Shown: positions 1 through 64,000 of the stretch, piece after piece
Position numbering within the stretch: position 1 is the stretch's first letter
Layout: each line of letters opens with the position of its first letter
Origin: Algoriphagus lutimaris
GTDB lineage: Bacteria > Bacteroidota > Bacteroidia > Cytophagales > Cyclobacteriaceae
DNA: 64,000 nucleotides
Direction: 5' to 3'
Assembly: GCF_017051705.1 (NCBI RefSeq)
Contig: NZ_JAFIDJ010000001.1
Location: 434,001-498,000, forward strand
Notes under the pieces: generated by a model
What the model was told of the DNA's origin: nothing
The model's input: only the letters and a program-made list of their open reading frames with translations
The model's database searches: none
Made by a program: the position numbers and the translations under genes

Positions 1-1100
1 AGACAGCCTTGGCAGCGATCAATAATCATCCTGATTTGGAATTACAATTGGTAGTAGCGGCCTCTGCTTTATTGGACCGCTATGGAAATGCTGTCAATAA
101 TATTGAGAAAGACGGCTTTAAGATTTCTGCAAAAGTTTTTAATGTACTGGAGGGAGAGAACTTGACTGCTGCTGCAAAAACAACAGGAATAGGTATTCTG
201 GAGCTTTCCACTGTTTTCAATAACCTGAACCCTGATATTGTCGTGACGGTGGCGGACCGTTTTGAAACCATGGCCACGGCAATTTCCGCCAGTTACATGA
301 ACATCCCTTTGGCACATATCCAAGGAGGTGAAGTAACGGGAAATATTGATGAGAAAGTGAGGCATGCTATTACCAAATTATCTGACTACCATTTCGTGGC
401 ATCCGAGGATGCATATCAAAGAGTAGTGAAACTGGGAGAAAATCCATCTTATGTCTTTAATACGGGCTGTCCTAGTATTGATTTGGCCTATGAAATCAAA
501 CAAAACCCCAAGTTGGACTTTGACCCCATTCAAAAATATGGAGGAGTAGGAAAAGTGATGGATTACTCCAATGGGTATTGGGTAGTCATGCAACACCCTG
601 TAACGACGGAAGTAGGTAATTCAAGATTTCATATTGAGGAGACACTACATGCGATGTATAGTTTAAATCAACCCGTTTTTTGGTTTTGGCCAAATGTAGA
701 TGCGGGAGCAGATGGGACCAGTACAGGAATCAGATCTTTTAGGGAAACACATGATTTAGAGAATTTTCATTTCTTTAAGAATATGGAGCCTCAGGATTTC
801 TTAAAGCTCCTTTATTCCAGTAAAGGCCTTATTGGAAATAGTTCTGTAGGAATTAGAGAATGTGCGTTTATGGGAGTGCCTGTCGTGAATATCGGGTCTC
901 GACAAAATAGTAGAGAAAGAGGGAATAATGTCAAAGATGTTGGCTATTCTAGAGTAGAAATACTTCATGCGCTTAATGAAATTGAAAATTCGCCAAAACC
1001 TGAGATTTCTAAGATCTATGGAAATGGAGATGCGGGTGAGAAAATTGCGCAGCACTTATCTGAACTCCCATTGATTTTTCATAAAACCATCACCTTTTAA
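1..1100 (+). CDS. neuC: UDP-N-acetylglucosamine 2-epimerase (hydrolysing), NeuC-like, 5' partial
   Basis: This protein is expected to hydrolyse and epimerise UDP-GlcNAc (or a bacillosamine derivative) to a mannosamine-type sugar, the first step towards sialic or legionaminic acid. The reading frame is open from base 3 to the window edge, and the usual N-terminal TGTRADYG-type segment is missing, so roughly 20-25 residues lie upstream; the TTG at 9 is an internal leucine codon. Family motifs seen are VADRFE, HIQGGEVTGNIDE and the C-terminal GNSSVGIRE. The stop overlaps the neuA start by one base, so the two are translationally coupled. A neuB-type synthase is expected just upstream. NeuC and LegG cannot be separated by eye. 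Confidence 0.9.
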   Translation, partial: TALAAINNHPDLELQLVVAASALLDRYGNAVNNIEKDGFKISAKVFNVLEGENLTAAAKTTGIGILELSTVFNNLNPDIVVTVADRFETMATAISASYMNIPLAHIQGGEVTGNIDEKVRHAITKLSDYHFVASEDAYQRVVKLGENPSYVFNTGCPSIDLAYEIKQNPKLDFDPIQKYGGVGKVMDYSNGYWVVMQHPVTTEVGNSRFHIEETLHAMYSLNQPVFWFWPNVDAGADGTSTGIRSFRETHDLENFHFFKNMEPQDFLKLLYSSKGLIGNSSVGIRECAFMGVPVVNIGSRQNSRERGNNVKDVGYSRVEILHALNEIENSPKPEISKIYGNGDAGEKIAQHLSELPLIFHKTITF

Positions 1101-1798
1101 TGAGAGTTTTAGGTCTTATACCAGCTAGAGGAGGTTCCAAAGGAGTACCTGGAAAAAACATTAAGTTTTTGGGAGGAAAACCACTTCTTGCTTACACTGC
1201 TGAATCTGCATTTGAATCTAAGTTTTTGGAAAAGACTATATTGAGTACAGATGATCAAAATATTGCAGTAGTAGGTGAAAGTCTTGGGGTGGAGGTACCA
1301 TTCATTAGGCCTGAAAAGCTTGCATTAGATCAAACTCCAACTTTGCCTGTAATCAACCATGCTTTGGATTATTATGAATCCCTTGGGGAAAAATTTGATG
1401 TGGTTTGCTTATTACAAGTTACATCACCTTTTAGACCAGCTGGTTTTATTGATCAGGCAATTTTAAAATTTAAAAATTCTAAGGCAGACTCCCTTGTTTC
1501 CGTTTTGGAAGTTCCTGATCACTTTAATCCACATTGGACATTTGAGGATAGCGCTAATGGATTTTTATCGATAGCCACCGGTGAAAAAGAATTGATAACG
1601 AGGAGACAGGAACTTCCTAAGGCCTATTACCGTGATGGGAGTTTATATCTGACAAAAACTTCTGTTATCCGAAATGGATCCCTATATGGTGATAAATTGA
1701 CTTATATTGTTAATGACCCTGAATATTATGTGAATATCGACACCTTAGAAGATTGGGAGAAGGCGGAAAATTGGATTAAAGTGAAAAAGAGCTTTTGA
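1100..1798 (+). CDS. neuA: N-acylneuraminate (or legionaminate) cytidylyltransferase
   Basis: The 232-residue protein should activate a nonulosonic acid with CTP to the CMP-sugar in the cytoplasm. The nucleotide-binding motif LIPARGGSKGVPGKN is at residues 6-20, followed by LLQVTSPFR and YYRDGSLYLT, all typical of the CMP-NeuAc synthetase family. It starts on the last base of the neuC stop codon. Length matches the bacterial single-domain form. The acid used (Neu5Ac, legionaminic or pseudaminic) cannot be decided from this sequence; a LegG/LegF pairing is equally possible. Confidence 0.88.
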   Translation: MRVLGLIPARGGSKGVPGKNIKFLGGKPLLAYTAESAFESKFLEKTILSTDDQNIAVVGESLGVEVPFIRPEKLALDQTPTLPVINHALDYYESLGEKFDVVCLLQVTSPFRPAGFIDQAILKFKNSKADSLVSVLEVPDHFNPHWTFEDSANGFLSIATGEKELITRRQELPKAYYRDGSLYLTKTSVIRNGSLYGDKLTYIVNDPEYYVNIDTLEDWEKAENWIKVKKSF

Positions 1799-2136
1799 TT
1801 TTTTTATACTATTCTTAAAGGAATTTACCCTTGGAAATGATCTTTGAATATACGCTTAATGATTTAGTTGTTTAAGGGTGATATTAATTTTTTCAGGTAT
1901 TAAAAATTAATTTTTTTCAAGAAAAAAAATACTTGAGATATTAAATCAATAACTAGGTAAGTAATTAGAATATTTGTACTCCAAATAAGTAAAAATTAGG
2001 TCCTGATATCCTTTTAAGGATAATTCATAAAAAAAATAAATTTAAAAAAAATAATATTTCACCTTTTTTATTGAAATAATGGCGATTATTGTTTTGAAAT
2101 GTTTCTCCTACAAATTTCTTAATATTTATTATTTTA
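1799..2136. other. AT-rich intergenic region without a gene
   Basis: This 338-base gap between neuA and the sulfotransferase gene is very AT-rich and holds no convincing reading frame. It contains a short palindrome around 2007-2022 (TATCCTT with AAGGATA around a TT loop). I see no clear terminator or promoter, although the gap probably holds the promoter of the next gene. Confidence 0.5.
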
Positions 2137-3069
2137 ATGGAAAAAGATAATCTACTAGATTTTATTTTTGTAGGCGGAATGCCTCGGTCTGGTACAACTT
2201 TAATAGGTCAATTGACGTCCCAAAGTAAAGACGTTTTCGGTATTAAAACTGATAACTCAATCATTAATTATTTGCCAAAAATTAAAAATGTAAGTTTTGA
2301 TTTGACCAATTCTGATTTGGATTTAGTCATTCATAACCTAATAGCTAATACTACTGCACGAAAATGGAAGTTGACTGTGGAAGAAGTCAAATCTGTTACG
2401 GAAGAGTTTCCTGTGAGTAATTGGTATGATTTGGCTATTTGTTTTATGATTGCCGCAAAAAACAAATTCAAAAAAATAATTTATATCAAAAGCCCTGGAT
2501 TGGAATTCTATTTTTCGAAGATAGAACAGCACTTACCTGACAAATATGCTAGAAAATATGTTTATGTGGTCCGAAGTCCATTAGACTCTTATTTAAGTAT
2601 GAAGTATGCGGGACTGGCGTGGAGGAATAAAATAGGTAGACTTGTGGATACTTCTGTGAATTGGGCTTTTCGTTGGAGGCAATCTGTAAATATGTATTTG
2701 CTAAATAAGGAGTTATTAAAAGAAAACATATTCCTTATTAGACACGAGGATAATCTAGAAGATCGTGAAAAAGTATTTAAGAAGTATTTTGAATTTTTAG
2801 GTCTTGAACTCACCAAAAAAGTGTTGAATCACAAAAATGAAAGGCAAAGTTCCTTAGCAGGACATTCTGAAATAAAGAGGGAATTGACTCGTGTTGAAAT
2901 TGAAAATATTTCTAATTATTGTTTTGACTATATGAAGTTGTTTGATTATTTACCTGAAAGTGAGAGATCAAATTCCTATACAGATTTTAGATTAACGGAG
3001 ATTGATTTTATGGAGAGTAAAGAAATTGCAAAAACCTTATCCAAGATTATTATTAAAAATATTATATAG
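2137..3069 (+). CDS. PAPS-dependent sulfotransferase family protein
   Basis: The 310-residue protein should transfer sulfate from 3'-phosphoadenosine 5'-phosphosulfate to an acceptor, most likely a glycan given the neighbours. The 5'-phosphosulfate-binding loop GGMPRSGTT lies at residues 13-21 and a 3'-phosphate motif YVYVVRSPLDSYLS near residues 138-151. There is no signal peptide, so it acts in the cytoplasm. It stands alone, with AT-rich gaps of about 300 bases on each side, and is flanked downstream by a hairpin. The acceptor is unknown; sulfation of the surface polysaccharide is inference. Confidence 0.82.
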   Translation: MEKDNLLDFIFVGGMPRSGTTLIGQLTSQSKDVFGIKTDNSIINYLPKIKNVSFDLTNSDLDLVIHNLIANTTARKWKLTVEEVKSVTEEFPVSNWYDLAICFMIAAKNKFKKIIYIKSPGLEFYFSKIEQHLPDKYARKYVYVVRSPLDSYLSMKYAGLAWRNKIGRLVDTSVNWAFRWRQSVNMYLLNKELLKENIFLIRHEDNLEDREKVFKKYFEFLGLELTKKVLNHKNERQSSLAGHSEIKRELTRVEIENISNYCFDYMKLFDYLPESERSNSYTDFRLTEIDFMESKEIAKTLSKIIIKNII

Positions 3070-3137
3070 TTTATTATTGGTTTAATTATTTCTCATTTTT
3101 TTAATTTCTGGAATAGTGATGTATATATTTAAATATG

Positions 3138-3169
3138 GAGAATGAATCATATAATTTCGATTCATTCTC
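3138..3169 (+). terminator. Hairpin after the sulfotransferase gene
   Basis: A perfect 11-bp inverted repeat (GAGAATGAATC with GATTCATTCTC, 10-base loop) lies about 70 bases after the sulfotransferase stop. The T-tract after it is weak and interrupted, so it may be a terminator or another structured element. Confidence 0.45.
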
Positions 3170-3358
3170 TATTAGTTTTAAGAAAAAGTATTTTTTAAAT
3201 CAAAGGATTTTGGTTTTTTTTTCTTGTTGTTATAAATATTTATGGAATATTATCGATTCATTCTTAAGTCTGTTTATTTATTGGTAATATGATGATTATT
3301 TGAAGTTTTTATCAATAGTTATTATTGATTGTAAAGTATAAATAAAGTTTAATCAATT

Positions 3359-5053
3359 ATGTGTGGGATAGCTGGTACAGTTGGTTTAGGGAGCAATGTA
3401 GAGGATGTTAAAAACATGTGTAAATCCATGCTCCATAGAGGGCCTGATAATACAGGGATTTGGGAAGACCAAGAGAATTGTGTTCTAGGCCATAACAGGC
3501 TAAGTATTATCGATCTTTCAGATGAAGCTAATCAACCATTTTTGTCTGCTAGCCAGCGGTATGTTCTAGTTTTTAATGGAGAAATCTATAATTATATAGA
3601 ATTAAGAGATCAATTAGAAATTAAGAATTTTCGAACTAAATCAGATACAGAAGTTTTAATTGAGGCTTATGAAAAGTGGGGAAAAGCCATGCTTGATAAG
3701 TTGAATGGGATGTTTGCTTTTGCAATATGGGATAAAAAGGAAAAGAAGTTATTTGCAGCAAGAGATAGATTTGGGGTAAAACCCTATTACTATGCGGTTA
3801 AAGAAGAGAAATTATATTTCGCATCTGAAATCCCACCTTTGTTCAAAGCAGGAATTCCAAAGAAACCAAATTTGGCAATTTGGTCATCCTATTTCATTTC
3901 AGGTAAATATGGTGTAGGGAAGGAAACATTTTGGGAAGGTGTGAATTCTTTGGAACCTGGGTTTATTTTAGAATATAAAAATGGACAAACGGAGGTTCAA
4001 CCATGGTATGATTTTGAAAAGAGAATTATTGAAATTAGAAATAACCCCATTACCGATTCAAAAGAATTTTTAAAAAATCTGCTTTTAGACTCAACGAAAT
4101 TAAGATTTAGAGCAGATGTTCCTGTTGGTTTTAATTTAAGTGGAGGTTTGGACTCAAGTATGTTGTTTTCTTTGATTAATAGCCAATTTGGATCAGATTC
4201 CAATATTGAGGCTTTTACATTTTACACGGGGGATTCCAGGTATGACGAATTGGAATATGTTGAATCGTTACTTAAAGGTTCCAATTTTAAATTAAATCCA
4301 GTTTTACTAACTGCAAGTGAAGTGCCTAATTTGGCCCAAGAAATAGCGATTCAGCAAATGGAGCCTTATGGTGGATTGCCCACAATTGCCTATTCCAAAC
4401 TTTTTAAAGATGCAGCGAACAAAGGGTTTAAAGTATTATTAGATGGTCAGGGTGCCGATGAATCATGGGCCGGATATGATTACTACTTCAATGATTCAAA
4501 TCTCACATTGCAGGGAGTGAATTCTTCACCATTTAGAGCTAATGTTTTAAAAGACGATTTTTTAATACATCAATCTAAAGTATCATATACTCCAACGTTT
4601 GAGGAAAAATTATTGAATCTTCAGTATAGGGATTTGTTCCATACTAAACTTCAAAGAGCATTGAGATTCTCAGATAGGGTTTCGATGATGTCAAGTACAG
4701 AATTGAGAGAGCCATTTCTGGATTATCGATTGGTAGAACATGTTTTTGCTTTACCCTTGGAGATGAAAAAAAGAAATAACACGCAAAAATGGCTATTTCG
4801 AGAAATTGCTGATGATTTTCTTCATAATGATTTAAGATTGGCTCCAAAAAGACCACTACAAACTCCCCAGAGAGAATGGTTTGGAGGTGAATTAAAAGAG
4901 TGGGTCGCAGACAATGCCTTATCTCTAGATAAGTTGTCATGGTTTAATATGAATGAGCTGAAAAAAGAAATTGACAAGTACATAAACGGGGAGCAAGATA
5001 GTAGTTTCCATCTTTGGCAGTGGGTGAATACTGCATTGATTTTCAGTTGTTAG
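3359..5053 (+). CDS. asnB: Asparagine synthase (glutamine-hydrolysing) / sugar amidotransferase
   Basis: The 564-residue protein has an N-terminal class II glutaminase domain starting MCGIAG with catalytic Cys2 and RGPDNTG. The C-terminal synthetase domain has the ATP-pyrophosphatase loop SGGLDSS near residues 261-267, then GQGADESWAGY and LREPFLDYRLVEH. Such proteins make asparagine from aspartate, but those inside polysaccharide clusters often amidate uronic acids. Its position between a sulfotransferase and a WecA-like transferase favours glycan amidation, which is inference. It is somewhat shorter than the long AsnB form of about 600 residues or more. Confidence 0.87.
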   Translation: MCGIAGTVGLGSNVEDVKNMCKSMLHRGPDNTGIWEDQENCVLGHNRLSIIDLSDEANQPFLSASQRYVLVFNGEIYNYIELRDQLEIKNFRTKSDTEVLIEAYEKWGKAMLDKLNGMFAFAIWDKKEKKLFAARDRFGVKPYYYAVKEEKLYFASEIPPLFKAGIPKKPNLAIWSSYFISGKYGVGKETFWEGVNSLEPGFILEYKNGQTEVQPWYDFEKRIIEIRNNPITDSKEFLKNLLLDSTKLRFRADVPVGFNLSGGLDSSMLFSLINSQFGSDSNIEAFTFYTGDSRYDELEYVESLLKGSNFKLNPVLLTASEVPNLAQEIAIQQMEPYGGLPTIAYSKLFKDAANKGFKVLLDGQGADESWAGYDYYFNDSNLTLQGVNSSPFRANVLKDDFLIHQSKVSYTPTFEEKLLNLQYRDLFHTKLQRALRFSDRVSMMSSTELREPFLDYRLVEHVFALPLEMKKRNNTQKWLFREIADDFLHNDLRLAPKRPLQTPQREWFGGELKEWVADNALSLDKLSWFNMNELKKEIDKYINGEQDSSFHLWQWVNTALIFSC

Positions 5054-5158
5054 TTAAATTAGCTTTCTTGTTTATTAAATAGCTAAGCATTATTTACTTA
5101 TTTGTAAACCTGCTGTTTTAATTTTATTTAGAAGTTTTATTTTTAATATTTTTTAAAG

Positions 5159-6811
5159 ATGAGATATAAAATAAAAATTACAAATCTTTCGTTTGATATG
5201 GAATTTGAGCCTCTAGAAAATTCACAGGACGATTCCATATTTGTAAAAAATCACCGTGTTGAAGCGGGAGAATTGTTTCTAAGTTCCTCTGTTTTAGGAG
5301 ATTTGTTGAAAAATAATTCCACCAAATATATCACCTTAGAGGACTTTAATTATGACTGGACTAAAGCCATACAGCATACTCAAGAGTCTGAAGTGTCTAT
5401 TATCAAACTTCAAAAAGGTAAAAAATATAGAGTTAAAGAATATAAAACCCAAGACCTTATAAAGAATTTATTTATTGTTTCTGAGGGTAATTCTGAAATC
5501 TGTTTTGGTATTGATAATTACGATCAGTGGAATCCAAATCCTTCAATTGATCAAGACAGGTATGTATTTAATTTAGGTAAATGGAATGCTAGAGTTGGGG
5601 TTTTGAATGTTGACTTGAAATCTGCAACTACCATTTCGGAAGTCCAACCATTTTATCGAGGCATTTTTAAAAACTCTCCTTTTGAAAATCAATCTGGACT
5701 GATTGCTTTGATTAATTCAAATACGGATATGGAGTTTGGCTTGCTTTATTCTGGTGGTCAAGAAGAGGATTTAATTCTAATACAGAAAAATGTCAATTTT
5801 GAAGGGATCATCTGGCAAGAATTAAAGGCTAACAATGGGGGAGGATTAAAAGTAATAATGGAAAATTGTAATCTTAAACAAGTTGATCCTCCTACCTACT
5901 ACAAGAAGCAGTTGAAGTTTTCTAAAAACTCAGTCATGGTCAATGATGGTAGTTTTAATCAGATTGAAAATTCGTTTCAAGGAATGGGGAACAGTTCCAA
6001 TATTGTTTTTGTAGAAGGGATGACTTTCTTACTTCCTCCATCTACTTTTATCCGTAATTACCATAATAGATATAATGGGGATAATATAGAGAGTACCAAT
6101 CGGGATATATCTCATTACATACATCCCATCCCAACAGTTGGAGAGAAGTTTCTGATGTCAAGAAGCTATGATGTTTACGGAGTGTCTATTCCAGAGATGC
6201 TAAGAAATGTCATCAACTGGGAAAAGTTAGGCTTGGATCCAATACCCAACGTAGTCAGATCATTACAAGTAGGGGACAGGTTGAGGATAGATGGGCAAGA
6301 ATACCTGATCAAAATAACTGATAGGATTCCTGGAGTGGCTTTTAATTCAGAATATAGATTTAACGGTCAAGACTCTTATTATGCTCAGGAATTTAAATTG
6401 GATAAAGATCTTCCAGAAGATATGCCAATGGTAGTAGAGGTAGAAGTTTTAGAAAGTAAGGGGGAACAATTATTGGATGGAAACCTTCATGAGGGGTATA
6501 TAATCTTTAAGTATAATAAGAATTGGCAGACTAATATGGATGTGAACCATGGTCTGGATTATATGCTAGCTTCCAATCCTTTTGGGGTACTTTCCTATAA
6601 TCATAAAGAGATATCCCTTTGGGCTAAAAATACGGTACACCAAGGATATTACAGACAATCCAAATCTGGAAAGGGAAATTCCAAAGGATATACACTAATA
6701 AATTGCAGTGGCTTTGGAGACCAATTTAACCCAGAGGTACCTGTGAAAGAATCAGGTGAAATGGCTAAAAAAGCGAAGGGTTTTATCGATTTTTTAATGG
6801 CATTGGTTTAA
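5159..6811 (+). CDS. Hypothetical protein, 550 aa, function unknown
   Basis: I do not recognise this protein. It starts MRYKIKITNLSFDMEFEP and has no signal peptide and no membrane segment, so it is predicted cytoplasmic. It is rich in Asn, Gln, aromatic and charged residues, with alternating hydrophobic stretches in the middle that could be beta structure. C-terminal segments such as VGDRLRIDGQEYLIKITDR look like a small beta-barrel, but no catalytic motif is clear. It lies 105 bases after asnB and 107 before the WecA-like gene on the same strand, so it probably belongs to the glycan cluster. A cargo-modifying or assembly role is possible but unsupported. Confidence 0.75.
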   Translation: MRYKIKITNLSFDMEFEPLENSQDDSIFVKNHRVEAGELFLSSSVLGDLLKNNSTKYITLEDFNYDWTKAIQHTQESEVSIIKLQKGKKYRVKEYKTQDLIKNLFIVSEGNSEICFGIDNYDQWNPNPSIDQDRYVFNLGKWNARVGVLNVDLKSATTISEVQPFYRGIFKNSPFENQSGLIALINSNTDMEFGLLYSGGQEEDLILIQKNVNFEGIIWQELKANNGGGLKVIMENCNLKQVDPPTYYKKQLKFSKNSVMVNDGSFNQIENSFQGMGNSSNIVFVEGMTFLLPPSTFIRNYHNRYNGDNIESTNRDISHYIHPIPTVGEKFLMSRSYDVYGVSIPEMLRNVINWEKLGLDPIPNVVRSLQVGDRLRIDGQEYLIKITDRIPGVAFNSEYRFNGQDSYYAQEFKLDKDLPEDMPMVVEVEVLESKGEQLLDGNLHEGYIIFKYNKNWQTNMDVNHGLDYMLASNPFGVLSYNHKEISLWAKNTVHQGYYRQSKSGKGNSKGYTLINCSGFGDQFNPEVPVKESGEMAKKAKGFIDFLMALV

Positions 6812-6918
6812 TAATTGCTCCAAAAACCGAACTTGCCCTTTATTTTAATTTAAGACAAGATCCTAATGTTCATTTATCAAATAACACGATTCGAATTTGA
6901 TTTGACATACTGCACTGT

Positions 6919-7881
6919 ATGATTTTATCCCATATTATAGTTTTCCTTATTCTATTATTGCTTGCGCTGATATACCAACGCATGGCGATAAAATTCAAAA
7001 TCATTGATATTCCAAACAACAGAAGTTCCCATGCCATACCAACGGTAAGAGGAGGAGGAATTTTATTTCCAGTAGGAGTGATTTTATGGTGGATGGCTTT
7101 TGATTTCCAAAATCCCTGGATGGTCATTGGGGTTATTTTGGTTTCTGCCGTCTCCTTGATGGATGACTTATATTCTATTTCCAGGAAGATTCGATTTGGG
7201 GTTCAGTTTTTGGCAGTAAGTATGGCTTTTTATGATCTGGATTTATTTGCCAGCGTTTCTTGGTATGTATTACCCGTGTTTTATTTTTTCGCATTAGGAA
7301 TTATTAATGCAGTCAATTTCATGGATGGTATCAATGGTTTGACCGGACTTTATTCCTTGGTATTTATGGCTAGTATGTTAGTGATAAATACCTATACGCC
7401 ACTGTTTGACAGGGAATTGATTCAATACGAAATCCTTGCGCTAAGCGTTTTTCTGATTTTTAATTTTAGAAAAAGAGCGATGATGTTTGCCGGTGATATA
7501 GGAAGCATATCTATTGCTTATTTAATGATTTATTTTTTAACAAAATGGTATTTGTACGAACAGAGTTGGACCGTACTACTGTTTTTAATTGTTTATGGAG
7601 CTGATTCTATGCTTACCATGATCCAAAGATTGATCAAAAGAGAAAATGTGACTGAGCCACACCGCTCTCACCTTTATCAAATTTTGGCCAATGAAGGTAA
7701 AATAGATCATATCATTGTGGCAATGATTTTCGCGGGAATCCAGGGGGGGATCAATTATTTTCTGTTTATACAACATCGAGAGGTTCCTCCTGTGGATTTG
7801 TCTGTGCTAGTGATTGTGGTGTATGGGTTGATTTATCTGGCTTTGAAAAGAATTTATTTATCCAAATACAGAATCCCTTAA
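6919..7881 (+). CDS. WecA/MraY-like glycosyl-1-phosphate transferase
   Basis: The 320-residue polytopic protein should transfer a sugar-1-phosphate from a UDP-sugar to undecaprenyl phosphate, starting a repeat unit on the inner membrane. About ten hydrophobic helices alternate with the cytoplasmic family motifs: SLMDDLYS near residue 80, NFMDGINGLTG near residues 132-142, AGDIGS and HRSHLYQ. These include the Asp residues implicated in Mg2+ binding in MraY/WecA. It resembles the WbpL/WecA type rather than MraY, because no murein gene is near. It is the last gene of the first glycan cluster and is followed by two hairpins. Confidence 0.85.
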   Translation: MILSHIIVFLILLLLALIYQRMAIKFKIIDIPNNRSSHAIPTVRGGGILFPVGVILWWMAFDFQNPWMVIGVILVSAVSLMDDLYSISRKIRFGVQFLAVSMAFYDLDLFASVSWYVLPVFYFFALGIINAVNFMDGINGLTGLYSLVFMASMLVINTYTPLFDRELIQYEILALSVFLIFNFRKRAMMFAGDIGSISIAYLMIYFLTKWYLYEQSWTVLLFLIVYGADSMLTMIQRLIKRENVTEPHRSHLYQILANEGKIDHIIVAMIFAGIQGGINYFLFIQHREVPPVDLSVLVIVVYGLIYLALKRIYLSKYRIP

Positions 7882-7925
7882 TTATTGCTCTAGAGATTAG
7901 GTGTCTTAGGGTAATAAATAAGAAA

Positions 7926-7950
7926 AGCCGAGGGAATCCCTCGGCTCTTC
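7926..7950 (+). terminator. Rho-independent-like hairpin after the WecA-like gene
   Basis: AGCCGAGGG (7926-7934) pairs perfectly with CCCTCGGCT (7938-7946) around an AAT loop, followed by CTTCGTTT. The stem is GC-rich but the T-tract is short. It lies 45 bases after the WecA-like stop. Confidence 0.65.
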
Positions 7951-8015
7951 GTTTAGGCAAACGCCCTATTTAAAACTTAACGCATTTCAAATATCGGGTA
8001 TATTTCAACCCGAAG

Positions 8016-8040
8016 AAATACCTATAATTGGGTATTTTTT
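8016..8040 (+). terminator. Second terminator hairpin before the envelope operon
   Basis: AAATACC (8016-8022) pairs with GGTATTT (8031-8037) and runs directly into six T residues. The stem strongly resembles the one at 12899-12920, which closes the next operon. It probably completes termination of the first glycan cluster. Confidence 0.6.
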
Positions 8041-8435
8041 AAACATTCTGTGGGTTTTTCATGTCTTTCAAGATTTATTTTTTGATGCTTTTTGCCTTTT
8101 TTTATTAAAATGAAAAGCTAAAACAGTTTTTAAATCCCTTTTGATCTTACGGGGGATATTAGATTTCTTTCCTGACTACATGTTTTACCGACTAAAAAAC
8201 TTCTCTCACTAAATGGTTTTATTTCAGGATTTCCCGAAAATTTTAGACTACCATTAAGCTAAACATGATGCCGTCAAAAAGGTGAATTGAAATATTAACA
8301 AAAAGGATTTACTATTTGGTATGGCATTTGTCTTTTAATCATCTGTTTTTATTTAATTTGTGCCAAATTTGCCGACCGGTTATTTCCGATACAGCAATTC
8401 CAAATAACACCTTAATATTTAATCAAACCCCTAAA
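8041..8435. other. Intergenic region upstream of the lipoprotein operon
   Basis: This stretch of about 395 bases holds no supported gene. A TTTG at 8327-8330 and TTAATTTG at 8353-8360 loosely resemble the Bacteroidota promoter pattern TTTG / TAnnTTTG, but the spacing is 22 bases and one -7 base differs, so this is only a weak promoter candidate for the operon starting at 8436. Confidence 0.35.
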
Positions 8436-8903
8436 ATGAAAGAAAAGTTATTCTCTTTTTCGATCAACCGCTCTCTGATCATTGCCCTAGTAGGTCTGTT
8501 GGCTCTAGGTGCTTGTAAGAGTAAAAAGAAAGCTGTAGAACCAGCTCCGGCTCCTGCACCAGTAGAGACAGTAGAGCAAGCTCCACCTCCACCACCTGTT
8601 GCCTCTGCTGAAGAAGTGGCTGCCGAAAAATTGGAGAACTATTTTAATAGTGTAGCTTCCTCTGGAAGTACTTCGATGGCAAATCAATCTATTCAGGAAA
8701 CACTTTCTATGTTTTCAAATCAGGAAACCCCGGTTTTGATTGTTATACATGAAGAAAACGGAATCAAGGATTACGATGAACCAACTACCATCAAAAAATA
8801 CCTTGAATACCTGAAAGACACCAAGAAAAACTTGAATTTCATCTCTGACATTCGTCTGGATGCAAATGGTAAAGTTTCTGAATTGGAACTTAGAAGAAAA
8901 TAA
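8436..8903 (+). CDS. Small proline-rich lipoprotein, function unknown
   Basis: The ATG at 8436 is chosen because it gives a clean lipoprotein signal: the hydrophobic stretch SLIIALVGLLALGAC ends at lipobox cysteine 27. An in-frame upstream TTG-type start would bury that signal. After the cysteine come basic residues and a Pro/Ala-rich linker (residues about 34-57), then a folded domain of about 95 residues ending in KVSELELRRK. The protein should be lipid-anchored in the envelope. It is the first of four same-strand genes, with 26 bases to the next. No enzyme motif is visible, and I do not recognise the family. Confidence 0.8.
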   Translation: MKEKLFSFSINRSLIIALVGLLALGACKSKKKAVEPAPAPAPVETVEQAPPPPPVASAEEVAAEKLENYFNSVASSGSTSMANQSIQETLSMFSNQETPVLIVIHEENGIKDYDEPTTIKKYLEYLKDTKKNLNFISDIRLDANGKVSELELRRK

Positions 8904-8929
8904 TTCCTAACCTGAAAATTAGATTTGAC

Positions 8930-9508
8930 ATGAAAAATAAAATGATCCTTATGTTGGGCCTTTTTTTAGCCACAACAGTAAGTGTATTCGCTCAGGCGGA
9001 TGATATTAGTCCTGCAAGAAAGCAGGCAATTGACTCATTAGCTTTAGAAAAAGTAAAAGATTTAAGTAAGTACATCAGCATTATCGGTAGCAAAGAAACT
9101 CAATTCTCTGAAGCTAACCGTGTAATGGACAGAGCAGAAGAACTATTCGCTCCTGGAGCTGAGATGGGTGTTTCCAGCATCAATTCCAGTGAAATTGCTT
9201 ATTACAAAGTAAGACGTTATTTCGAGCGATTGATGGCATTAAATTATGACAGAGTAAATATCACATGGTATGACATTCAATACATCTCTGACCTTGAAAG
9301 ACAGCCTGATGGCAGATATGTAGGTGTGATTACCGTATTCCAACGATTTGAAGGTACTTCCATTGAAACTGGAATGAACTATAAGGATACAACTAAAAAG
9401 GATATCACTATTTACGTAGAGAAAAAGCAAACTCAAATTGCCGGACGAACCATCGAATTCTGGGATGTGATGTTGGGTGATGTAAGAGTGACTGAAACCT
9501 CCGCATGA
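8930..9508 (+). CDS. Exported protein related to the N-terminal domain of the 816-aa LRR protein
   Basis: The 192-residue protein has a signal peptide cut near VSVFAQA (residue about 22), so it is periplasmic or surface-exposed. Its body, with KYISIIGSKET, a middle YYKVRRYFERL stretch and VITVFQRFEG, lines up by eye with residues about 45-180 of the 816-aa protein two genes downstream, which has EYLLNTVGNEET, YLKDIEFFFNN and FIVSLDRTITA. That suggests a shared domain, perhaps NTF2-like, duplicated within the operon. The next start overlaps its stop by four bases. No catalytic residues are evident. Confidence 0.78.
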   Translation: MKNKMILMLGLFLATTVSVFAQADDISPARKQAIDSLALEKVKDLSKYISIIGSKETQFSEANRVMDRAEELFAPGAEMGVSSINSSEIAYYKVRRYFERLMALNYDRVNITWYDIQYISDLERQPDGRYVGVITVFQRFEGTSIETGMNYKDTTKKDITIYVEKKQTQIAGRTIEFWDVMLGDVRVTETSA

Positions 9509-10347
9509 GATTAATTTCCCTGATATTTGCGTTTTTTATCGCAAGCATCTTTTTTGTCTCGGGGCAGGGCATAGGCGGCCCCGGGACAATCAAAGATGAT
9601 GGTAGATTCGCAGCATCAACAAAGCAAGTAAATCAATTTTTTAGAAGGTTTAATGCCGAGGAATCGCCGACAGATGGTAATAAGAGATATTATCCAGGTG
9701 ACTCCCTTTACCACAATAAAGCATTGAGACAGGGCTTTTTGAAAGTCCTTTTTGATAATCAAACTTCTTCTATTTCTCCTGACCTGAAAGACGAGTTTCA
9801 GAAAAATGTATTGTCGGATCAATATCCCCAATACTTGAATTTTCATAGAGAAGGGTGGATGGCAGAAGTACAAGCCGATTTCATTTTTAAAGGTAAAAGA
9901 GAAACGGCTACCCTAGTATTAAAATTACAGCCAGAAGGCTTGGGCTATGAATGGGTCATTGATAAGGTGAGTTTCCCCCCTTTTAAGGATCTTTTCAACA
10001 AGCCAGTAGGAGATTCCAAAGATTTTCTGCATCCATTAAGTCATGAATTAGGCTTCATGAACCTGCGTAGGGCCTTCCAAGACTCTAAAATGCCTGAAGC
10101 TTTTACAAAATCTAGTTTTGAACCGGATTATTTGACACTGTTTTTGTATGAAATGAAACAGGATAACGTTCGATTCGAAACTGTTAAAGATGTCAAATTC
10201 CATTTCTTTCAGGTCGAAGGATGGTATTTTGAAGTGAATCAATTCAACCGCCCAGGTTTTAATACCGGCTGGTTGATTTCAAATCTGGTGAAATTAAGTC
10301 CAGGTGATAAGGAAACTATCCTGAAATACATTTATGATCAAGAGTAA
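9505..10347 (+). CDS. Exported protein of unknown function, middle gene of the envelope operon
   Basis: The 280-residue protein begins with a signal peptide (LISLIFAFFIASIFFVSGQ) and is probably periplasmic. It has a Trp/Phe-rich body that may hold two similar halves of the same fold as its neighbours: GWMAEVQADFIFKGKR and KFHFFQVEGWYFEVNQF each precede a hydrophobic strand. Start and stop overlap the neighbouring genes by 4 and 14 bases, so expression is tightly coupled. I do not recognise a named family. Confidence 0.75.
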   Translation: MRLISLIFAFFIASIFFVSGQGIGGPGTIKDDGRFAASTKQVNQFFRRFNAEESPTDGNKRYYPGDSLYHNKALRQGFLKVLFDNQTSSISPDLKDEFQKNVLSDQYPQYLNFHREGWMAEVQADFIFKGKRETATLVLKLQPEGLGYEWVIDKVSFPPFKDLFNKPVGDSKDFLHPLSHELGFMNLRRAFQDSKMPEAFTKSSFEPDYLTLFLYEMKQDNVRFETVKDVKFHFFQVEGWYFEVNQFNRPGFNTGWLISNLVKLSPGDKETILKYIYDQE

Positions 10348-12784
10348 AGTATCCATTTTTCTATTTTGTCTTTTAGGTTTTGCTGCTTCTGTTCAAGCAC
10401 AAAACATCAAAGGCTATACCCAAGAAGAAATCAAAGACTTCACTGGAAAAGTTGAAGATCAGGTTCGCTTTTTGGAATATCTTCTCAATACAGTTGGGAA
10501 TGAAGAAACTCCTGCTCGGGATAAAGATGTGGTGATCAGAGAGAGTTACCTGAAAATATTTAGAGACGAACATGTGCAGGTGGAAGATGACCTGTTAATG
10601 GATAGAAAAGTAGTGACCAATAAAGATGTGACTGCTTATCTCAAAGACATCGAGTTCTTTTTTAACAATGTCAATTTCAAATTTAAAATCCGAGAAGTAA
10701 AGCCTTCTCAAAAGGATAATGGAGAGGTATTTTTTATAGTTTCCTTGGATAGAACGATCACAGCTACGGGAAAAACAGGTGAGAGCATTAGCAATACCAA
10801 GCCTCGGTTTGTGGAAGTGAATTTGGAAGATAATTCTCAAGAATTAAAAATTGCCAGTATCTATACCACCAAATTAAGTCGTGATGAGGAATTGATGGAA
10901 TGGTGGGAGATTTTGGACCCCAATTGGAAAGTCTTTTTAAGAGAGAAATTCCAGATTTCAGAATTTGACTCAATTGATATCAATCAGTTGTATCGATTTG
11001 TGGAAATGGATAGCTTGGATATCTCTGGGACTGATTCGCTCTTGAATCTGAAGCCAATGGAAGCGATGAGGCAATTGAAGTATGTAAACCTTAGCAATAC
11101 CCAAATTACTGAGTTAGGTCCAATTTCTAATGTTACTTTTCTTGAATATTTAGATGTTTCCAATACTCCAGCTTCAGATATCCAGTTTATCAAATATTCT
11201 GATCGATTAAAGCATTTGGATATATCCAATACACAGATTCAACATATTGAGGAGCTGGCCAACTTAAAATCATTGACAAGCCTCAAAGCCGACTATACTC
11301 CGATCATGAGCTTTGCAGTATTGAATGAGTTTGATAGCTTGAAAAACCTTAGCCTGGTACAAAGTGGTTTCAATAGTGCTGAAAATATCAAAGAACTAAA
11401 ACACCTAAAAAGACTTGATCTAAGTCGTAATTACTTGATCAATTTCACCTCATTGGAAGCTTTGACGGATTTGGAATATTTAAACTTATCCGAAACCAAT
11501 ATCCAGGATATCACACCACTAAATACTTTAGAGAACCTTCAAGAAGTGGATTTGACTGGTACTCAGGTTGCAGATATTTCTGTTTTGAATGGCAAGGAAA
11601 AATTATTTAAGGTATTGGCCGACCAGACCAAGCTTTCAGTTTTGGCTGCTGATAATTTCACCAGAAATAACCCAACTGTCTTACTAATACACCATGTCAG
11701 AGATTTGGAGAGTTGGTGGTCTGGTTTATCGGATGCTTGGAAGTCTACTTTGAGAAAAGCCAATCCAAAGATTAGAACAGATAACCCGAATGTAGAAATC
11801 TTAACCGAAACCATTGGAGTGGAGGAATTGGACATGTCAGGGGAAGGTATTGAAACACTCAATCCAATCACTAGGTTTGTAAAGCTTCATAAGCTGAATT
11901 TCTCTGACAATGAAGTGAATGATTTATTGCCACTTTCTGAGGTAAAAACGTTGGTCGAGATCACGGGTAAAAACACCTTGGTGAGAGACATTTCTCCAAT
12001 TAAAAACAATGAATTACTGGAAAGGATTGATTTAGAGGGAGCTCCCGTTGAGAGCATCATGGATGTGTTGTCTCTTCCAGAGTTGGTATATATCAATGTA
12101 AACAACTCCGCAATATTTGAGGAGGAAGTTCCAGAAATACTAATTCAAAAGCCAACTCTGAATATAATTTATCGGACAGATGAGTTGATGGCTTGGTGGG
12201 AAGAATTAGATGGAACATGGAAAAATTTGCTAAGAAGGCAAAATGGTACGCCGGAAGATCCAAATACCGAACAGTTACATGCCATGACTGAGAAGTCATC
12301 TTTAAGCTTTGAAAGTGTGCCGATTGGGAAAGTGGAAGCCTTGACCATCTTTAGTAATTTGAGATCCTTGACGATTTTTGATGCGCCATTGATGAATATG
12401 TCTCCGATTTCCGAATTAAAGCTTTTGAAGTCTTTAAAGCTTTCACAAGTTCCTGTTTCAGATTTTAGTACAATAGCTTCATTAACAGACCTAGAGGAAC
12501 TGGACATTTCAAATACCGGTATTTCCGATTTAGAACCTCTTTCTAGTTTGATTCACCTAAAGAAGTTAAATATTTCAGGAACGAATCTGAAGACACTTCG
12601 AGGTTTAGAAGGACTAATTAATTTGGAAGAGCTGGACGTCGCTAGCACTAATTTGAGATCTTTAAGACAGATTGAAGGATTGACAAATCTGAAAAAATTG
12701 TCATGCTTCAATACCAGACTCAATAGCCGGTCTGTAGATAATTTCAAACAAGCAGTACCTGACTGTGAGGTGAGGTACTATTAA
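10334..12784 (+). CDS. Exported leucine-rich-repeat protein with repeated WW-WK-LR motifs
   Basis: The 816-residue protein has a signal peptide (LFCLLGFAASVQAQ), an N-terminal domain shared with the 192-aa operon member (residues about 25-180), and internalin-like leucine-rich repeats of 21-22 residues with the LxxLxxLxLSxTxIxDIxPL pattern. Three insertions of a second motif divide the repeats: ELMEWWEILDPNWKVFLR near 187, DLESWWSGLSDAWKSTLR near 457 and ELMAWWEELDGTWKNLLR near 615. LRRs usually bind protein partners, so it may be a scaffold or sensor at the cell surface. It is the last gene of the operon, and a palindromic terminator follows. Confidence 0.85.
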   Translation: MIKSKVSIFLFCLLGFAASVQAQNIKGYTQEEIKDFTGKVEDQVRFLEYLLNTVGNEETPARDKDVVIRESYLKIFRDEHVQVEDDLLMDRKVVTNKDVTAYLKDIEFFFNNVNFKFKIREVKPSQKDNGEVFFIVSLDRTITATGKTGESISNTKPRFVEVNLEDNSQELKIASIYTTKLSRDEELMEWWEILDPNWKVFLREKFQISEFDSIDINQLYRFVEMDSLDISGTDSLLNLKPMEAMRQLKYVNLSNTQITELGPISNVTFLEYLDVSNTPASDIQFIKYSDRLKHLDISNTQIQHIEELANLKSLTSLKADYTPIMSFAVLNEFDSLKNLSLVQSGFNSAENIKELKHLKRLDLSRNYLINFTSLEALTDLEYLNLSETNIQDITPLNTLENLQEVDLTGTQVADISVLNGKEKLFKVLADQTKLSVLAADNFTRNNPTVLLIHHVRDLESWWSGLSDAWKSTLRKANPKIRTDNPNVEILTETIGVEELDMSGEGIETLNPITRFVKLHKLNFSDNEVNDLLPLSEVKTLVEITGKNTLVRDISPIKNNELLERIDLEGAPVESIMDVLSLPELVYINVNNSAIFEEEVPEILIQKPTLNIIYRTDELMAWWEELDGTWKNLLRRQNGTPEDPNTEQLHAMTEKSSLSFESVPIGKVEALTIFSNLRSLTIFDAPLMNMSPISELKLLKSLKLSQVPVSDFSTIASLTDLEELDISNTGISDLEPLSSLIHLKKLNISGTNLKTLRGLEGLINLEELDVASTNLRSLRQIEGLTNLKKLSCFNTRLNSRSVDNFKQAVPDCEVRYY

Positions 12785-12892
12785 AGTATAAGGGGTAAAA
12801 AAATGTGGAAAAAAATCCCTTAATGATTGTCTAGGAAAAATGTTGAGAAAAGTTGCTTAATCACCCTGACATAAAGGTAGAAAGCTACAATG

Positions 12893-12924
12893 AAAAAAAA
12901 ATACCCAGTACTGGGTATTTTTTT
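12893..12924. terminator. Bidirectional palindromic terminator
   Basis: AAATACCCAGT and ACTGGGTATTT form a perfect 22-base palindrome (12899-12920), preceded by a run of nine A and followed by seven T. This is a strong intrinsic terminator for the LRR operon and would work on either strand. Confidence 0.85.
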
Positions 12925-13211
12925 GTTTTTAGGCCCAGTATTTATCCACAGATTGTAAATTTTTATAGAAAACATTGAATCTTTATGAGGAGGGTTTTAA
13001 GGAGAACTGTTAATTTTATTTTGTGAATTTTGGCAAATCAGACCTTTCTAAAGTGGTTTGATTTATTTTTCCAAGTGCTGATCTATGACCACCTGTTTAA
13101 TGCTTGGTTTAGGTAGCTCAAATCTATTTTGAATAGATTTGATTATCATTACTAAGCCGCCCTTAATTCAAAGATTGATTAATTGAAAGTTTAAATTTTT
13201 AAGTCAAAGCA
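12925..13211. promoter_or_regulatory. Intergenic region with a 10-bp inverted repeat before the GT-C-like gene
   Basis: No gene is seen here. CAAATCTATT (13119-13128) and AATAGATTTG (13132-13141) form a perfect 10-bp inverted repeat with a TTG loop, 70 bases before the next start. It could be an operator or a hairpin in the leader; there is no T-tract to make it a terminator. Confidence 0.35.
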
Positions 13212-14777
13212 TTGAAAACATTTTATCGTGAAATAAATCTGAATTTCAATTCTAAAACTTGGCTTTGGCTAGGGATTCTAATTATGGTGGGTATTTGGAA
13301 TTGCCCATGGCGATACCAGGTAAATGATGATGTAATCATGATGTGGTTGGTTTCAGGAGCTTATACTGGAAAAGAAGAATTTTATGCTGTTTTTATACAT
13401 CCTATTCTTTCCTACTCTTTCTCCTTCTTATACAGGTATTTAAATCATACTTTTTCATGGTATAGCCTGTTTATGTATGCAGGTATTTTTTATTCCTATT
13501 ATTTAATACAAACCAAGATTGAGGAAAAAGCATGGAATAACTCAAGTAAATTTTTATTTAAAATTTTGATTTTGGCTATTTGTTCTCATTTATGCATTTT
13601 CCCTCAGTTTACGCTGATAAGTGGATGGCTGGCATTGGCTTCCTGGTGTTTTATTATTGATGAAAATGAACAGCCCCAAAAGAAAAGACTATTGCTATTC
13701 TTTTTGGGGATTTCATGTTCAATGATGATAAGAATTGAAGCTTTTCTTTTAGTAAGTATTGGTGTATTCTATTATTATTTTCTAATCATTAACAGAAATA
13801 CAATCCAAAAGAGAATTTGGATTATTGTACTCTTTTTAGCCGCTATTTTTTTCTTCTCCAAGAATATTTTTGAAAATAATTCTGAGTTCAAGGATTATTT
13901 GATCTTCAATAAGTTGAGGCACCAAGTGATTGATCATCCCGTTTTTTATGAAAACTCAAAAGATGATCTATATAAGCAAGATTCAAAATGGTATTATTTT
14001 TCAAAATGGTATTTTCAGGATAGTGAAATAGGTAATCCTGATCTTGTTCAATTGAAAACCATTTTAGACAAATCTTATCTTAATAAAGACTATATCATAA
14101 AATCATTTTCTAGATTTTGGGAGGTTCAAACATCAGAAATGTTTAAGGGCTTTATCAGCATTCTGTTGATTTTATTATTTGTGATATCATTTCCTAAACG
14201 GAATAACCTCATTTTTTTCGGATTGTGGATAGTGATGTTCTTTTCGGCAAACCACCTTTTTCATCTAAGAGGTAGAGTGGTTTTTTTATTTTTTATCGTG
14301 CTTTTATTTCCGCTGTTAGAAAATTCTAGAATGTTCATTAAAAGTAAATTGCCAATATATTTAGGTGTAGTAATAATTTTGTTTTTAGGTGCTCATTTTT
14401 CTAACTTCTGGAAAGAATCTATCAAAAGGGAAAAGTTGCTCAGTGAATACGATCAACTTATCAAGTTGAAAGAAGATGATGAATTCTTGATGCTGGAAGG
14501 TTTTTCGATTGAATATTTTTCGAAAAGATACAATAAGGAAAATCAAGTGCCTTTTTTTATTCATGGATGGGTTTCGAGAAGTCCTTTTCAGAAAAGAGCA
14601 CTAAATAGATTAGGTTATGCTTCTTTAAAGGAAGTTGAAAAATTTGATTTGATTGTAGTAAATGAAAAAGCCCCTTTTGACACGAAGAACTATATGGAAC
14701 AGATAAGTTCAAATTATATCATTGCTGATTCAATTATAACAGAAGAGTTGACCTTATTTAAATATTCAAGAAAATAA
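13212..14777 (+). CDS. Polytopic membrane protein, GT-C-like fold
   Basis: The 521-residue protein has about ten to twelve membrane helices and a C-terminal soluble tail. Near the N-terminus VNDDVIMMWLVSGAYTG contains an acidic DD pair just after the first helix, as in GT-C glycosyltransferases and related NDD-type membrane proteins that use lipid-linked sugars. It starts on a TTG in the ATTGAAAA context that recurs in this window. A role in decorating a polysaccharide or lipid is likely but not shown. A methyltransferase fragment follows. Confidence 0.65.
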   Translation: MKTFYREINLNFNSKTWLWLGILIMVGIWNCPWRYQVNDDVIMMWLVSGAYTGKEEFYAVFIHPILSYSFSFLYRYLNHTFSWYSLFMYAGIFYSYYLIQTKIEEKAWNNSSKFLFKILILAICSHLCIFPQFTLISGWLALASWCFIIDENEQPQKKRLLLFFLGISCSMMIRIEAFLLVSIGVFYYYFLIINRNTIQKRIWIIVLFLAAIFFFSKNIFENNSEFKDYLIFNKLRHQVIDHPVFYENSKDDLYKQDSKWYYFSKWYFQDSEIGNPDLVQLKTILDKSYLNKDYIIKSFSRFWEVQTSEMFKGFISILLILLFVISFPKRNNLIFFGLWIVMFFSANHLFHLRGRVVFLFFIVLLFPLLENSRMFIKSKLPIYLGVVIILFLGAHFSNFWKESIKREKLLSEYDQLIKLKEDDEFLMLEGFSIEYFSKRYNKENQVPFFIHGWVSRSPFQKRALNRLGYASLKEVEKFDLIVVNEKAPFDTKNYMEQISSNYIIADSIITEELTLFKYSRK

Positions 14778-14912
14778 CCCAACTTATAAATGAACATAGT
14801 CAAAAAGAAAGCAAGAAAACAACCAATATGATTATCAATGTTTTTAAAGGGGTATTTTCTAATAGTTTGGTTGTGTTTCTTAAATCCAATTCAAGTAGTT
14901 TTACCAGGATGA

Positions 14913-15245
14913 TTAGTTCAGGTTAGCTCTTATTTTTATCAGAAAAAGGGAAAATGGTTTGACATACCTGAAAATTATGAAATCACCCAATTGAATTACG
15001 ATCTGGTGATCGTGGATGCTCCTAAGAATAATGTCTGTAAATATTCAAGATATGGTTTTTTTCCTTTCTTGAAGGGTAGGATTTCCGAAAATGCAATCAT
15101 TTATGGGGATGATTCTATTAGACTTGATGAAAAACAAATTGTGGAGTGGGCAAAGGAACATTTTCCAACGATAAATAAGTCTAAGTTTCATCAAAGATAT
15201 ACTAGGATCTCTGGGGAAGAAGCGTTTTCTACCCGACCTTTTTAA
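14913..15245 (+). pseudogene. Remnant of a SAM-methyltransferase-like gene (C-terminal part)
   Basis: The frame is open only from 14913; a TGA precedes it at 14910-14912 and no ATG-led gene fits. The translation KKGKWFDIPENYEI, YDLVIVDAPK, ARYGFF-like segments and HQRYTRISGEE match by eye the C-terminal half of the intact 239-aa protein at 38292-39011 (RKGEWFDIPNTCEV, YDLVIIDGPKG, NGRYTRLSRD). The N-terminal SAM-binding half is missing or degraded between 14778 and 14912. A short TTG-started gene from 14991 is the alternative, but it would lack the fold. Confidence 0.7.
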
Positions 15246-15533
15246 TACCATATTCTTAATAATCCTTTTTAATTCCTACATTTTAATTCACACTTGCATA
15301 AAGTATTACACAACAAACTGATCCTTTCATGATCATAGGAAGGTGTTGAATTGTATATTTTTGTCTTTGAAGTGTTGATTTTGGATAATCTATAAACCAC
15401 AAATTTGCTATTACCAAACAACCGAGTAAATTTATTACTCAGTATTGTAGGCCCCAGATGGGACTGAAAGGGCATTGCCGTAAATAAGTAATCCAACTTG
15501 ATTTTTTTATCACTTTTTCTGACTTGAAAAGAA
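15246..15533. other. Intergenic region holding one copy of a dispersed inverted repeat
   Basis: No gene is supported. The stretch contains the 25-bp repeat at 15419-15443 described separately. The rest is AT-rich and shows no clear promoter. Confidence 0.5.
15419..15443. repeat. Dispersed inverted repeat, copy 1
   Basis: The 25-base sequence from CAACCGAGTAA to TTACTCAGT is identical to 31785-31809. It is a hairpin with 9-base arms (one G-T mismatch) and a 5-base ATTTA loop. Both copies are followed within about 25 bases by TGGGA(C/G)TGAAAG, so the repeated unit is longer than the hairpin. Confidence 0.8.
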
Positions 15534-16037
15534 TTGCTGGAATCTCTCGTTACATCTAAAACTCGTATCAAGCTTTTACTGAAGTTTTTTGCTCACGCCA
15601 ATTCCGGATATTTGCGTTCCTTGGCAAAGGAGTTTGATGAATCCACCAATTCCGTGCGGGTTGAATTAAATAGATTGACAGAAGCCGGATTATTGGTGTC
15701 AGAAGAAGAAGGAAAAACCAAAGTATATCGTGCCAATAAGCAGCATCCTTTCTTCTCTGAAATCACCAATATGGTATCCAAGTTTTTAGGTTTGGATGAT
15801 TTGATGGAACGTATTGTAAAAAGAATGGGAGAGGTGGAGAAAGCGTATATTGTAGGTGATTATGCCTTGGGAGTTGATTCAGGTACCGTCAATATGGTCT
15901 TGATAGGTAAAAACTTAGATACGGATTATTTGGATTTTATTAAGGAAAAGACCTACGAGAAAGTTCACCGAAAAGTGGAAGTATCCATATTGGATTCTGA
16001 CCCTGGAGATATTCAGGGGATTTTGGTTTATGGCTAA
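15534..16037 (+). CDS. Winged-helix regulator with nucleotidyltransferase-like C-terminus
   Basis: The 167-residue protein has an N-terminal ArsR-like winged helix (residues about 1-65: LLKFFAHANSGYLRSLAKEF, then NSVRVELNRLTEAGLLVSEE and KVYRAN in the wing). The C-terminal part (about 90-167) has the hydrophobic pattern of a minimal nucleotidyltransferase fold, with IVGDYALGVDSGTVNMVLIG, but lacks a clear GSxxxG...DxD active site. It is probably a DNA-binding regulator of the following glycan genes; it lies 11 bases before the GtrB-like gene. The TTG start is preceded by a GAAAAGAA purine run. Confidence 0.72.
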   Translation: MLESLVTSKTRIKLLLKFFAHANSGYLRSLAKEFDESTNSVRVELNRLTEAGLLVSEEEGKTKVYRANKQHPFFSEITNMVSKFLGLDDLMERIVKRMGEVEKAYIVGDYALGVDSGTVNMVLIGKNLDTDYLDFIKEKTYEKVHRKVEVSILDSDPGDIQGILVYG

Positions 16038-16048
16038 ATACTAAAAAT

Positions 16049-16966
16049 TTGATTCTTTCCATTGTTTCCCCTGTTTACCGAGCCGAAAGTACGCTTGAAG
16101 AACTTGTCTTCAGGATAAGAAAGGCTATTCCGGAAATTGAAATGGAAATCATTTTAGTGGATGACGGAAGTCCCGATAATTCTTGGATTAAAATTAAAGA
16201 ATTAGTGGCATCCTACCCTGAAATTAAAGGATTAAAGCTTTCTAGGAATTTTGGACAACATTATGCCATCACTGCTGGACTAGATGCTTCCGTTGGAGAA
16301 TGGGTAGTAGTAATGGATTGTGATTTACAAGATCAACCTGAGGAAATACCTTCCTTTTTGGAGAAAGCTTTGGAAGGCTATGACGTGGTTTTAGGGAAAA
16401 GGAAAAATAGGAGAGACGGATTCCTAAAACGACTCTCATCCAAACTTTTTTATAGAACGCTGGCATGGCTGACGGGCTCCCATCAGGATGAACGTATTGC
16501 TAATTTTGGAATCTACCATAGGAAAGTGATCAATGAAATTATTGGGATGCGGGAAAGCATTCGATATTTTCCTACCATGGTTAAATGGGTGGGGTTCAGG
16601 CAAACTAGTATCGAAGTGGTCCATTCCAACCGAGAAGAAGCAAGTAGTAATTATAACTTTAACAAGTTGTTTAATTTGGCCTTGGACATCATGTTAGCCT
16701 ATTCGGATAAACCCATTCGCCTAACCGTAAAACTTGGATTTGGGATTGCGCTCTCTGGTTTTTTGTTTGCGCTCTTTACCTTTTTAAAGTACCTCAATGG
16801 TGAAATCATAGTGGCAGGGTATGCCAGTTTAATTATTTCCATTTGGGTATTGACGGGGTTTATTTTGATCACCCTAGGTATGGTCGGTCTGTATGTGGGG
16901 AAGACTTTTGAGGGAGTAAAAAACAGGCCGATTTATATCATAGAAAAGCAAATAGGAGATAAGTAA
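16049..16966 (+). CDS. GtrB/DPM1-like family 2 glycosyltransferase with C-terminal membrane helices
   Basis: The 305-residue protein has a GT-A domain with VSPVYRAE, ILVDDGSPDNSW and the DxD-containing MDCDLQDQPEEIP, then two membrane helices near residues 230-285. This arrangement is that of polyprenyl-phosphate glycosyltransferases (GtrB, ArnC), which charge undecaprenyl phosphate with a sugar on the cytoplasmic face. It follows the winged-helix gene closely and precedes amino-sugar genes. The sugar is unknown. The GT-C-like protein at 13212 could use its product, which is inference. Confidence 0.85.
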   Translation: MILSIVSPVYRAESTLEELVFRIRKAIPEIEMEIILVDDGSPDNSWIKIKELVASYPEIKGLKLSRNFGQHYAITAGLDASVGEWVVVMDCDLQDQPEEIPSFLEKALEGYDVVLGKRKNRRDGFLKRLSSKLFYRTLAWLTGSHQDERIANFGIYHRKVINEIIGMRESIRYFPTMVKWVGFRQTSIEVVHSNREEASSNYNFNKLFNLALDIMLAYSDKPIRLTVKLGFGIALSGFLFALFTFLKYLNGEIIVAGYASLIISIWVLTGFILITLGMVGLYVGKTFEGVKNRPIYIIEKQIGDK

Positions 16967-17029
16967 TTCTCGACACGAAAAGAATTGGTTAATTGAATCT
17001 TAGTCTGACTTTTTCTACCACTAATTTAC

Positions 17030-17053
17030 AGCCCGGAAGGGCTATCTTTTTTT
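17030..17053 (+). terminator. Short hairpin with T-run after the GtrB-like gene
   Basis: AGCCC and GGGCT pair around a GGAA loop and are followed by ATCTTTTTTT. It resembles the GCCCGAAGGGCTATCTT unit of repeat family C near 28.87 kb, so it may be both a repeat fragment and a terminator. Confidence 0.5.
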
Positions 17054-17097
17054 CCTCTTAACTCCATTCTAACAAGCTTTCATTTACTTTATTTCAA

Positions 17098-17772
17098 TTG
17101 AAAATACAGTCTCTTCCCTTTGATTCAGAATTATTTGGATACCCAGTAGCCAAGCAAGAGGTAATTGGGGATTGGAATGAGCTTGAGTTTTTAAAAAAAG
17201 CAGAGAAATTCAACTTGGTTTACCTGTTCTCCAAAAGTCCTTTATATTTTCAAGATCCTAGGATTTTATTCTTAAATAAGAAAATAGTTTTTAAAAAGAG
17301 CCTGAAGAAACGGAAGGAGATAGATCATCAAGTGATAAGACATAGCAAAACCGAATTTCTGCCTTCACTTTACTCATTGGCCTTCCAAAGTGGAGCATAT
17401 TCTCGTTTTTATGTAGACTCTAGATTAAAACATCAAGAATTTGAGAAAATGTATACAGCTTGGATGGATCGGGCATTAGACGAAGATGAAATTTTGGTTG
17501 TAAATGATTTCTCAGGCATGGTCACCTATTCGGTGGAAGAAAATGAAGCAAGTATTGGGTTACTGGCTGTTGCAAAGGAAAAAAGAGGGTTGGGCTTGGG
17601 ATCTGCTCTGGTACACGCGGTGGAGGAAGAGTCCATAAAATCTGGAGCAGAATTTATTCTAATTCCTACTCAGGATACCAACAAAGCAGCTTGCCAGCTT
17701 TATCAAAAATTGGGATACACTAAAGTAGATGAAACATATGTGTATCATTTTATGAAGAAAAGATTAGTTTAA
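17098..17772 (+). CDS. GNAT N-acetyltransferase, WecD/RffC-like
   Basis: The 224-residue protein starts KIQSLPFDSELFGYPVAK, which is the typical beginning of dTDP-4-amino-4,6-dideoxygalactose acetyltransferases. The acetyl-CoA-binding motif RGLGLGSALV lies near residues 163-172, followed by the C-terminal LYQKLGYTK. It should acetylate the 4-amino group of the sugar made by the WecE-like aminotransferase at 18263. It starts on TTG in an ATTGAAAAT context. The pair implies a Fuc4NAc-like sugar. Confidence 0.8.
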   Translation: MKIQSLPFDSELFGYPVAKQEVIGDWNELEFLKKAEKFNLVYLFSKSPLYFQDPRILFLNKKIVFKKSLKKRKEIDHQVIRHSKTEFLPSLYSLAFQSGAYSRFYVDSRLKHQEFEKMYTAWMDRALDEDEILVVNDFSGMVTYSVEENEASIGLLAVAKEKRGLGLGSALVHAVEEESIKSGAEFILIPTQDTNKAACQLYQKLGYTKVDETYVYHFMKKRLV

Positions 17773-18242
17773 AGTTTAAAATGATTAATTTAAAAGTATA
17801 ACCGCATAACTTTTATCATCTGGACTTTTAAAACTTCACTTTTATGGAGAACATGATTTTGAATAGATCATTTAATTATTCTAAGAAAGTGCTTGATTCA
17901 TATTTTTATTTAAGAGATAAGGGACATTTTAGATTAGCTGACCAGTTCGTAGGTGCTGGAACTTCCATTGGAGCTAATATAGAAGAAGCTCAAGCTGCTC
18001 ATTCCAAATTGGATTTAATCAGCAAGTTAACTATTGCCAATAAAGAAGCTAGAGAATCCAGATATTTGATTAGATTATTTGATAGGAAGGAATTGTTATC
18101 CTCTTTCCCAGAAAAAGAATTCTTAACGAAAGAAATTGATGAAATTATCTTGATTTTAAATTCGATCATTAAGAAATCAAGGGAGAGCCTTAAAAATCAA
18201 AGAAAAAATTAGTTTGTTGGGTCTAGTCAAAAACTTTAAACT
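17766..18242. repeat. Inverted AT-rich flanks around the four-helix-bundle gene
   Basis: AGTTTAAAGTTT at 17766-17777 and AAACTTTAAACT at 18231-18242 form a perfect 12-base inverted repeat bracketing the small gene at 17844-18212. The left copy overlaps the end of the acetyltransferase gene. The sequence is low complexity, so chance pairing is possible. Confidence 0.45.
17844..18212 (+). CDS. Four-helix-bundle protein, 23S rRNA intervening-sequence (S23) family
   Basis: The 122-residue protein has the family signature QFVGAGTSIGANIEEAQAA at residues about 33-51 and a helical pattern throughout, ending in LNSIIKKSRE. Members are found in 23S rRNA intervening sequences and scattered in Bacteroidota genomes, and are related to the Avd accessory protein of diversity-generating retroelements. 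The biochemical role is not established. Here it sits between two amino-sugar genes that would normally be adjacent, bracketed by inverted repeats, which suggests it arrived as an insertion. Confidence 0.85.
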   Translation: MENMILNRSFNYSKKVLDSYFYLRDKGHFRLADQFVGAGTSIGANIEEAQAAHSKLDLISKLTIANKEARESRYLIRLFDRKELLSSFPEKEFLTKEIDEIILILNSIIKKSRESLKNQRKN

Positions 18243-18262
18243 TTAACCTCTAAATTTTTAAT

Positions 18263-19528
18263 TTGAAAATCCCTTTCAACAAACCGTTTCAAACCGGAAA
18301 GGAACTGACGTATATTCAGGATGCCATCCACCGAGGGAAAATCTCAGGAAATGGACATTACACCCAGCTATGTCAGGAGTTTTTTGAAAAACGATATGGG
18401 TTTCAAAAGTGCCTGTTGACGACTTCTTGTACGGATGCGTTGGAGATGGCAGCCTTGCTTTGTGATCTCCAACCGGGGGATGAAGTCATTGTACCCAGCT
18501 TTACATTTGTATCTACTGCCAATGCGTTTGTACTGAGAGGAGCCAAGATCGTCTTTGTGGATAGTAAATCTGATCATCCGAATATGGATGAAAAACTGAT
18601 TGAAGAGCTGATTACCCCAAAGACAAAAGCCATTGTGGTTGTTCATTATGGGGGAGTTCCTTGCGAAATGGATACCATTCTTGAAATTGCCGATCGACAC
18701 CACCTATTGGTTATTGAAGACGCTGCTCAAGGAATTGAAAGTTTTTATCAAGGGAAAGCTTTGGGAAGTATGGGGCATTTGGGTTGCCTGAGTTTTCATG
18801 AAACAAAAAATATCCAATGTGGGGAAGGAGGGATGTTGATGATCAATGATCCTTCTTTGATAAAAAGAGCCGAAATCCTATGGGAAAAAGGAACAGAGAG
18901 AGTCGCTTTTTCAAGAGGGGAAGTTCAAAAATACGAGTGGGTAGATCAAGGAAGTTCATTTTTGCCTTCTGAACTTACTGCGGCATTCCTTTGGGCTCAG
19001 CTAGAAAACTTGGAGGTGATCCAATTGAGAAGAAAAGCAATTTGGGAAGACTATCATTGTGCTTTTAAAAGCGATTTTTCTAAACCTGAAGTTTTGAGTT
19101 CTGAATACTTGAAATTAATCAAGAATTTAAAATTTAAAGTTGAAACTGGGGTATTAGACCAAGGGGAATCAAAGATTTCTGGATTTGATACTTCTCAGAC
19201 TAGTATAAAATCTAGCTCAACTTCAAAAAAGGTTCAGGATTTTTCAACTTTAAACTCCTCCATTTTTAATTTTAAATTCAGTGCGAATGCACACCTCTTC
19301 TTTTTACTTTTTCCATCTCTTGCCACAAGATCAGCTTATATCAATTCGCTTAAGGAAAAAGGAATTCTAGCTGTTTTTCATTACCAAAGCCTTCACAAAT
19401 CAGCATTTGCTAACAAACATTTCCCTAATCAATTCCAGCGGAATCTCTCCAATTCCGACCGCTATTCTGATTGCCTGTTACGTTTACCGCTTTTTTATGA
19501 ATTACCTGAAATGAGTTGCTTGATATAA
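18263..19528 (+). CDS. DegT/DnrJ aminotransferase, WecE/RffA-like, with an in-frame insert
   Basis: This PLP enzyme should convert dTDP-4-keto-6-deoxyglucose to dTDP-4-amino-4,6-dideoxygalactose with glutamate as amino donor. The PLP lysine is probably Lys182 in SFHETKNIQCGEGG; VIVPSFTFVSTANAF and VIEDAAQG are other family motifs. The 421 residues exceed the usual 375-380. The extra length lies at about residues 287-339, in low-complexity Ser/Lys/Asn-rich sequence encoded by an AT-rich inverted-repeat insert (19123-19279). Sequence on both sides matches the family, so the enzyme may still be active. The start is TTG in TTGAAAAT context. Confidence 0.87.
   Translation: MKIPFNKPFQTGKELTYIQDAIHRGKISGNGHYTQLCQEFFEKRYGFQKCLLTTSCTDALEMAALLCDLQPGDEVIVPSFTFVSTANAFVLRGAKIVFVDSKSDHPNMDEKLIEELITPKTKAIVVVHYGGVPCEMDTILEIADRHHLLVIEDAAQGIESFYQGKALGSMGHLGCLSFHETKNIQCGEGGMLMINDPSLIKRAEILWEKGTERVAFSRGEVQKYEWVDQGSSFLPSELTAAFLWAQLENLEVIQLRRKAIWEDYHCAFKSDFSKPEVLSSEYLKLIKNLKFKVETGVLDQGESKISGFDTSQTSIKSSSTSKKVQDFSTLNSSIFNFKFSANAHLFFLLFPSLATRSAYINSLKEKGILAVFHYQSLHKSAFANKHFPNQFQRNLSNSDRYSDCLLRLPLFYELPEMSCLI
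19123..19279. repeat. AT-rich inverted-repeat insert inside the WecE-like gene (family D)
   Basis: The left end GAATTTAAAATTTAAAGTTG is the inverse of right-end pieces TTCAACTTTAAA (from 19243) and TTTTAAATTC (19270-19279). An inner pair GATTTGATACT / AGTATAAAATC continues the palindrome. TCAACTTTAAACTCCTC (19244-19260) is identical to 29511-29527 in a non-coding repeat region. The whole insert is translated in frame without a stop. Confidence 0.7.
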
Positions 19529-19581
19529 ACAGCAAGCTATTTTTTTAATATTTGATTTTGATTTTCTCCACTCTCAATTCC

Positions 19582-22500
19582 TTATTGACTTTTAAGAGTG
19601 AAAAATCTCTTTATTTCTGAGACCACGAAAGACACCAACCCTAAAATCCCAGTAATCAAAGCTTGGATTTCGGTGAAGAATGATCTTTCAAAGTAGGCTA
19701 TCAAGCCTATCGCTATGATTAGGAAAGAGAAAACTCCCCATTGCACATTCCCTACATTACTATTTTTCTTGCGATATTCTTTAAGTTTACTTACCATTTC
19801 AGTTGAAATATTAGCTATAATAAAATAGCGGAAGGTCTTACTAAATAATTGCAAATTTCCGGCTAGCTCACTTTTAGTGAGTACTCCTTTTTGAAATAAT
19901 TCAATTACTTCATCGTAATTTTTGTAGTTTAAGAATCCTTCAATAGCGTAACCATAACAAACATTTTTCTCTTCTATCGTCAATTCCGACCAAATATTGA
20001 AATAAAATGCTTTACCATAGCGCTGCAGTAATAATCTTGCATTTGGATCCTCATTATTCTTTGATAAAAGTCCCCTCTTATAAAAATAGCGCTCCACTTC
20101 CTCTTCATTGAAAATATTTTGATTATGAACTGGGATCGAATTGTTTTGTGGTTTAAGAGGCACAAATTCAAAGTAATACCCATTCATTAGTTCTGAAAAT
20201 CTAACTTGAGACAATTCTGAAGACAACTTATTAACAAGAGTTTTCCAATTGCTCCCAGAGCTTAGAACCAAATGAATAGAATTTGTTAAATCATGGATTT
20301 TTGAAAGAGAATTCATAAAGTCATCCATTGATTCAAGTGTATGAATGTCTTCGATTAAAAGTGCCTGCTTACCTTTCAAATCTTCTGCTGTAGGGATTTT
20401 TAAACCACTATCTGCACAGTCTACAATTAATAGCTCATCTTCCTTTAATTTAAATTGGGAGTAAATCCAGAATCTACTCACATTACTATCACAGCCACAT
20501 AAAAAGAGGCGTAAATTATTGCAGAGGTTGAGTTCAGACTGGATTATACTTCCCAAGGCATTTTCTTCGCGCACATCGAAATTGAGCCAAAGAAGTTTAG
20601 AAACCAAAAAGTTAATTCCATACCAAATCAGAGGTAGTATAGATAGAAAAAGGAAAACTAAAAACCAATTTTGAGTTTCTTTATCAGATTCTTGTTGGTT
20701 CTTATCATCCTTATCATCTTTTTTATCATTAGGATTTATAGCAGAGTTAAAGACAGAAGGGTGAGGTTCAATAAATCTTGCAATTTGCTTATCCTGTGCA
20801 GTCACTGTGTTGGAAAATAAGATTGCCCTGCTTCCTTGATACCAACTTATGCTAGTTGAATCATTTTTTATTTCTTTAGTATCTATACTTTTCTCCCATA
20901 TTTGATCTTCCATTTTAAAAACAGCGTTGCATATTGAAAAACCGGGAATAAAGCCCAAACCCAAAAACCAAATCAGGATAAAAAAACTATAGATTTTAGG
21001 TTCTGTATAATCAGGGTTTTTCCTGCCGAAGTATAAAAGCCCTCCTACGATTATAATGGAGCTTATTACCACTAGAAATACCGAAATTAGAATGTCAAAT
21101 AAGGAATCTATTTCTAGAAGTGAATATATAAACCAAGAGGAAAAAATAATCAAAAGGCTAATTCCGGCATTTCGGAAATTTATTGCTTTATGATCTCTGT
21201 ATAGTATCCACCAAAATAAAAACTTCTTCCAATTATATGTTTTCTTGGTAAAAAAGGTGGTCAAAGAAAAAAGTGTCGTGAGGAGTATCAGATAAATAAT
21301 CAAAAATATAAAGCTTTCTAAAGAAGCCAATCCTGACATAAGATGATAATTATTGAGGTTGATAAGATATATAAAAAATAGTGTCTGATTTGCTTCATTA
21401 AGTACCAAGGGACTGATTAAGGCCTTATATTCCTGGCCATTTATCCGAATAGGTAGTACCCAATTACCCTCATAATCTACCTTGTCATAACTGAAAATTG
21501 TTTCCAAGTTAGACCATCTCTCTTTTTCAAGTACTGACTGGAGTTGTGTAAACTGAATTTCAAATTTGGAGCTTGCGTGAACAACTCCTCCATTTTTTTT
21601 TACTAGTAAAAATCTTCTTTCTTCATCAAAAGGAATATCATCCAATCTAAATGAAATCCCTTTTATTTCATTTTTCCTGGTTGTTGAAATAACCTGTTCC
21701 GGTTCACCATTTTGCTGGGAAAAAATCCGCTCTATAAAATAGGGACCCTCAGGTTTTTTAGTAGTCGTATGGTATTTGAAATAATTTCTATGGGATACAG
21801 AGATAAATGAAAAGTCCCTGATACCTATTCCACTTTCATAATTTTTTGTCTTTATGTAAGTTAACTTTCCTGCTTGAGGGAATGTATCATTATTAATTAA
21901 TTTTGCTAAAAAAATCTCATTTACATTGTCTGTCAGGATTGTTTCATAATCCAGTTGTTCAAATGAAGAGTTTAACTTTTCTGAAAGTTTCGTTTTAATT
22001 TGCTCTAATCGGGGCTGTTCATCCTTAACTGGGTGATTGAGATGAAATAAATAAGAACAAGTCCATCCTGCAACTAGCATAAACATCAAGAGTGAAATGC
22101 CCATTGAGATAACCCTTCCTTGGGTTAATACGTCCCCCTTGCCCATACTTAGAAAAGAAATAATCGGCAAAACAGACAAAAGAATCACCAATACTAAAAT
22201 CAAGATTATCAGTATAGTAAAATCGATCTTGTAGGCCGCCTGCTCCAAATCTGCCTGTTCTTTAAGCCCTAAAACCCAAATTTTGGTTGCCCCCTGTACC
22301 AATGGAACCTTATAGCCATAGTAAGGAACAGAGTAAAGTGAAATTTCTATTTTTGTGGAAGAGCTGTTTATCGAATCCCCACTATTCTTGCCTAGATCAG
22401 TTATGAAATTTATACCTTTTAATCTATCGGGATAGAGTACCTCTCCGTCTTCTTGAATGAAGGCTAATTCATCAAAAAATAAATTCTTTTTACCCATTTC

Positions 22501-23007
22501 TCTTAGCCAGCTCTGGTAGGATACCTTCGTTGAGAGAAATGTCCTGTCTCCCTCTTTTTGCTCAGGTACATTGTAGATACTTTTGAAACTGACTGGTTCT
22601 TTAGCATTCAATAACTTGTTAAACCAAGCCGCACCTTCTTCTTCTGGCCAGTAATCCTGAAGTGGGATCTTGGATATTAATACGGAATCAGCAAAGCTAA
22701 TTTCAATGTCAGTTAAAGTGTCAACTGAAAATTTAAATTTATCAGTAGGTCTATCTTGGGAAATAGCGGCATTTTTTTGAGGGGAGTCTTCATCGAATAA
22801 GGCAAAAGTAAACCATTCAAAACTTCGGATTTCAGCTCTTAGATCATCTGTGGATTTCAATAAGGCATCGCGAAGCATAAGGATATTCCTAGATGCCTGA
22901 TTATCCAATTCCACGCGGTTACTTTTTGCCTGATTAAATAAAAATGCGGCCATCAGTCCCAAAACCGCCATTCCAGCTATCCAAATAATTAATCCTTTCC
23001 GATCCAT
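19582..23007 (-). CDS. Large multi-pass membrane protein with two extracytoplasmic domains and a degenerate NTPase-like region
   Basis: The 1141-residue protein has a membrane anchor at residues about 6-26, an extracytoplasmic domain to about 265, two helices, a second extracytoplasmic domain (about 330-545), several helices up to about 730, a charged loop (KKDDKDDKNQQ), another helix near 780, a cytoplasmic domain and two C-terminal helices. The soluble outer domains could be Cache-like sensors. The cytoplasmic part has RLFLCGCDSNVSRF where a P-loop would be, without the GKS/T, and ALLIEDIHTLESMDD like a Walker B, so it looks like an inactivated AAA/STAND module. Its start lies two bases after the patatin gene stop. 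I do not recognise a named family. Confidence 0.8.
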   Translation of the reverse strand: MDRKGLIIWIAGMAVLGLMAAFLFNQAKSNRVELDNQASRNILMLRDALLKSTDDLRAEIRSFEWFTFALFDEDSPQKNAAISQDRPTDKFKFSVDTLTDIEISFADSVLISKIPLQDYWPEEEGAAWFNKLLNAKEPVSFKSIYNVPEQKEGDRTFLSTKVSYQSWLREMGKKNLFFDELAFIQEDGEVLYPDRLKGINFITDLGKNSGDSINSSSTKIEISLYSVPYYGYKVPLVQGATKIWVLGLKEQADLEQAAYKIDFTILIILILVLVILLSVLPIISFLSMGKGDVLTQGRVISMGISLLMFMLVAGWTCSYLFHLNHPVKDEQPRLEQIKTKLSEKLNSSFEQLDYETILTDNVNEIFLAKLINNDTFPQAGKLTYIKTKNYESGIGIRDFSFISVSHRNYFKYHTTTKKPEGPYFIERIFSQQNGEPEQVISTTRKNEIKGISFRLDDIPFDEERRFLLVKKNGGVVHASSKFEIQFTQLQSVLEKERWSNLETIFSYDKVDYEGNWVLPIRINGQEYKALISPLVLNEANQTLFFIYLINLNNYHLMSGLASLESFIFLIIYLILLTTLFSLTTFFTKKTYNWKKFLFWWILYRDHKAINFRNAGISLLIIFSSWFIYSLLEIDSLFDILISVFLVVISSIIIVGGLLYFGRKNPDYTEPKIYSFFILIWFLGLGFIPGFSICNAVFKMEDQIWEKSIDTKEIKNDSTSISWYQGSRAILFSNTVTAQDKQIARFIEPHPSVFNSAINPNDKKDDKDDKNQQESDKETQNWFLVFLFLSILPLIWYGINFLVSKLLWLNFDVREENALGSIIQSELNLCNNLRLFLCGCDSNVSRFWIYSQFKLKEDELLIVDCADSGLKIPTAEDLKGKQALLIEDIHTLESMDDFMNSLSKIHDLTNSIHLVLSSGSNWKTLVNKLSSELSQVRFSELMNGYYFEFVPLKPQNNSIPVHNQNIFNEEEVERYFYKRGLLSKNNEDPNARLLLQRYGKAFYFNIWSELTIEEKNVCYGYAIEGFLNYKNYDEVIELFQKGVLTKSELAGNLQLFSKTFRYFIIANISTEMVSKLKEYRKKNSNVGNVQWGVFSFLIIAIGLIAYFERSFFTEIQALITGILGLVSFVVSEIKRFFTLKSQ

Positions 23008-23009
23008 TT

Positions 23010-24620
23010 TCAGCTTATCAATTGATTATGTTCTTGCAAAGAAATCTTGCTGGACTCCATGATTTTTTCGGTAATTACCCGGTTAATCTGCATTTTTCTC
23101 ATTGCCCATTGGATCACTTGATTTTTTGGTTTCAATTCAAAAAAATTACTCTTCAATGCATCCACCCCTTCGTGGATATCCTCTCTGTAGCTTTCCAGTT
23201 CCCGAATATTGATCTTTGGCCAGACCATTCCTTCTCCAAAATCCGGCATATAAGGGGACTCTTTTCTTGGGGAGAAAATCGGAATCAGCTGTAACCTTCC
23301 ATCTACTTTGGAAACAAAGTCTGACTTATTTTTATCATCCATTTTCCCATACCCTTTATCTTGGATGGACTTGTCGTATTCCGGAGAAATTGTAAAATGA
23401 TCTCTTAAAAATTTTTCACAATTTGCCCTGCCTAGGAAGAAATCATGAATTCGAAATTGTTTGCAAACAAACCCGCCCAATCCATCCAAGGAGCTACAAG
23501 CAATGGCATTATTGCCTTCCACTTCTCTTTCTCCCATTGAATTGAAAGTATAGCGTACGGGTGAGATTACATAATTTCCACTTTTTGAAGAATCTAAATA
23601 ATCATTTCCAAGACTCTTTTTTCCCGATTTTCCAAAGTAGGGATTCACCATCACCACTTTCGTTTTTTGACTTATTGCAGACTCATTTTCTTTGAGAAGA
23701 TTCAATCCCCATTTGCTGTTTAATTTGCTCCTGACCTTCTCAAAAATTTTAAGATTGAGTAATTCTGCATCTCCTTCTTCAGTTAAATCAAATTCTGATT
23801 TGGCAATGCTTCTTCCGGAAATATGAATAAGCCAAAGCAAATCCATCAATTGTCTGGTGCTGGGATTCTGATTATCTCCCTTTGCGAAATTTTCAAAATC
23901 CTTTTTGGCCAATGCTGCCAATTTGTATCGAAGAATTGTTTCTAAAAAAAGTGGTGCCATTTGGTTCCAACCCCTCTTTTTTACTTCTGATTTGGAAAAA
24001 ATGAAATTGATTTCGTCTATCTGATCCAGGGGCGGGGTTTTTCCGAAAATTTCTTCCTGATGATTACTGATGGCTATTAATCTATGAAAGTAACTTGGGT
24101 AAGTGAATGAATCAAATGAAGGTGGTGCATAGGTTCTGATAGAGTTTTGCTTAATCGCAGTCTCCAACTTTTGATTAACTTCCTTTTCCAAAAAATCTGA
24201 ATCCAGAGAAAGACTACCATTTGCTTTAGAAAGATCCTTTGCTTTCAAAATTTCCAAGAATATAGGAATCGCAGGGCCTTGATAGGACTCTTCCATAAAA
24301 TCTACCCATGTATTATAAAAAGGATTCGTGGGAATACAAGCTAAAATATTGGATTGATTTGGGATAGAAGATACAGGCTCAAACTCCTTTTTTATAGCTA
24401 AAGCATGAATCAAAGCAGTTAAACCCATTTCAGAGCTGCCACCAATCAGGGAAAGGTTCACGAAATGTTGAGGAACTTCCTCCGGGGAATGAGTCTTTTT
24501 CTTTTTTTCCCATTCGTCTAGGGCTTCTACCAAATAGTCCATGACTCCGGCGGTGTATGCGCCTCCTGATAATGCTGCAGGTAAACATATTCCTAATTGA
24601 AAATCTATTTCCTCTTTCAT
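23010..24620 (-). CDS. Patatin-like phospholipase family protein with altered nucleophile motif
   Basis: The 536-residue protein has the glycine-rich oxyanion segment LSGGAYTAGVMDYL (residues 17-30), a nucleophile-elbow region SLIGGSSEMGLTAL (57-70) and the dyad aspartate in SSLDGLGGFV (Asp near 379), followed by FFLGRANCEKFLRDHF, typical of a Bacteroidota patatin subfamily. The usual GxSxG reads GGSSE here, so the last glycine is replaced and activity is uncertain. It has no signal peptide and should be cytoplasmic. It is co-transcribed with the 1141-aa membrane protein, two bases downstream. Confidence 0.85.
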   Translation of the reverse strand: MKEEIDFQLGICLPAALSGGAYTAGVMDYLVEALDEWEKKKKTHSPEEVPQHFVNLSLIGGSSEMGLTALIHALAIKKEFEPVSSIPNQSNILACIPTNPFYNTWVDFMEESYQGPAIPIFLEILKAKDLSKANGSLSLDSDFLEKEVNQKLETAIKQNSIRTYAPPSFDSFTYPSYFHRLIAISNHQEEIFGKTPPLDQIDEINFIFSKSEVKKRGWNQMAPLFLETILRYKLAALAKKDFENFAKGDNQNPSTRQLMDLLWLIHISGRSIAKSEFDLTEEGDAELLNLKIFEKVRSKLNSKWGLNLLKENESAISQKTKVVMVNPYFGKSGKKSLGNDYLDSSKSGNYVISPVRYTFNSMGEREVEGNNAIACSSLDGLGGFVCKQFRIHDFFLGRANCEKFLRDHFTISPEYDKSIQDKGYGKMDDKNKSDFVSKVDGRLQLIPIFSPRKESPYMPDFGEGMVWPKINIRELESYREDIHEGVDALKSNFFELKPKNQVIQWAMRKMQINRVITEKIMESSKISLQEHNQLIS

Positions 24621-24906
24621 AAAAAAATAAGATTAAAAACAAATAACAGACTACTTAAAACCGAATTGTCTTGTAAAAAAGAAAAATTGATTTAATACAA
24701 TGTTAATCTAAAAATAATTATAATACAACAGTAACATATTGATTGTTATTAATTTATGATTATAGAATTCGAGGTCTTGCGATAGGAGAACAGAGCTAGA
24801 GGGTAAACAGGTTTTTTAACTAATGTCCAAAATTAAAGTAGTTTTAGTTTTGCTGGATGATGGGCCGTATAACTATCTTATTAGTGTTCTTCCTTTGCCT
24901 GAATTA

Positions 24907-25767
24907 TTACTTACCCACCTGAAAAGATCTAGAAATATTGAATCCGAAATGGATGTCTCCATCAAAGAAGTTTCCGGTAGTAGAAGGGATAAATCCAGAG
25001 GGAGTCATTTCATTGCTGTTCGTGAACTGCAATTGAAAAACGTGTCCACCTGTTTCAATTTCTATTCCCAATCCCAATGAATTATAGCCAGGCAAGTCAC
25101 TTCCAAATCGATAATAATATTCTCCGGTTAGCCCCACTCTTTTTGATAAAGAAACCTTAGCAGCCATGCCTAATGCAAACAGGTCATTACCTTCTTGTGC
25201 TGTGGGGACTAAGTTGCGGTGCACATAACTTGGCATGAATTGAATCGATAGGATTGAATTGAATTTTCGAGCCACCAATGCTTGATGAACATATCGAAGT
25301 CTTCGTTCAAAGGTCATTGGCAATTCTGGCCGTTTCAAGGTGTAAATAGAAAAATCACTGACCCAAGTGATGGAAACGGGACTTCCTTTTGTCTTTTGTT
25401 GAAGGATTCTCCCCTTTATATAACTATCATACACCTTATTGAGTGAATTCCTTCCTAAACCTATTGTCAATCTGTCCAAAATGGAATATTCCAAACCCAG
25501 TCTTACATTCGCATCATCCAGGCCAAACAAGTTGTAAGAACCTGAATTGATTCTTCCGAATCTATGAGAAATGATGACTTCCAAATTCCCTTTTCCTCTT
25601 GTCTCAATAGACTGGCCATTGATGATTCTTGTTCCCTTAAAAGTCCCAATGACAGGTCTCGGATCATTGTTAGAACTTGCTCTTAATTGATCCAATAGAT
25701 CCTGTCCAGGAGAATTCATGGTGATGAATGCCAATAGCAAGGTGATAAATAAACGTACTGAATTCAT
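24907..25767 (-). CDS. DUF5777 family outer-membrane beta-barrel protein
   Basis: The 286-residue protein has a signal peptide (LFITLLLAFITMNSPGQ) and alternating strands such as LEVIISHRFGRINSG, VRLGLEYSILDRLTIGLGR and VGLTGEYYYRFGSDLPGYNSLGLGIEI, ending in FGFNISRSFQVGK with an aromatic residue near the end, as expected of a barrel. The family is usually found next to YceI and haem-like lipoproteins, as here. Its start overlaps the YceI gene stop by four bases. A role in respiratory or lipid envelope processes is possible but not shown. Confidence 0.85.
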   Translation of the reverse strand: MNSVRLFITLLLAFITMNSPGQDLLDQLRASSNNDPRPVIGTFKGTRIINGQSIETRGKGNLEVIISHRFGRINSGSYNLFGLDDANVRLGLEYSILDRLTIGLGRNSLNKVYDSYIKGRILQQKTKGSPVSITWVSDFSIYTLKRPELPMTFERRLRYVHQALVARKFNSILSIQFMPSYVHRNLVPTAQEGNDLFALGMAAKVSLSKRVGLTGEYYYRFGSDLPGYNSLGLGIEIETGGHVFQLQFTNSNEMTPSGFIPSTTGNFFDGDIHFGFNISRSFQVGK

Positions 25768-26303
25768 AAGCTTGGGTTTTGAAATTCAAATTGTATAGTC
25801 ACTTCTACTTCTTCCGCAATTTTTTGAAACATCAATTTAGGGATCTCAATGTCATAATCTTCAAGTGCTACCTGAAACACTGCTTTCAATAAAAGGGCAT
25901 TGTTTTGACGAACGATTTCACCAGGAATCCTTACCTTATTTTTTACTCCATGAATCATCATTTCTCCTTCAGCAATCGCGTCGCTTCTTGTGGCTCCATC
26001 TTGATAGCCTGATATGGTTCCTTTGAAATACGCTTCGGGGTATTTATCAGATTCCATATAATTCTCATTGAAATGCTCCTTCATCAGCTTTTTGTTAAAT
26101 TCAAAATCAGCAATAGGAATCAGAAATACGGCTTCATTGGTTTCTGGATTGAATAGGGCTTTAGCTTGATGATTTTCAGCAGTGATATCCTCGATTAAGG
26201 CACTGCTGAAGAATCTGACATATCCATTTTCAGATTGTAAAACCTGGCAAGTTCCATAATAAGCATGGAGCCAGAAGAAGATAAATAAGATTGATTTTTT
26301 CAT
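25764..26303 (-). CDS. YceI family protein
   Basis: The 179-residue exported protein has a signal peptide (SILFIFFWLHAYYGTCQ) and YceI features: NKKLMKEHFNENYMESDKYP, AYFKGTISG, and MMIHGVKNKVRIPGEI. YceI proteins form a lipocalin-like barrel that binds isoprenoid lipids. It is the middle gene of a three-gene cluster, two bases after the CX4CH lipoprotein gene and overlapping the DUF5777 gene. The ligand here is unknown. Confidence 0.9.
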   Translation of the reverse strand: MKKSILFIFFWLHAYYGTCQVLQSENGYVRFFSSALIEDITAENHQAKALFNPETNEAVFLIPIADFEFNKKLMKEHFNENYMESDKYPEAYFKGTISGYQDGATRSDAIAEGEMMIHGVKNKVRIPGEIVRQNNALLLKAVFQVALEDYDIEIPKLMFQKIAEEVEVTIQFEFQNPSL

Positions 26304-26305
26304 GA

Positions 26306-26692
26306 TTAATTGTCTTTAGCACCATTGGCTACCCAGCAATTGATCAGTTTTTTTTCAGAATCAGATAGGGATTTGCCTGAAGAGGAAGGAGGCATCACGC
26401 CAGCTTGGGTATTGGTTCTGATTTGACTGGCGAATGAAATGATATTCTCCTTGGTGGATAAATTTGCTCTTCCTGTACCAGAAACATGGCATCCCGCCAC
26501 CGCACAATTTTGCTGAATGATAGGAATAATATCATTGGCCAGTGAGGCAGTGCTTCCGTCACATTCATTGGTGGGTGGAGCAGGCAACTGATCTTCCGAA
26601 TCTGAGGAACAGGAAATGCTAATCATCAGAGCTGAAACAAATGTGGCGATGATTGCCCAATTGGTTTTTTTGTTCAAGAATATTGTTTTCAT
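26306..26692 (-). CDS. Cytochrome c-like lipoprotein with CX4CH motif
   Basis: The 128-residue protein has a lipoprotein signal with the lipobox cysteine at 28 (SALMISISC), an acidic linker, and a single CAVAGCH motif near residues 61-67, followed by NTQAGVMPPSS with a candidate distal methionine ligand, and INCWVANGAKDN at the end. The normal haem-attachment motif is CXXCH; the spacing here is CX4CH, so covalent haem is uncertain. It should be an envelope electron carrier or a derived non-haem relative. It leads the cluster with YceI and the DUF5777 barrel. Confidence 0.8.
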   Translation of the reverse strand: MKTIFLNKKTNWAIIATFVSALMISISCSSDSEDQLPAPPTNECDGSTASLANDIIPIIQQNCAVAGCHVSGTGRANLSTKENIISFASQIRTNTQAGVMPPSSSGKSLSDSEKKLINCWVANGAKDN

Positions 26693-26779
26693 AGTTGTAG
26701 GGATTAAAATTTTAGCAAATAATTTCCAGTCCTCTTTTATCTATAAGAGGTTAACATATTTATTAAGAATGTGTTATGG

Positions 26780-27994
26780 TTATTTTAGTGTTTGGCTAGG
26801 ATAGAATTTTAGACCTATAAATATTCCGGTACTTTTTAATGAAACATCCCCTTCTCCTACACCTGAAAAGGGTACCTTGAAATAGGGTTCCACCTGTAAA
26901 CTGATTTGCCTACCGAGTTTTCTTTCATAACCCACGCTGATATTGGCTATTCCTAAGAAATGCTGATTGGCACCTTTTACTTCCAACTCCCTTGTATAGG
27001 GATATCCTGTGTCTTCGTTATCATATTCCAGTTCATACTTTTCTTTCAGCATGAGGTAAGAGGACACTCCTGCACTGATGAAAAACCGTTGAACTTTCCC
27101 CTCGAAAGGATAATACTTTAAATTCAAAGGAATGTCGAGTATGTCACAGGCTCCAATTACATAAGTTGGTTCATTACCATAGTTTGAATGATAGCCCTGA
27201 TCTCCACTGTATGGCTTATAAGAATAATAGACTCCAGTAGACAAACTGAATTTTGGTAGGATGAAATATTCGACACCCAAACCCGCCATATTTCCTGCTT
27301 TACGCAATTGATCGATTTGAATTGCACTGATGTCTGGAGCTACCTGAACTGAAATATTGAATTTTCCTCCAAATTGTTCCTTTCCCTGCTTACTTACTTT
27401 TTTATATTCTTCCTCATTAGGCGCTACTAAAGAGAAAGTGTTCAATCCCTTTTCCAGTGATTGTTCCAGTCCTTCCAAACTCTTAATTGGAATTGCCCCA
27501 TTTCTCTCTTCCTCAGGAAAAGGATGATCATACCTACTGGTTTGTACACGGGAATTTCCATTTGAAGGCAGCTGCTGGTGGATAGAGGGTATGATGGAAG
27601 CACTTTTTGAGGTTGACCTTTTAGCATAAGATTCCTGAAAGGCGCTTTCTTCCAACTCATTTGATTCTAGGCTGGAAATACTGCTTTCCTGAGTAGTATT
27701 GTTTTCAAGCGGAAATGGCTCCAGAAAGTCCTCATGTTGTTCTGATTGATACTCCTGAGTCGGATCCTGCCTATCCCAAATGGAACTCAATAAGGCACCC
27801 ACCAGGAGCAAAGCCGCGAACCAGCTTAAGATGGACGTTTTCCAATCAATTGTCCCATTTGAAAGATTTTGATCCAACCGAGACTCCATATCAGACCAAT
27901 CTTGCTCTGAGAAGGGGATATCCGCTGATTCGGAAATCTTTTTCAAGAGTTCATCCAACTCCTTATCGCTCTTGTCGAAGAAATTCTCGCTCAT
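26780..27994 (-). CDS. Anti-sigma-like membrane protein fused to an outer-membrane-type beta-barrel domain
   Basis: The 404-residue protein has a cytoplasmic N-terminal segment with ISESADIPFSEQDWSDMESRL, one membrane helix near residues 56-75 (SILSWFAALLLVGALL), a Ser/Gln/Glu-rich linker, and a C-terminal domain of about 200 residues with strands such as AGLGVEYFILPKFSLSTGVYY, typical of PorT-like outer membrane barrels. The start overlaps the ECF sigma gene end by 32 bases. The N-terminus probably binds that sigma factor. How one chain would span from the cytoplasm to an outer-membrane barrel is unclear, so the barrel may lie in the periplasm or be cleaved. Confidence 0.8.
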   Translation of the reverse strand: MSENFFDKSDKELDELLKKISESADIPFSEQDWSDMESRLDQNLSNGTIDWKTSILSWFAALLLVGALLSSIWDRQDPTQEYQSEQHEDFLEPFPLENNTTQESSISSLESNELEESAFQESYAKRSTSKSASIIPSIHQQLPSNGNSRVQTSRYDHPFPEEERNGAIPIKSLEGLEQSLEKGLNTFSLVAPNEEEYKKVSKQGKEQFGGKFNISVQVAPDISAIQIDQLRKAGNMAGLGVEYFILPKFSLSTGVYYSYKPYSGDQGYHSNYGNEPTYVIGACDILDIPLNLKYYPFEGKVQRFFISAGVSSYLMLKEKYELEYDNEDTGYPYTRELEVKGANQHFLGIANISVGYERKLGRQISLQVEPYFKVPFSGVGEGDVSLKSTGIFIGLKFYPSQTLK

Positions 27995-28532
27995 TGCCTT
28001 GGGTGTTTAACATCTCTCTTAATTTTTGCCTTGCCCTCGAAAGGTTTGATTTGGAAGTTCCCACGCTGATATCCAATAACTTGGCAATTTCATCATGGGT
28101 ATAGCCATCCAGAATATATAAATTGAAAACAGCTCTATAAGCGGTTGGCAACCGAAGAATCAATTGTAATAATTCCTCGTATTGCATGGATTCCAATGGG
28201 CTTGGTTCGTTAGTTTCTGACTCAGGAATCTGATCAAACCCAGTTTCATCCATTTTTCTTTGATGCTTTTTGAAATGATTAATGCATCGGTTAATCAACA
28301 CTCTTCTAAACCAAGGTTTGAAGGGTAATGATGGATCCAATTTCCTCGGTGTTTTGAAGAGAATCATGAAACCATCGTGCAAGATTTCTTTCGCTTCCTC
28401 CCTGGTCTGGGTATAGCGTAGGCATATACTCATTCCATAACTGTAATAGCGTCTATACAGAATCTCCTGGTATTTACGGTTGTTATCCACCAGGCCTTGC
28501 CAGATTTCTTTTTCCAGTTTGTCAGATTTCAC
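27963..28532 (-). CDS. RNA polymerase ECF-type sigma-70 factor
   Basis: The 189-residue protein has sigma region 2 (YSYGMSICLRYTQTREEAKE and FMILFKTPRK) and region 4 (LPTAYRAVFNLYILDGYTHD then EIAKLLDISVGTSKSNLSRA), the compact ECF layout. The chosen start is GTG at 28532. It overlaps the anti-sigma/barrel gene by 32 bases, indicating coupled expression. It likely controls an envelope regulon that may include its own operon and the downstream cytochrome-like/YceI/DUF5777 genes, 87 bases further on; that last step is inference. Confidence 0.92.
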   Translation of the reverse strand: MKSDKLEKEIWQGLVDNNRKYQEILYRRYYSYGMSICLRYTQTREEAKEILHDGFMILFKTPRKLDPSLPFKPWFRRVLINRCINHFKKHQRKMDETGFDQIPESETNEPSPLESMQYEELLQLILRLPTAYRAVFNLYILDGYTHDEIAKLLDISVGTSKSNLSRARQKLREMLNTQGNEREFLRQER

Positions 28533-28620
28533 ATTCCCAAGCTTGCATTAGCCCATACAGGGGAAGTTACGAATTGGTTGCGTGGGATTTTAAAAAAATC
28601 TTTATTCGAATGTTTTATAA

Positions 28621-29257
28621 GCTACGTTGTCGGTTGAAATACGCCTTCGGCGAAATAGAGGCTCCGTTGTCGCCTGAGATATACTTCGTGAAATACGCCT
28701 TCGGCGAAATATAGCCTCGTTCCTCGGCTGAAATAATCCGCCTTTGGCGGAGAGATACAGCTCTGCTGAGATACGCCTTCGGCGAAATAGAGGCTCCTTC
28801 GTCGCCTGAGATAGGCTTCGCGAGATAGGGGTATATGGTTTCTCTTTTGATATCTATGCTATCTTAAAAATATCTGCCCGAAGGGCTATCTTGAATTAAA
28901 AGACACGCCTTCGGCGAAATAAAAGCTCGTACCTCGCTTGAAATACGCCTTCGGCGAGATAAAGCCTCGTTCCTCGGCTGAAATAATCCGCCTTTGGCGG
29001 AGAGATACAGCTCTGCTGAGATACGCCTTCGGCGAAATAGAGGCTCCTTCGTCGCCTGAGATATACTTCGTGAAATACGCCTTCGGCGAAATATAGCCTC
29101 GTTCCTCGGCTGAGATAGGCCTTTCGTTCACAAAATTCTTTGAATATCTCGCTTCCGCAGGGAAGCTTATCTTCGTATCTGCCTTCAGGCTATCTTATAT
29201 CTATTTCAATGTATTTCTCCCGAAGGGACTATTTCAACGGTATCTCAATAGTATTTC
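28621..29257. repeat. Family C repeat: string of short hairpins joined by GAAATA/GAGATA
   Basis: This stretch is made of different small palindromes, such as CGCCTTCGGCG, CCGCCTTTGGCGG, AGCCTCGTTCCTCGGCT and CAGCTCTGCTG, each separated by a conserved GARATA. A 123-bp block is present twice, at 28691-28813 and 28941-29063 (offset 250). Left flank GCCCGAAGGGCTATCTTG and right flank TATTTCTCCCGAAGGGACTA recur at the related element at 31.5 kb. It holds no credible protein gene. Confidence 0.85.
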
Positions 29258-29715
29258 CAAAAAACCATAAATCATAAATCTGAAATTTTAAATCCTGATC
29301 TATCCCCAATTCTTCACTTTAAACTTCTCATTTTCAACTTTTCACTTTTAGCTCACTTCACTCAAAACTCCATTCTCTAAAAAATTCCATTCATTCTGAT
29401 CACTGCGACTGCCTACTGAACACTGTTCCCTTCTTCCAAATCCTCCTAGCCCCCTTTGATTTCAAATTTGCGCTAATCTAAATATCTTCTTAAGGGGGAG
29501 TAGCTCCTGCTCAACTTTAAACTCCTCACTTTAAATTTTTCACTTTTAGCTCACTTCACTCAAAACTCCATTCTCTAAAAAATTCCATTCATTCTGATCA
29601 CTGCTACTGCCTACTGAACACTATTCTATTCTTCGAATCTCAAATCTCTAAATATTTTAAACTTCCCACTTTACATTTTAAATTCTCAACTCTACATTCT
29701 TCACTTTTAACTTCC
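29258..29715. repeat. Family D direct repeats upstream of the oxidoreductase 3' end
   Basis: An 83-base block beginning TTCACTTTTAGCTCACTTCA occurs at 29341-29423 and again at 29539-29621, with a single mismatch seen near its end. Both are preceded by ACTTTAAACTTCTCA or ACTTTAAACTCCTCA stretches. The 17-base TCAACTTTAAACTCCTC at 29511 also occurs inside the WecE-like gene. No gene is seen in this stretch. Confidence 0.75.
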
Positions 29716-31377
29716 CTATTCCAACCGCTGCTTATATTTTAAAAGGGTTTCCTTCAAAGAAGCATAGGGGATATCCTGAACCGCAAGGGATTCGTCGATT
29801 GCCATCGCCGCTGCAATTGCTGCGGATTGACCCAATACCATAAAAACAGGTTCCATTCGGATGGATCCAAAAGCAATATGTGAAGCACTGATACAAACAG
29901 GGACCAAGAGGTTTTGGGCTTCCGATCTTTTAGGAATAATGGATCTATAGCTGATCGGATAGGGGCCAGAAACATGGGCTTCTACATTTCCTTCATTTTG
30001 CACAAACCCGTTTGCATCCACATAGCGCTGAATATGATGCGAATCCATCCCATAAGCTGCCAGGCCAATTCCATCGTCTACGACCTCTAAGCCCTCACAA
30101 TGATGCTGGGTCATCACCAAATCACTGATCATCCTTCTTGCTTCCCGGATATACAATTGGTTTTGCCAACCGTCCTCACGTTCAAACTCATCTTTACTGG
30201 TACCCCATCTAGAGACTTCATTTCGTATTTTTTCAGGCATTCTTGGGTGATAGGCCAAGGTCCACATCAAACCTTGCTGGTATTTTCTATGAGCTTCCAC
30301 GATCTTTTCCCGTTCTTCATAGCTGGCCTCCGGATAATCATAGTTTTGTCCAATGAAATCAGTGGAAAAGCCCAAACGGTTATTTGTGTCCGTTTTTCGG
30401 TTGGGCATGTAGGAATTGATCCAGGGAACCTGAGCTTCTCCCATTTCATAATTTCGGATCAGTAATTCATAGTCCAATTCCTGATAGCCTTCAGGTTTTT
30501 CAAATGGAATTCGATTATCAGGATGATCCGTCAAGCACATTCTAAAGCAGTAAGCCTGAACCTTGTTGTCCCCAGCTCCATCGATTCCTGGTCCCTCTGG
30601 ATTTATAAAGGGGAGTAAACCACTGGAAGGATTACCTTTTTCAATATAGGGATCCACACCTGGGACGAAATTATGGTTGATGGCATTGCGGGAAACCTTG
30701 TTTTGTAAGGTAGGGGCATAGTAATTTGCTTGGACTCCATTCAGGGATTCCTTGTATTTTTTGTTGCCCTCTCTTCCTACTGTATAAGAAACCCCCGCAG
30801 TAGCCATTAGATCACCTTCATAGGTGGCATCCATAAACATTTTACCTTGGAATTTCTTTCCACTTTCCATGGTAATGGCTGTTAGTTTTCCATTCGTTTT
30901 ATCGACCCCATCCTCTGTTCTCAGTAGCCGTTCTCCATAAACTATGGTAACTTCTTCCTGATCCAACATCTGTTGAAAAACCTGTAAGGCTGCTGAGGGT
31001 TCAAACGTCCACATGGCATCTTCTCCCTCCGCAGTAGTCGTTTGACCTCCGTCTTTGTATTCTTCTTTTTTCTGCCATTTCCAATGTTCGGGTTGCTTAT
31101 AATATTCCTTGATACCTCGGTAGAATTCCCTACTAATTCCTCCAATCGCCTGTTTATTTCCTATGTCCGTTTGACCCAACCCACCGGTAGTCAGCCCTCC
31201 CAATCGATGACTGGGTTCAATTAACACCACTGATTTATCCATTCTGGAGGCTTGGATGGCTGCTGCTACTCCGGCAGAAGTTCCTCCATAAATGACCAAA
31301 TCATATTCCTGTCCAAGTACATGGGTCCATTGGATGAATGTTAAAAAAATAAAGAAGGACAATCGAAAGCGGTTCAT
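29716..31377 (-). CDS. Exported FAD-dependent oxidoreductase (FAD_oxidored / PF12831-like)
   Basis: The 553-residue protein has a signal peptide ([18 protein letters not shown]), then a dinucleotide-binding [20 protein letters not shown] and [18 protein letters not shown], with [17 protein letters not shown] in the middle and [15 protein letters not shown] at the end. These fit the FAD_oxidored family common in Bacteroidota polysaccharide-use regions; the substrate is unknown. It stands alone on the minus strand, bracketed by family C elements in the same orientation on both sides, so it could have moved or been duplicated together with them. Confidence 0.85.
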
Positions 31378-31467
31378 GAGTGTTGGGATTATTGATAAAA
31401 GTGAAGGTTTGATGAATTGAGAAATTAAGATAACAATTGGGTGTTAATTAAATGGATTGAAATTTAT

Positions 31468-31728
31468 CCTATCTTAAAAATATCTGCCCGTAGGGCTATC
31501 TTGAATTAAAAAGATACGCCTTCGGCGAAATATAGCCTCGTTCCTCGGCTGAAATAATCCGCCTTTGGCGGAGAAATACAGCTCCGCTGAGATACGCCTG
31601 CGGCGAAATAAAAGTTCGTGCCTCGCTTGAAATATGCTGCGTGAGATATTTTGGACTAAACCTAAGTTGGATTTAAAAAAAGTATTTCTCCCGAAGGGAC
31701 TATTTCCATGGTATTTCAACCGTATATC
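31468..31728. repeat. Family C repeat, second element
   Basis: It has the same order of hairpin units as the element at 28.6-29.3 kb: left flank CTGCCCGTAGGGCTATCTTG, then CGCCTTCGGCG, AGCCTCGTTCCTCGGCT, CCGCCTTTGGCGG and CAGCTCCGCTG, and right flank TATTTCTCCCGAAGGGACTA. Base changes in stems and loops (such as GCCTGCGGC for GCCTTCGGC) show divergence between copies. Confidence 0.85.
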
Positions 31729-31784
31729 TTAAATCCTAAATATGAAATCGAAAATCAGGTATCATAAAATTTGCGAATCCGATC

Positions 31785-31809
31785 CAACCGAGTAAATTTA
31801 TTACTCAGT
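31785..31809. repeat. Dispersed inverted repeat, copy 2
   Basis: The sequence is identical to 15419-15443 over 25 bases and is followed by TGGGAGTGAAAG. See the first copy. It lies in the gap upstream of the 477-aa membrane protein. Confidence 0.8.
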
Positions 31810-32018
31810 CGCTAGCTTGCAGAAATGGGAGTGAAAGAGCGAAGCTTTAATAATAAGTTATGCAAACTTCCAGTATTGAACAGTTTTATAGCATAAGAAA
31901 ACTAATGCACGTTTTTTCTTCAGGGATTGAAAAAATAGTTTGAAGTAATTTAATTATCGATTTGATTTCTTGTAATTAGGTATAAATTTCAACAAATGAA
32001 TTTAACAGTTTACTTTTT

Positions 32019-33452
32019 TTGAGAAACTTATTCTTATTAGCATTTATCGCCCTAATCGTATTCCTTCAGATCAATGGAGAGAAAATTCCTGTAAATGACG
32101 GTGCTTTTGGAGGCGGTGTTTTTTATCGGGATGTTGCCAGGTTCTTTCTAGATGATATAGAAAATTCCAGCTATAACTTGGTTCAGCTTACAAGGATTCT
32201 TCCTTTTGCTTTGTTGAATTTATCTTTTTCAGCTTTTCATATTGTCAAAGATGATGAAGGTCTAAGAAATGGAATGTTGATTTGGCAAGTAGTATATCTT
32301 GGCTTAGCAATCTACTGGTATTTACGAATCGCAAAGAAACTTAGGCTAAATAGTGCTTTAATCACGTTAGGCTTTATTCTCTTCTTTTTCAATTTTGCAT
32401 GGCTCAAATCCGTATGGTATCATCCCTTTTCACCTGATATGATGGCTTTTACCATGGGGGTGGGGCAAATGAATTATTTTCTTAGATACGAAAAATTCAA
32501 ACTGGGAATGTTATCAGTAATTGGGGCTTTTGTTTCCCCTCTGCTATTGATATCTGGTATCTTGATGTTGTTTCTTCCAGGGGACAAATTGCCTTTATAC
32601 GAAGGGGAGCGACCAAAATCCGCAAGTCCTGTTGTATTTTCTCTTTTTACCATCATCATCTTTTCCATAATAGGATGGGGGATTTGGGATTGGAAAAATG
32701 AACCCATTGTAGATCAGGTATTTCATGGGCTGGCACTATTATTACTTCCCGTGTGGATCATCTATGTGGCTGTCAATAATAGCTTGGACTGGGACGTGGC
32801 GATTAGGCAATTAAAGAAAAGGACTCATTCATCCCGATTGAGCAAAGGAATCATGTACCTCACTGGAATTTTATTGATTTTGGTTTTACTCTCAGGCAAC
32901 AATGAATCTTTGGGGGTTTTTCGAATTTTGAAAGGAATTGGTGATGGTGTTTTTAGATTTCCGGGGGATTTTATCCTTTCAGTCACACTCCAATGGGGAG
33001 TATTGGTTTTGGTTACTTTGGTTTACATCAAGCGCTTTTTGCAAGAGATGGGTAGGTTGGGCTGGTCCATTTGTCTTATCCTAATGATAGGAGTATTGTT
33101 CCTTCCTTTTTTTAAAGCTAATAACATGGCAGCTTGGATCCCTATTTGGGGAGTCGTGGTAATCAAGAGCATGAAGCGATATAAATGGACCGGAAAAGAG
33201 CTGATTTTTTATGGAGTAATGGCATTAGGAATTTCTTTGACTTGGCTACCAATCAATAATGAAATACTGAGTGATTATTTAACAAGCTGGAATCCAGATT
33301 TACTTCCTAATTGGGAAGTTCAAAAGTGGGCCATTCATTTACCAGAATTTACCTCGATTCTTGGCTACTTCTTGATTTTTCTGGTCCTTGGTGGACTGTT
33401 TTATTGGATAAGAAGGAGAAGGAAAAAGTATATGAAAGTGTTGGTGAATTGA
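32019..33452 (+). CDS. Polytopic membrane protein, function unknown
   Basis: The 477-residue protein has about eleven hydrophobic helices and ends in a basic tail (WIRRRRKKY). The first outer loop KIPVNDGAFGGGVFYRDVARF contains acidic residues close to the first helix, which recalls GT-C type transferases or polymerases, but no firm motif is present. It starts on TTG. It precedes the MBOAT gene by 203 bases on the same strand and probably belongs to the surface polysaccharide locus. Confidence 0.65.
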   Translation: MRNLFLLAFIALIVFLQINGEKIPVNDGAFGGGVFYRDVARFFLDDIENSSYNLVQLTRILPFALLNLSFSAFHIVKDDEGLRNGMLIWQVVYLGLAIYWYLRIAKKLRLNSALITLGFILFFFNFAWLKSVWYHPFSPDMMAFTMGVGQMNYFLRYEKFKLGMLSVIGAFVSPLLLISGILMLFLPGDKLPLYEGERPKSASPVVFSLFTIIIFSIIGWGIWDWKNEPIVDQVFHGLALLLLPVWIIYVAVNNSLDWDVAIRQLKKRTHSSRLSKGIMYLTGILLILVLLSGNNESLGVFRILKGIGDGVFRFPGDFILSVTLQWGVLVLVTLVYIKRFLQEMGRLGWSICLILMIGVLFLPFFKANNMAAWIPIWGVVVIKSMKRYKWTGKELIFYGVMALGISLTWLPINNEILSDYLTSWNPDLLPNWEVQKWAIHLPEFTSILGYFLIFLVLGGLFYWIRRRRKKYMKVLVN

Positions 33453-33655
33453 TTGTCTATCAAATTTGAAAAACTTGAATTCTTAATTTCATTTTAAGAA
33501 AAAAGCTTAATTCAATAAGATAAAGGATGATTAGTCTAAAATTATTTGAGGTTTTATAACATAAGGTTGAGTACCAAATTATTCATGGAATCTGGTCAAA
33601 GGAATTTTAATGATAGGAACTGAGTTTCAGTCAAAAAATAAGAGCACGGGGTTTA

Positions 33656-35227
33656 ATGCTTTTTAATTCTTACGAATATTTGATTTTCCTACCAGTAGTA
33701 TTTCTACTCTACTGGTATGTTTTTAGTAAAAACTTAAAGGTTAGAAATTTTTTCCTCTTAGCTGCCAGCTATCTCTTTTATGGCTGGTGGGATTGGAGAT
33801 TTTTATTCTTGATTATTGCGAGTTCAGCTGTGGATTATTGGTGTGGCTTAAAGATGGCGACAGTCATCTCGAACGAAGAGGGAGTGAAGTCAATTCGACC
33901 GAAGGGAGAAATCTCATCAGTTAAAGAGATTTCTCCTTCCGCAAGCTCCAATCGAAATGACCCCAAGTCCAAATCACCTCGAACTCAGAGAGTGGTCTCA
34001 TTGACAAGAAAAAAACTCTATTTAGCCATCAGCCTAGCCTTCAATCTAGGTCTGCTTGGCTTCTTTAAGTATTTCAACTTCTTTATTGAATCCTCAGTAG
34101 ACTTTATAAATCTTTTGGGCTTTCAGGCCAATATCCATACCCTGAATATCATTCTTCCTGTTGGAATCAGCTTTTATACCTTCCAAACTTTGAGTTATAC
34201 CATCGATGTATATCGAGGCAAGCTGGAACCTACCCAAGACTGGATGGCCTTCTTCGCTTATGTAAGTTTCTTTCCACAGCTCGTGGCAGGTCCTATTGAG
34301 CGGGCATCTAATCTATTACCTCAGTTCTTTCAGAAGAAAAGCTTTGAATATACCTTAGCCATGGATGGGCTTAGACAGATTCTTTGGGGGCTTTTTATGA
34401 AAGTGGTGATAGCAGATAACTGCGCAGTCTTTGTAAACCAAGCATTTACCAACCCAGAAAGTCAGCCAGCCTCCAATCTGTTAATCGGGGCAGTATTTTT
34501 TAGCTTTCAGATTTATGGGGACTTTGCAGGATATTCCAATATCGCTATCGGGACGGGTAAACTCTTTGGTTTTCATTTGATGCAAAACTTTGCTTTTCCT
34601 TATTTTTCTAGGGATATAGCTGAATTCTGGAGAAGATGGCATATTTCTCTTTCTACCTGGTTTAGAGATTACCTTTATATCCCATTGGGAGGATCTATGG
34701 GAAGTAAAACCCAAAGCCTTAGGAATATCTTAATCATCTTTTTGGTTTCTGGATTCTGGCATGGGGCTAATTGGACCTTTATTATTTGGGGAGGCATCAA
34801 TGCCCTTCTCTTTATTCCTCTCTTTTGGTTTGGGAAAAATCGGGTGAATATAGGAATCGTGGCACAAAACCGATCTCTACCAACATTCTATGACCTAGGC
34901 CAAGTACTTCTTACTTTTTCAGTTACCACTCTGGCTTGGATTTTCTTTAGATCTCCAGATTTGAATACTGCTGGAACTTATATAACTCATTTATTTTCCT
35001 CCAGTATTCTTTCAATGCCAAAAATGGATATTAGAGTTTACCTTTTTATTGGTTGGGTGCTGATTTTCATCATTTTGGAATGGATGGGAAGGAGAGAAGA
35101 ATTTGCGATTCAAAAAATGGCATTTAGAAAACCGGCTATAATTCGCTATGGCTTGTATTATGGATTGGTTATGGCAGTATTTCTGTTTGCCAGAAAAGAA
35201 CAGGAATTTATCTATTTTCAGTTTTAA
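33656..35227 (+). CDS. MBOAT family O-acyltransferase (AlgI-like) with an in-frame repeat insert
   Basis: The 523-residue membrane protein should transfer acyl groups, usually acetyl, to a polysaccharide across the membrane. It starts MLFNSYEYLIFLPVVFLLYW as typical AlgI-like proteins do, and has PQLVAGPIERA, FWRRWHISLSTWFRDYLYIP and the catalytic histidine region SGFWHGANW (His369). Residues 70-102 are encoded by a complete family B palindromic repeat of exactly 99 bases, inside a hydrophilic loop between helices. The following SGNH gene starts four bases after the stop, giving the usual acyltransferase pair. Confidence 0.9.
   Translation: MLFNSYEYLIFLPVVFLLYWYVFSKNLKVRNFFLLAASYLFYGWWDWRFLFLIIASSAVDYWCGLKMATVISNEEGVKSIRPKGEISSVKEISPSASSNRNDPKSKSPRTQRVVSLTRKKLYLAISLAFNLGLLGFFKYFNFFIESSVDFINLLGFQANIHTLNIILPVGISFYTFQTLSYTIDVYRGKLEPTQDWMAFFAYVSFFPQLVAGPIERASNLLPQFFQKKSFEYTLAMDGLRQILWGLFMKVVIADNCAVFVNQAFTNPESQPASNLLIGAVFFSFQIYGDFAGYSNIAIGTGKLFGFHLMQNFAFPYFSRDIAEFWRRWHISLSTWFRDYLYIPLGGSMGSKTQSLRNILIIFLVSGFWHGANWTFIIWGGINALLFIPLFWFGKNRVNIGIVAQNRSLPTFYDLGQVLLTFSVTTLAWIFFRSPDLNTAGTYITHLFSSSILSMPKMDIRVYLFIGWVLIFIILEWMGRREEFAIQKMAFRKPAIIRYGLYYGLVMAVFLFARKEQEFIYFQF
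33863..33961. repeat. Family B palindromic repeat inside the MBOAT gene
   Basis: The 99-base element runs from GTCATCTCGAAC to TCGAAATGAC, with the inner inverted pair GGGAGAAATCTC / GAGATTTCTCC. It matches the repeats at 52.7-54.3 kb in end sequence and order. It begins and ends on codon boundaries and reads VISNEEG...SSNRND without a stop. Confidence 0.85.
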
Positions 35228-35230
35228 AAA

Positions 35231-36154
35231 GTGAATCGGTTTTTACTCAGAGTATTGATTTTCTCTTTTTTTCCTTTGCTCTCATTGTATGGGGTTTTAC
35301 TGTTAGAAAATGGTACTGCGGATCCATTTTACCAGCGATTTGTAACTCCCAAGCAAGAGGCATTGATTTTGGGGAATTCAAAGGCTGCTCAAGGAATAAT
35401 ACCTTCGATTTTAAATGATCGATTAGCTGATGTCTATCCAGCGAAGCTTTATAATTATTCATTTACAGTTTATAATTCTCCTTTTGGAGCATCTTATTTA
35501 GAAAGTATAAAAAAGAAACTGGCTGAATATGATGGGGAAAGGTGCTTTATTGTCACAGTGGATCCTTGGAGCATTTCAAGTGATATAAAAGATCCCAATA
35601 ACCCAGATAAGTTCGAAGAGAATGACAGGTTTTTAGCTGCAATCAAAAACGTAAACTCCAATCCAAATCTAAATTATTTACTCTATTGGTTTGAAAAGTC
35701 ATTTTATGAAATTATTCTGATGAGAATCAAAAATAATTTATCAAAACTCCATGTAGATGGTTGGTTTGAAACAACAGGTAATATGCAAGAAAGTGCTATT
35801 AATCAGAGAAGGGGCTTTATGATAGATTTTTACACTGACTATTTGAACAAATACAGTTATTCGGAAGAGCGTTTTAAATACCTTCAAAAGACTATTGATT
35901 TATTACAAAAGAAGGGTAGGGTGATTTTGGTAAGGATGCCATTACATCGAGACATCCTTAAGATTGAGAAATTCCAAGACCCTGATTTTGAGTCAAGGAT
36001 GGATTTTTTGTCCAAAAAATTTAGTGTTTCATATTTTGATTTTACTATTACAGAAAGTAAATGGGGATTTAAAGATGGACTTCATTTAACTATAGAGTCT
36101 GCAAAGGATTTTTCACAAGATCTTTCGAATAAAATTTTATTATCCAATAATTAA
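35231..36154 (+). CDS. SGNH-like hydrolase/acyltransferase partner of the MBOAT protein
   Basis: The 307-residue protein has an N-terminal membrane anchor or signal (LLRVLIFSFFPLLSLYGVLL), then EALILGNSKAAQGI, which fits SGNH block I with the nucleophile serine in GNS, and KDGLHLTIESAKDFS with the Asp-His pair of block V. In alginate and similar systems an MBOAT protein hands acyl groups to an extracytoplasmic SGNH protein (AlgJ/AlgX, DltD-like), which fits this adjacency. GTG is used as start, four bases after the MBOAT stop. Confidence 0.75.
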   Translation: MNRFLLRVLIFSFFPLLSLYGVLLLENGTADPFYQRFVTPKQEALILGNSKAAQGIIPSILNDRLADVYPAKLYNYSFTVYNSPFGASYLESIKKKLAEYDGERCFIVTVDPWSISSDIKDPNNPDKFEENDRFLAAIKNVNSNPNLNYLLYWFEKSFYEIILMRIKNNLSKLHVDGWFETTGNMQESAINQRRGFMIDFYTDYLNKYSYSEERFKYLQKTIDLLQKKGRVILVRMPLHRDILKIEKFQDPDFESRMDFLSKKFSVSYFDFTITESKWGFKDGLHLTIESAKDFSQDLSNKILLSNN

Positions 36155-36160
36155 TTCCTT

Positions 36161-36976
36161 TTGAAAAAATCCGTTATCCAACCCACTAAAGGTTGGCAGT
36201 TTATTGATTTCGAAGAACTTTGGAGGTACAAAGATCTCCTTTATTTTCTAACTGTCAGGGGTATCAAGGCTCGATATGCGCAATCCATACTTGGAATTGG
36301 ATGGGCTATTATCCAACCTTTATTTACTACGCTGATTTTTACCCTTGTTTTTGGAGGATTAGCTAAGGTTGATTCTGATGGTATGCCTTATATCCTTTTT
36401 TCCTATTTAGCACTTTGGCCATGGTCTTATTTTTCGGGTACCTTGTCTGAATCAGCCAATAGTTTGGTGGCTAATGCTGGGATGATTACCAAAGTTTATT
36501 TCCCCAGATTGATTTTGCCTCTCGCCGCTATCTTTTCCAAACTGTTAGATTTTGGAATCTCATTTATTGTTCTCTTGGTGCTTCTGATTTACTTTCAGAT
36601 AATGCCGGGGTGGGGCTTGCTAGTACTCCCGTTGCTTTTGCTTCAATTGTTGATGTGTTCTTTGGGAATAGGAATGATCCTTTCGGCAATGGCGGTACAA
36701 TACCGAGATGTTAAATACGCGCTTGGCTTTATAATCCAACTCTTACTCTATGGAGCGCCTGTTGTTTATAGTACCACCGCTGTTCCCGAGGTTTGGCAGT
36801 TTGCCTATTCTCTAAATCCTATGGCAGGAGTGATTGAAGGAATACGTGCAGGGTTCTTAGATAGACCTATGCCTTGGGAATGGATCTGGCCAGGAAGTAT
36901 TGTGGCAACAGTACTCTTTGTATTTGGCTTGTTTTACTTTAGACGGATGGAGAAAGTATTTGCTGATGTCGCTTAA
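36161..36976 (+). CDS. wzm: ABC-2 type polysaccharide export permease, Wzm-like
   Basis: The 271-residue protein has six hydrophobic helices and the family pattern LTVRGIKARYAQSILGIGWA before the first helix, and YSLNPMAGVIEGIRAGFLDR before the last. It should form the membrane channel that exports undecaprenyl-linked polysaccharide. The ATPase gene follows after 53 bases. It starts on TTG in TTGAAAAAA context. Teichoic-acid-type TagG and O-antigen Wzm are not distinguishable here; Bacteroidota context favours Wzm. Confidence 0.9.
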   Translation: MKKSVIQPTKGWQFIDFEELWRYKDLLYFLTVRGIKARYAQSILGIGWAIIQPLFTTLIFTLVFGGLAKVDSDGMPYILFSYLALWPWSYFSGTLSESANSLVANAGMITKVYFPRLILPLAAIFSKLLDFGISFIVLLVLLIYFQIMPGWGLLVLPLLLLQLLMCSLGIGMILSAMAVQYRDVKYALGFIIQLLLYGAPVVYSTTAVPEVWQFAYSLNPMAGVIEGIRAGFLDRPMPWEWIWPGSIVATVLFVFGLFYFRRMEKVFADVA

Positions 36977-37029
36977 AACCCTAGTTCAACTTTTCAGCTT
37001 TCTGAATTTATCCTTTTGAATTTCTAAAA

Positions 37030-38289
37030 ATGTCCGACACAATAATTAAAGTAGAAAACCTCTCCAAGCGCTATCGAATAGGGCTGCAGGAAAAAAAGGC
37101 GGATACCTTCACTCAGCAACTAATAAATAATCTAAAGGCCCCAATTGAAAATTTCCGAAGGATTCAGAGCCTTGGAAAATTCGAAGCCGAAAGTGATTCA
37201 GTGCATTGGGCATTGAAAGATGTCAACTTTGAGGTGAAGCAAGGTGAGGTGTTGGGAATTATTGGAAAAAATGGAGCAGGTAAATCTACCCTTTTGAAAA
37301 TCCTATCCAAAATAACTGAGCCTACATCAGGAAGAATAGAATTGATAGGAAGGGTAGCAGCTCTTCTGGAAGTAGGAACAGGATTCCATCCAGAACTAAG
37401 TGGAAGAGAGAATATCTACATGAATGGGACTATCTTGGGAATGACCAAGAAAGAAATTGATAGTAAACTTGACGAAATCATTGATTTCTCAGGAATAGAA
37501 AAGTATGTGGATACTCCTGTTAAATTCTATTCTTCGGGTATGCGGGTAAGATTGGGCTTTTCTGTTGCTGCGCATTTGGAACCTGAAATATTGATAATTG
37601 ATGAAGTCTTGGCAGTAGGGGATTATGAATTCCAAAAGAAGTGCTTGGGAAAAATGGAGGATGTAAGTCAAAAGGAGGGCAGAACAGTATTATTTGTTAG
37701 CCATAATATGGATGCAGTTAGAAATTTATGTAGCCATTCTATTTTACTTAGAAATGGAACAATAGAAGCGAATGACTATACAGATATTGCATTGAAGTAC
37801 TATTTAAAAGGTGAAAAAACTAATAATTTATTGAATATTAAAGAAGCTGAAATAGTTGGTGCTGGAAATAAGAATATTCAATTGGAAGAAATTATGGTTT
37901 CTTCAAATAAGGATCATTTAGCTGAATTAGTGACAGGCGAGCCACTCCATATAAAGTTAACCTATAAAATAAATATACCTATTGACTTATCTAAATCTAG
38001 GATTGATATAAGAATAGATAATCAATATGGTCAAAGACTGGTTTGGATGAGTTCAGAAATCAAAAAAGGTTTTGATTTTTATAAAAAAGAAATTGTATTT
38101 AAAGTAAATGAAAACCTGCTTTTACCAGGGGATTATATTTTGACTGTATTCATACATGATGGGATAGATGTATCTGACTGGTTTCCTAGCGTATTAACGT
38201 TTTCTGTTTCAAATTCAGGAGAATTATTTAGTAAGTTGAAAGTCCCCAATAGTCAGTCTAGCATTTTCTATCCATTTGAAGTATTATAA
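37030..38289 (+). CDS. wzt: ABC transporter ATP-binding protein with carbohydrate-binding C-terminus, Wzt-like
   Basis: The 419-residue protein has Walker A GIIGKNGAGKSTLLK near residues 75-89, the signature SSGMRVRLGF near 168, Walker B ILIIDEVLAVGD near 187 and the H-loop FVSHNMDAV. Residues about 265-419 form a Wzt_C-like beta domain, which in O9a-type systems recognises the modified non-reducing end of the polymer. It drives export through the permease encoded just upstream. The methyltransferase genes that follow could make the terminal mark it reads, which is inference. Confidence 0.92.
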   Translation: MSDTIIKVENLSKRYRIGLQEKKADTFTQQLINNLKAPIENFRRIQSLGKFEAESDSVHWALKDVNFEVKQGEVLGIIGKNGAGKSTLLKILSKITEPTSGRIELIGRVAALLEVGTGFHPELSGRENIYMNGTILGMTKKEIDSKLDEIIDFSGIEKYVDTPVKFYSSGMRVRLGFSVAAHLEPEILIIDEVLAVGDYEFQKKCLGKMEDVSQKEGRTVLFVSHNMDAVRNLCSHSILLRNGTIEANDYTDIALKYYLKGEKTNNLLNIKEAEIVGAGNKNIQLEEIMVSSNKDHLAELVTGEPLHIKLTYKINIPIDLSKSRIDIRIDNQYGQRLVWMSSEIKKGFDFYKKEIVFKVNENLLLPGDYILTVFIHDGIDVSDWFPSVLTFSVSNSGELFSKLKVPNSQSSIFYPFEVL

Positions 38290-38291
38290 TA

Positions 38292-39011
38292 ATGAATTGG
38301 ATTGTCAAATTAAGAGATAAGTTATTCGGGCTAAATAAGCTTGAATACAATTTTTTATTCGGGAAAATTAATCAGAATCAAGATTATAGATTTAAAGAGT
38401 TAAAAGCTATAGAGGTTTTGAAGCCTTATTTTCCAAAGGAATATGTTTTTGAAACTAGTTTTTCTCTTTCCTTTCAAACGATTCAGCACATTGCAAATGA
38501 TATAGTCATCAATAGACCGAAAATTATTTTGGAAATTGGTTCAGGTTTGTCAACAATTATTTTGAATAACTTAATTTCTGATTTAGACTATAACCCCGAG
38601 TTTATAAGTATAGACCAAGACGGAGACTGGCAAAAATATCTTCAACCCCAATGTCCAAGAGTTAAGTTTTTCGCTTTTGGTATTACTTCAAGTAATGAAT
38701 TCTCTTATGAAAGAAAAGGAGAGTGGTTTGATATACCCAATACCTGCGAAGTAAGGTTTAAAAGTTATGATCTAGTGATTATAGATGGACCAAAAGGATT
38801 TGGGAGTAAGTTTGCTAGGTATGGAGTTGTCGAGTTTCTAAATGGTAGAGTTAATGGATCATCTATTCTATTTTTAGATGATACAGATAGGCCAGATGAG
38901 CAATTTGTTTTGCGGAATTTGAAAGAAAAGTTCTCTATGTTATATGTTAGTTCAAATGGAAGATATACTAGACTTTCCAGGGATACTAGTATAATTACTT
39001 CTCCCAGCTAA
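38292..39011 (+). CDS. Class I SAM-dependent methyltransferase-like protein
   Basis: The 239-residue protein has a glycine-rich SAM motif ILEIGSGLSTIIL near residues 77-89, FISIDQDGDW after it, SYDLVIIDGPKG near 158-169 and FLDDTDRPDE near 197. It begins two bases after the wzt stop and overlaps the next gene by one base. It is probably a sugar methyltransferase or a related non-methylating member. The remnant at 14913-15245 is its close relative. Confidence 0.75.
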   Translation: MNWIVKLRDKLFGLNKLEYNFLFGKINQNQDYRFKELKAIEVLKPYFPKEYVFETSFSLSFQTIQHIANDIVINRPKIILEIGSGLSTIILNNLISDLDYNPEFISIDQDGDWQKYLQPQCPRVKFFAFGITSSNEFSYERKGEWFDIPNTCEVRFKSYDLVIIDGPKGFGSKFARYGVVEFLNGRVNGSSILFLDDTDRPDEQFVLRNLKEKFSMLYVSSNGRYTRLSRDTSIITSPS

Positions 39012-39922
39012 TGAATATCCATATAGTATCAGTCCTTATTCCAAACTACAACAAAGTTCAATATTTGAGGGAAACTTTAGATTCTGTGATTTTACAGACT
39101 TACCCCCATTGGGAATGTATCATAGTGGATGATCACAGTACCGATAATTCTTGGGAAATATTGGAGGATTACGCAGAAAGAGATCAAAGGTTCAGACTTT
39201 ACAAAAGACCGGGAGACCGGAAGCCGGGAGGTAATGCTGCTAGAAATTATGCGATTGAACAAGCAAAAGGAGAATTTGTAGCTTTTCTAGATTCAGATGA
39301 TGTTTGGTTTCCTCAAAGGCTTGAGCGGGCAATGAATTTTATAAAAAGACATAATTGTGTTTCAATTTTTAGTGGAGCCTTAGTTAAAAAGCAAGATGGT
39401 ATTATCACCCTAAAATCAAGAGATATTCATGTAGATGAATCAATCTTTGATTTTATTTTAAGTGATAGTGTCTTTTGTCCAACTCCGTCTTTAATAATGA
39501 AAATAGAACTTGCTCAAATAATTATGTTTGATGAGGACCTAAAGCGTCACCAAGACTATGATTTTTTTATTAGGGCACATTTGATAAGTCCTTGGAAATA
39601 CTTTGAAAATTATGATGTCCAAGTTAATTGGACAAGATCTGACATTAAAAATATCAATTATCAACATTGTATTCCTTTTTATGAAAAGCATTGGGAAAAG
39701 AGTCTGAACAAAAAGATAAGATATAAATATATTGTTAGAATTACATCTTCTTCGATTAGGGAATCATTTCAAAATAATATAGCTCCCTATTTTAGAGATG
39801 TTTTGAAAAATGAAGGGTATGTATTTTCATTTCAGGATTATATTATGTTTTTTTTCCCACACTTGTTTTATGTTCTTTCAAAAATTAAATGGGCTTTTCG
39901 TGGTAGGATTTACAATGAATGA
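39011..39922 (+). CDS. Family 2 glycosyltransferase
   Basis: The 303-residue protein starts NIHIVSVLIPNYNKVQYLRE and has IIVDDHSTDNSW, GGNAARNYAIEQAKGEFVAF and the metal-binding LDSDDVW motif near residues 93-99. It should add a sugar to the growing repeat unit in the cytoplasm. No membrane helix is present apart from a hydrophobic patch near the C-terminus (IMFFFPHLFYVL). The start overlaps the methyltransferase stop. Confidence 0.88.
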   Translation: MNIHIVSVLIPNYNKVQYLRETLDSVILQTYPHWECIIVDDHSTDNSWEILEDYAERDQRFRLYKRPGDRKPGGNAARNYAIEQAKGEFVAFLDSDDVWFPQRLERAMNFIKRHNCVSIFSGALVKKQDGIITLKSRDIHVDESIFDFILSDSVFCPTPSLIMKIELAQIIMFDEDLKRHQDYDFFIRAHLISPWKYFENYDVQVNWTRSDIKNINYQHCIPFYEKHWEKSLNKKIRYKYIVRITSSSIRESFQNNIAPYFRDVLKNEGYVFSFQDYIMFFFPHLFYVLSKIKWAFRGRIYNE

Positions 39923-39959
39923 TTTCTTAACTTAATTTCCCTAAAAGATTTAATTAATT

Positions 39960-40886
39960 TTGATGATTAGAATTAAATCAAATTATGCCCATATAGTGTC
40001 TGCTTTTAATTCATCAAGTGATAAGTTGATTTTATTGTCCACTTATTTCACTTCCAAGATGGATCCTATGAGGGCTTCCCAGCAAGCAGTAAATAATTTT
40101 GACTATTTTAAGAATTGGTATGATAGCGTAAATGAATTAGGGTTATGGGGAATGATTTTTTGTGACACAATTTCAGATGAGTTTAAGATAAAATACCAAA
40201 CAGATAGAATATCATTTGTAAGGTGTGAATTGGGTCCTCATTCGCTTAATGATGAACGTTTTTTTATTTTCCATGAATTTATTCAACAACTGAAATCAGA
40301 TGCCTATGTTGTTTCAACTGATATTAATGATGTAATCATAAATAAAAATCCTCTACAACTATTCGAGTTAAATCCTGATAAATTATTTATCGGAAGAGGG
40401 ATTAGAAAGACTTGGAAGGACGGATTATGGGCAATAGAAGCTTTATTTCATTTTGATAAAAAATTAAAAAAGAAATTGCCTGTTAGTTTCTTTAATTTCC
40501 CTCAATTTACACCTGGAACCATTGGTGGAAAAACAGAGATTGTAAAAAAAGTATACCAAGAGATGATAGATCTATTTTCTGAACTTGGGGATGATGGGAA
40601 TTATGACATGCAAGTTTTCAATTACATTATAAAGGAATCTTATTTTCCTCTGAATTCTTTTTGGGATGGTATCATTCCTTTTTGGCTAGCCAAATGGTAT
40701 TATTATGCGCTTTATAGAGTTTCAAGAAAACTTGAAAAGGGATATAAAGCATACAAATATGATGTGGTTTTACCAGAAGAGGGGATTAGTAAAAATGATT
40801 TGATTCATGCTGGTTTTCCATTCGTTAGTGTTGTTGGAAAATTTGAAAAGAAAGGAGTGTCTGAGGCTTACCTTATTCATAAATGA
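39960..40886 (+). CDS. Putative glycosyltransferase, GT-A-like
   Basis: The 308-residue protein has no named family that I recognise with certainty. It contains SDAYVVSTDINDVIINKNPL, where an acidic DxxD motif follows a hydrophobic strand as in GT-A sugar transferases, and FTPGTIGGKTEIVKKVYQEM followed by DGNYDMQVFNYIIKE, which resembles the acceptor region of host-type transferases. It has no signal peptide. It lies between a GT2 gene and an FkbM methyltransferase gene, with a four-base overlap to the latter. Confidence 0.62.
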   Translation: MMIRIKSNYAHIVSAFNSSSDKLILLSTYFTSKMDPMRASQQAVNNFDYFKNWYDSVNELGLWGMIFCDTISDEFKIKYQTDRISFVRCELGPHSLNDERFFIFHEFIQQLKSDAYVVSTDINDVIINKNPLQLFELNPDKLFIGRGIRKTWKDGLWAIEALFHFDKKLKKKLPVSFFNFPQFTPGTIGGKTEIVKKVYQEMIDLFSELGDDGNYDMQVFNYIIKESYFPLNSFWDGIIPFWLAKWYYYALYRVSRKLEKGYKAYKYDVVLPEEGISKNDLIHAGFPFVSVVGKFEKKGVSEAYLIHK

Positions 40887-41773
40887 ATAATAAAATTAAA
40901 AGCTTTTATCATTATAATTTGGCCAGGCCATTTTATCAAGTTATTCGACCACTACAACCAATTCTAAATTTTAAAAAGCGAACCTTCTTCGATAAGTTTA
41001 GGGTAAAAACTAATGATGGAGTTTCCTTCTGGCTTTACAATAATGCTTTTTATTGGGAGACGGAAATGTTTTGGGCTGGTTTTGAAAATTTTAATTACGA
41101 AAAAAAATCGAGATTAATCTGGTGTAAATTGGCAAAATCTTCCAAAACAATTTTAGACATTGGCTCAAACTCTGGATGGTTTTCAGTGATGGCCAAAGCC
41201 TATAACTCTAAAGCCACTGTTCATGCTTTTGAACCTCAACCAAATATTTTTCAGGTTCTGAAAAAGAATAATACTATAAATAGTTTTGACATCTTTTGCC
41301 ACAAACTTGCCCTTTCAGATAAAGAAGGTGAATTCCCCTTTTATAATACTGGAGCCAATTCTTTCACCACAGAAAATACCAATCATGGTAGTTTAAATAA
41401 AGATTGGAGACCGGAAAAACAACATTTAATTTTTGTTCAGGTTGATCGACTTGACCATTTTTTAAAAGAAAATGAAATTCCACAGGTTGATTTAATTAAA
41501 ATTGATGTGGAAACATATGAGTATGAAGTCCTTAAAGGATATGGCAATATGTTAAAACTCCATCATCCCATTATTTTACTTGAAATCCAAGATAGAGAGT
41601 TAGGCGATAAAGTAGCAAGCTTGTATTCTACAGGGACTGTTAAGTTTTTCCAAATTGATGAATCTGATGGGCTACTGGAAGTGTCCCGATTGGGAGAAAA
41701 TTCTTCTCAAGAAAACAGAAATTACTTGATATGTCCATTGAATAAGTTGAGCCTTATCAGTGAGTTTGTCTAA
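40883..41773 (+). CDS. FkbM family methyltransferase
   Basis: The 296-residue protein has the SAM motif TILDIGSNSGWFSVMAKAY near residues 90-108, VHAFEPQPNIFQVLKKN after it, and LIKIDVETYEYEVLKGYG near 206-223, which are the typical FkbM order. It should O-methylate a sugar. Its ATG overlaps the previous stop by four bases, and its stop lies just before the following GT4 start. Confidence 0.88.
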   Translation: MNNKIKSFYHYNLARPFYQVIRPLQPILNFKKRTFFDKFRVKTNDGVSFWLYNNAFYWETEMFWAGFENFNYEKKSRLIWCKLAKSSKTILDIGSNSGWFSVMAKAYNSKATVHAFEPQPNIFQVLKKNNTINSFDIFCHKLALSDKEGEFPFYNTGANSFTTENTNHGSLNKDWRPEKQHLIFVQVDRLDHFLKENEIPQVDLIKIDVETYEYEVLKGYGNMLKLHHPIILLEIQDRELGDKVASLYSTGTVKFFQIDESDGLLEVSRLGENSSQENRNYLICPLNKLSLISEFV

Positions 41774-41777
41774 TCAA

Positions 41778-42965
41778 ATGCATAAAATTCTTATTATTCC
41801 TTCATGGTATCCTACACCAAAAAGACCATTAAATGGATCATTTTTTAGGGAACAGGCCGAATTTTTAAGCCAGTCCAAAGTTTGCCAAATGCTTGTTTTA
41901 TATGGAGAGGAGCGATCCACTCCTTTTTTGAAATTAGCATGGATTTACTTTTTGAGTTTTGTAAAACGTACCTGGCCAATCCAAAAGGAATTCGTTATTC
42001 AAAGTCCTGAAGCTTATGGATTTATTATTCCTAATAATAGGAGGTTTCCGGAAAAGCTCAGAGTAAAACTGGCTATTAGACTCTATCAAAAAGCTTTTTT
42101 ATCCTTGAAAGGTATTGGATTTATACCTGATCTTCTCCACGCTCAAAGCGGTATGGATGCGGGTATTTATGCGCATGACCTGTCTAAAACTCATAATATC
42201 CCTTTTGTAATTATTGAACATCAAGTCTTTGTTTTCCATTATTATTCTCGATTCAAAGCCAAGTTGGTGTTGGCTGCTTTTAAAGCTGCAAAAAAAACAG
42301 CAGCTGTTAGCTATGACGAGCGAAGGCAAATTTTAATGAATCAGCCTAACTGTAATCCTGAGGTTATTTGGAATCTAGTGGACGAATCTCGTTATCATAT
42401 CCAGTTAAAAAGGAGAAATAAGCTATTTACTATAATTACAATCCTGAATTCTTTTACTATCAAAGGATTTGATACTTTTTTGGAAGCAATTGCTGAGTTA
42501 GCAAAAGAAACTCAGAATTTTAAATTTATTATGATCGGGAAAGGGGCAGATGAAATGTCAACTGATCCTGATTCAAATGCATTTGTTAGAAAAAGCAAAG
42601 AGCTAGGGATTTATAATTTCGGTAAATTCTTTCCATTTATAGGAAGGGGTGAGATAGCAGGTATATTGAATACAGGTCACGTCTTTGTTTCTCCAAGCAT
42701 TCATGAACCTCATGGAATTGCCGCAAGAGAGGCAATGATGTGTGGATTGCCAATTATTAGCACTTCAAACGGAGGAGTTGAAGATTCCATATTCAAGGAA
42801 ACAGGTTTAGTGGTTCCGGTAAAAAACCCTATTGCATTAGCACAAGCTATTCTAGAAATCAAAATAAATCTTTCAGTTTATGATCCCAATAAGATCAGAG
42901 GAATAGCTATTGAACAATGTGGATCAAGAATTTTTTTGGAGCAAATGACTAAATTTTATACTTGA
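41778..42965 (+). CDS. Family 4 glycosyltransferase (GT-B fold)
   Basis: The ATG at 41778 is preferred over an in-frame GTG at 41760, because MHKILIIPSWYPTPKRPLNG is the usual N-terminus of this family. The C-terminal nucleotide-sugar domain has FVSPSIHEPHGIAAREAMMC near residues 312-331, with the ExxxxxxxE arrangement, and ISTSNGGVEDSI. A hydrophobic segment near residue 60 (WIYFLSFV) may attach it to the membrane. It overlaps or abuts genes on both sides. Confidence 0.87.
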   Translation: MHKILIIPSWYPTPKRPLNGSFFREQAEFLSQSKVCQMLVLYGEERSTPFLKLAWIYFLSFVKRTWPIQKEFVIQSPEAYGFIIPNNRRFPEKLRVKLAIRLYQKAFLSLKGIGFIPDLLHAQSGMDAGIYAHDLSKTHNIPFVIIEHQVFVFHYYSRFKAKLVLAAFKAAKKTAAVSYDERRQILMNQPNCNPEVIWNLVDESRYHIQLKRRNKLFTIITILNSFTIKGFDTFLEAIAELAKETQNFKFIMIGKGADEMSTDPDSNAFVRKSKELGIYNFGKFFPFIGRGEIAGILNTGHVFVSPSIHEPHGIAAREAMMCGLPIISTSNGGVEDSIFKETGLVVPVKNPIALAQAILEIKINLSVYDPNKIRGIAIEQCGSRIFLEQMTKFYT

Positions 42966-42970
42966 ATAAA

Positions 42971-43900
42971 ATGAGCAACCGCACCAAAGTAAGTGTTTGT
43001 ATGATTGCTTTCAAGGTCGAAAAATATATCCAAAAAGCTATAGAGGGAGTTTTGATGCAGGAAGTTGATTTTGAAATTGAATTAATTATTTCAAATGACA
43101 ATTCACCTGATAAAACAGGAGAGATAGTTGAAAAGATAATTGAAACGCATCCAAGAGGTTCTTGGATAAAATACAAGAAGCAAGAAAAAAATATTGGTTC
43201 CACTTTAAATTACCTTTGGGTTCTTGAAAATTGTACGGGAAATTATGTAAGTATTTGTGATAGTGATGATTTTTGGTCCGACCCGAATAAATTACAAAAT
43301 CAGGTAGATTTTTTAGAAGGTCATCCTGAGTATATAGCCTCTTTTCATAATAGGTATATGTGTGATGAAAATGGAAATGTTACTTCAACTTCCATTGATG
43401 AAAATCAAAAGCGGAATTGGAATTTTGAAGAATTAATCCTGAGAATGCCGGAAATTCCCTCTGCTTCAGTGGTTTTTAGAAAAAGAGAAGATTTTAATCT
43501 TCCTGAAGAATTTAGAAAGGTTGTTGTTAATGGAGATACTTTTCTTTGGACTTATTTACTTCAATTCGGAGATTTTTATTATGATAGCACAATTTTACCC
43601 TCTTATTATCGGCAGCACTCCAATGGGCTTTGGTCTTCAAATAATAGTTTTAAAAAATCCAAGTTGAGTTATAATACTTACCTTCTATTGAAAGAAAGTT
43701 TTCCTGAAAGAAAATCTATAAATGATCAATTATTTGAAATAAAAAATAATCTTTTTTATTATGCTTTTAAAGAAAGAGAGTTTAAGATTTTTGGTAAATA
43801 TTATTTTTCAAATCTTTTTACTTGTATCATTCGACCGAAATATCTTAAAAGTTTTTTCAGGATTCATAAACCCCTTTTATCTAGACTCTCGGGAAAATAA
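42971..43900 (+). CDS. Family 2 glycosyltransferase
   Basis: The protein of about 309 residues has VSVCMIAFKVEKYIQKAIEG, LIISNDNSPDKTGE and the DxD motif CDSDDFW near residues 98-104, followed by SASVVFRKRED in the acceptor part. The ATG at 42971 is chosen; a TTG nine bases upstream (42962) would overlap the previous stop and is also possible. It should act in the cytoplasm in repeat-unit assembly. Confidence 0.87.
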   Translation: MSNRTKVSVCMIAFKVEKYIQKAIEGVLMQEVDFEIELIISNDNSPDKTGEIVEKIIETHPRGSWIKYKKQEKNIGSTLNYLWVLENCTGNYVSICDSDDFWSDPNKLQNQVDFLEGHPEYIASFHNRYMCDENGNVTSTSIDENQKRNWNFEELILRMPEIPSASVVFRKREDFNLPEEFRKVVVNGDTFLWTYLLQFGDFYYDSTILPSYYRQHSNGLWSSNNSFKKSKLSYNTYLLLKESFPERKSINDQLFEIKNNLFYYAFKEREFKIFGKYYFSNLFTCIIRPKYLKSFFRIHKPLLSRLSGK

Positions 43901-44778
43901 TGATTAGGATTTCTGTCATTATTCCTGTTTACAATGATCAAAAGAGGCTATTGGGTTTGTTGAATAGCCTTAACTCTCAAACACTGAATATAGAAAATTG
44001 GGAAGTGATAGTTGTAAATAATGACCCTGAAAATGATTTAGACATTTCCGATTTAGTAAATCTAACTTATTGCTTAAAAGTATTGAATGAAAAAAGACCT
44101 GGCTCTTATGCAGCTAGGAATAAAGGAATTGGTTTCGCTAAAGGAGAGATACTTGCATTTACAGATTCAGATTGTTTGCCGGATCGGGATTGGTTGAAAA
44201 ACGCTTGGAACCTTTTTTCACAGGATTTCAGAAAAGAAATTGGAATCCTTACCGGACCTGTACCACTGTTTTTCAAAAATACTAAGGCACTTTCTGATGC
44301 TGAAATTTATGAAAAATATACGGGTTTTACGACTGAATCCTATGCCAAAGAAGGACATGCCATTACTGCCAATTGGTTTTCCTACAAATCTGTTTTAGCC
44401 GAATTTGGAAATTTCAATTCCCAATTGAAATCCAATGGAGACTCTGAATTATCTGGGAAAATAAGTCATATATACCAAATTGTTTATAGAGATGAGATTA
44501 AAGTAATACACCCTGCTAGATACCATACCCAAGATTTAGTAAATAAATACAAAAGACTTATAGGAGGGACTTTTAGCTTGAGGTATCAGGAAAACAAGCA
44601 GGGTTTTCGTGCCTTTTTTATAGATTTTGTGATAAAAAGATATCGTTTTGCTTTAAAAAAAATTTTTACTGTTTCGCCCAAAGAGTCATGGGCAATTCTC
44701 AAAGTCTGTCATGCCATCAATCGAGGAGCTTTAAGAGAATATTATAACTTAGTCAAAGGAGGAGATACGAAACGCTAA
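43900..44778 (+). CDS. Family 2 glycosyltransferase
   Basis: The 292-residue protein has ISVIIPVYNDQKRLLGLLNS, WEVIVVNNDPEND, GSYAARNKGIGFAKGEILAF and TDSDCLPDRDW as the metal site near residues 88-98. ANWFSYKSVLAEFGNFN is the acceptor-side segment. It starts on the last base of the previous stop, so the two GT2 genes are coupled. The donor sugar cannot be predicted. Confidence 0.88.
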   Translation: MIRISVIIPVYNDQKRLLGLLNSLNSQTLNIENWEVIVVNNDPENDLDISDLVNLTYCLKVLNEKRPGSYAARNKGIGFAKGEILAFTDSDCLPDRDWLKNAWNLFSQDFRKEIGILTGPVPLFFKNTKALSDAEIYEKYTGFTTESYAKEGHAITANWFSYKSVLAEFGNFNSQLKSNGDSELSGKISHIYQIVYRDEIKVIHPARYHTQDLVNKYKRLIGGTFSLRYQENKQGFRAFFIDFVIKRYRFALKKIFTVSPKESWAILKVCHAINRGALREYYNLVKGGDTKR

Positions 44779-44787
44779 AACGAATAT

Positions 44788-45447
44788 ATGTTAGGAGCTA
44801 TTAAAAAGAAGTTTTACGATTTCTATACTCGAAAGCATAGGCTAATCCAAAAGCCAAATTTTGAGGCCATGCCAGTCCCAGAAATCTTATATAACCATTT
44901 AGAAAATGGGAGACTTTTGGCCAAAAGAGAGCAGTTATTAGGGCTCCTTCCGGAAAATGGAATCGTAGCTGAATTGGGAGTTGATCATGGGGATTTCAGT
45001 AGGAAGATTTTAGAGATAAATAAGCCATCAAAACTACACTTAGTCGATGTTTGGCAAAGTGAACGCTATCCGGAAAAGCTTTTTCATGAAGTAAGTCAAA
45101 AGTTCCAAAAAGAGATTGAGGCAAAAAAAGTGGAAATAAATCGTGGCCTATCCACAAAGGTAGTGGATCAATTTCCAGATGGATATTTTGATTGGATTTA
45201 TATTGATACGGCTCATACCTATTCGATGACCAAGGCAGAGTTAGAGTCCTACCTACTAAAGATGAAGAAAGGTGGAATAATAGCGGGACATGATTTTATC
45301 ATAGGTGAGATCGATGTGCCTTGGAAATACGGGGTAATAGAAGCTGTTTATGAGTTTTGCGAAAAGTATAACTGGGAGATCATTTATTTGACTATGGAAA
45401 GAGGGATTTCGCCAAGTTTTGCAATCCGCGAAATTTTAAAAAAATGA
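44788..45447 (+). CDS. Class I SAM-dependent methyltransferase
   Basis: The 219-residue protein has GIVAELGVDHGDFSRKILEI near residues 51-70 as the SAM motif, HLVDVWQSERYP, FDWIYIDTAHTYSMTKAELE and GGIIAGHDFI. This is the Methyltransf_24-like type common in glycan clusters. Its end overlaps the next GT2 start by four bases. The methylated group is unknown. Confidence 0.8.
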   Translation: MLGAIKKKFYDFYTRKHRLIQKPNFEAMPVPEILYNHLENGRLLAKREQLLGLLPENGIVAELGVDHGDFSRKILEINKPSKLHLVDVWQSERYPEKLFHEVSQKFQKEIEAKKVEINRGLSTKVVDQFPDGYFDWIYIDTAHTYSMTKAELESYLLKMKKGGIIAGHDFIIGEIDVPWKYGVIEAVYEFCEKYNWEIIYLTMERGISPSFAIREILKK

Positions 45448-46397
45448 ATCCATTAGTTTCCATCATCATTCCTGTTTATAACAAGGCTGCTTTTGTGGCA
45501 GAGACATTAGATTCGGCTTTGGGACAGAGCTATCCCAATATAGAACTAGTTTTGGTGAATGATGGAAGTAGGGATGGTTCTAAGACGATATTAGAAGCCT
45601 GTAGATCAAATTTCCCAAATAGAGTAATTTTAATAGATCAGCCTAATGGAGGAGTTTCCAAAGCTACTAATATAGGAATCCAAGCAAGCAATGGCGAATA
45701 TATCCAGTTTTTAGATGCGGATGACATCCTATCCGAGGATAAGATTCTTAAACAAATAGAACTTCTTGAAAATCAAGATTCCAAAGTAATGGCATCCTGT
45801 GAATGGGTGAATTTCCAGGAGGATATTACAGAGTTTTCAAGGTTGCCCTATGGCGCTTTTCAGGGTTTTGAATCGGGATTAAACCTACAGCTTAGTTTCT
45901 GGAATAATCAGGAAATGATGGCTATTTCTTCTTATTTAACCCATCGAACCCTTATCGAAGAGGCAGGGCCTTGGGATGAAAGCTTGACCATCAATCAGGA
46001 TGGGGAGTTTTTTATGCGTGTATTACTTCGGGCTAGCAAAGTGCTTTTTGAACCTACTGAGCGTGTTTATTACAGGCAGCCTGGAATATCCAATGTTTCC
46101 CAACAGAAGTCTGAGAAGGCTTTTGCCTCACTTTTGGATTCGTATCAAGCCTTTGAGAGGAATGTGCTTGCAGTAGAAGATTCACATCGAGTTAGAAAGG
46201 CTTTAAAAAAAGTTTATCAAAAGTTTATTTACGATTGCTTCCCAAATTATCCCCATTTGGTAGCCAAAGCTGAGGAATTGATGGAAACCTTGCAGGTTCC
46301 TGAAAAGACTTATATAGGAGGACCAAAATTTCAGCAGCTATCCCGATGGATCGGGTTTAAAAATGCTTTGCGCTTAAAGCGATGGTTTCAATTGTGA
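45444..46397 (+). CDS. Family 2 glycosyltransferase
   Basis: The 317-residue protein has VSIIIPVYNKAAFVAETLDS, LVLVNDGSRDGS, GGVSKATNIGIQASNGEYIQ and FLDADDIL near residues 89-96. The C-terminal part carries WDESLTINQDGEFFMRVLLR, typical of the acceptor region. It overlaps the methyltransferase gene by four bases. Family A palindromic repeats begin nine bases after its stop, which breaks an otherwise continuous operon. Confidence 0.88.
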   Translation: MNPLVSIIIPVYNKAAFVAETLDSALGQSYPNIELVLVNDGSRDGSKTILEACRSNFPNRVILIDQPNGGVSKATNIGIQASNGEYIQFLDADDILSEDKILKQIELLENQDSKVMASCEWVNFQEDITEFSRLPYGAFQGFESGLNLQLSFWNNQEMMAISSYLTHRTLIEEAGPWDESLTINQDGEFFMRVLLRASKVLFEPTERVYYRQPGISNVSQQKSEKAFASLLDSYQAFERNVLAVEDSHRVRKALKKVYQKFIYDCFPNYPHLVAKAEELMETLQVPEKTYIGGPKFQQLSRWIGFKNALRLKRWFQL

Positions 46398-46405
46398 AAT
46401 TGCAA

Positions 46406-46521
46406 CGTCATTGCGAGGGGCAAGAGTAAGGTTTTCATTTAGTTTAACATTTAAAGCCCCGAAGCAATCTTTTGTTTGGAGTAGTATTGAAACAGATTGC
46501 TTTGCTTCGCTCGCAATGCCG
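46406..46521. repeat. Family A palindromic repeat, copy 1
   Basis: It runs from CGTCATTGCGAGG to TCGCAATGCCG with an inner GAAGCAATCT / AGATTGCTTTGCTTC inverted pair around a spacer of about 24 bases. It starts nine bases after the GT2 stop. Confidence 0.88.
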
Positions 46522-46530
46522 AATTAAAGA

Positions 46531-46654
46531 CGTCATTGCGAGACTTTACCAAGAGGGTATCTTATTCTTAAAAAATTCAAAGTCGAAGCAATCTTTTGAT
46601 CAGGAGTAAGAATCTGACAGATTGCTTCGCTCCATTCTTCCGCTCGCAATGACG
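46531..46654. repeat. Family A palindromic repeat, copy 2
   Basis: It runs from CGTCATTGCGAG to CTCGCAATGACG, with GAAGCAATCT and AGATTGCTTCGCTCC inside. It ends 35 bases before the GIY-YIG gene start, and GAAATGAC from a family B-like end follows near 46677. Confidence 0.88.
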
Positions 46655-46689
46655 AATAGATTTCTTCACTTCTCTTGAAATGACTTAAA

Positions 46690-46989
46690 ATGAAAAAAGG
46701 AGGCGCTGTATATATAATGACCAATTTCAATAATACAGTCCTTTATACAGGTGTCACTGCTGATCTTTTTCAAAGGGTTTATCAACATAAAGAAAGGCTA
46801 GATCCGAAGTCCTTTACTCACAAGTACAATATTAATAAGCTAGTCTATTTTGAGTCTTTTCATAGTATTGAAGAGGCTATTGATAGAGAAAAACAGATCA
46901 AAGGCGGAAGCAGAAAAAAGAAAGAGGATTTGATAAATTCTATGAACCCAGCATGGAAAGATCTTTGGGAGGGTGTAAAGGATTGGTGA
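46690..46989 (+). CDS. Small GIY-YIG nuclease-superfamily protein
   Basis: The 99-residue protein is a single GIY-YIG domain: AVYIMTN supplies the first tyrosine motif, VLYTGVTADLFQRVYQHKE the second motif with the catalytic arginine, and KLVYFESFHSIEEAIDREKQ the glutamate-bearing helix. It belongs to the UPF0213-like group of stand-alone proteins. It lies between family A repeats (two upstream, one downstream) inside a glycosyltransferase operon. The nuclease activity and any target are unproven; position suggests it may act on the repeats. Confidence 0.88.
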   Translation: MKKGGAVYIMTNFNNTVLYTGVTADLFQRVYQHKERLDPKSFTHKYNINKLVYFESFHSIEEAIDREKQIKGGSRKKKEDLINSMNPAWKDLWEGVKDW

Positions 46990-46997
46990 AATTATAA

Positions 46998-47158
46998 CGT
47001 TATTCTGAGGGCAAGAGCAAGGTTTTAATTTAGTATAGAATTTATAGCCCCGAAGCAATCTTTTGATTGGAGTAGTATTGAAACAGATTGTTCCTCTATT
47101 ACTGCGGATCAAAGTGACGAGTAGATTGCTTCGCTCCATTCTTCCGCTCGCAATGACG
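46998..47158. repeat. Family A palindromic repeat, copy 3
   Basis: It begins with a changed left end CGTTATTCTGAGGG, then GAAGCAATCTTTTGATTGGA and two right-hand parts (ACAGATTGTTCC and AGATTGCTTCGCTCC), ending CTCGCAATGACG. It lies between the GIY-YIG gene and the next GT2 gene, nine bases before the latter. Confidence 0.85.
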
Positions 47159-47167
47159 AATTAAATT

Positions 47168-48097
47168 ATGTTTTCCGTAATTATCCCACTATATAATAAA
47201 GCCTCTTTCATTAGCAGAGCCATAGATTCTGTTATGTATCAGACATTTCAGGAATTTGAGATTATTGTGGTCAATGATGGATCTACCGATGGCGGAGAGA
47301 AATTACCAGAAAACTACAAAACTGATAGGATTAGAGTAATCCACCAAGAAAACCAAGGAGTATCTGCTGCCAGAAATGCTGGGATAGCTCAGGCTAGATG
47401 TTCTTTTGTAGCATTTTTGGATGCAGATGATTACTGGCATAAGGATTATCTAAAAATCACTTCAGAGGCTATTAAAAAGTTTCAGGATGTTGGGGTAATA
47501 GGATCTCATTATTCTCATGAAGAGCTTCCAGAAGTAGTTGAAAACCCAGAAGTTTTACCTCTGACAAACTACTTTTCAAAGGCAATTCATAACACATTTT
47601 ATTCTTCCTCCTCAACTATCATCAGAAAAGACTTTTTTGACAGCAATGAAGGATTTAAGACTTATTTGAAAATAGGAGAAGATTTAGACCTTTGGTTTAG
47701 AACAATTGCTTTTTTTGGTAAAGCGTATTTGATAAGAGAGAGACTTGTTTTCTATGATCTGAGTAGCTCTGAAAGTGGCCTTATTAAAAAGAATTTAGCT
47801 TTTTCAGTTCTTTCTGAGTTTTTGAAAGATGATTATCTAAGTGAAGAACAGAATGCCATTGAATTGGAAAGTTTTAAAAGGAAATTTATTCTGTTCAATT
47901 TGTTTGAGTACTATTCCTTGAATACAAATAAATCAATTCTTGAAAGGCTTTTAGAGAAAGTTGGCACAAATTATAGTCTAATTGGCCTGTTTTATAGGTT
48001 ACCAGGAGCATTTTTGAAAAAGTATTTTTCTGTTGGTTCGCTAAGTAACTTGTTTCGAAACTATATGAAGTTTTGCTTCCGATATATCTATTCTTGA
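47168..48097 (+). CDS. Family 2 glycosyltransferase
   Basis: The 309-residue protein begins MFSVIIPLYNKASFISRAID and has IIVVNDGSTDGGEKL, GVSAARNAGIAQARCSFVAF and LDADDYW near residues 86-92. IGEDLDLWFRTIAFFGKAYL is the acceptor-side segment. It follows family A copy 3 directly and is one base from the next GT4 gene, so it resumes the operon after the repeat island. Confidence 0.88.
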   Translation: MFSVIIPLYNKASFISRAIDSVMYQTFQEFEIIVVNDGSTDGGEKLPENYKTDRIRVIHQENQGVSAARNAGIAQARCSFVAFLDADDYWHKDYLKITSEAIKKFQDVGVIGSHYSHEELPEVVENPEVLPLTNYFSKAIHNTFYSSSSTIIRKDFFDSNEGFKTYLKIGEDLDLWFRTIAFFGKAYLIRERLVFYDLSSSESGLIKKNLAFSVLSEFLKDDYLSEEQNAIELESFKRKFILFNLFEYYSLNTNKSILERLLEKVGTNYSLIGLFYRLPGAFLKKYFSVGSLSNLFRNYMKFCFRYIYS

Positions 48098-48098
48098 A

Positions 48099-49232
48099 AT
48101 GAAAGTAGTTCGTGTCGTTTCAGAATTGGATTTTGGCGGAGTAGAAAAAGTTCTGGCGATTTCCTTGCCTGCACTTAAAAATCAAAATGGCTTGGAGCTT
48201 AAGCTGATCGTATTAGGAAAAGGCGGAAAAGTGGCAGAAGAATTAGTTCCTAATGGAATCGAACCGCAGATTTTAAGCTTTAATCCCAGAATCCCAAATT
48301 TCAAACTGATAAAGAAACTTCAAAACATTTTGATTGAATTTGCACCTGATGTAGTACATACACAAGGGGGAGAGGCTAATTTTCATGGTATTTGGGCAGC
48401 TAAATTGGCCAATGTTCCTTTGGTTATTGGGGAGGAAATTGGTATTCCCAATCATCATACTTATTGGAGATATGTTTTTAAGTGGGTTTATCGTAAAGCG
48501 AATAAAGTAATAGCTATTTCAGAAGCGGTCAAGGAAGCAATTGTGGAGTTGGAAGAGGTGGAAGCTTCAAAAGTAAGTGTAGTATATAATCCGGTCAATA
48601 TCGGAATAGAAGGAAGAGATTTCTCCCTCCGTTCCTCCGGTCGAAATGACCAAATTACCAGTAATTCCCCCTTTGTTTTTGTGTGCACATGTCGATTAGT
48701 ACCGATAAAGAATTTGGACCGATTGATAAAAGCATTTGAGGGATTAGTTAAAGAAAATCAAAATAGAGAACTTTTATTGAGGATTGTTGGAGAAGGGCCG
48801 GAAAGAAATAAGTTAGAAAGCTTAAGTCAGAAATTAGAAATGGGGGGATGTGTAGAGTTTTTAGGTTTTCAGGAGGATGTTTGGCCATTTTTAAATGAAG
48901 CGGATTCTTTTATTCTTCCATCGCTTCGAGAAGGTTCATCGGTTTCCTTGGCTGAGGCCATGAGTGCAGGACTTCCCAGTATAGTCACCAAAGTAGGAGG
49001 AGCTTCCGAAATTCTTGGCAAATCCCAGTCAGGGATTTTAATTGATCCTTTAAAAACCCTGGAACTTCAATCTGCGATGCAAAAATTATTAGACATTCCT
49101 TATGAAGAAAGAATTTCAATGGGACAAAGGGCAGAAGAAGAAGCAAAACGTTTTTCAGTTGAACATTATTTAGATTCCTTACTATCCATTTATGCTTTTT
49201 CAGATTTAAGACTTAAGCCTTCAGACTTTTGA
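48099..49232 (+). CDS. Family 4 glycosyltransferase with a 12-codon repeat insert
   Basis: The 377-residue GT-B protein starts MKVVRVVSELDFGGVEKVLA and has NKVIAISEAVKEAI, CTCRLVPIKNLDRLIKAFEG at the start of the second domain, and ILPSLREGSSVSLAEAMSAG with the donor-binding glutamates. Residues 173-184 (RDFSLRSSGRND) come from a half copy of the family B repeat, placed in the interdomain linker right after VVYNPVNIGIEG. Its end overlaps the next GT4 gene by four bases. Confidence 0.88.
   Translation: MKVVRVVSELDFGGVEKVLAISLPALKNQNGLELKLIVLGKGGKVAEELVPNGIEPQILSFNPRIPNFKLIKKLQNILIEFAPDVVHTQGGEANFHGIWAAKLANVPLVIGEEIGIPNHHTYWRYVFKWVYRKANKVIAISEAVKEAIVELEEVEASKVSVVYNPVNIGIEGRDFSLRSSGRNDQITSNSPFVFVCTCRLVPIKNLDRLIKAFEGLVKENQNRELLLRIVGEGPERNKLESLSQKLEMGGCVEFLGFQEDVWPFLNEADSFILPSLREGSSVSLAEAMSAGLPSIVTKVGGASEILGKSQSGILIDPLKTLELQSAMQKLLDIPYEERISMGQRAEEEAKRFSVEHYLDSLLSIYAFSDLRLKPSDF
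48615..48650. repeat. Half family B repeat inside a GT4 gene
   Basis: The 36-base piece runs from AGAGATTTCTCC to TCGAAATGAC and matches the right half of family B elements at 52.7-54.3 kb. It occupies exactly 12 codons and is read in the same frame (ending R-N-D) as the insert in the MBOAT gene. Confidence 0.8.
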
Positions 49233-50350
49233 TCAGGGTCCTTCATTGTATAGAAACCATAGCCTCAGGAGGTGTAGAGCAGGTTCGTTTAACTTTGGTG
49301 AGAGGTTTAGATCGTTCAAAGTTTGAGCATAAAATTATCTGTACTTGGAAGGGAGGGGCTATAGCGGATGCATTAGAGCAAGAAGGTATTGAACTAATCC
49401 CTATTGGCGGTTTTAATCATCCATTCGAATGGCAGAAGCAAAAACAGGTTTTGGAAGTGATCCGGAAATTCAAACCTCATATTATCCATGGGGCTATTTT
49501 TGAAGGTATGAGTATGGCCGCAATAGCTGGGACATTAGGAGGAGTCCCAATTAGAATTTTGGAAGAGACTTCGGAGCCAATTGGAAGAAGCAAAAAATCT
49601 CTTTGGTTGCAGCGATTATTTCTTAGGTTATCTGATAAGATCGTGGGTATTTCTCCTTCGGTAGTCCAGTTTTTAATCGAAAAAGCAAAATTGCCTGCAT
49701 CAAAAATTCTTTTGATCAATAACGGGGTTACTATACCTGCACCGAATGAGTCAAAAGAAACCCAAGAACTGAAAAATAAATTGGGGCTCAAGGAACATGA
49801 TTTTGTAATTGGATCTGTTGGTCGAATCTATGATGAAGTAAAACGGTTTTCAGATATTCTTAAAGCATTGGAGATATTAAACGATCCAAAATATAAATTA
49901 CTTGTAATAGGGGATGGTCCAGATTTGGAATCCTTAAAACTGTTGTCTGAGGAATTGAACCTTAGTAAGCAAGTGATTTTCTTAGGGCAACAACCTAACC
50001 CACATCCTTTCTTTGGGGTCATGGATGTATTTTGTATTGTATCTGCACATGAAGGATTTGGTTTAGTCGCAGCTGAGGCCATGATGCATAACTTACCCGT
50101 TATCGCAACAAAAGTAGGTGGTCTAAAGGATGTAGTAATAAATGAAGAGACTGGTTATTTGGTACCTTCTTATTCACCTCACCAAATAGCTGATAAAATT
50201 AAAGTTTTAGCTATTGATTCTGGATTGAGGACTAACATGGGAGAATTGGGAAGGACTAGAGCTTTGGAAAACTACTCAGCAAAGCGATATTGTAATGAAA
50301 TTGAAGACTTATACTTGGAGCTATTAGCTAAAAAAGGAATTCAAGCTTAA
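49229..50350 (+). CDS. Family 4 glycosyltransferase
   Basis: The 373-residue GT-B protein starts at TTG, IRVLHCIETIASGGVEQVRL, and has IIHGAIFEGMSMAAIAG, VIGSVGRIYDEVKRFSDILK and CIVSAHEGFGLVAAEAMMHN with the two donor-binding glutamates. The four-base overlap with the previous gene supports the TTG start. It resembles the upstream GT4 and may be an old duplicate. Acts at the cytoplasmic membrane face. Confidence 0.87.
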   Translation: MIRVLHCIETIASGGVEQVRLTLVRGLDRSKFEHKIICTWKGGAIADALEQEGIELIPIGGFNHPFEWQKQKQVLEVIRKFKPHIIHGAIFEGMSMAAIAGTLGGVPIRILEETSEPIGRSKKSLWLQRLFLRLSDKIVGISPSVVQFLIEKAKLPASKILLINNGVTIPAPNESKETQELKNKLGLKEHDFVIGSVGRIYDEVKRFSDILKALEILNDPKYKLLVIGDGPDLESLKLLSEELNLSKQVIFLGQQPNPHPFFGVMDVFCIVSAHEGFGLVAAEAMMHNLPVIATKVGGLKDVVINEETGYLVPSYSPHQIADKIKVLAIDSGLRTNMGELGRTRALENYSAKRYCNEIEDLYLELLAKKGIQA

Positions 50351-50387
50351 TAAGCGTTTTAAAATTTAAGGTTTAACAAATACACTC

Positions 50388-51626
50388 TTGCTTGATATTA
50401 TAGTCATTCTTCTCCTAATCATAGTCATGGTAAATACCAATTCATCCATGGCTAAAAGGTTTGGTCTGCCTTATAAGTATGAGCTTCATCTACACTATTT
50501 GTTGGCATATCATATCTTCTTCAGCCTTTTCTTCACTTGGTATATTATTAATTATGGTGGAGATTCTCAAGGCTATTGGAAGTTTGGAATGGAGCAAGTA
50601 TTAATTAGAGGGGATGAAACTTGGTTTTCCTATTTTGGAGAAGGGACCACATTTATTCTTTGGTTATGCTATATTCCGAGCCAACTCATGGGGCTTTCTT
50701 ACGTGACAGGCAATATTCTTTTTGGATTTTTAGGTTTTATTGGGATACGATATATTTTTGTGATGACCGCAGATTTATTCCCTGAAAATCACGAGGTGCT
50801 GGGAATCTCATTATTTCCTGCTGTTTTTTATTTTCTAAATCTTCATTTTTGGTCTGCTGGGGTTGGTAAAGATTCGGTTTGTTTCTGGGGAATTGCATGG
50901 TTCTTTTTTGCAGTTCAAAAATATAAGACTAGATGGTGGCAAGCCGCTATCGCTTTATTTTTTGTTTATCTATCAAGACCACATATGGGTCAAGCTTTAA
51001 TATCAGGTGCAGGTTTGGCTATTTTATTGGGATCAGAAGTGAAATTAGGCTATAAGATTGCTTTGAGTGGATTGGCTGCAGCAGGAGCCATTCTTTTATT
51101 GCCAAGCACCTTAGAGGCTTTGAGGATTGAAGAATTAAGCTTCGAGGCGTTGGAAACCATGTCGGGAGTAAGAAGTGCCGGCTTAAATACCAGGAATGTT
51201 GGTTCTGGAGTCGATTTGGCTTCATATTCTTGGCCCATGAAACTTTTTACATATATGTTTCGACCGCTATTTATTGATTCACATAACATAGTTACATTTT
51301 TAAGCTCTTTTGAAAATCTTTTATACCTCTGGCTCAGTTTTTTCATTTACAGAAATTGGACTCCAGAAGCGATACGGGATATGCCACTATTTATAAAGGC
51401 TGGAATGTTGACCTTTATTCCTGTGGCATGGGCATTTATGGGAGCTTTGAGCAATCTGGGGATTATCATGCGAATGAAGAATATGACCATGATCTACTTT
51501 TTATTGTTTTGTTTTTTCTTGATAGCCTATAATAAAAAGCTGAGAATCCAGAAGGTTCAAGAAAAGATGCGTTACTACCTACAGCGGGAGGAAATCAAAA
51601 GGAAGAAAAAGGAACTGGCAGGGTGA
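50388..51626 (+). CDS. Putative polysaccharide polymerase (Wzy-like), paralogue 1
   Basis: The 412-residue membrane protein has about ten helices. It shares with the protein at 57352 the patterns NYGGDSQGYW, SYFGEGTTFILWLCYIPSQL, MGLSYVTGN and LHFWSAGVGKDS, in the same order. Large outer loops and this topology fit a Wzy-type polymerase, and no other Wzy candidate is better. It starts on TTG and overlaps the next GT4 gene by four bases. Sequence conservation in Wzy proteins is low, so the call rests on topology and context. Confidence 0.65.
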   Translation: MLDIIVILLLIIVMVNTNSSMAKRFGLPYKYELHLHYLLAYHIFFSLFFTWYIINYGGDSQGYWKFGMEQVLIRGDETWFSYFGEGTTFILWLCYIPSQLMGLSYVTGNILFGFLGFIGIRYIFVMTADLFPENHEVLGISLFPAVFYFLNLHFWSAGVGKDSVCFWGIAWFFFAVQKYKTRWWQAAIALFFVYLSRPHMGQALISGAGLAILLGSEVKLGYKIALSGLAAAGAILLLPSTLEALRIEELSFEALETMSGVRSAGLNTRNVGSGVDLASYSWPMKLFTYMFRPLFIDSHNIVTFLSSFENLLYLWLSFFIYRNWTPEAIRDMPLFIKAGMLTFIPVAWAFMGALSNLGIIMRMKNMTMIYFLLFCFFLIAYNKKLRIQKVQEKMRYYLQREEIKRKKKELAG

Positions 51627-52711
51627 AAAAAAAGAAGAAGATTCTTTTTCTCCCTAAATACCCTCGACAGGGAGCCTCCAGTAGGTTGAGAACTTTCCAG
51701 TACCTGGATTTATGGAAGCAGCAAGGAGTAGAGGTCAGCGTATCCTCATTTTTTAATTCAAAATACCTTTCTCAGATTTACCAGAATCAAAAACCTCAGT
51801 TCATCAATGTCTTGAAATGCTATCTGAAAAGGTGTTGGGTGCTGATGTACAGTTGGAGGTATGATCTGATTTGGATAGAAAAAGAGGCCTTTCCTTTTCT
51901 ACCTTCCTATGCGGAATGGCTGATTGAAAAATTAGGAAAGGGCTACATCGTCGATTATGATGATGCCGTTTTTCATAACTATGATCAGAATCCCAATTGG
52001 TTGGTCCGGACCTGGATGGGGAATAAAATTGATTGGGTGATGCGGCATTCCCGAATAGTTTTTGTGGGAAATTCTTACTTGGGCAAAAGGGCTAAATTGG
52101 CAGGTGCTTTGGATGTACAGATTTTACCTACCGTGGTAGAAACAACTGTCTATTCTGTTCATCGAAATAACAATAATTCTAAAATTAGACTGGGCTGGAT
52201 TGGGTCTCCCTCCACAACCAAATATTTGAATTTTTTAACGTCAATTTTTGAAGAATTAAGTAAAACACTTGATTTTGAGTTGTTGATTATTAATTCTCCA
52301 CATGTTCAGCTACCTGATTTTACTTGTGAGTATAGCTTGATTCCTTGGAAGGAGGAAGAGGAGAGTTCACAGATCTCTCAATTTGATATTGGAATGATGC
52401 CATTACCAGATAGTGACTGGGAAAAGGGGAAATGTGCTTACAAGTTAATTCAATACATGGCTTGTGGATTGCCGGTGGTGGCTTCCCCTGTAGGAATGAA
52501 CAAGGATGTGGTACGACCTGGAGAAAATGGTTTCTTGGCTTCCACTGAATTGGAATGGCTGGAGGCATTGAGTCTGCTGATAAGTGATTCATCATTGAGA
52601 GTGAAGATGGGAGATGCTGGAAGAAAGTTGGTGGAGAATGAATATAGTTTGGAGAAGAACTTTGAGAAGATCAAGAGGGCTGTGGAAGGGGTTTTTCATA
52701 AAGGTAGGTAG
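51623..52711 (+). CDS. Family 4-like glycosyltransferase
   Basis: The 362-residue protein starts on GTG with a basic KKKKKILFLPKYPRQGASSR, and has YIVDYDDAVFHNYDQNPNWL in the middle and KCAYKLIQYMACGLPVVASP near residues 271-290, the donor-binding part of GT4-type enzymes. It overlaps the Wzy-like gene by four bases. Family B repeat sequence starts immediately after its stop (GGTAGGTAG then AGAGAGATTTCTCC), so its original C-terminus or 3' end may have been altered by the repeat. Confidence 0.83.
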   Translation: MKKKKKILFLPKYPRQGASSRLRTFQYLDLWKQQGVEVSVSSFFNSKYLSQIYQNQKPQFINVLKCYLKRCWVLMYSWRYDLIWIEKEAFPFLPSYAEWLIEKLGKGYIVDYDDAVFHNYDQNPNWLVRTWMGNKIDWVMRHSRIVFVGNSYLGKRAKLAGALDVQILPTVVETTVYSVHRNNNNSKIRLGWIGSPSTTKYLNFLTSIFEELSKTLDFELLIINSPHVQLPDFTCEYSLIPWKEEEESSQISQFDIGMMPLPDSDWEKGKCAYKLIQYMACGLPVVASPVGMNKDVVRPGENGFLASTELEWLEALSLLISDSSLRVKMGDAGRKLVENEYSLEKNFEKIKRAVEGVFHKGR

Positions 52712-53550
52712 AGAGAGATTTCTCCTCCTCGTTCCTCGTCGTCGAAATGACCGAGGAGTAATTCATGTTAATTTGTCATTTCGAACGAGCAACCGAAAAA
52801 GTAAAAGCTAGAAGTTCTGTTGTTGCGAGGAGAAATCTAAAAGTCGTTAATAAAGTCAGGGTTTTTGAATGGGTTGAATGAGAGATTTCCTGCCTTCAGC
52901 AGGCAGGCTCAGTCGCTACACTGTGTTTGGCTCCTTCGAAATGACAATTAGAAAGAATCGAATTTTGTGTCATTTCGAACGAGCAACCTAAAAAGAAAAA
53001 GCAAGAAGTTTTGGGGCTGCGAGGAGAAATCTAAAAGGTCTGTTAATAAAGTTGGAATATGGAGTGACCGATGTAAAGATTTCTCAGTCGGTTTAACTTT
53101 TTGTATTCAGAATTTAATGCTTGACCTCCTTCGAAATGACCATAGAAATCGCTTTGTGTTATTTGTCATTTCGACTGCAAGGAGAAATCTAAAGTTTTGT
53201 TTTTAAAGAAGGGTTTGTGAATGGGTTGAATGAGAGATTTCCTGCCTTCAGCAGGCAGGCTCAGTCGCTACACTGTGTTTGGCTCCTTCGAAATGACAAT
53301 TAGAAAGAATCGAATTTTGTGTCATTTCGAACGAGCAACCTAAAAAGAAAAAGCAAGAAGTTTTGGGGCTGCGAGGAGAAATCTAAAAGGTCTGTTAATA
53401 AAGTTGGAATATGGAGTGACCGATGTAAAGATTTCTCAGTCGGTTTAACTTTTTGTATTCAGAATTTAATGCTTGACCTCCTTCGAAATGACCATAGAAA
53501 TCGCTTTGTGTTATTTGTCATTTCGACTGCAGGGAGAAATCTAAAACACT
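52712..53550. repeat. Family B repeat array, left of the GIY-YIG gene
   Basis: This 839-base stretch is made of alternating left parts (GTCATTTCGA...GGAGAAATCT) and right parts (AGAGATTTC...TCGAAATGAC) of the palindrome, separated by spacers of 20-60 bases. It includes a duplication of about 328 bases: 52866-53193 and 53218-53545, offset 352, with one mismatch noticed (53180 A, 53532 G). Open frames in it read VISTAGRNL and RND and are repeat translations, not genes. Confidence 0.88.
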
Positions 53551-53817
53551 ATGTTTGTCTACATCCTTACAAATAAGAATAAGACGACCCTATATGTTGG
53601 GGTAACCAATGATTTAAGCAAAAGGTTGGCAGAACATAGGGAGGCAAGAAATACTTTTACTTCAAAATATAAGTGCTATAATTTAATTTACTTTGAGGAA
53701 TTCCAGTCTCCCCTGGATGCAATAGCTAGAGAAAAAGAGATTAAAAAGTGGCGAAGGGAGAAAAAGGAACGTTTGATTTCCTCACTGAACCCTCACTGGG
53801 ATTTTTGGGAGTTTTAG
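53551..53817 (+). CDS. Small GIY-YIG nuclease-superfamily protein
   Basis: The 88-residue protein is one GIY-YIG domain: MFVYILTNKNKTTLYVGVTN carries both tyrosine motifs, DLSKRLAEHREAR the catalytic arginine, and LIYFEEFQSPLDAIAREKEI the glutamate helix. It resembles the protein at 46690 (shared Y-I-x-T-N, L-Y-x-G-V-T, K-Y-N/K-x-N-x-L-x-Y-F-E, N-P-x-W). The ATG lies five bases after the GGGAGAAATCTAAAA end of a family B unit, and another unit starts 12 bases after the stop. It thus sits inside the repeat array. Function is unproven. Confidence 0.88.
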   Translation: MFVYILTNKNKTTLYVGVTNDLSKRLAEHREARNTFTSKYKCYNLIYFEEFQSPLDAIAREKEIKKWRREKKERLISSLNPHWDFWEF

Positions 53818-54328
53818 GTTAGAGAGATTTCTCCTCCTCGTTCCTCGTCGTCGAAATGACCAAAGTGCATTTCACGTTAATTAGTCATTTCGACCGCAGG
53901 GAGAAATCTAAAAGTCGTTGATAAAGTCTGGGATTGTGAATGGGTTGAATGAGAGATTTCTCAGTCGCTACACTGTGTTTCGCTCCTTCGAAATGACAAT
54001 TAGAACGAATCGAATTTTGTGTCATTTCGAACGAGCATGCTGAAAATTTAAAGTTAGTAGTTCAGTTTTTGCAAGGAGAAATCTAAAGTTTTGCTTTTAA
54101 AGAAGGGTTTGTGAATGGAATGCATAAGAGATTTCCTGCCTTCAGCAGGCAGGCTCAGTCACTCCACGGCGTTACGCTTCTTCGAAATGACCAAAGTGCA
54201 TTTCACGTTAATTAGTCATTTCGACCGCAGGGAGAAATCTAAAAAACCTTTATAAAAGGAGGAATAGTGAAAAGAGCGAAGGATAGATTTCTCAGTCGCT
54301 CCACTGTGTTTCGCTTCTTCGAAATGAC
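53818..54328. repeat. Family B repeat array, right of the GIY-YIG gene
   Basis: Family B units continue after the GIY-YIG gene: AGAGATTTCTCCTCC...CGAAATGAC, GTCATTTCGACCGCAGGGAG, and further copies up to TCGAAATGAC at 54328. The block AAGTGCATTTCACGTTAATT occurs twice, near 53864 and 54193. The unit CTGCCTTCAGCAGGCAGGC, seen twice on the left, recurs here near 54137. No gene is seen. Confidence 0.85.
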
Positions 54329-54392
54329 CCTTAAGACTTTACTTGGTAGTTAAAGATTTTTGTTTAACCTACCTTTTCAGCTCAAAGACCAT

Positions 54393-56045
54393 ATGAATAA
54401 AACCATCATTTTCTTAGTCCTATTGGTGCTGGTAATGTTGCTGCCTTATTTCATTTTGGGGGAGGGGGTATTTATCCCTGTTTCAGATAATATGGACTCC
54501 AATCTCGCCTGGTACAAGATGTTGCAGGATCAAGGAAAGATTTTTTCTAGTTGGAATACTCCGGTAGAAGGAATGTTAATCGAGACACCCAGGTTTAGTT
54601 ACCCTTCTGGCTTTAATGTGGAAATGATGTTATATGGGCTTTTTCCGCATTTGAATGCTTATATGATCAATAAAGCCTTGATCATTATCATCGCCTTTTT
54701 TTCATTTCGCTTTTGGTTGAGAGGACAGCAACTCACGGTGAAAAATGGAAGGGAGGAAATCTTATGGTGTTTGCTTTGGGCAAGTTTGGCTTACTATCCC
54801 CATAGAGGAATCTCCATCGCTGCGCTTCCCGCTTTGGTACAGGTTTTTTCCTTGCTATTAGGTAAGAAAGATCACGTAGGGCACTGGTTATTTCTGATAG
54901 GATATGCTTGCTATTCTATGTTGTTCCTAGCCTCTTTTTATTTCTTAACAGGGATTTTGGGTTGGATCATAGTTTCCTCCTTAAAGAATCAAGTAATACC
55001 TACAAGAACAATCTTAGCCTTTATACTGCTTATGGTTGTTTATTCTATTCAAGAAATAAATTGGATACTTGGGTATTTTTTGAATGATCAATTTGAAAGT
55101 CATCGCGCTGATTTTACCTATGATTTTGGAATCTGGATTAATCAAAGTCCTATTGATTTTTTCTGGTCGGGAGATCAAAACGGAGTTCATTTTACACCGA
55201 TATATCCCATTATTTTCTTTGGCTTAGTAATGATGGCTTGGTACCAGAAGAAATGGTCTTCCAAATCCTTTTTATTTCTTAATCTTCTTTTTGGGGTCTC
55301 ATTTATATTAGCAATTCTCAGCAGAGTTGGGAATTTGGAGTTTTGGGGTAAGGTAACCCCCAAACTGAATTCTATTAATTTGTACAGATTTGAATATTGG
55401 ATTCCTTTTTTTTTGTTTGCAGGTTTAGTTTATGCTTGGAAGACTTTTTCATTTAGAGGGATTTCCTGGATTCTTTCCATACTCATTTTCATTAATTTGT
55501 TTGTCTATCAATATGAATGGCGTTATTGGATCAATTCAATGATCCCCATAATGGATCAACAAGTACCTAGTTACCAATCTTATAATGCCACCAATCAAAT
55601 GGAGGAAATAAAGGAATATCTAGGAGAGGAGTTGCCTAATTCCCATTTTGTGAATTTCAATATTCCCCCAGCAGTTGCAGCTTTTAATGGATTGATTACG
55701 GCGGATGGATATGTACAACTTTATTCAAAATCCCATAAAGAACAAGTATATCAACTAATCAAAGAAGAGCTGGGAAAGGATGATTCTTTAGAGCAGCACT
55801 TTTTAGAATGGGGAAACAAGTGTTATTTTCAAAATGCCCAATATCCTGATGATTACTTCATGTATCAATGGAGGAAAGAGGCACCTCTCATGGAACCCAG
55901 CTATGATTATGAGAGCATGAAAAATGAGTTAGGAATAAATTATGTGCTTTCCGCCTTACCTGTCATTTCCGAGCAGTTGCAGTTGGTGAAGGTCTTTGAA
56001 GATGAACACTCGGCATGGTCCATTCATCTCTATCAATTGAAATAA
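54393..56045 (+). CDS. DUF6044-like polytopic membrane protein
   Basis: The protein of about 550 residues starts at ATG 54393 (an in-frame TTG at 54360 adds 11 poorly fitting residues). It has about ten helices, an early outer loop VFIPVSDNMDSNLAWYKML and FSYPSGFNVEMMLYGLFPHL, which fit the DUF6044 family found in surface glycan loci, and a C-terminal soluble domain ending HSAWSIHLYQLK. It might be a GT-C type transferase that decorates the polymer outside; this is inference from the acidic loop. Confidence 0.72.
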   Translation: MNKTIIFLVLLVLVMLLPYFILGEGVFIPVSDNMDSNLAWYKMLQDQGKIFSSWNTPVEGMLIETPRFSYPSGFNVEMMLYGLFPHLNAYMINKALIIIIAFFSFRFWLRGQQLTVKNGREEILWCLLWASLAYYPHRGISIAALPALVQVFSLLLGKKDHVGHWLFLIGYACYSMLFLASFYFLTGILGWIIVSSLKNQVIPTRTILAFILLMVVYSIQEINWILGYFLNDQFESHRADFTYDFGIWINQSPIDFFWSGDQNGVHFTPIYPIIFFGLVMMAWYQKKWSSKSFLFLNLLFGVSFILAILSRVGNLEFWGKVTPKLNSINLYRFEYWIPFFLFAGLVYAWKTFSFRGISWILSILIFINLFVYQYEWRYWINSMIPIMDQQVPSYQSYNATNQMEEIKEYLGEELPNSHFVNFNIPPAVAAFNGLITADGYVQLYSKSHKEQVYQLIKEELGKDDSLEQHFLEWGNKCYFQNAQYPDDYFMYQWRKEAPLMEPSYDYESMKNELGINYVLSALPVISEQLQLVKVFEDEHSAWSIHLYQLK

Positions 56046-56167
56046 ATGACATCTAACTTGAGTAGATTCTTAGTGTTTTCAGATGTACTATCTTCCTCCA
56101 TTTATAGGTTTGATCAATATTCCTATCTGTTCAGATGGGCAAACCGTGAATTAACAAGTGGACTAAA

Positions 56168-57355
56168 TTGAAGAAATTATTATTCATCACTTGGGATTCT
56201 GATTCCACTAATTACCTGGAGAATTTATTTTTCCCCATTCTTTCGGGATTACATAAAATGGGGGAGATTGAACCTTTTGTTTTTCAGTTTTCTTGGGCAA
56301 ATAAAAAGGAGGTGGAACGAATCAATTCCATCGCTTTAAAATTGGGGATTCCATATTTCCATGCGGCAATACCAAAAAAATTACCTGGAACGATAGGAGC
56401 CCTTGGAGCTATTTCTAAGAATAGAAAAAAGGTATTGGAGCTTGTAAAAACTGAAGGGATTCAGGTCGTGATGCCTAGAAGTACCATGCCTGCCTTGTTA
56501 GTACTCTCCATCTTTAAAAAGTTGAAAAATATTGGGATTGAACTTGTTTTTGATGCGGATGGGCTACCCATTCAAGAACGGTTTGATCAAGGATATTTAA
56601 CAAAGAATTCCATTCAATACCAGATTCTCACTAAAATTGAACGTTTGATTTTACAAAAGGCTGATAAGGTACTTTGTAGGTCCCAGAAAGCAATAGATTG
56701 GCACCTTTCAAAATCCCCTCAATTGAATAAGGAGGAGTTCTTTGTAGTTGGAAATGGCCGGGATCCCAACTTGTTTTATTTTGATAAAGAAACAAGGAGA
56801 AGAGTCAGAAATGAATTAGGATTGCAAGATGAAATTTTATTGGTGCATTCAGGAAGCCTAGGTCCTGGATATGCCTTGGAAAAGGTTTTTCAACTTTTAT
56901 CGTACTTAAAGTCCAACGAAGTTGCTTTTAGAATGCTTTTTTTGACTAGAAATGATTCCATTTTGTCAGAGCTTACTCCAACTTCTTTGAATGATTGCAT
57001 ACTTTCTCTACAAGTGCCTTTTAAGGACATTCCTACTTATTTGAATGCTGCTGATTTTGGAATTAGCGTACGGGCCCCTCACCCCAGCATCCAAGGGATT
57101 TTGCCCATTAAGTTTGGAGAATATCTCATGTGTGGATTACCTGTCATTGTATCGCAGGGGATAGGTGATTTAGATGAACTAGTACAGGGAAGCCAGTCTT
57201 GCTATTTTTTGGACCACCAACAGTTGGATTGGCAGCATCTATTGGGCTGGATGAGGGAAGCCCAAGTTTTGGACCGAAAAAGTATTAGCCAACAAGGTGA
57301 AGAATTGTTTTCATTGGAAAATACACTATTGGATTACAGGAAAGCATTGATATGA
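56168..57355 (+). CDS. Family 4 glycosyltransferase
   Basis: The 395-residue protein starts on TTG, KKLLFITWDSDSTNYLENLF, and has IELVFDADGLPIQERFDQGY, KADKVLCRSQKAIDWHLSKS, EILLVHSGSLGPGYALEKVF at the second Rossmann domain and LPIKFGEYLMCGLPVIVSQG near the C-terminus. This is the GT-B plan. It overlaps the second Wzy-like gene by four bases, just as the first Wzy-like gene overlaps a GT4 gene. Confidence 0.83.
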   Translation: MKKLLFITWDSDSTNYLENLFFPILSGLHKMGEIEPFVFQFSWANKKEVERINSIALKLGIPYFHAAIPKKLPGTIGALGAISKNRKKVLELVKTEGIQVVMPRSTMPALLVLSIFKKLKNIGIELVFDADGLPIQERFDQGYLTKNSIQYQILTKIERLILQKADKVLCRSQKAIDWHLSKSPQLNKEEFFVVGNGRDPNLFYFDKETRRRVRNELGLQDEILLVHSGSLGPGYALEKVFQLLSYLKSNEVAFRMLFLTRNDSILSELTPTSLNDCILSLQVPFKDIPTYLNAADFGISVRAPHPSIQGILPIKFGEYLMCGLPVIVSQGIGDLDELVQGSQSCYFLDHQQLDWQHLLGWMREAQVLDRKSISQQGEELFSLENTLLDYRKALI

Positions 57356-58530
57356 TCTTCACCTTCCAAGATGTACTTGTATTAATCTTCGTTCATCTAT
57401 TGCTGGGTTTCTTTTTTAAATATCACTACCTGAAACCTAATTATTCGATCCTTGAAAGAGGCTTGGTTTTATTCTTGTGGTTCATCCATCTAAGTTTTGC
57501 CTATTTCTTTGTCAGGTATATCCAACAGAATGGAGGTGATTCCATTGGGTTATGGGATTTGACGGCAGACACTTCTCAATATGCTCGAAGTTGGATGGGA
57601 TACTTTGGAGTCAATACATTTTTTATTCAATGGTTGAACTATATACCATCCAAGCTGCTTGGTTTGAGTTATATTTCAGGTACGGTCATTTATGCCTTTT
57701 TATCTTTTTGGGGTATGATTGGACTATTTGAGAGTGTAAACTTTCTGATTGAAGAATTTGAGCAGAAATTAAGATTCCCTCAACTTTTGTATTTGCCTCT
57801 TTTTTTACCCGGATTACATTTTTGGACAGCTGGGGTATCGAAGGAGACCTTGCTCTTTTTGGGGGGTTCGGCAATGTTTTACGCTTTTTCTACCCAGAAA
57901 CAGATCTTCAGCATTGGAATATTGGGTTGGTGCCTTTGTTTGCTGGTTCGACCTATTTTAGGAGTGTTGTTTTTGCCCATACTAGTTGTTTTCGTGGCTA
58001 ATGGGCTAAAAAAAAGGTGGGAATTACTCAGTTTGGTAATTGTGATCTGTGGAGGCTTACTATATTTTTCTATCAGTCAATTTTTACCTTACCTACATTT
58101 AGAAAATTATTCCTGGGAAGATTTATCTGATTTCTCCAATAGGCAACTGAGTTTTTTGACTGACTTTAGTGCCAATACCACCTTATCCATGGAGACTTGG
58201 CCTTGGTATAGGAAGCTGGCTGCTGTTGCTTTTCTGCCATTCCCATGGGAAAGTTGGGATTTTTATTCGTTGATTTTTTCCTTAGAGAATTTTTGGCTGT
58301 TGTCCATTGGAGTTTTAGGCTTGGCAATGGGATATCGACATTTAGTTCAAATTCCAAAAACCATGATCTACTTTTTTATGATAGGGATTGTCATGTTTAT
58401 AGTATTTACCTTTACATTGAATAACCTTGGATTGTTCTATAGAATGAAATCTATCTGGCTTCCATTTTTGCATATTACTTTCCTATGGTTAATTTGTTAT
58501 TCTGATCACCCTTCCAAACGCTTTCAATAG
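57352..58530 (+). CDS. Putative polysaccharide polymerase (Wzy-like), paralogue 2
   Basis: The 392-residue membrane protein has about ten helices and shares NGGDSIGLW, GYFGVNTFFIQWLNYIPSKL, LGLSYISGT and LHFWTAGVSKET with the protein at 50388, in the same order and spacing. Both lie next to GT4 genes. It should act on the outer membrane-leaflet side of the inner membrane in chain growth. No flippase (Wzx) was found in the window. The polymerase call rests on topology and context. Confidence 0.65.
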   Translation: MIFTFQDVLVLIFVHLLLGFFFKYHYLKPNYSILERGLVLFLWFIHLSFAYFFVRYIQQNGGDSIGLWDLTADTSQYARSWMGYFGVNTFFIQWLNYIPSKLLGLSYISGTVIYAFLSFWGMIGLFESVNFLIEEFEQKLRFPQLLYLPLFLPGLHFWTAGVSKETLLFLGGSAMFYAFSTQKQIFSIGILGWCLCLLVRPILGVLFLPILVVFVANGLKKRWELLSLVIVICGGLLYFSISQFLPYLHLENYSWEDLSDFSNRQLSFLTDFSANTTLSMETWPWYRKLAAVAFLPFPWESWDFYSLIFSLENFWLLSIGVLGLAMGYRHLVQIPKTMIYFFMIGIVMFIVFTFTLNNLGLFYRMKSIWLPFLHITFLWLICYSDHPSKRFQ

Positions 58531-58536
58531 GTTAAA

Positions 58537-59517
58537 TTGTCTGATTCCAGCTTAATTATTTCTTTAGATTTTGAACTTCATTGGGGTAGGTTTGACAAGT
58601 ATCCTATTGAAGAATACCAACGCTATTATCAAAATACCTTACGATCTATACCTAAGATTTTATCTCTTTTTGAGAGATATCAAATTAATGCGACCTGGGC
58701 TACGGTTGGAATGTTGATGGCAGAAAGTTGGGAAGAGTGGGAAACTTACTCTCCTCTCATCAAACCCAATTTTCTTCAGGAAAAATATTCTGCCTATTTA
58801 TGGGGGAAACAAAAATATTCCCTTGACTTTGAGGGTTTATTTGCTTCTGGAATTGTCCATGAAATTATTCAATGCTCAGGCCAGGAGTTGGCTTCTCATA
58901 CCTTTTCCCATTATTATACCGGTGAAGAAGGGGGAAGTCTGGAAGCTTTCCGATCCGATTTAATGGCATCCAAAAAAATAGCGAAGGATAAGTTTGGGGT
59001 AGATTTGGAGAGCTTGGTTTTTCCAAGAAACCAATACAACGATGGAGTATTGGAAATTGCAGCAGCATGTGATTTTAAAACCGCAAGAATTAATCCTTCC
59101 GATTGGTTTTGGAAGGAAACGAACCATGAAAATTTGCTGAAAAAAGTTTTTAGAACAGGAGATACACTGATTCCAATGGGAAAACCAGTATATTTTAATC
59201 TAGATAAATGTATTCAGTTCCCCTTAATTCAGATTCCAGCAAGCCGATTGTTGAGGCCCTATAAGACAGGCTCTATATTTAATAAACGAAGAATTGAGCG
59301 AATAAAATCTGAACTGAAAAGAGCATGTGATTTACACCAATCTTATCATCTTTGGTGGCATCCTCATAATTTCGGTTTTTGTCCTGAAGAAAATACTCGG
59401 GTATTGGAAGAGTTACTCCAATATATTGATAGTTTGATTCAACAAGGGGATTTGAGAAGCCTGTCCATGAGAGGAGTTTATAAAAAAATGAATTCCAATA
59501 TTGGATCAGAAGGATAA
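58537..59517 (+). CDS. Polysaccharide deacetylase family (NodB-like) protein
   Basis: The 326-residue protein starts on TTG and has SLIISLDFELHWGRFDKY at the start, with the metal-binding Asp of motif 1, INATWATVGMLM, GQELASHTFSHYYTGEE with the histidine pair of motif 2 near residues 119-126, and VFPRNQYNDGVL as motif 3. No signal peptide is visible, so it may act in the cytoplasm on a lipid-linked or nucleotide sugar. It lies six bases after the Wzy-like gene. Confidence 0.83.
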   Translation: MSDSSLIISLDFELHWGRFDKYPIEEYQRYYQNTLRSIPKILSLFERYQINATWATVGMLMAESWEEWETYSPLIKPNFLQEKYSAYLWGKQKYSLDFEGLFASGIVHEIIQCSGQELASHTFSHYYTGEEGGSLEAFRSDLMASKKIAKDKFGVDLESLVFPRNQYNDGVLEIAAACDFKTARINPSDWFWKETNHENLLKKVFRTGDTLIPMGKPVYFNLDKCIQFPLIQIPASRLLRPYKTGSIFNKRRIERIKSELKRACDLHQSYHLWWHPHNFGFCPEENTRVLEELLQYIDSLIQQGDLRSLSMRGVYKKMNSNIGSEG

Positions 59518-59548
59518 AAACTCTGAATGAAAATACTAAATTAACTAA

Positions 59549-60364
59549 ATGAAAAATACTTTAGCTGTCCTGCTGATTTGTATTCTAATAAGTTCTTGTA
59601 TTAGTAATAAACGTATTACTTACTTACAGAATTTACCAGGTAACCCAGAGATTGGTTTAGATGAATTTATTCCTTATGCCTCTGTGGAATACAAGTATGT
59701 GCTTCAACCCTTTGATGTGGTCGATATTGACTTTGCTTCTTCAGATGAAGAATTAACCAAAGCGTTCGAGTTTCAAGGGTCTAGGAACATGCGTGCTGGT
59801 GGTGGCGTTGGCGGAAGTGGAGTTAATGATATATTTTATTTTACAGGCTATTCAATTGACCAGGAAGGATTTGTAGAAATCCCGCAACTTGGCAAAATTA
59901 AAGTGGCAGGGCTGACGGAGGAAGAGGCTCAGAATCAAGTGCAGGAAGCAATTAATAAATATTTTAAAGAAGAAGTATTTGTTAAATTGAGGATAGGAGG
60001 GATTCGTTTTACTGCCTTGGGTGAGTTTAGTAGATCAGGGACCCAGGTTATCCTGAAAAATAGGGCTACTATTTTTGATGCTTTGGCTGTGGCTGGAGAA
60101 TCAAATATTTTGGCCAAAAAGAACAAATTGTTCATCATTCGGCAATATGACGGAGGTACGAAGATCCATCAAATAAATCTAAATGACAGGCAATTGTTAG
60201 CCTCCCCTTATTACTTTATTCAGCCAAATGATATATTGTATTTGGAGCCAATGAACATCAGACAATTCGGGAATGCTGATAATTTAACAGCTTCATTAGG
60301 TTTGATTATTTCGGTAACTTCATCTATTATATTGATCGTGGCCTTGTTGACCAGTAATTTATGA
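59549..60364 (+). CDS. wza: Polysaccharide export outer-membrane lipoprotein, Wza-like
   Basis: The 271-residue protein has a lipoprotein signal ending LLICILISSC (Cys near 17), then the polysaccharide export domain (YKYVLQPFDVVDIDF, DQEGFVEIPQLGKIKVAGLT), a SLBB-like part (VFVKLRIGGIRFTALGEFSR), and a C-terminal membrane helix. It should form the outer-membrane channel or its periplasmic part for the polymer. Its end overlaps the wzc gene by four bases. Bacteroidota Wza proteins are shorter than the E. coli one, as here. Confidence 0.92.
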   Translation: MKNTLAVLLICILISSCISNKRITYLQNLPGNPEIGLDEFIPYASVEYKYVLQPFDVVDIDFASSDEELTKAFEFQGSRNMRAGGGVGGSGVNDIFYFTGYSIDQEGFVEIPQLGKIKVAGLTEEEAQNQVQEAINKYFKEEVFVKLRIGGIRFTALGEFSRSGTQVILKNRATIFDALAVAGESNILAKKNKLFIIRQYDGGTKIHQINLNDRQLLASPYYFIQPNDILYLEPMNIRQFGNADNLTASLGLIISVTSSIILIVALLTSNL

Positions 60365-62814
60365 TTGACGGAAAAGTAGACATATCTAAGTTTCAAGAGG
60401 AGGTCAAACCCATTGATATTAAATATTACCTGATCAAATATTCCAGGTATTGGCCGCTCTATGTGACGAGTATTTTTTTAGGGTTGATCATTGCATTTTT
60501 GTTTCACAGGTATTCTGTAGAAGAGTATGAAGTACAGGGGAGTATCCTGATCAAACAAAATTCCAGTCCTGAAATGAGGATTTTGGATAGATCCAATATT
60601 TTTTCCGGAGCTTATAATTTGGAAAATGATATTTTGATGCTCACCTCTAAGAATTTGGCGGCCGATGCGATTAGTAAATTACACCTGAATGTTACCTACT
60701 ATGCATCCACAAACATCAAGGAAGTAGAATTATATGATCAGTCTCCTATTTATGTAGAAGTTGATCAGGCGTTTCCTCAAATGGAATTGGGAGAGATTAC
60801 CTTTACCATGGTTTCTGATGAGGAGTTTGTATTGACTAGAGAAGAGTCTGGTTTTTTTGATTTTTTAGATGCCAAAGCTGCCGGCCCTATGGATGAGGCT
60901 ATTTTGAATAGGACCTTTAGGTTCGAAGAAGATATTATATCAGATAAAAGCCATTTTAAGATCCATAAAAAGAAAAGGTTAGAGGCAGGGGATAAATTGT
61001 CATTTGTGGTACATAATTCCGTGAATGTGATTGAGGATTATGCAAGAGCAATCTCCGTCCAACCTATCAATTCATATGGTACTGTACTTCAGGTAACCAT
61101 GGTAACCAAAGTGGTGGAAAAGGGACGAGATTATGTCAATGCCCTGATGGACTCCTATATTGATTATAACCTGAAGGAGAAAAATTTAATGACCGAGAAT
61201 ACCCTCAAGTTTTTGGATGAGCAATTGTTTATTGTGGAGGATTCTCTTAAAGCAGTGGAGAGAAAGATTCTCAACTTTAAAGTGGAGAATAAATTAATGG
61301 ATGTGAACTCTGAGTTTGGGGGAGTTTTGGGGAATATGCAAAGCTTAGAAGATCAGGTTCAAAACATTGATTTTCAGTTACAGTACTATCAATCGCTACA
61401 GCAATACTTAATAGAAAAAGGAAAGGATTATTCAGATATTTTAGCTCCTTCCTTAGTTGGGATTGATGACGGAGTTTTGAATGGTTTGGTGAGTTCTCTG
61501 ATTAGTGTTTCCTTGGATAGGAGAAAACTTTTGGCTTTGGTAAATGAAAACCACCCATCAGTAACTGAATTGGATGAGCAGATTACCAAACTCCGGGAAA
61601 ATATTTTTGAAAATATTGATAATCTGGTGGCCAATACTGTCAAGAGGAAGGAGCAGGCATTGGCCATGTTAGAAGATGAAGATGTGGAATTTTCAAAACT
61701 TCCTCAGGCAGAGTCTCAATTTATGGGATTAAATCGAGAGTTTAAACTGAGAGAAAATTTATACAATTACCTACTCGAAAAAAGAGCAGAAGCAGGGATA
61801 GCTCGGGCATCGAATATTTCAGATAACTCCGTATTGGATTATGCAAGAAGGGGTAACTTGATTTTCCCTAAAAAGCCCCAAAATTATGGTTTGGCTTTTG
61901 GCTTGGGACTTTTCATTCCTTTGGCTATATTATTAGGTTACCATTATCTGAACAATAAGATTGTAGATCAGGTACAATTGAAAAATGTATTAAGGATTCC
62001 GCTTCTGGGTACGATAGGATACAGTACCAAGGATACGAACTTATTGGTTCAAGATCATCCCAAATCCATGGTATCGGAGTCATTTCGCTCCTTACGATCT
62101 GCCTTGTTTTATATTGCCAGTGAAAAGAAGTGTAAAAAGATATTGGTGACATCTTCGGTTTCAGGAGAAGGTAAAACCTTCGTCAGTATCAATCTCGCTT
62201 CAGCAATAGCTTTAAGTGGTAAAAAGACCTTGCTATTAGGACTTGATTTAAGAAGACCCAAGATTTCTGAATATTTAGGGGTTTATAATCAGACAGGACT
62301 TTCCAATTATTTAGTAGATAAAGCAAGTAAAGAGGAGATCATCGTAAAAACTGCATTTGAGGATCTATATGTAGTTCCTTCAGGCCCTGTTCCACCTAAT
62401 CCTGCAGAATTATTGTTGAAAGATAAAATGACAGATTTACTGAATTCTTTCGATGGGGAATTTGATGTAGTGGTGATGGATACTCCCCCTATTGGTTTGG
62501 TGTCTGAAACCATGGATTTGATGCGCTTTTCTGATGTGAATTTATACATCGTTAGACAGGATTATACCCACAAAAGGTACCTATTAATGATTAATGATCT
62601 ATATGCCAATGATCAGGTAGATAATATTTATGCAGTTTTTAATGGTTTGAAAGCTGGGGTAGACGTCTATGATTTTGGAGGCTATAATTACGGGTATGGG
62701 TATAATTATTCGTATATGAAGAAAAATGAATATTCTGGGTCTTATTATGATCAAGAGGATAAAAAACCGCAATCAGATTGGTTAAACAAATTGCTGTCTA
62801 AGTTTAGAGTTTAA
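60361..62814 (+). CDS. wzc: Wzc-like polysaccharide co-polymerase and tyrosine autokinase
   Basis: The 817-residue protein has a first membrane helix near residues 32-50, a large periplasmic Wzz-type domain with coiled-coil segments (about 55-510), a second helix near 515-535, and a cytoplasmic BY-kinase domain. Walker A is SSVSGEGKTF near 597-606, Walker A' TLLLGLDLRRP near 622, and Walker B VVVMDTPPIG near 702. The C-terminus has a tyrosine cluster (YNYGYGYNYSYMKKNEYSG) as autophosphorylation sites. It regulates polymer length and export together with Wza. Confidence 0.93.
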   Translation: MIDGKVDISKFQEEVKPIDIKYYLIKYSRYWPLYVTSIFLGLIIAFLFHRYSVEEYEVQGSILIKQNSSPEMRILDRSNIFSGAYNLENDILMLTSKNLAADAISKLHLNVTYYASTNIKEVELYDQSPIYVEVDQAFPQMELGEITFTMVSDEEFVLTREESGFFDFLDAKAAGPMDEAILNRTFRFEEDIISDKSHFKIHKKKRLEAGDKLSFVVHNSVNVIEDYARAISVQPINSYGTVLQVTMVTKVVEKGRDYVNALMDSYIDYNLKEKNLMTENTLKFLDEQLFIVEDSLKAVERKILNFKVENKLMDVNSEFGGVLGNMQSLEDQVQNIDFQLQYYQSLQQYLIEKGKDYSDILAPSLVGIDDGVLNGLVSSLISVSLDRRKLLALVNENHPSVTELDEQITKLRENIFENIDNLVANTVKRKEQALAMLEDEDVEFSKLPQAESQFMGLNREFKLRENLYNYLLEKRAEAGIARASNISDNSVLDYARRGNLIFPKKPQNYGLAFGLGLFIPLAILLGYHYLNNKIVDQVQLKNVLRIPLLGTIGYSTKDTNLLVQDHPKSMVSESFRSLRSALFYIASEKKCKKILVTSSVSGEGKTFVSINLASAIALSGKKTLLLGLDLRRPKISEYLGVYNQTGLSNYLVDKASKEEIIVKTAFEDLYVVPSGPVPPNPAELLLKDKMTDLLNSFDGEFDVVVMDTPPIGLVSETMDLMRFSDVNLYIVRQDYTHKRYLLMINDLYANDQVDNIYAVFNGLKAGVDVYDFGGYNYGYGYNYSYMKKNEYSGSYYDQEDKKPQSDWLNKLLSKFRV

Positions 62815-62826
62815 AAAAATAATTCA

Positions 62827-63552
62827 TTGAAAATAGTAGCGCTTATACCAGCTAGGTATGCTTCTACCAGGTTGCCTGCCAAATTAATACAAGACTTGGG
62901 AGGCAAGTCAGTCATTCAAAGAACTTACTTGAGTACTTTAGCCACTCAAATTTTTGATGAGGTTTGGGTGGTCACAGATCATGAAATCATACAAAAGCAA
63001 ATTGAGGAGCTTAATGGTCATGTTTTTTATAGTAAAACCAATCATGAAAGCGGGTCTGATAGAATAGCTGAAGCTTTGGAGAAAATTGAAGCTGAAATTG
63101 TGGTCAATGTGCAAGGAGATGAACCATTTCAAGATTCTAAATCTCTTTCCGATTTAGTTGATGTATTTGAAGATTCTTCCATTCAGGTAGCTACCTTAAT
63201 GACTCATATTTCAGAAGACGAAGCCCATAATCCTAATTTCGTAAAAGTGGTTACTGATGACAAAGGGGATGCTTTATATTTTTCGCGCTCTCCTATTCCA
63301 TACAACCGAGATAAATTAAAGGATTTAGATTATTGGAAGCACATCGGGATCTACGCCTACCGTCGAGAAATTTTATTAGATTTTACCAAGATGGGGAAAG
63401 GTAAGCTGGAAGGTATTGAAATGTTGGAGCAATTGAGGATGTTGGAAAATGGAATCAAAATCAGGATGGTGAAAACTAACCATCAACCAATCGCCATTGA
63501 TACTGCAGAAGATTTGGCAAGAGCTAGAAGTTTATTGGATTTGAACCACTAA
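62827..63552 (+). CDS. kdsB: 3-deoxy-manno-octulosonate cytidylyltransferase
   Basis: The 241-residue protein makes CMP-Kdo from CTP and Kdo in the cytoplasm. It has IVALIPARYASTRLPAKLIQ at the start, HESGSDRIAEALEKI, VVNVQGDEPFQ near residues 92-102, YFSRSPIPYNRD and GIEMLEQLRMLENG. It starts on TTG, 12 bases after wzc. Kdo may be for lipid A core or for a capsule; as a single-copy housekeeping gene at the end of the locus either is possible. Confidence 0.93.
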   Translation: MKIVALIPARYASTRLPAKLIQDLGGKSVIQRTYLSTLATQIFDEVWVVTDHEIIQKQIEELNGHVFYSKTNHESGSDRIAEALEKIEAEIVVNVQGDEPFQDSKSLSDLVDVFEDSSIQVATLMTHISEDEAHNPNFVKVVTDDKGDALYFSRSPIPYNRDKLKDLDYWKHIGIYAYRREILLDFTKMGKGKLEGIEMLEQLRMLENGIKIRMVKTNHQPIAIDTAEDLARARSLLDLNH

Positions 63553-63702
63553 TAAATTCTTGTTAAGCTTCTAATCTCTCAGGGAAATTTGATTTCAAAG
63601 CCATTTTTAGGAAACTAGTTCAATGCAAAGAGTTGGTTACTAAATAAAAATTATTGGTTAGAAAGTTGCAATAAACCCCTAAATACTTAGCGTATCGAAA
63701 TT

Positions 63703-63746
63703 AGACCTTTGAGGAAACAGCACCCTCGAAGGTCTTTTTTATTTTT
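63703..63746 (+). terminator. Strong terminator closing the capsule locus
   Basis: AGACCTTTGAGG (63703-63714) pairs with CCTCGAAGGTCT (63724-63735), including one T-G wobble, around a nine-base loop, and is followed by TTTTTATTTTT. It lies 150 bases after kdsB. Confidence 0.85.
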
Positions 63747-64000
63747 AGCGGTTACTCCAGTAAGGGAGAAAAGCGAAAAGCTTGGTTTAAGGAAGGCTTC
63801 CCATTTTTAAGGTTCCTCGATTCGTGTTTCTCCAATTTCAAGAGTTTAATCTATGTTTACCTAAAGCTTAACATTCAATCTTAGTGGCTAGATGACTACC
63901 TACTAAAAAGTATAAACCCACCATGCAGGAAGAAAACTAGTTTGTTACTTGCGGTATGTGGCATGATGCTATTGCTGGTAACCCGAATAGAGAGGACGGT
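63747..64000. other. Region after the terminator, no gene seen
   Basis: The last 254 bases hold no supported gene or RNA. They may be the upstream part of whatever lies beyond the window. Confidence 0.5.

Follow-up and report, generated by a model that had tools for sequence, protein, structure and literature searches.

A GIY-YIG gene within an array of alternating hairpins

The window analysed, a stretch of 64,000 nucleotides corresponding to C1:434001-498000 of a 4.7-Mb genome, hosts at 52716-54328 a 1.6 kb array of 17 hairpins, denominated array B. The array is located between an ORF ending with its stop codon at 52711 and an ORF beginning at 54360. All the hairpins fit the pattern GTCATTTC-loop-GAAATCT, and strictly alternate in orientation. 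Markov-1 shuffling of the array, repeated 500 times, never yielded more than 2 hairpins of this kind. A sequence-only reading had placed an 88-aa GIY-YIG gene inside a 1.6-kb array of family B repeats, and the ORF, its match to PF01541 and the shuffles all bear this out.

The hairpins, detected by motif scan, belong to the TTTC class. Hairpin 1 (52716-52751, - strand, 36 nt) is an unpaired half unit, followed by hairpin 2 (52775-52838, +, 64 nt), hairpin 3 (52883-52945, -), which includes a CCTGCC..GGCAGG palindrome within one arm, and hairpins 4 (52969-53032, +), 5 (53077-53140, -), 6 (53165-53190, +, a short 26-nt form), 7 (53235-53297, -), 8 (53321-53384, +) and 9 (53429-53492, -). Hairpins 10 (53517-53542, +) and 11 (53825-53860, -) are the left and right members of the gene-bearing unit. 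The first ends 8 nt before the start codon, and the second begins 7 nt after the stop codon, of the stand-alone GIY-YIG nuclease gene (53551-53817, +). The array continues with hairpins 12 (53884-53909, +, short form), 13 (53954-53997, -), 14 (54021-54084, +), 15 (54129-54191, -), 16 (54215-54240, +, short form) and 17 (54285-54328, -).

Spacing is regular. Tagged ends face each other 8 times, at a distance of 23 or 24 nt, and untagged ends 7 times, at a distance of exactly 44 nt. In one unit the gap measures 282 nt, and the GIY-YIG gene takes the place of the 44-nt spacer. One repeat pair hence has the gene in its spacer, and the remaining pairs resemble a gene-less form of this unit. Tandem duplication is evident in part of the array, where two stretches of 300 nt, at a distance of 352 nt, show 96% identity and include 128 nt at 100% identity.

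GTC is present in 17/17 hairpins by design of the search pattern; the base preceding it varies (TGTC 9, GGTC 6, AGTC 2, CGTC 0). The perfect outer stem is 5 bp long (ATTTC/GAAAT, AT first) and encloses loops of about 11-49 nt; the 3' end is CT, and a CCA tail is missing. A 19-nt palindrome, CCTGCCTTCAGCAGGCAGG, is found within the arms of three hairpins (52889-52907, 53241-53259, 54135-54153), and is absent from the sister copies. Short palindromes, such as TCCGCCGCGGCGGA, also interrupt degenerate tRNA pieces at locus L003.

The encoded nuclease

The 88-aa protein matches PF01541 (E 1.4e-17; 64.2 bits, the cut-off being 22.6) and T5orf172, and does not match PF01797, the HuH Y1 transposase domain. 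Residues Y15, G17, R25, H29, E61 and N80 are invariant in an alignment of 45 sequences, both window proteins included; all but H29 are presumably catalytic, with the same role as in I-TevI and UvrC. The AlphaFold2 model has a pLDDT of 93.8 and a pTM of 0.84. When the model was compared with solved structures, the best 16 matches were all GIY-YIG proteins, and the predicted structure is accordingly assigned to the GIY-YIG fold. The top-ranked match is 1zg2 (UPF0213), structures of Slx1, which is a nuclease of branched DNA, occupy ranks 2-6, and I-TevI is found among the matches. By sequence search, the only relatives of solved structure are the UPF0213 proteins 1zg2 and 1ywl. Profile, conserved active-site positions and predicted fold all agree, and the protein is a member of the GIY-YIG superfamily.

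A second pairing and other hairpins in the genome

A second stand-alone GIY-YIG gene, 54% identical to the first and assigned to the TTGC-class clade, is located at 46705-46989 (+). It lies in a region (46407-47157) of hairpins of the type GTCATTGC...GCAATCT, denominated family A, as the sequence-only reading had it in reporting two independent enzyme-palindrome pairings in the window. TTGC-class hairpins were detected by motif scan at 46407-46470 (+), 46532-46594 (+), 46619-46653 (-) and 47123-47157 (-), and a TTTC-class hairpin at 46658-46684 (-). The GTCATT-CGA end plan proposed for A and B is not all that they have in common, both being GTC-tagged hairpins. Their stems, ATTGC/GCAAT and ATTTC/GAAAT, are set apart by one compensated base change, which is what one expects of a hairpin that matters. 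The same scan detected solo TTTC-class hairpins at 48617-48650 (-) and 33927-33961 (-).

In the whole genome, the shorter-loop pattern GTCATTTC-N(2-32)-GAAATCT, which catches 8 hairpins of array B, found 32 matches against 1 for the reversed control. Besides those in array B, 13 are in a direct array, and 11 elsewhere. The direct array (C1:582929-584172; L013:2930-4173) is made of TTTC-class hairpins all in the same orientation, spaced 83-104 nt with one gap of 180, and the genome-wide GIY-YIG list places no GIY-YIG gene near it.

TTTC hairpins away from the gene have a median of 4.5 in the 8 genomes with a sampled TTTC-class gene versus 1 in the 36 without (p 0.014), and TTGC hairpins follow the same trend, and a trend only (median 4 in 9 genomes versus 1 in 35, p 0.064). 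Both comparisons are only partly informative, because the GIY-YIG genes of each genome were sampled incompletely; several genomes host many TTTC hairpins and feature no sampled TTTC-labelled gene.

Tagged hairpins accompany stand-alone GIY-YIG genes

Related genes were searched in 98 genomes of the same family and 296 of the phylum, taking mostly the strongest matches, in PLSDB (33 records, some chromosome-sized, of which 16 were fetched), in a named GTDB set (best 80 of at least 579 relatives) and among viral contigs (n=23). The profile used for the named GTDB set was made of ten plasmid-record proteins, most of which already seen beside hairpins, plus one from L093. The sets were drawn by protein similarity, and are hence not a random sample of GIY-YIG genes. 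The 301 domain hits were reduced to 290 by a size filter, and correspond to 264 distinct GIY-YIG domains. Left out of the counts were 5/80 named loci, 1/16 plasmid records and 2/23 viral contigs.

A first, stricter motif, GTCATTxy...y'x'AATCT, was found within 1.5 kb of 43/79 family genes, and was missing near the gene in 4/16 records (L114, L117, L119, L121). After inspection of the family set the motif was widened to GTCAwxyz-loop(2-70)-z'y'x'w'TC, and the named, phylum and viral sets were scanned only after it had been fixed. With the wider motif, a GTCA-tagged hairpin was found within 300 bp of 230/264 stand-alone GIY-YIG genes from several phyla. In 11 of the 34 genes lacking a formal hairpin at this distance (L203, L204, L217, L219, L224, L226, L235, L240, L262, L270, L288), a GTCA-adjacent hairpin with a mismatched first pair was recognised by eye, and L121, also among the misses, has by eye a CCTC-tagged hairpin. 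The 264 include four genes of the tRNA type from the genome of the window, 3 of them counted as misses and 1 (L011) carrying a chance label.

Hairpin density within 200 bp of the gene is 4.8-6.5/kb, and falls beyond 1 kb to 0.15-0.63/kb in well-filled bins, being about 0.25 in the two largest sets; the reversed-sequence control within 200 bp gave 0.00-0.21 per kb. A hairpin is found at 200 bp or less in 207/241 loci of the five sets (named 59/75, plasmid 13/15, family 57/66, phylum 59/64, viral 19/21). Limiting the count to non-coding DNA, with ORFs defined by length and not by annotation, density is 6.31/kb near versus 0.56/kb far. The sequence-only reading had argued that two pairings in one window make chance association less likely. 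Compared with other short ORFs of the same loci, the pairing is enriched, a hairpin lying within 200 bp of 133/161 GIY-YIG genes versus 20/88 other ORFs (Fisher p ~1e-20). More distant sister GIY-YIG genes from the same family of genomes, mostly adjacent to tRNA genes, have a hairpin in 2/34 cases.

The tag emerges also when it is not searched for. Perfect hairpins with stems of at least 7 bp, whatever their flanks, occur at 3.12/kb within about 220 bp of the genes versus 0.77 far away. The commonest trinucleotides flanking the 374 near hairpins are GTC (224) and TGG (158), which reads CCA on the opposite strand; the corresponding figures for 721 far hairpins are 48 and 42. GTC and CCA are the tag and the tail given for CGTC REPs in PMC3733652. 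In the tagged search, with all genes taken together, near hairpins are tagged by CGTC (281), TGTC (258), AGTC (37) or GGTC (36).

Orientation is not random. The nearest upstream hairpin is in + orientation in 122 genes and in - orientation in 83 (p 0.008), the nearest downstream hairpin is - in 130 and + in 73 (p 8e-5), and tags thus tend to face outward. Among 178 genes having hairpins within 300 bp on both sides, 84 have their pair tagged outward, as in the window, 34 have the opposite arrangement, and in 108/178 the stem is identical on the two sides. A motif-free measure of inverted similarity between the two flanks supports the arrangement, and is weaker than the motif tests: in 22/78 genes the similarity lies above the 99th percentile for mismatched flank pairs, and the own flank pair is the best of its row in 38%.

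Y1 transposases were also considered as the mobilising enzyme, and rejected. They are present in 80/98 family genomes, and the window's own genome has 3. A formal GTCA match was found at 4/20 Y1 loci, none REP-like by eye, and the density of such matches is 0.31/kb near the gene versus 0.17/kb far. GTAG hairpins are near the Y1 transposase gene in 2/20 loci. At one Y1 locus (L319) two TTTC hairpins lie about 0.8 kb away.

Hairpin stems follow protein clades

Each gene was labelled with the commonest stem found within 300 bp; the labels include some chance hairpins, which should weaken, and not strengthen, any match between clade and stem. Between genomes, the same 4-nt stem is found in about 8% of protein pairs that are 30-50% identical, and in 53-61% of those above 70%. 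The nearest cross-genome relative has the same stem for 44% of 230 genes, versus a mean of 11% and a maximum of 20% in 500 permutations. On a protein tree of 196/230 labelled genes, limited to stems seen at least four times, parsimony requires 68 changes of stem class versus at least 118 (mean 125) in 60 shuffles.

Genomes often host several GIY-YIG paralogues, frequently with differing stems. When stems were permuted within genomes (24 genomes or records, 66 genes), 38% observed matches compared with 22% expected, and none of 2000 permutations scored as high. Same-genome pairs have a common stem in 23% of 73 cases, and dissimilar pairs (<50% identity) in 1/31. Hairpin stems follow protein clades, and do so also within genomes. 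In 106 disjoint protein pairs a few columns track the stem (uncorrected p 0.002-0.01, the best being position 30), and no claim is made on these. In some Bacteroidota contigs (L151, L159, L175, L178) several GIY-YIG paralogues are found within about 0.4-9 kb, and stems differ in L151.

The sequence-only reading had suggested that enzyme and repeat families co-evolve, and proposed to compare protein clades with repeats across Cytophagales. Carried beyond this group, the comparison revealed a match, and a pairing wider than had been supposed. The correspondence between families stands. Its cause would plausibly be recognition of the hairpin by the enzyme rather than joint inheritance as one block, though the latter could also produce a stem-clade match.

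Spread and presence/absence

Besides Bacteroidota and Pseudomonadota, the pairing is found in a cyanobacterium and in candidate phyla. It was read directly in Sinorhizobium meliloti, Rhizobium, Neorhizobium, Shinella, Azospirillum, Aeromonas caviae, Neisseria gonorrhoeae, Photobacterium, Planktothrix and Spirosoma, and likewise in Magnetospirillum, Thiobacillus, Massilia, Winogradskyella and Arenibacter, and in Nitrospinae, Ignavibacteriales, Parcubacteria and Uhrbacteria genomes. In the N. gonorrhoeae record the GIY-YIG gene lies among CGTC hairpins, which we take to be dRS3 copies. A strict search over 50 kb of S. meliloti pSymB found no REP. In contigs classed as viral (L271-L293) the same gene is found, with hairpins adjoining in 19/21 loci.

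The gene and its repeats are present or absent as a block between related species. Azospirillum lipoferum 4B carries between sufB and sufC a block of about 574 bp, made of a hairpin pair, the gene and another hairpin pair. At the same place A. oryzae has 41 bp that BLAST leaves unmatched, and strain B510 has 86 bp; flanks are 94-96% identical. A. ramasamyi is similarly devoid of the block. The ends of an insertion and any target duplication are illegible at the level of single bases, because the flanking spacer has diverged. Over the 50 kb examined in Azospirillum, strict-type hairpins are found only at the GIY-YIG gene. Matches to empty sites in Rhizobium and Shinella are coarse only. Gene and hairpins following sufB and preceding sufC are common to A. 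lipoferum (L118) and, by eye, to a Shinella strain (L120).

Relationship to known repeats and enzymes

According to PMC3733652 (Di Nocera et al. 2013), CGTC REPs "apparently lack a dedicated transposase". They are described there as having a 5' tag (CGTC, TGTC or CCTC), an 8-9 bp stem with AT first, a 4-5 nt loop and a CCA tail, as forming predominantly opposite-orientation dimers and, per a table, as being rarely found in dense clusters; dRS3 of Neisseria is assigned to CGTC-1. The hairpins described here resemble CGTC REPs in the CGTC or TGTC tag, the AT-first stem and the opposite-orientation dimers. Proteobacterial relatives match them also in the CCA tail and the 8-9 bp stem; CCA tails and short loops were found in L107, L108 and L118. 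Array B agrees in its dimers, as the 17 hairpins strictly alternate, and differs in the 5-bp outer stem, long loops, missing CCA tail, 0/17 CGTC tags and, unlike typical CGTC repeats, dense clustering (PMC3733652). It is called CGTC-like, and not a member, since stem length, loop length and CCA tail do not fit. A further difference is the GIY-YIG gene beside the hairpins, as no associated enzyme is reported for CGTC REPs in PMC3733652.

In RAYT (TnpA-REP) REPtrons too, as described in PMC3733652 and PMC8266576, tagged hairpins flank one small enzyme gene, and repeat classes are enzyme-specific where a species has several. The enzyme differs, being GIY-YIG and not an HuH Y1 transposase, and the tag is GTC and not GTAG.

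With the homing endonuclease I-TevI and with Slx1 the protein shares nuclease fold and catalytic positions. Its 88 aa leave no room for an extra DNA-binding domain, and unlike both it occurs among repeats of the REP kind rather than within introns or as part of a Slx1-Slx4 complex. UPF0213 proteins are the only solved sequence relatives, and include the best fold match. In an open-access literature search, which covered neither preprints nor most subscription papers, no link of GIY-YIG to REP, CGTC, RAYT or dRS3 was found among the matches listed. Both kinds of term occur in PMC10928387 and PMC9465073, which deal with unrelated topics, and neither 'GIY' nor 'transposase' occurs in the main text of a 2025 REP survey.

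A candidate mobile unit

The gene lies within an inverted pair of hairpins, the association is specific, and stems match clades. We favour, with a probability of about 0.6, the reading that gene and array are a mobile unit of the REPtron kind, with a single-domain GIY-YIG nuclease in place of the HuH transposase (RAYT, TnpA-REP) of classical REP systems. The nuclease would recognise, probably in single-stranded or cruciform form, hairpins that combine a GTC tag on the 5' side with a stem specific to its clade, and would nick or break DNA at or near the tag. Repair would then copy the repeat pair, and sometimes the pair together with the gene, to new places. Gene-bearing units would represent the autonomous form and empty pairs the non-autonomous form, and arrays might be built by later tandem duplication. 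To our knowledge, a 5'-phosphotyrosine intermediate of the kind formed by HuH enzymes is not to be expected here, the enzyme being GIY-YIG. The inferred part of this proposal comprises recognition, cutting and movement.

The strongest rival, to which we assign a distinctly smaller chance, sees the gene as a homing passenger which cuts hairpins to copy itself in, repeats being spread by something else. GIY-YIG is a fold of homing endonucleases, and the match to I-TevI, together with weak matches to homing families, suits this view, as do the hairpins located away from the gene (of 32, the 13 of the direct array devoid of GIY-YIG genes and the 11 elsewhere). However, Y1 transposases, the known REP enzymes, are not beside these hairpins in the 20 loci inspected; no associated transposase gene is reported for CGTC REPs in PMC3733652; and the stem class of the repeats tracks the nuclease clade.

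It is rather improbable that the nuclease is a domesticated housekeeping protein, kept to protect the chromosome by processing repeat cruciforms in a Slx1-like manner. The rank of Slx1 structures among fold matches would agree with this, but the coexistence in one genome of several paralogues, often with different stems, the presence/absence between related species and the clustering of repeats at the gene all fit a mobile unit better.

Alternatively, the hairpins may serve the nuclease gene as regulatory signals, for transcription or mRNA stability, without being the substrate of the nuclease. Those within 300 bp are indeed close to both gene ends (median distance 69 bp upstream, 27 bp downstream). 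This reading is very unlikely, as it leaves GTC tag, stem-to-clade match and long alternating arrays unexplained, and hairpins are much less frequent near other short ORFs of the same loci. That the gene landed by chance near repeats, and both were inherited together, is hardly credible: relatedness inflates clade tests, and sets were drawn by protein similarity, but recurrence across the phyla named above, the within-genome permutations, the rarity of common stems among dissimilar paralogues and the density of hairpins near the gene, along with the stem-clade tests, already contradict it.

Extending the mobile unit reading, we consider it slightly better than an even bet that the dedicated enzymes missing for CGTC-type REPs are stand-alone GIY-YIG nucleases. 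Nucleases and repeats would together make up one class of bacterial mobile elements, whose hosts include Bacteroidota, Pseudomonadota, a cyanobacterium and candidate phyla. In such an element a nuclease domain of about 90 aa would read the stem of its own tagged hairpin and spread the hairpin, enzyme and repeat diverging together. A candidate enzyme may now be named for CGTC REPs, which PMC3733652 described in 2013 as apparently lacking a dedicated transposase. If this is true, the origin of much bacterial intergenic repeat DNA, including dRS3 (CGTC-1 according to the same source), would be explained, and GIY-YIG nucleases would join the enzymes mobilising miniature elements in bacteria. The candidate can be tested at the bench with one 88-aa protein and short oligonucleotides, and the stem-to-clade match provides a natural series for studying hairpin recognition by a very small nuclease.

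GIY-YIG genes adjacent to tRNA genes

Small GIY-YIG genes of the tRNA type (L299-L318) have a tRNA gene in 18/20 fetched loci, and in 8/20 a second GIY-YIG copy, near-identical or truncated. In the window's genome such genes are found at L010 (C1:1126000-1136000), L011 (C1:1138000-1150000) and L012 (C8:900000-914000), and tandem tRNA-type copies are accompanied by degenerate tRNA pieces. The set looks like a parallel system, in which tRNA genes take the place of hairpins.
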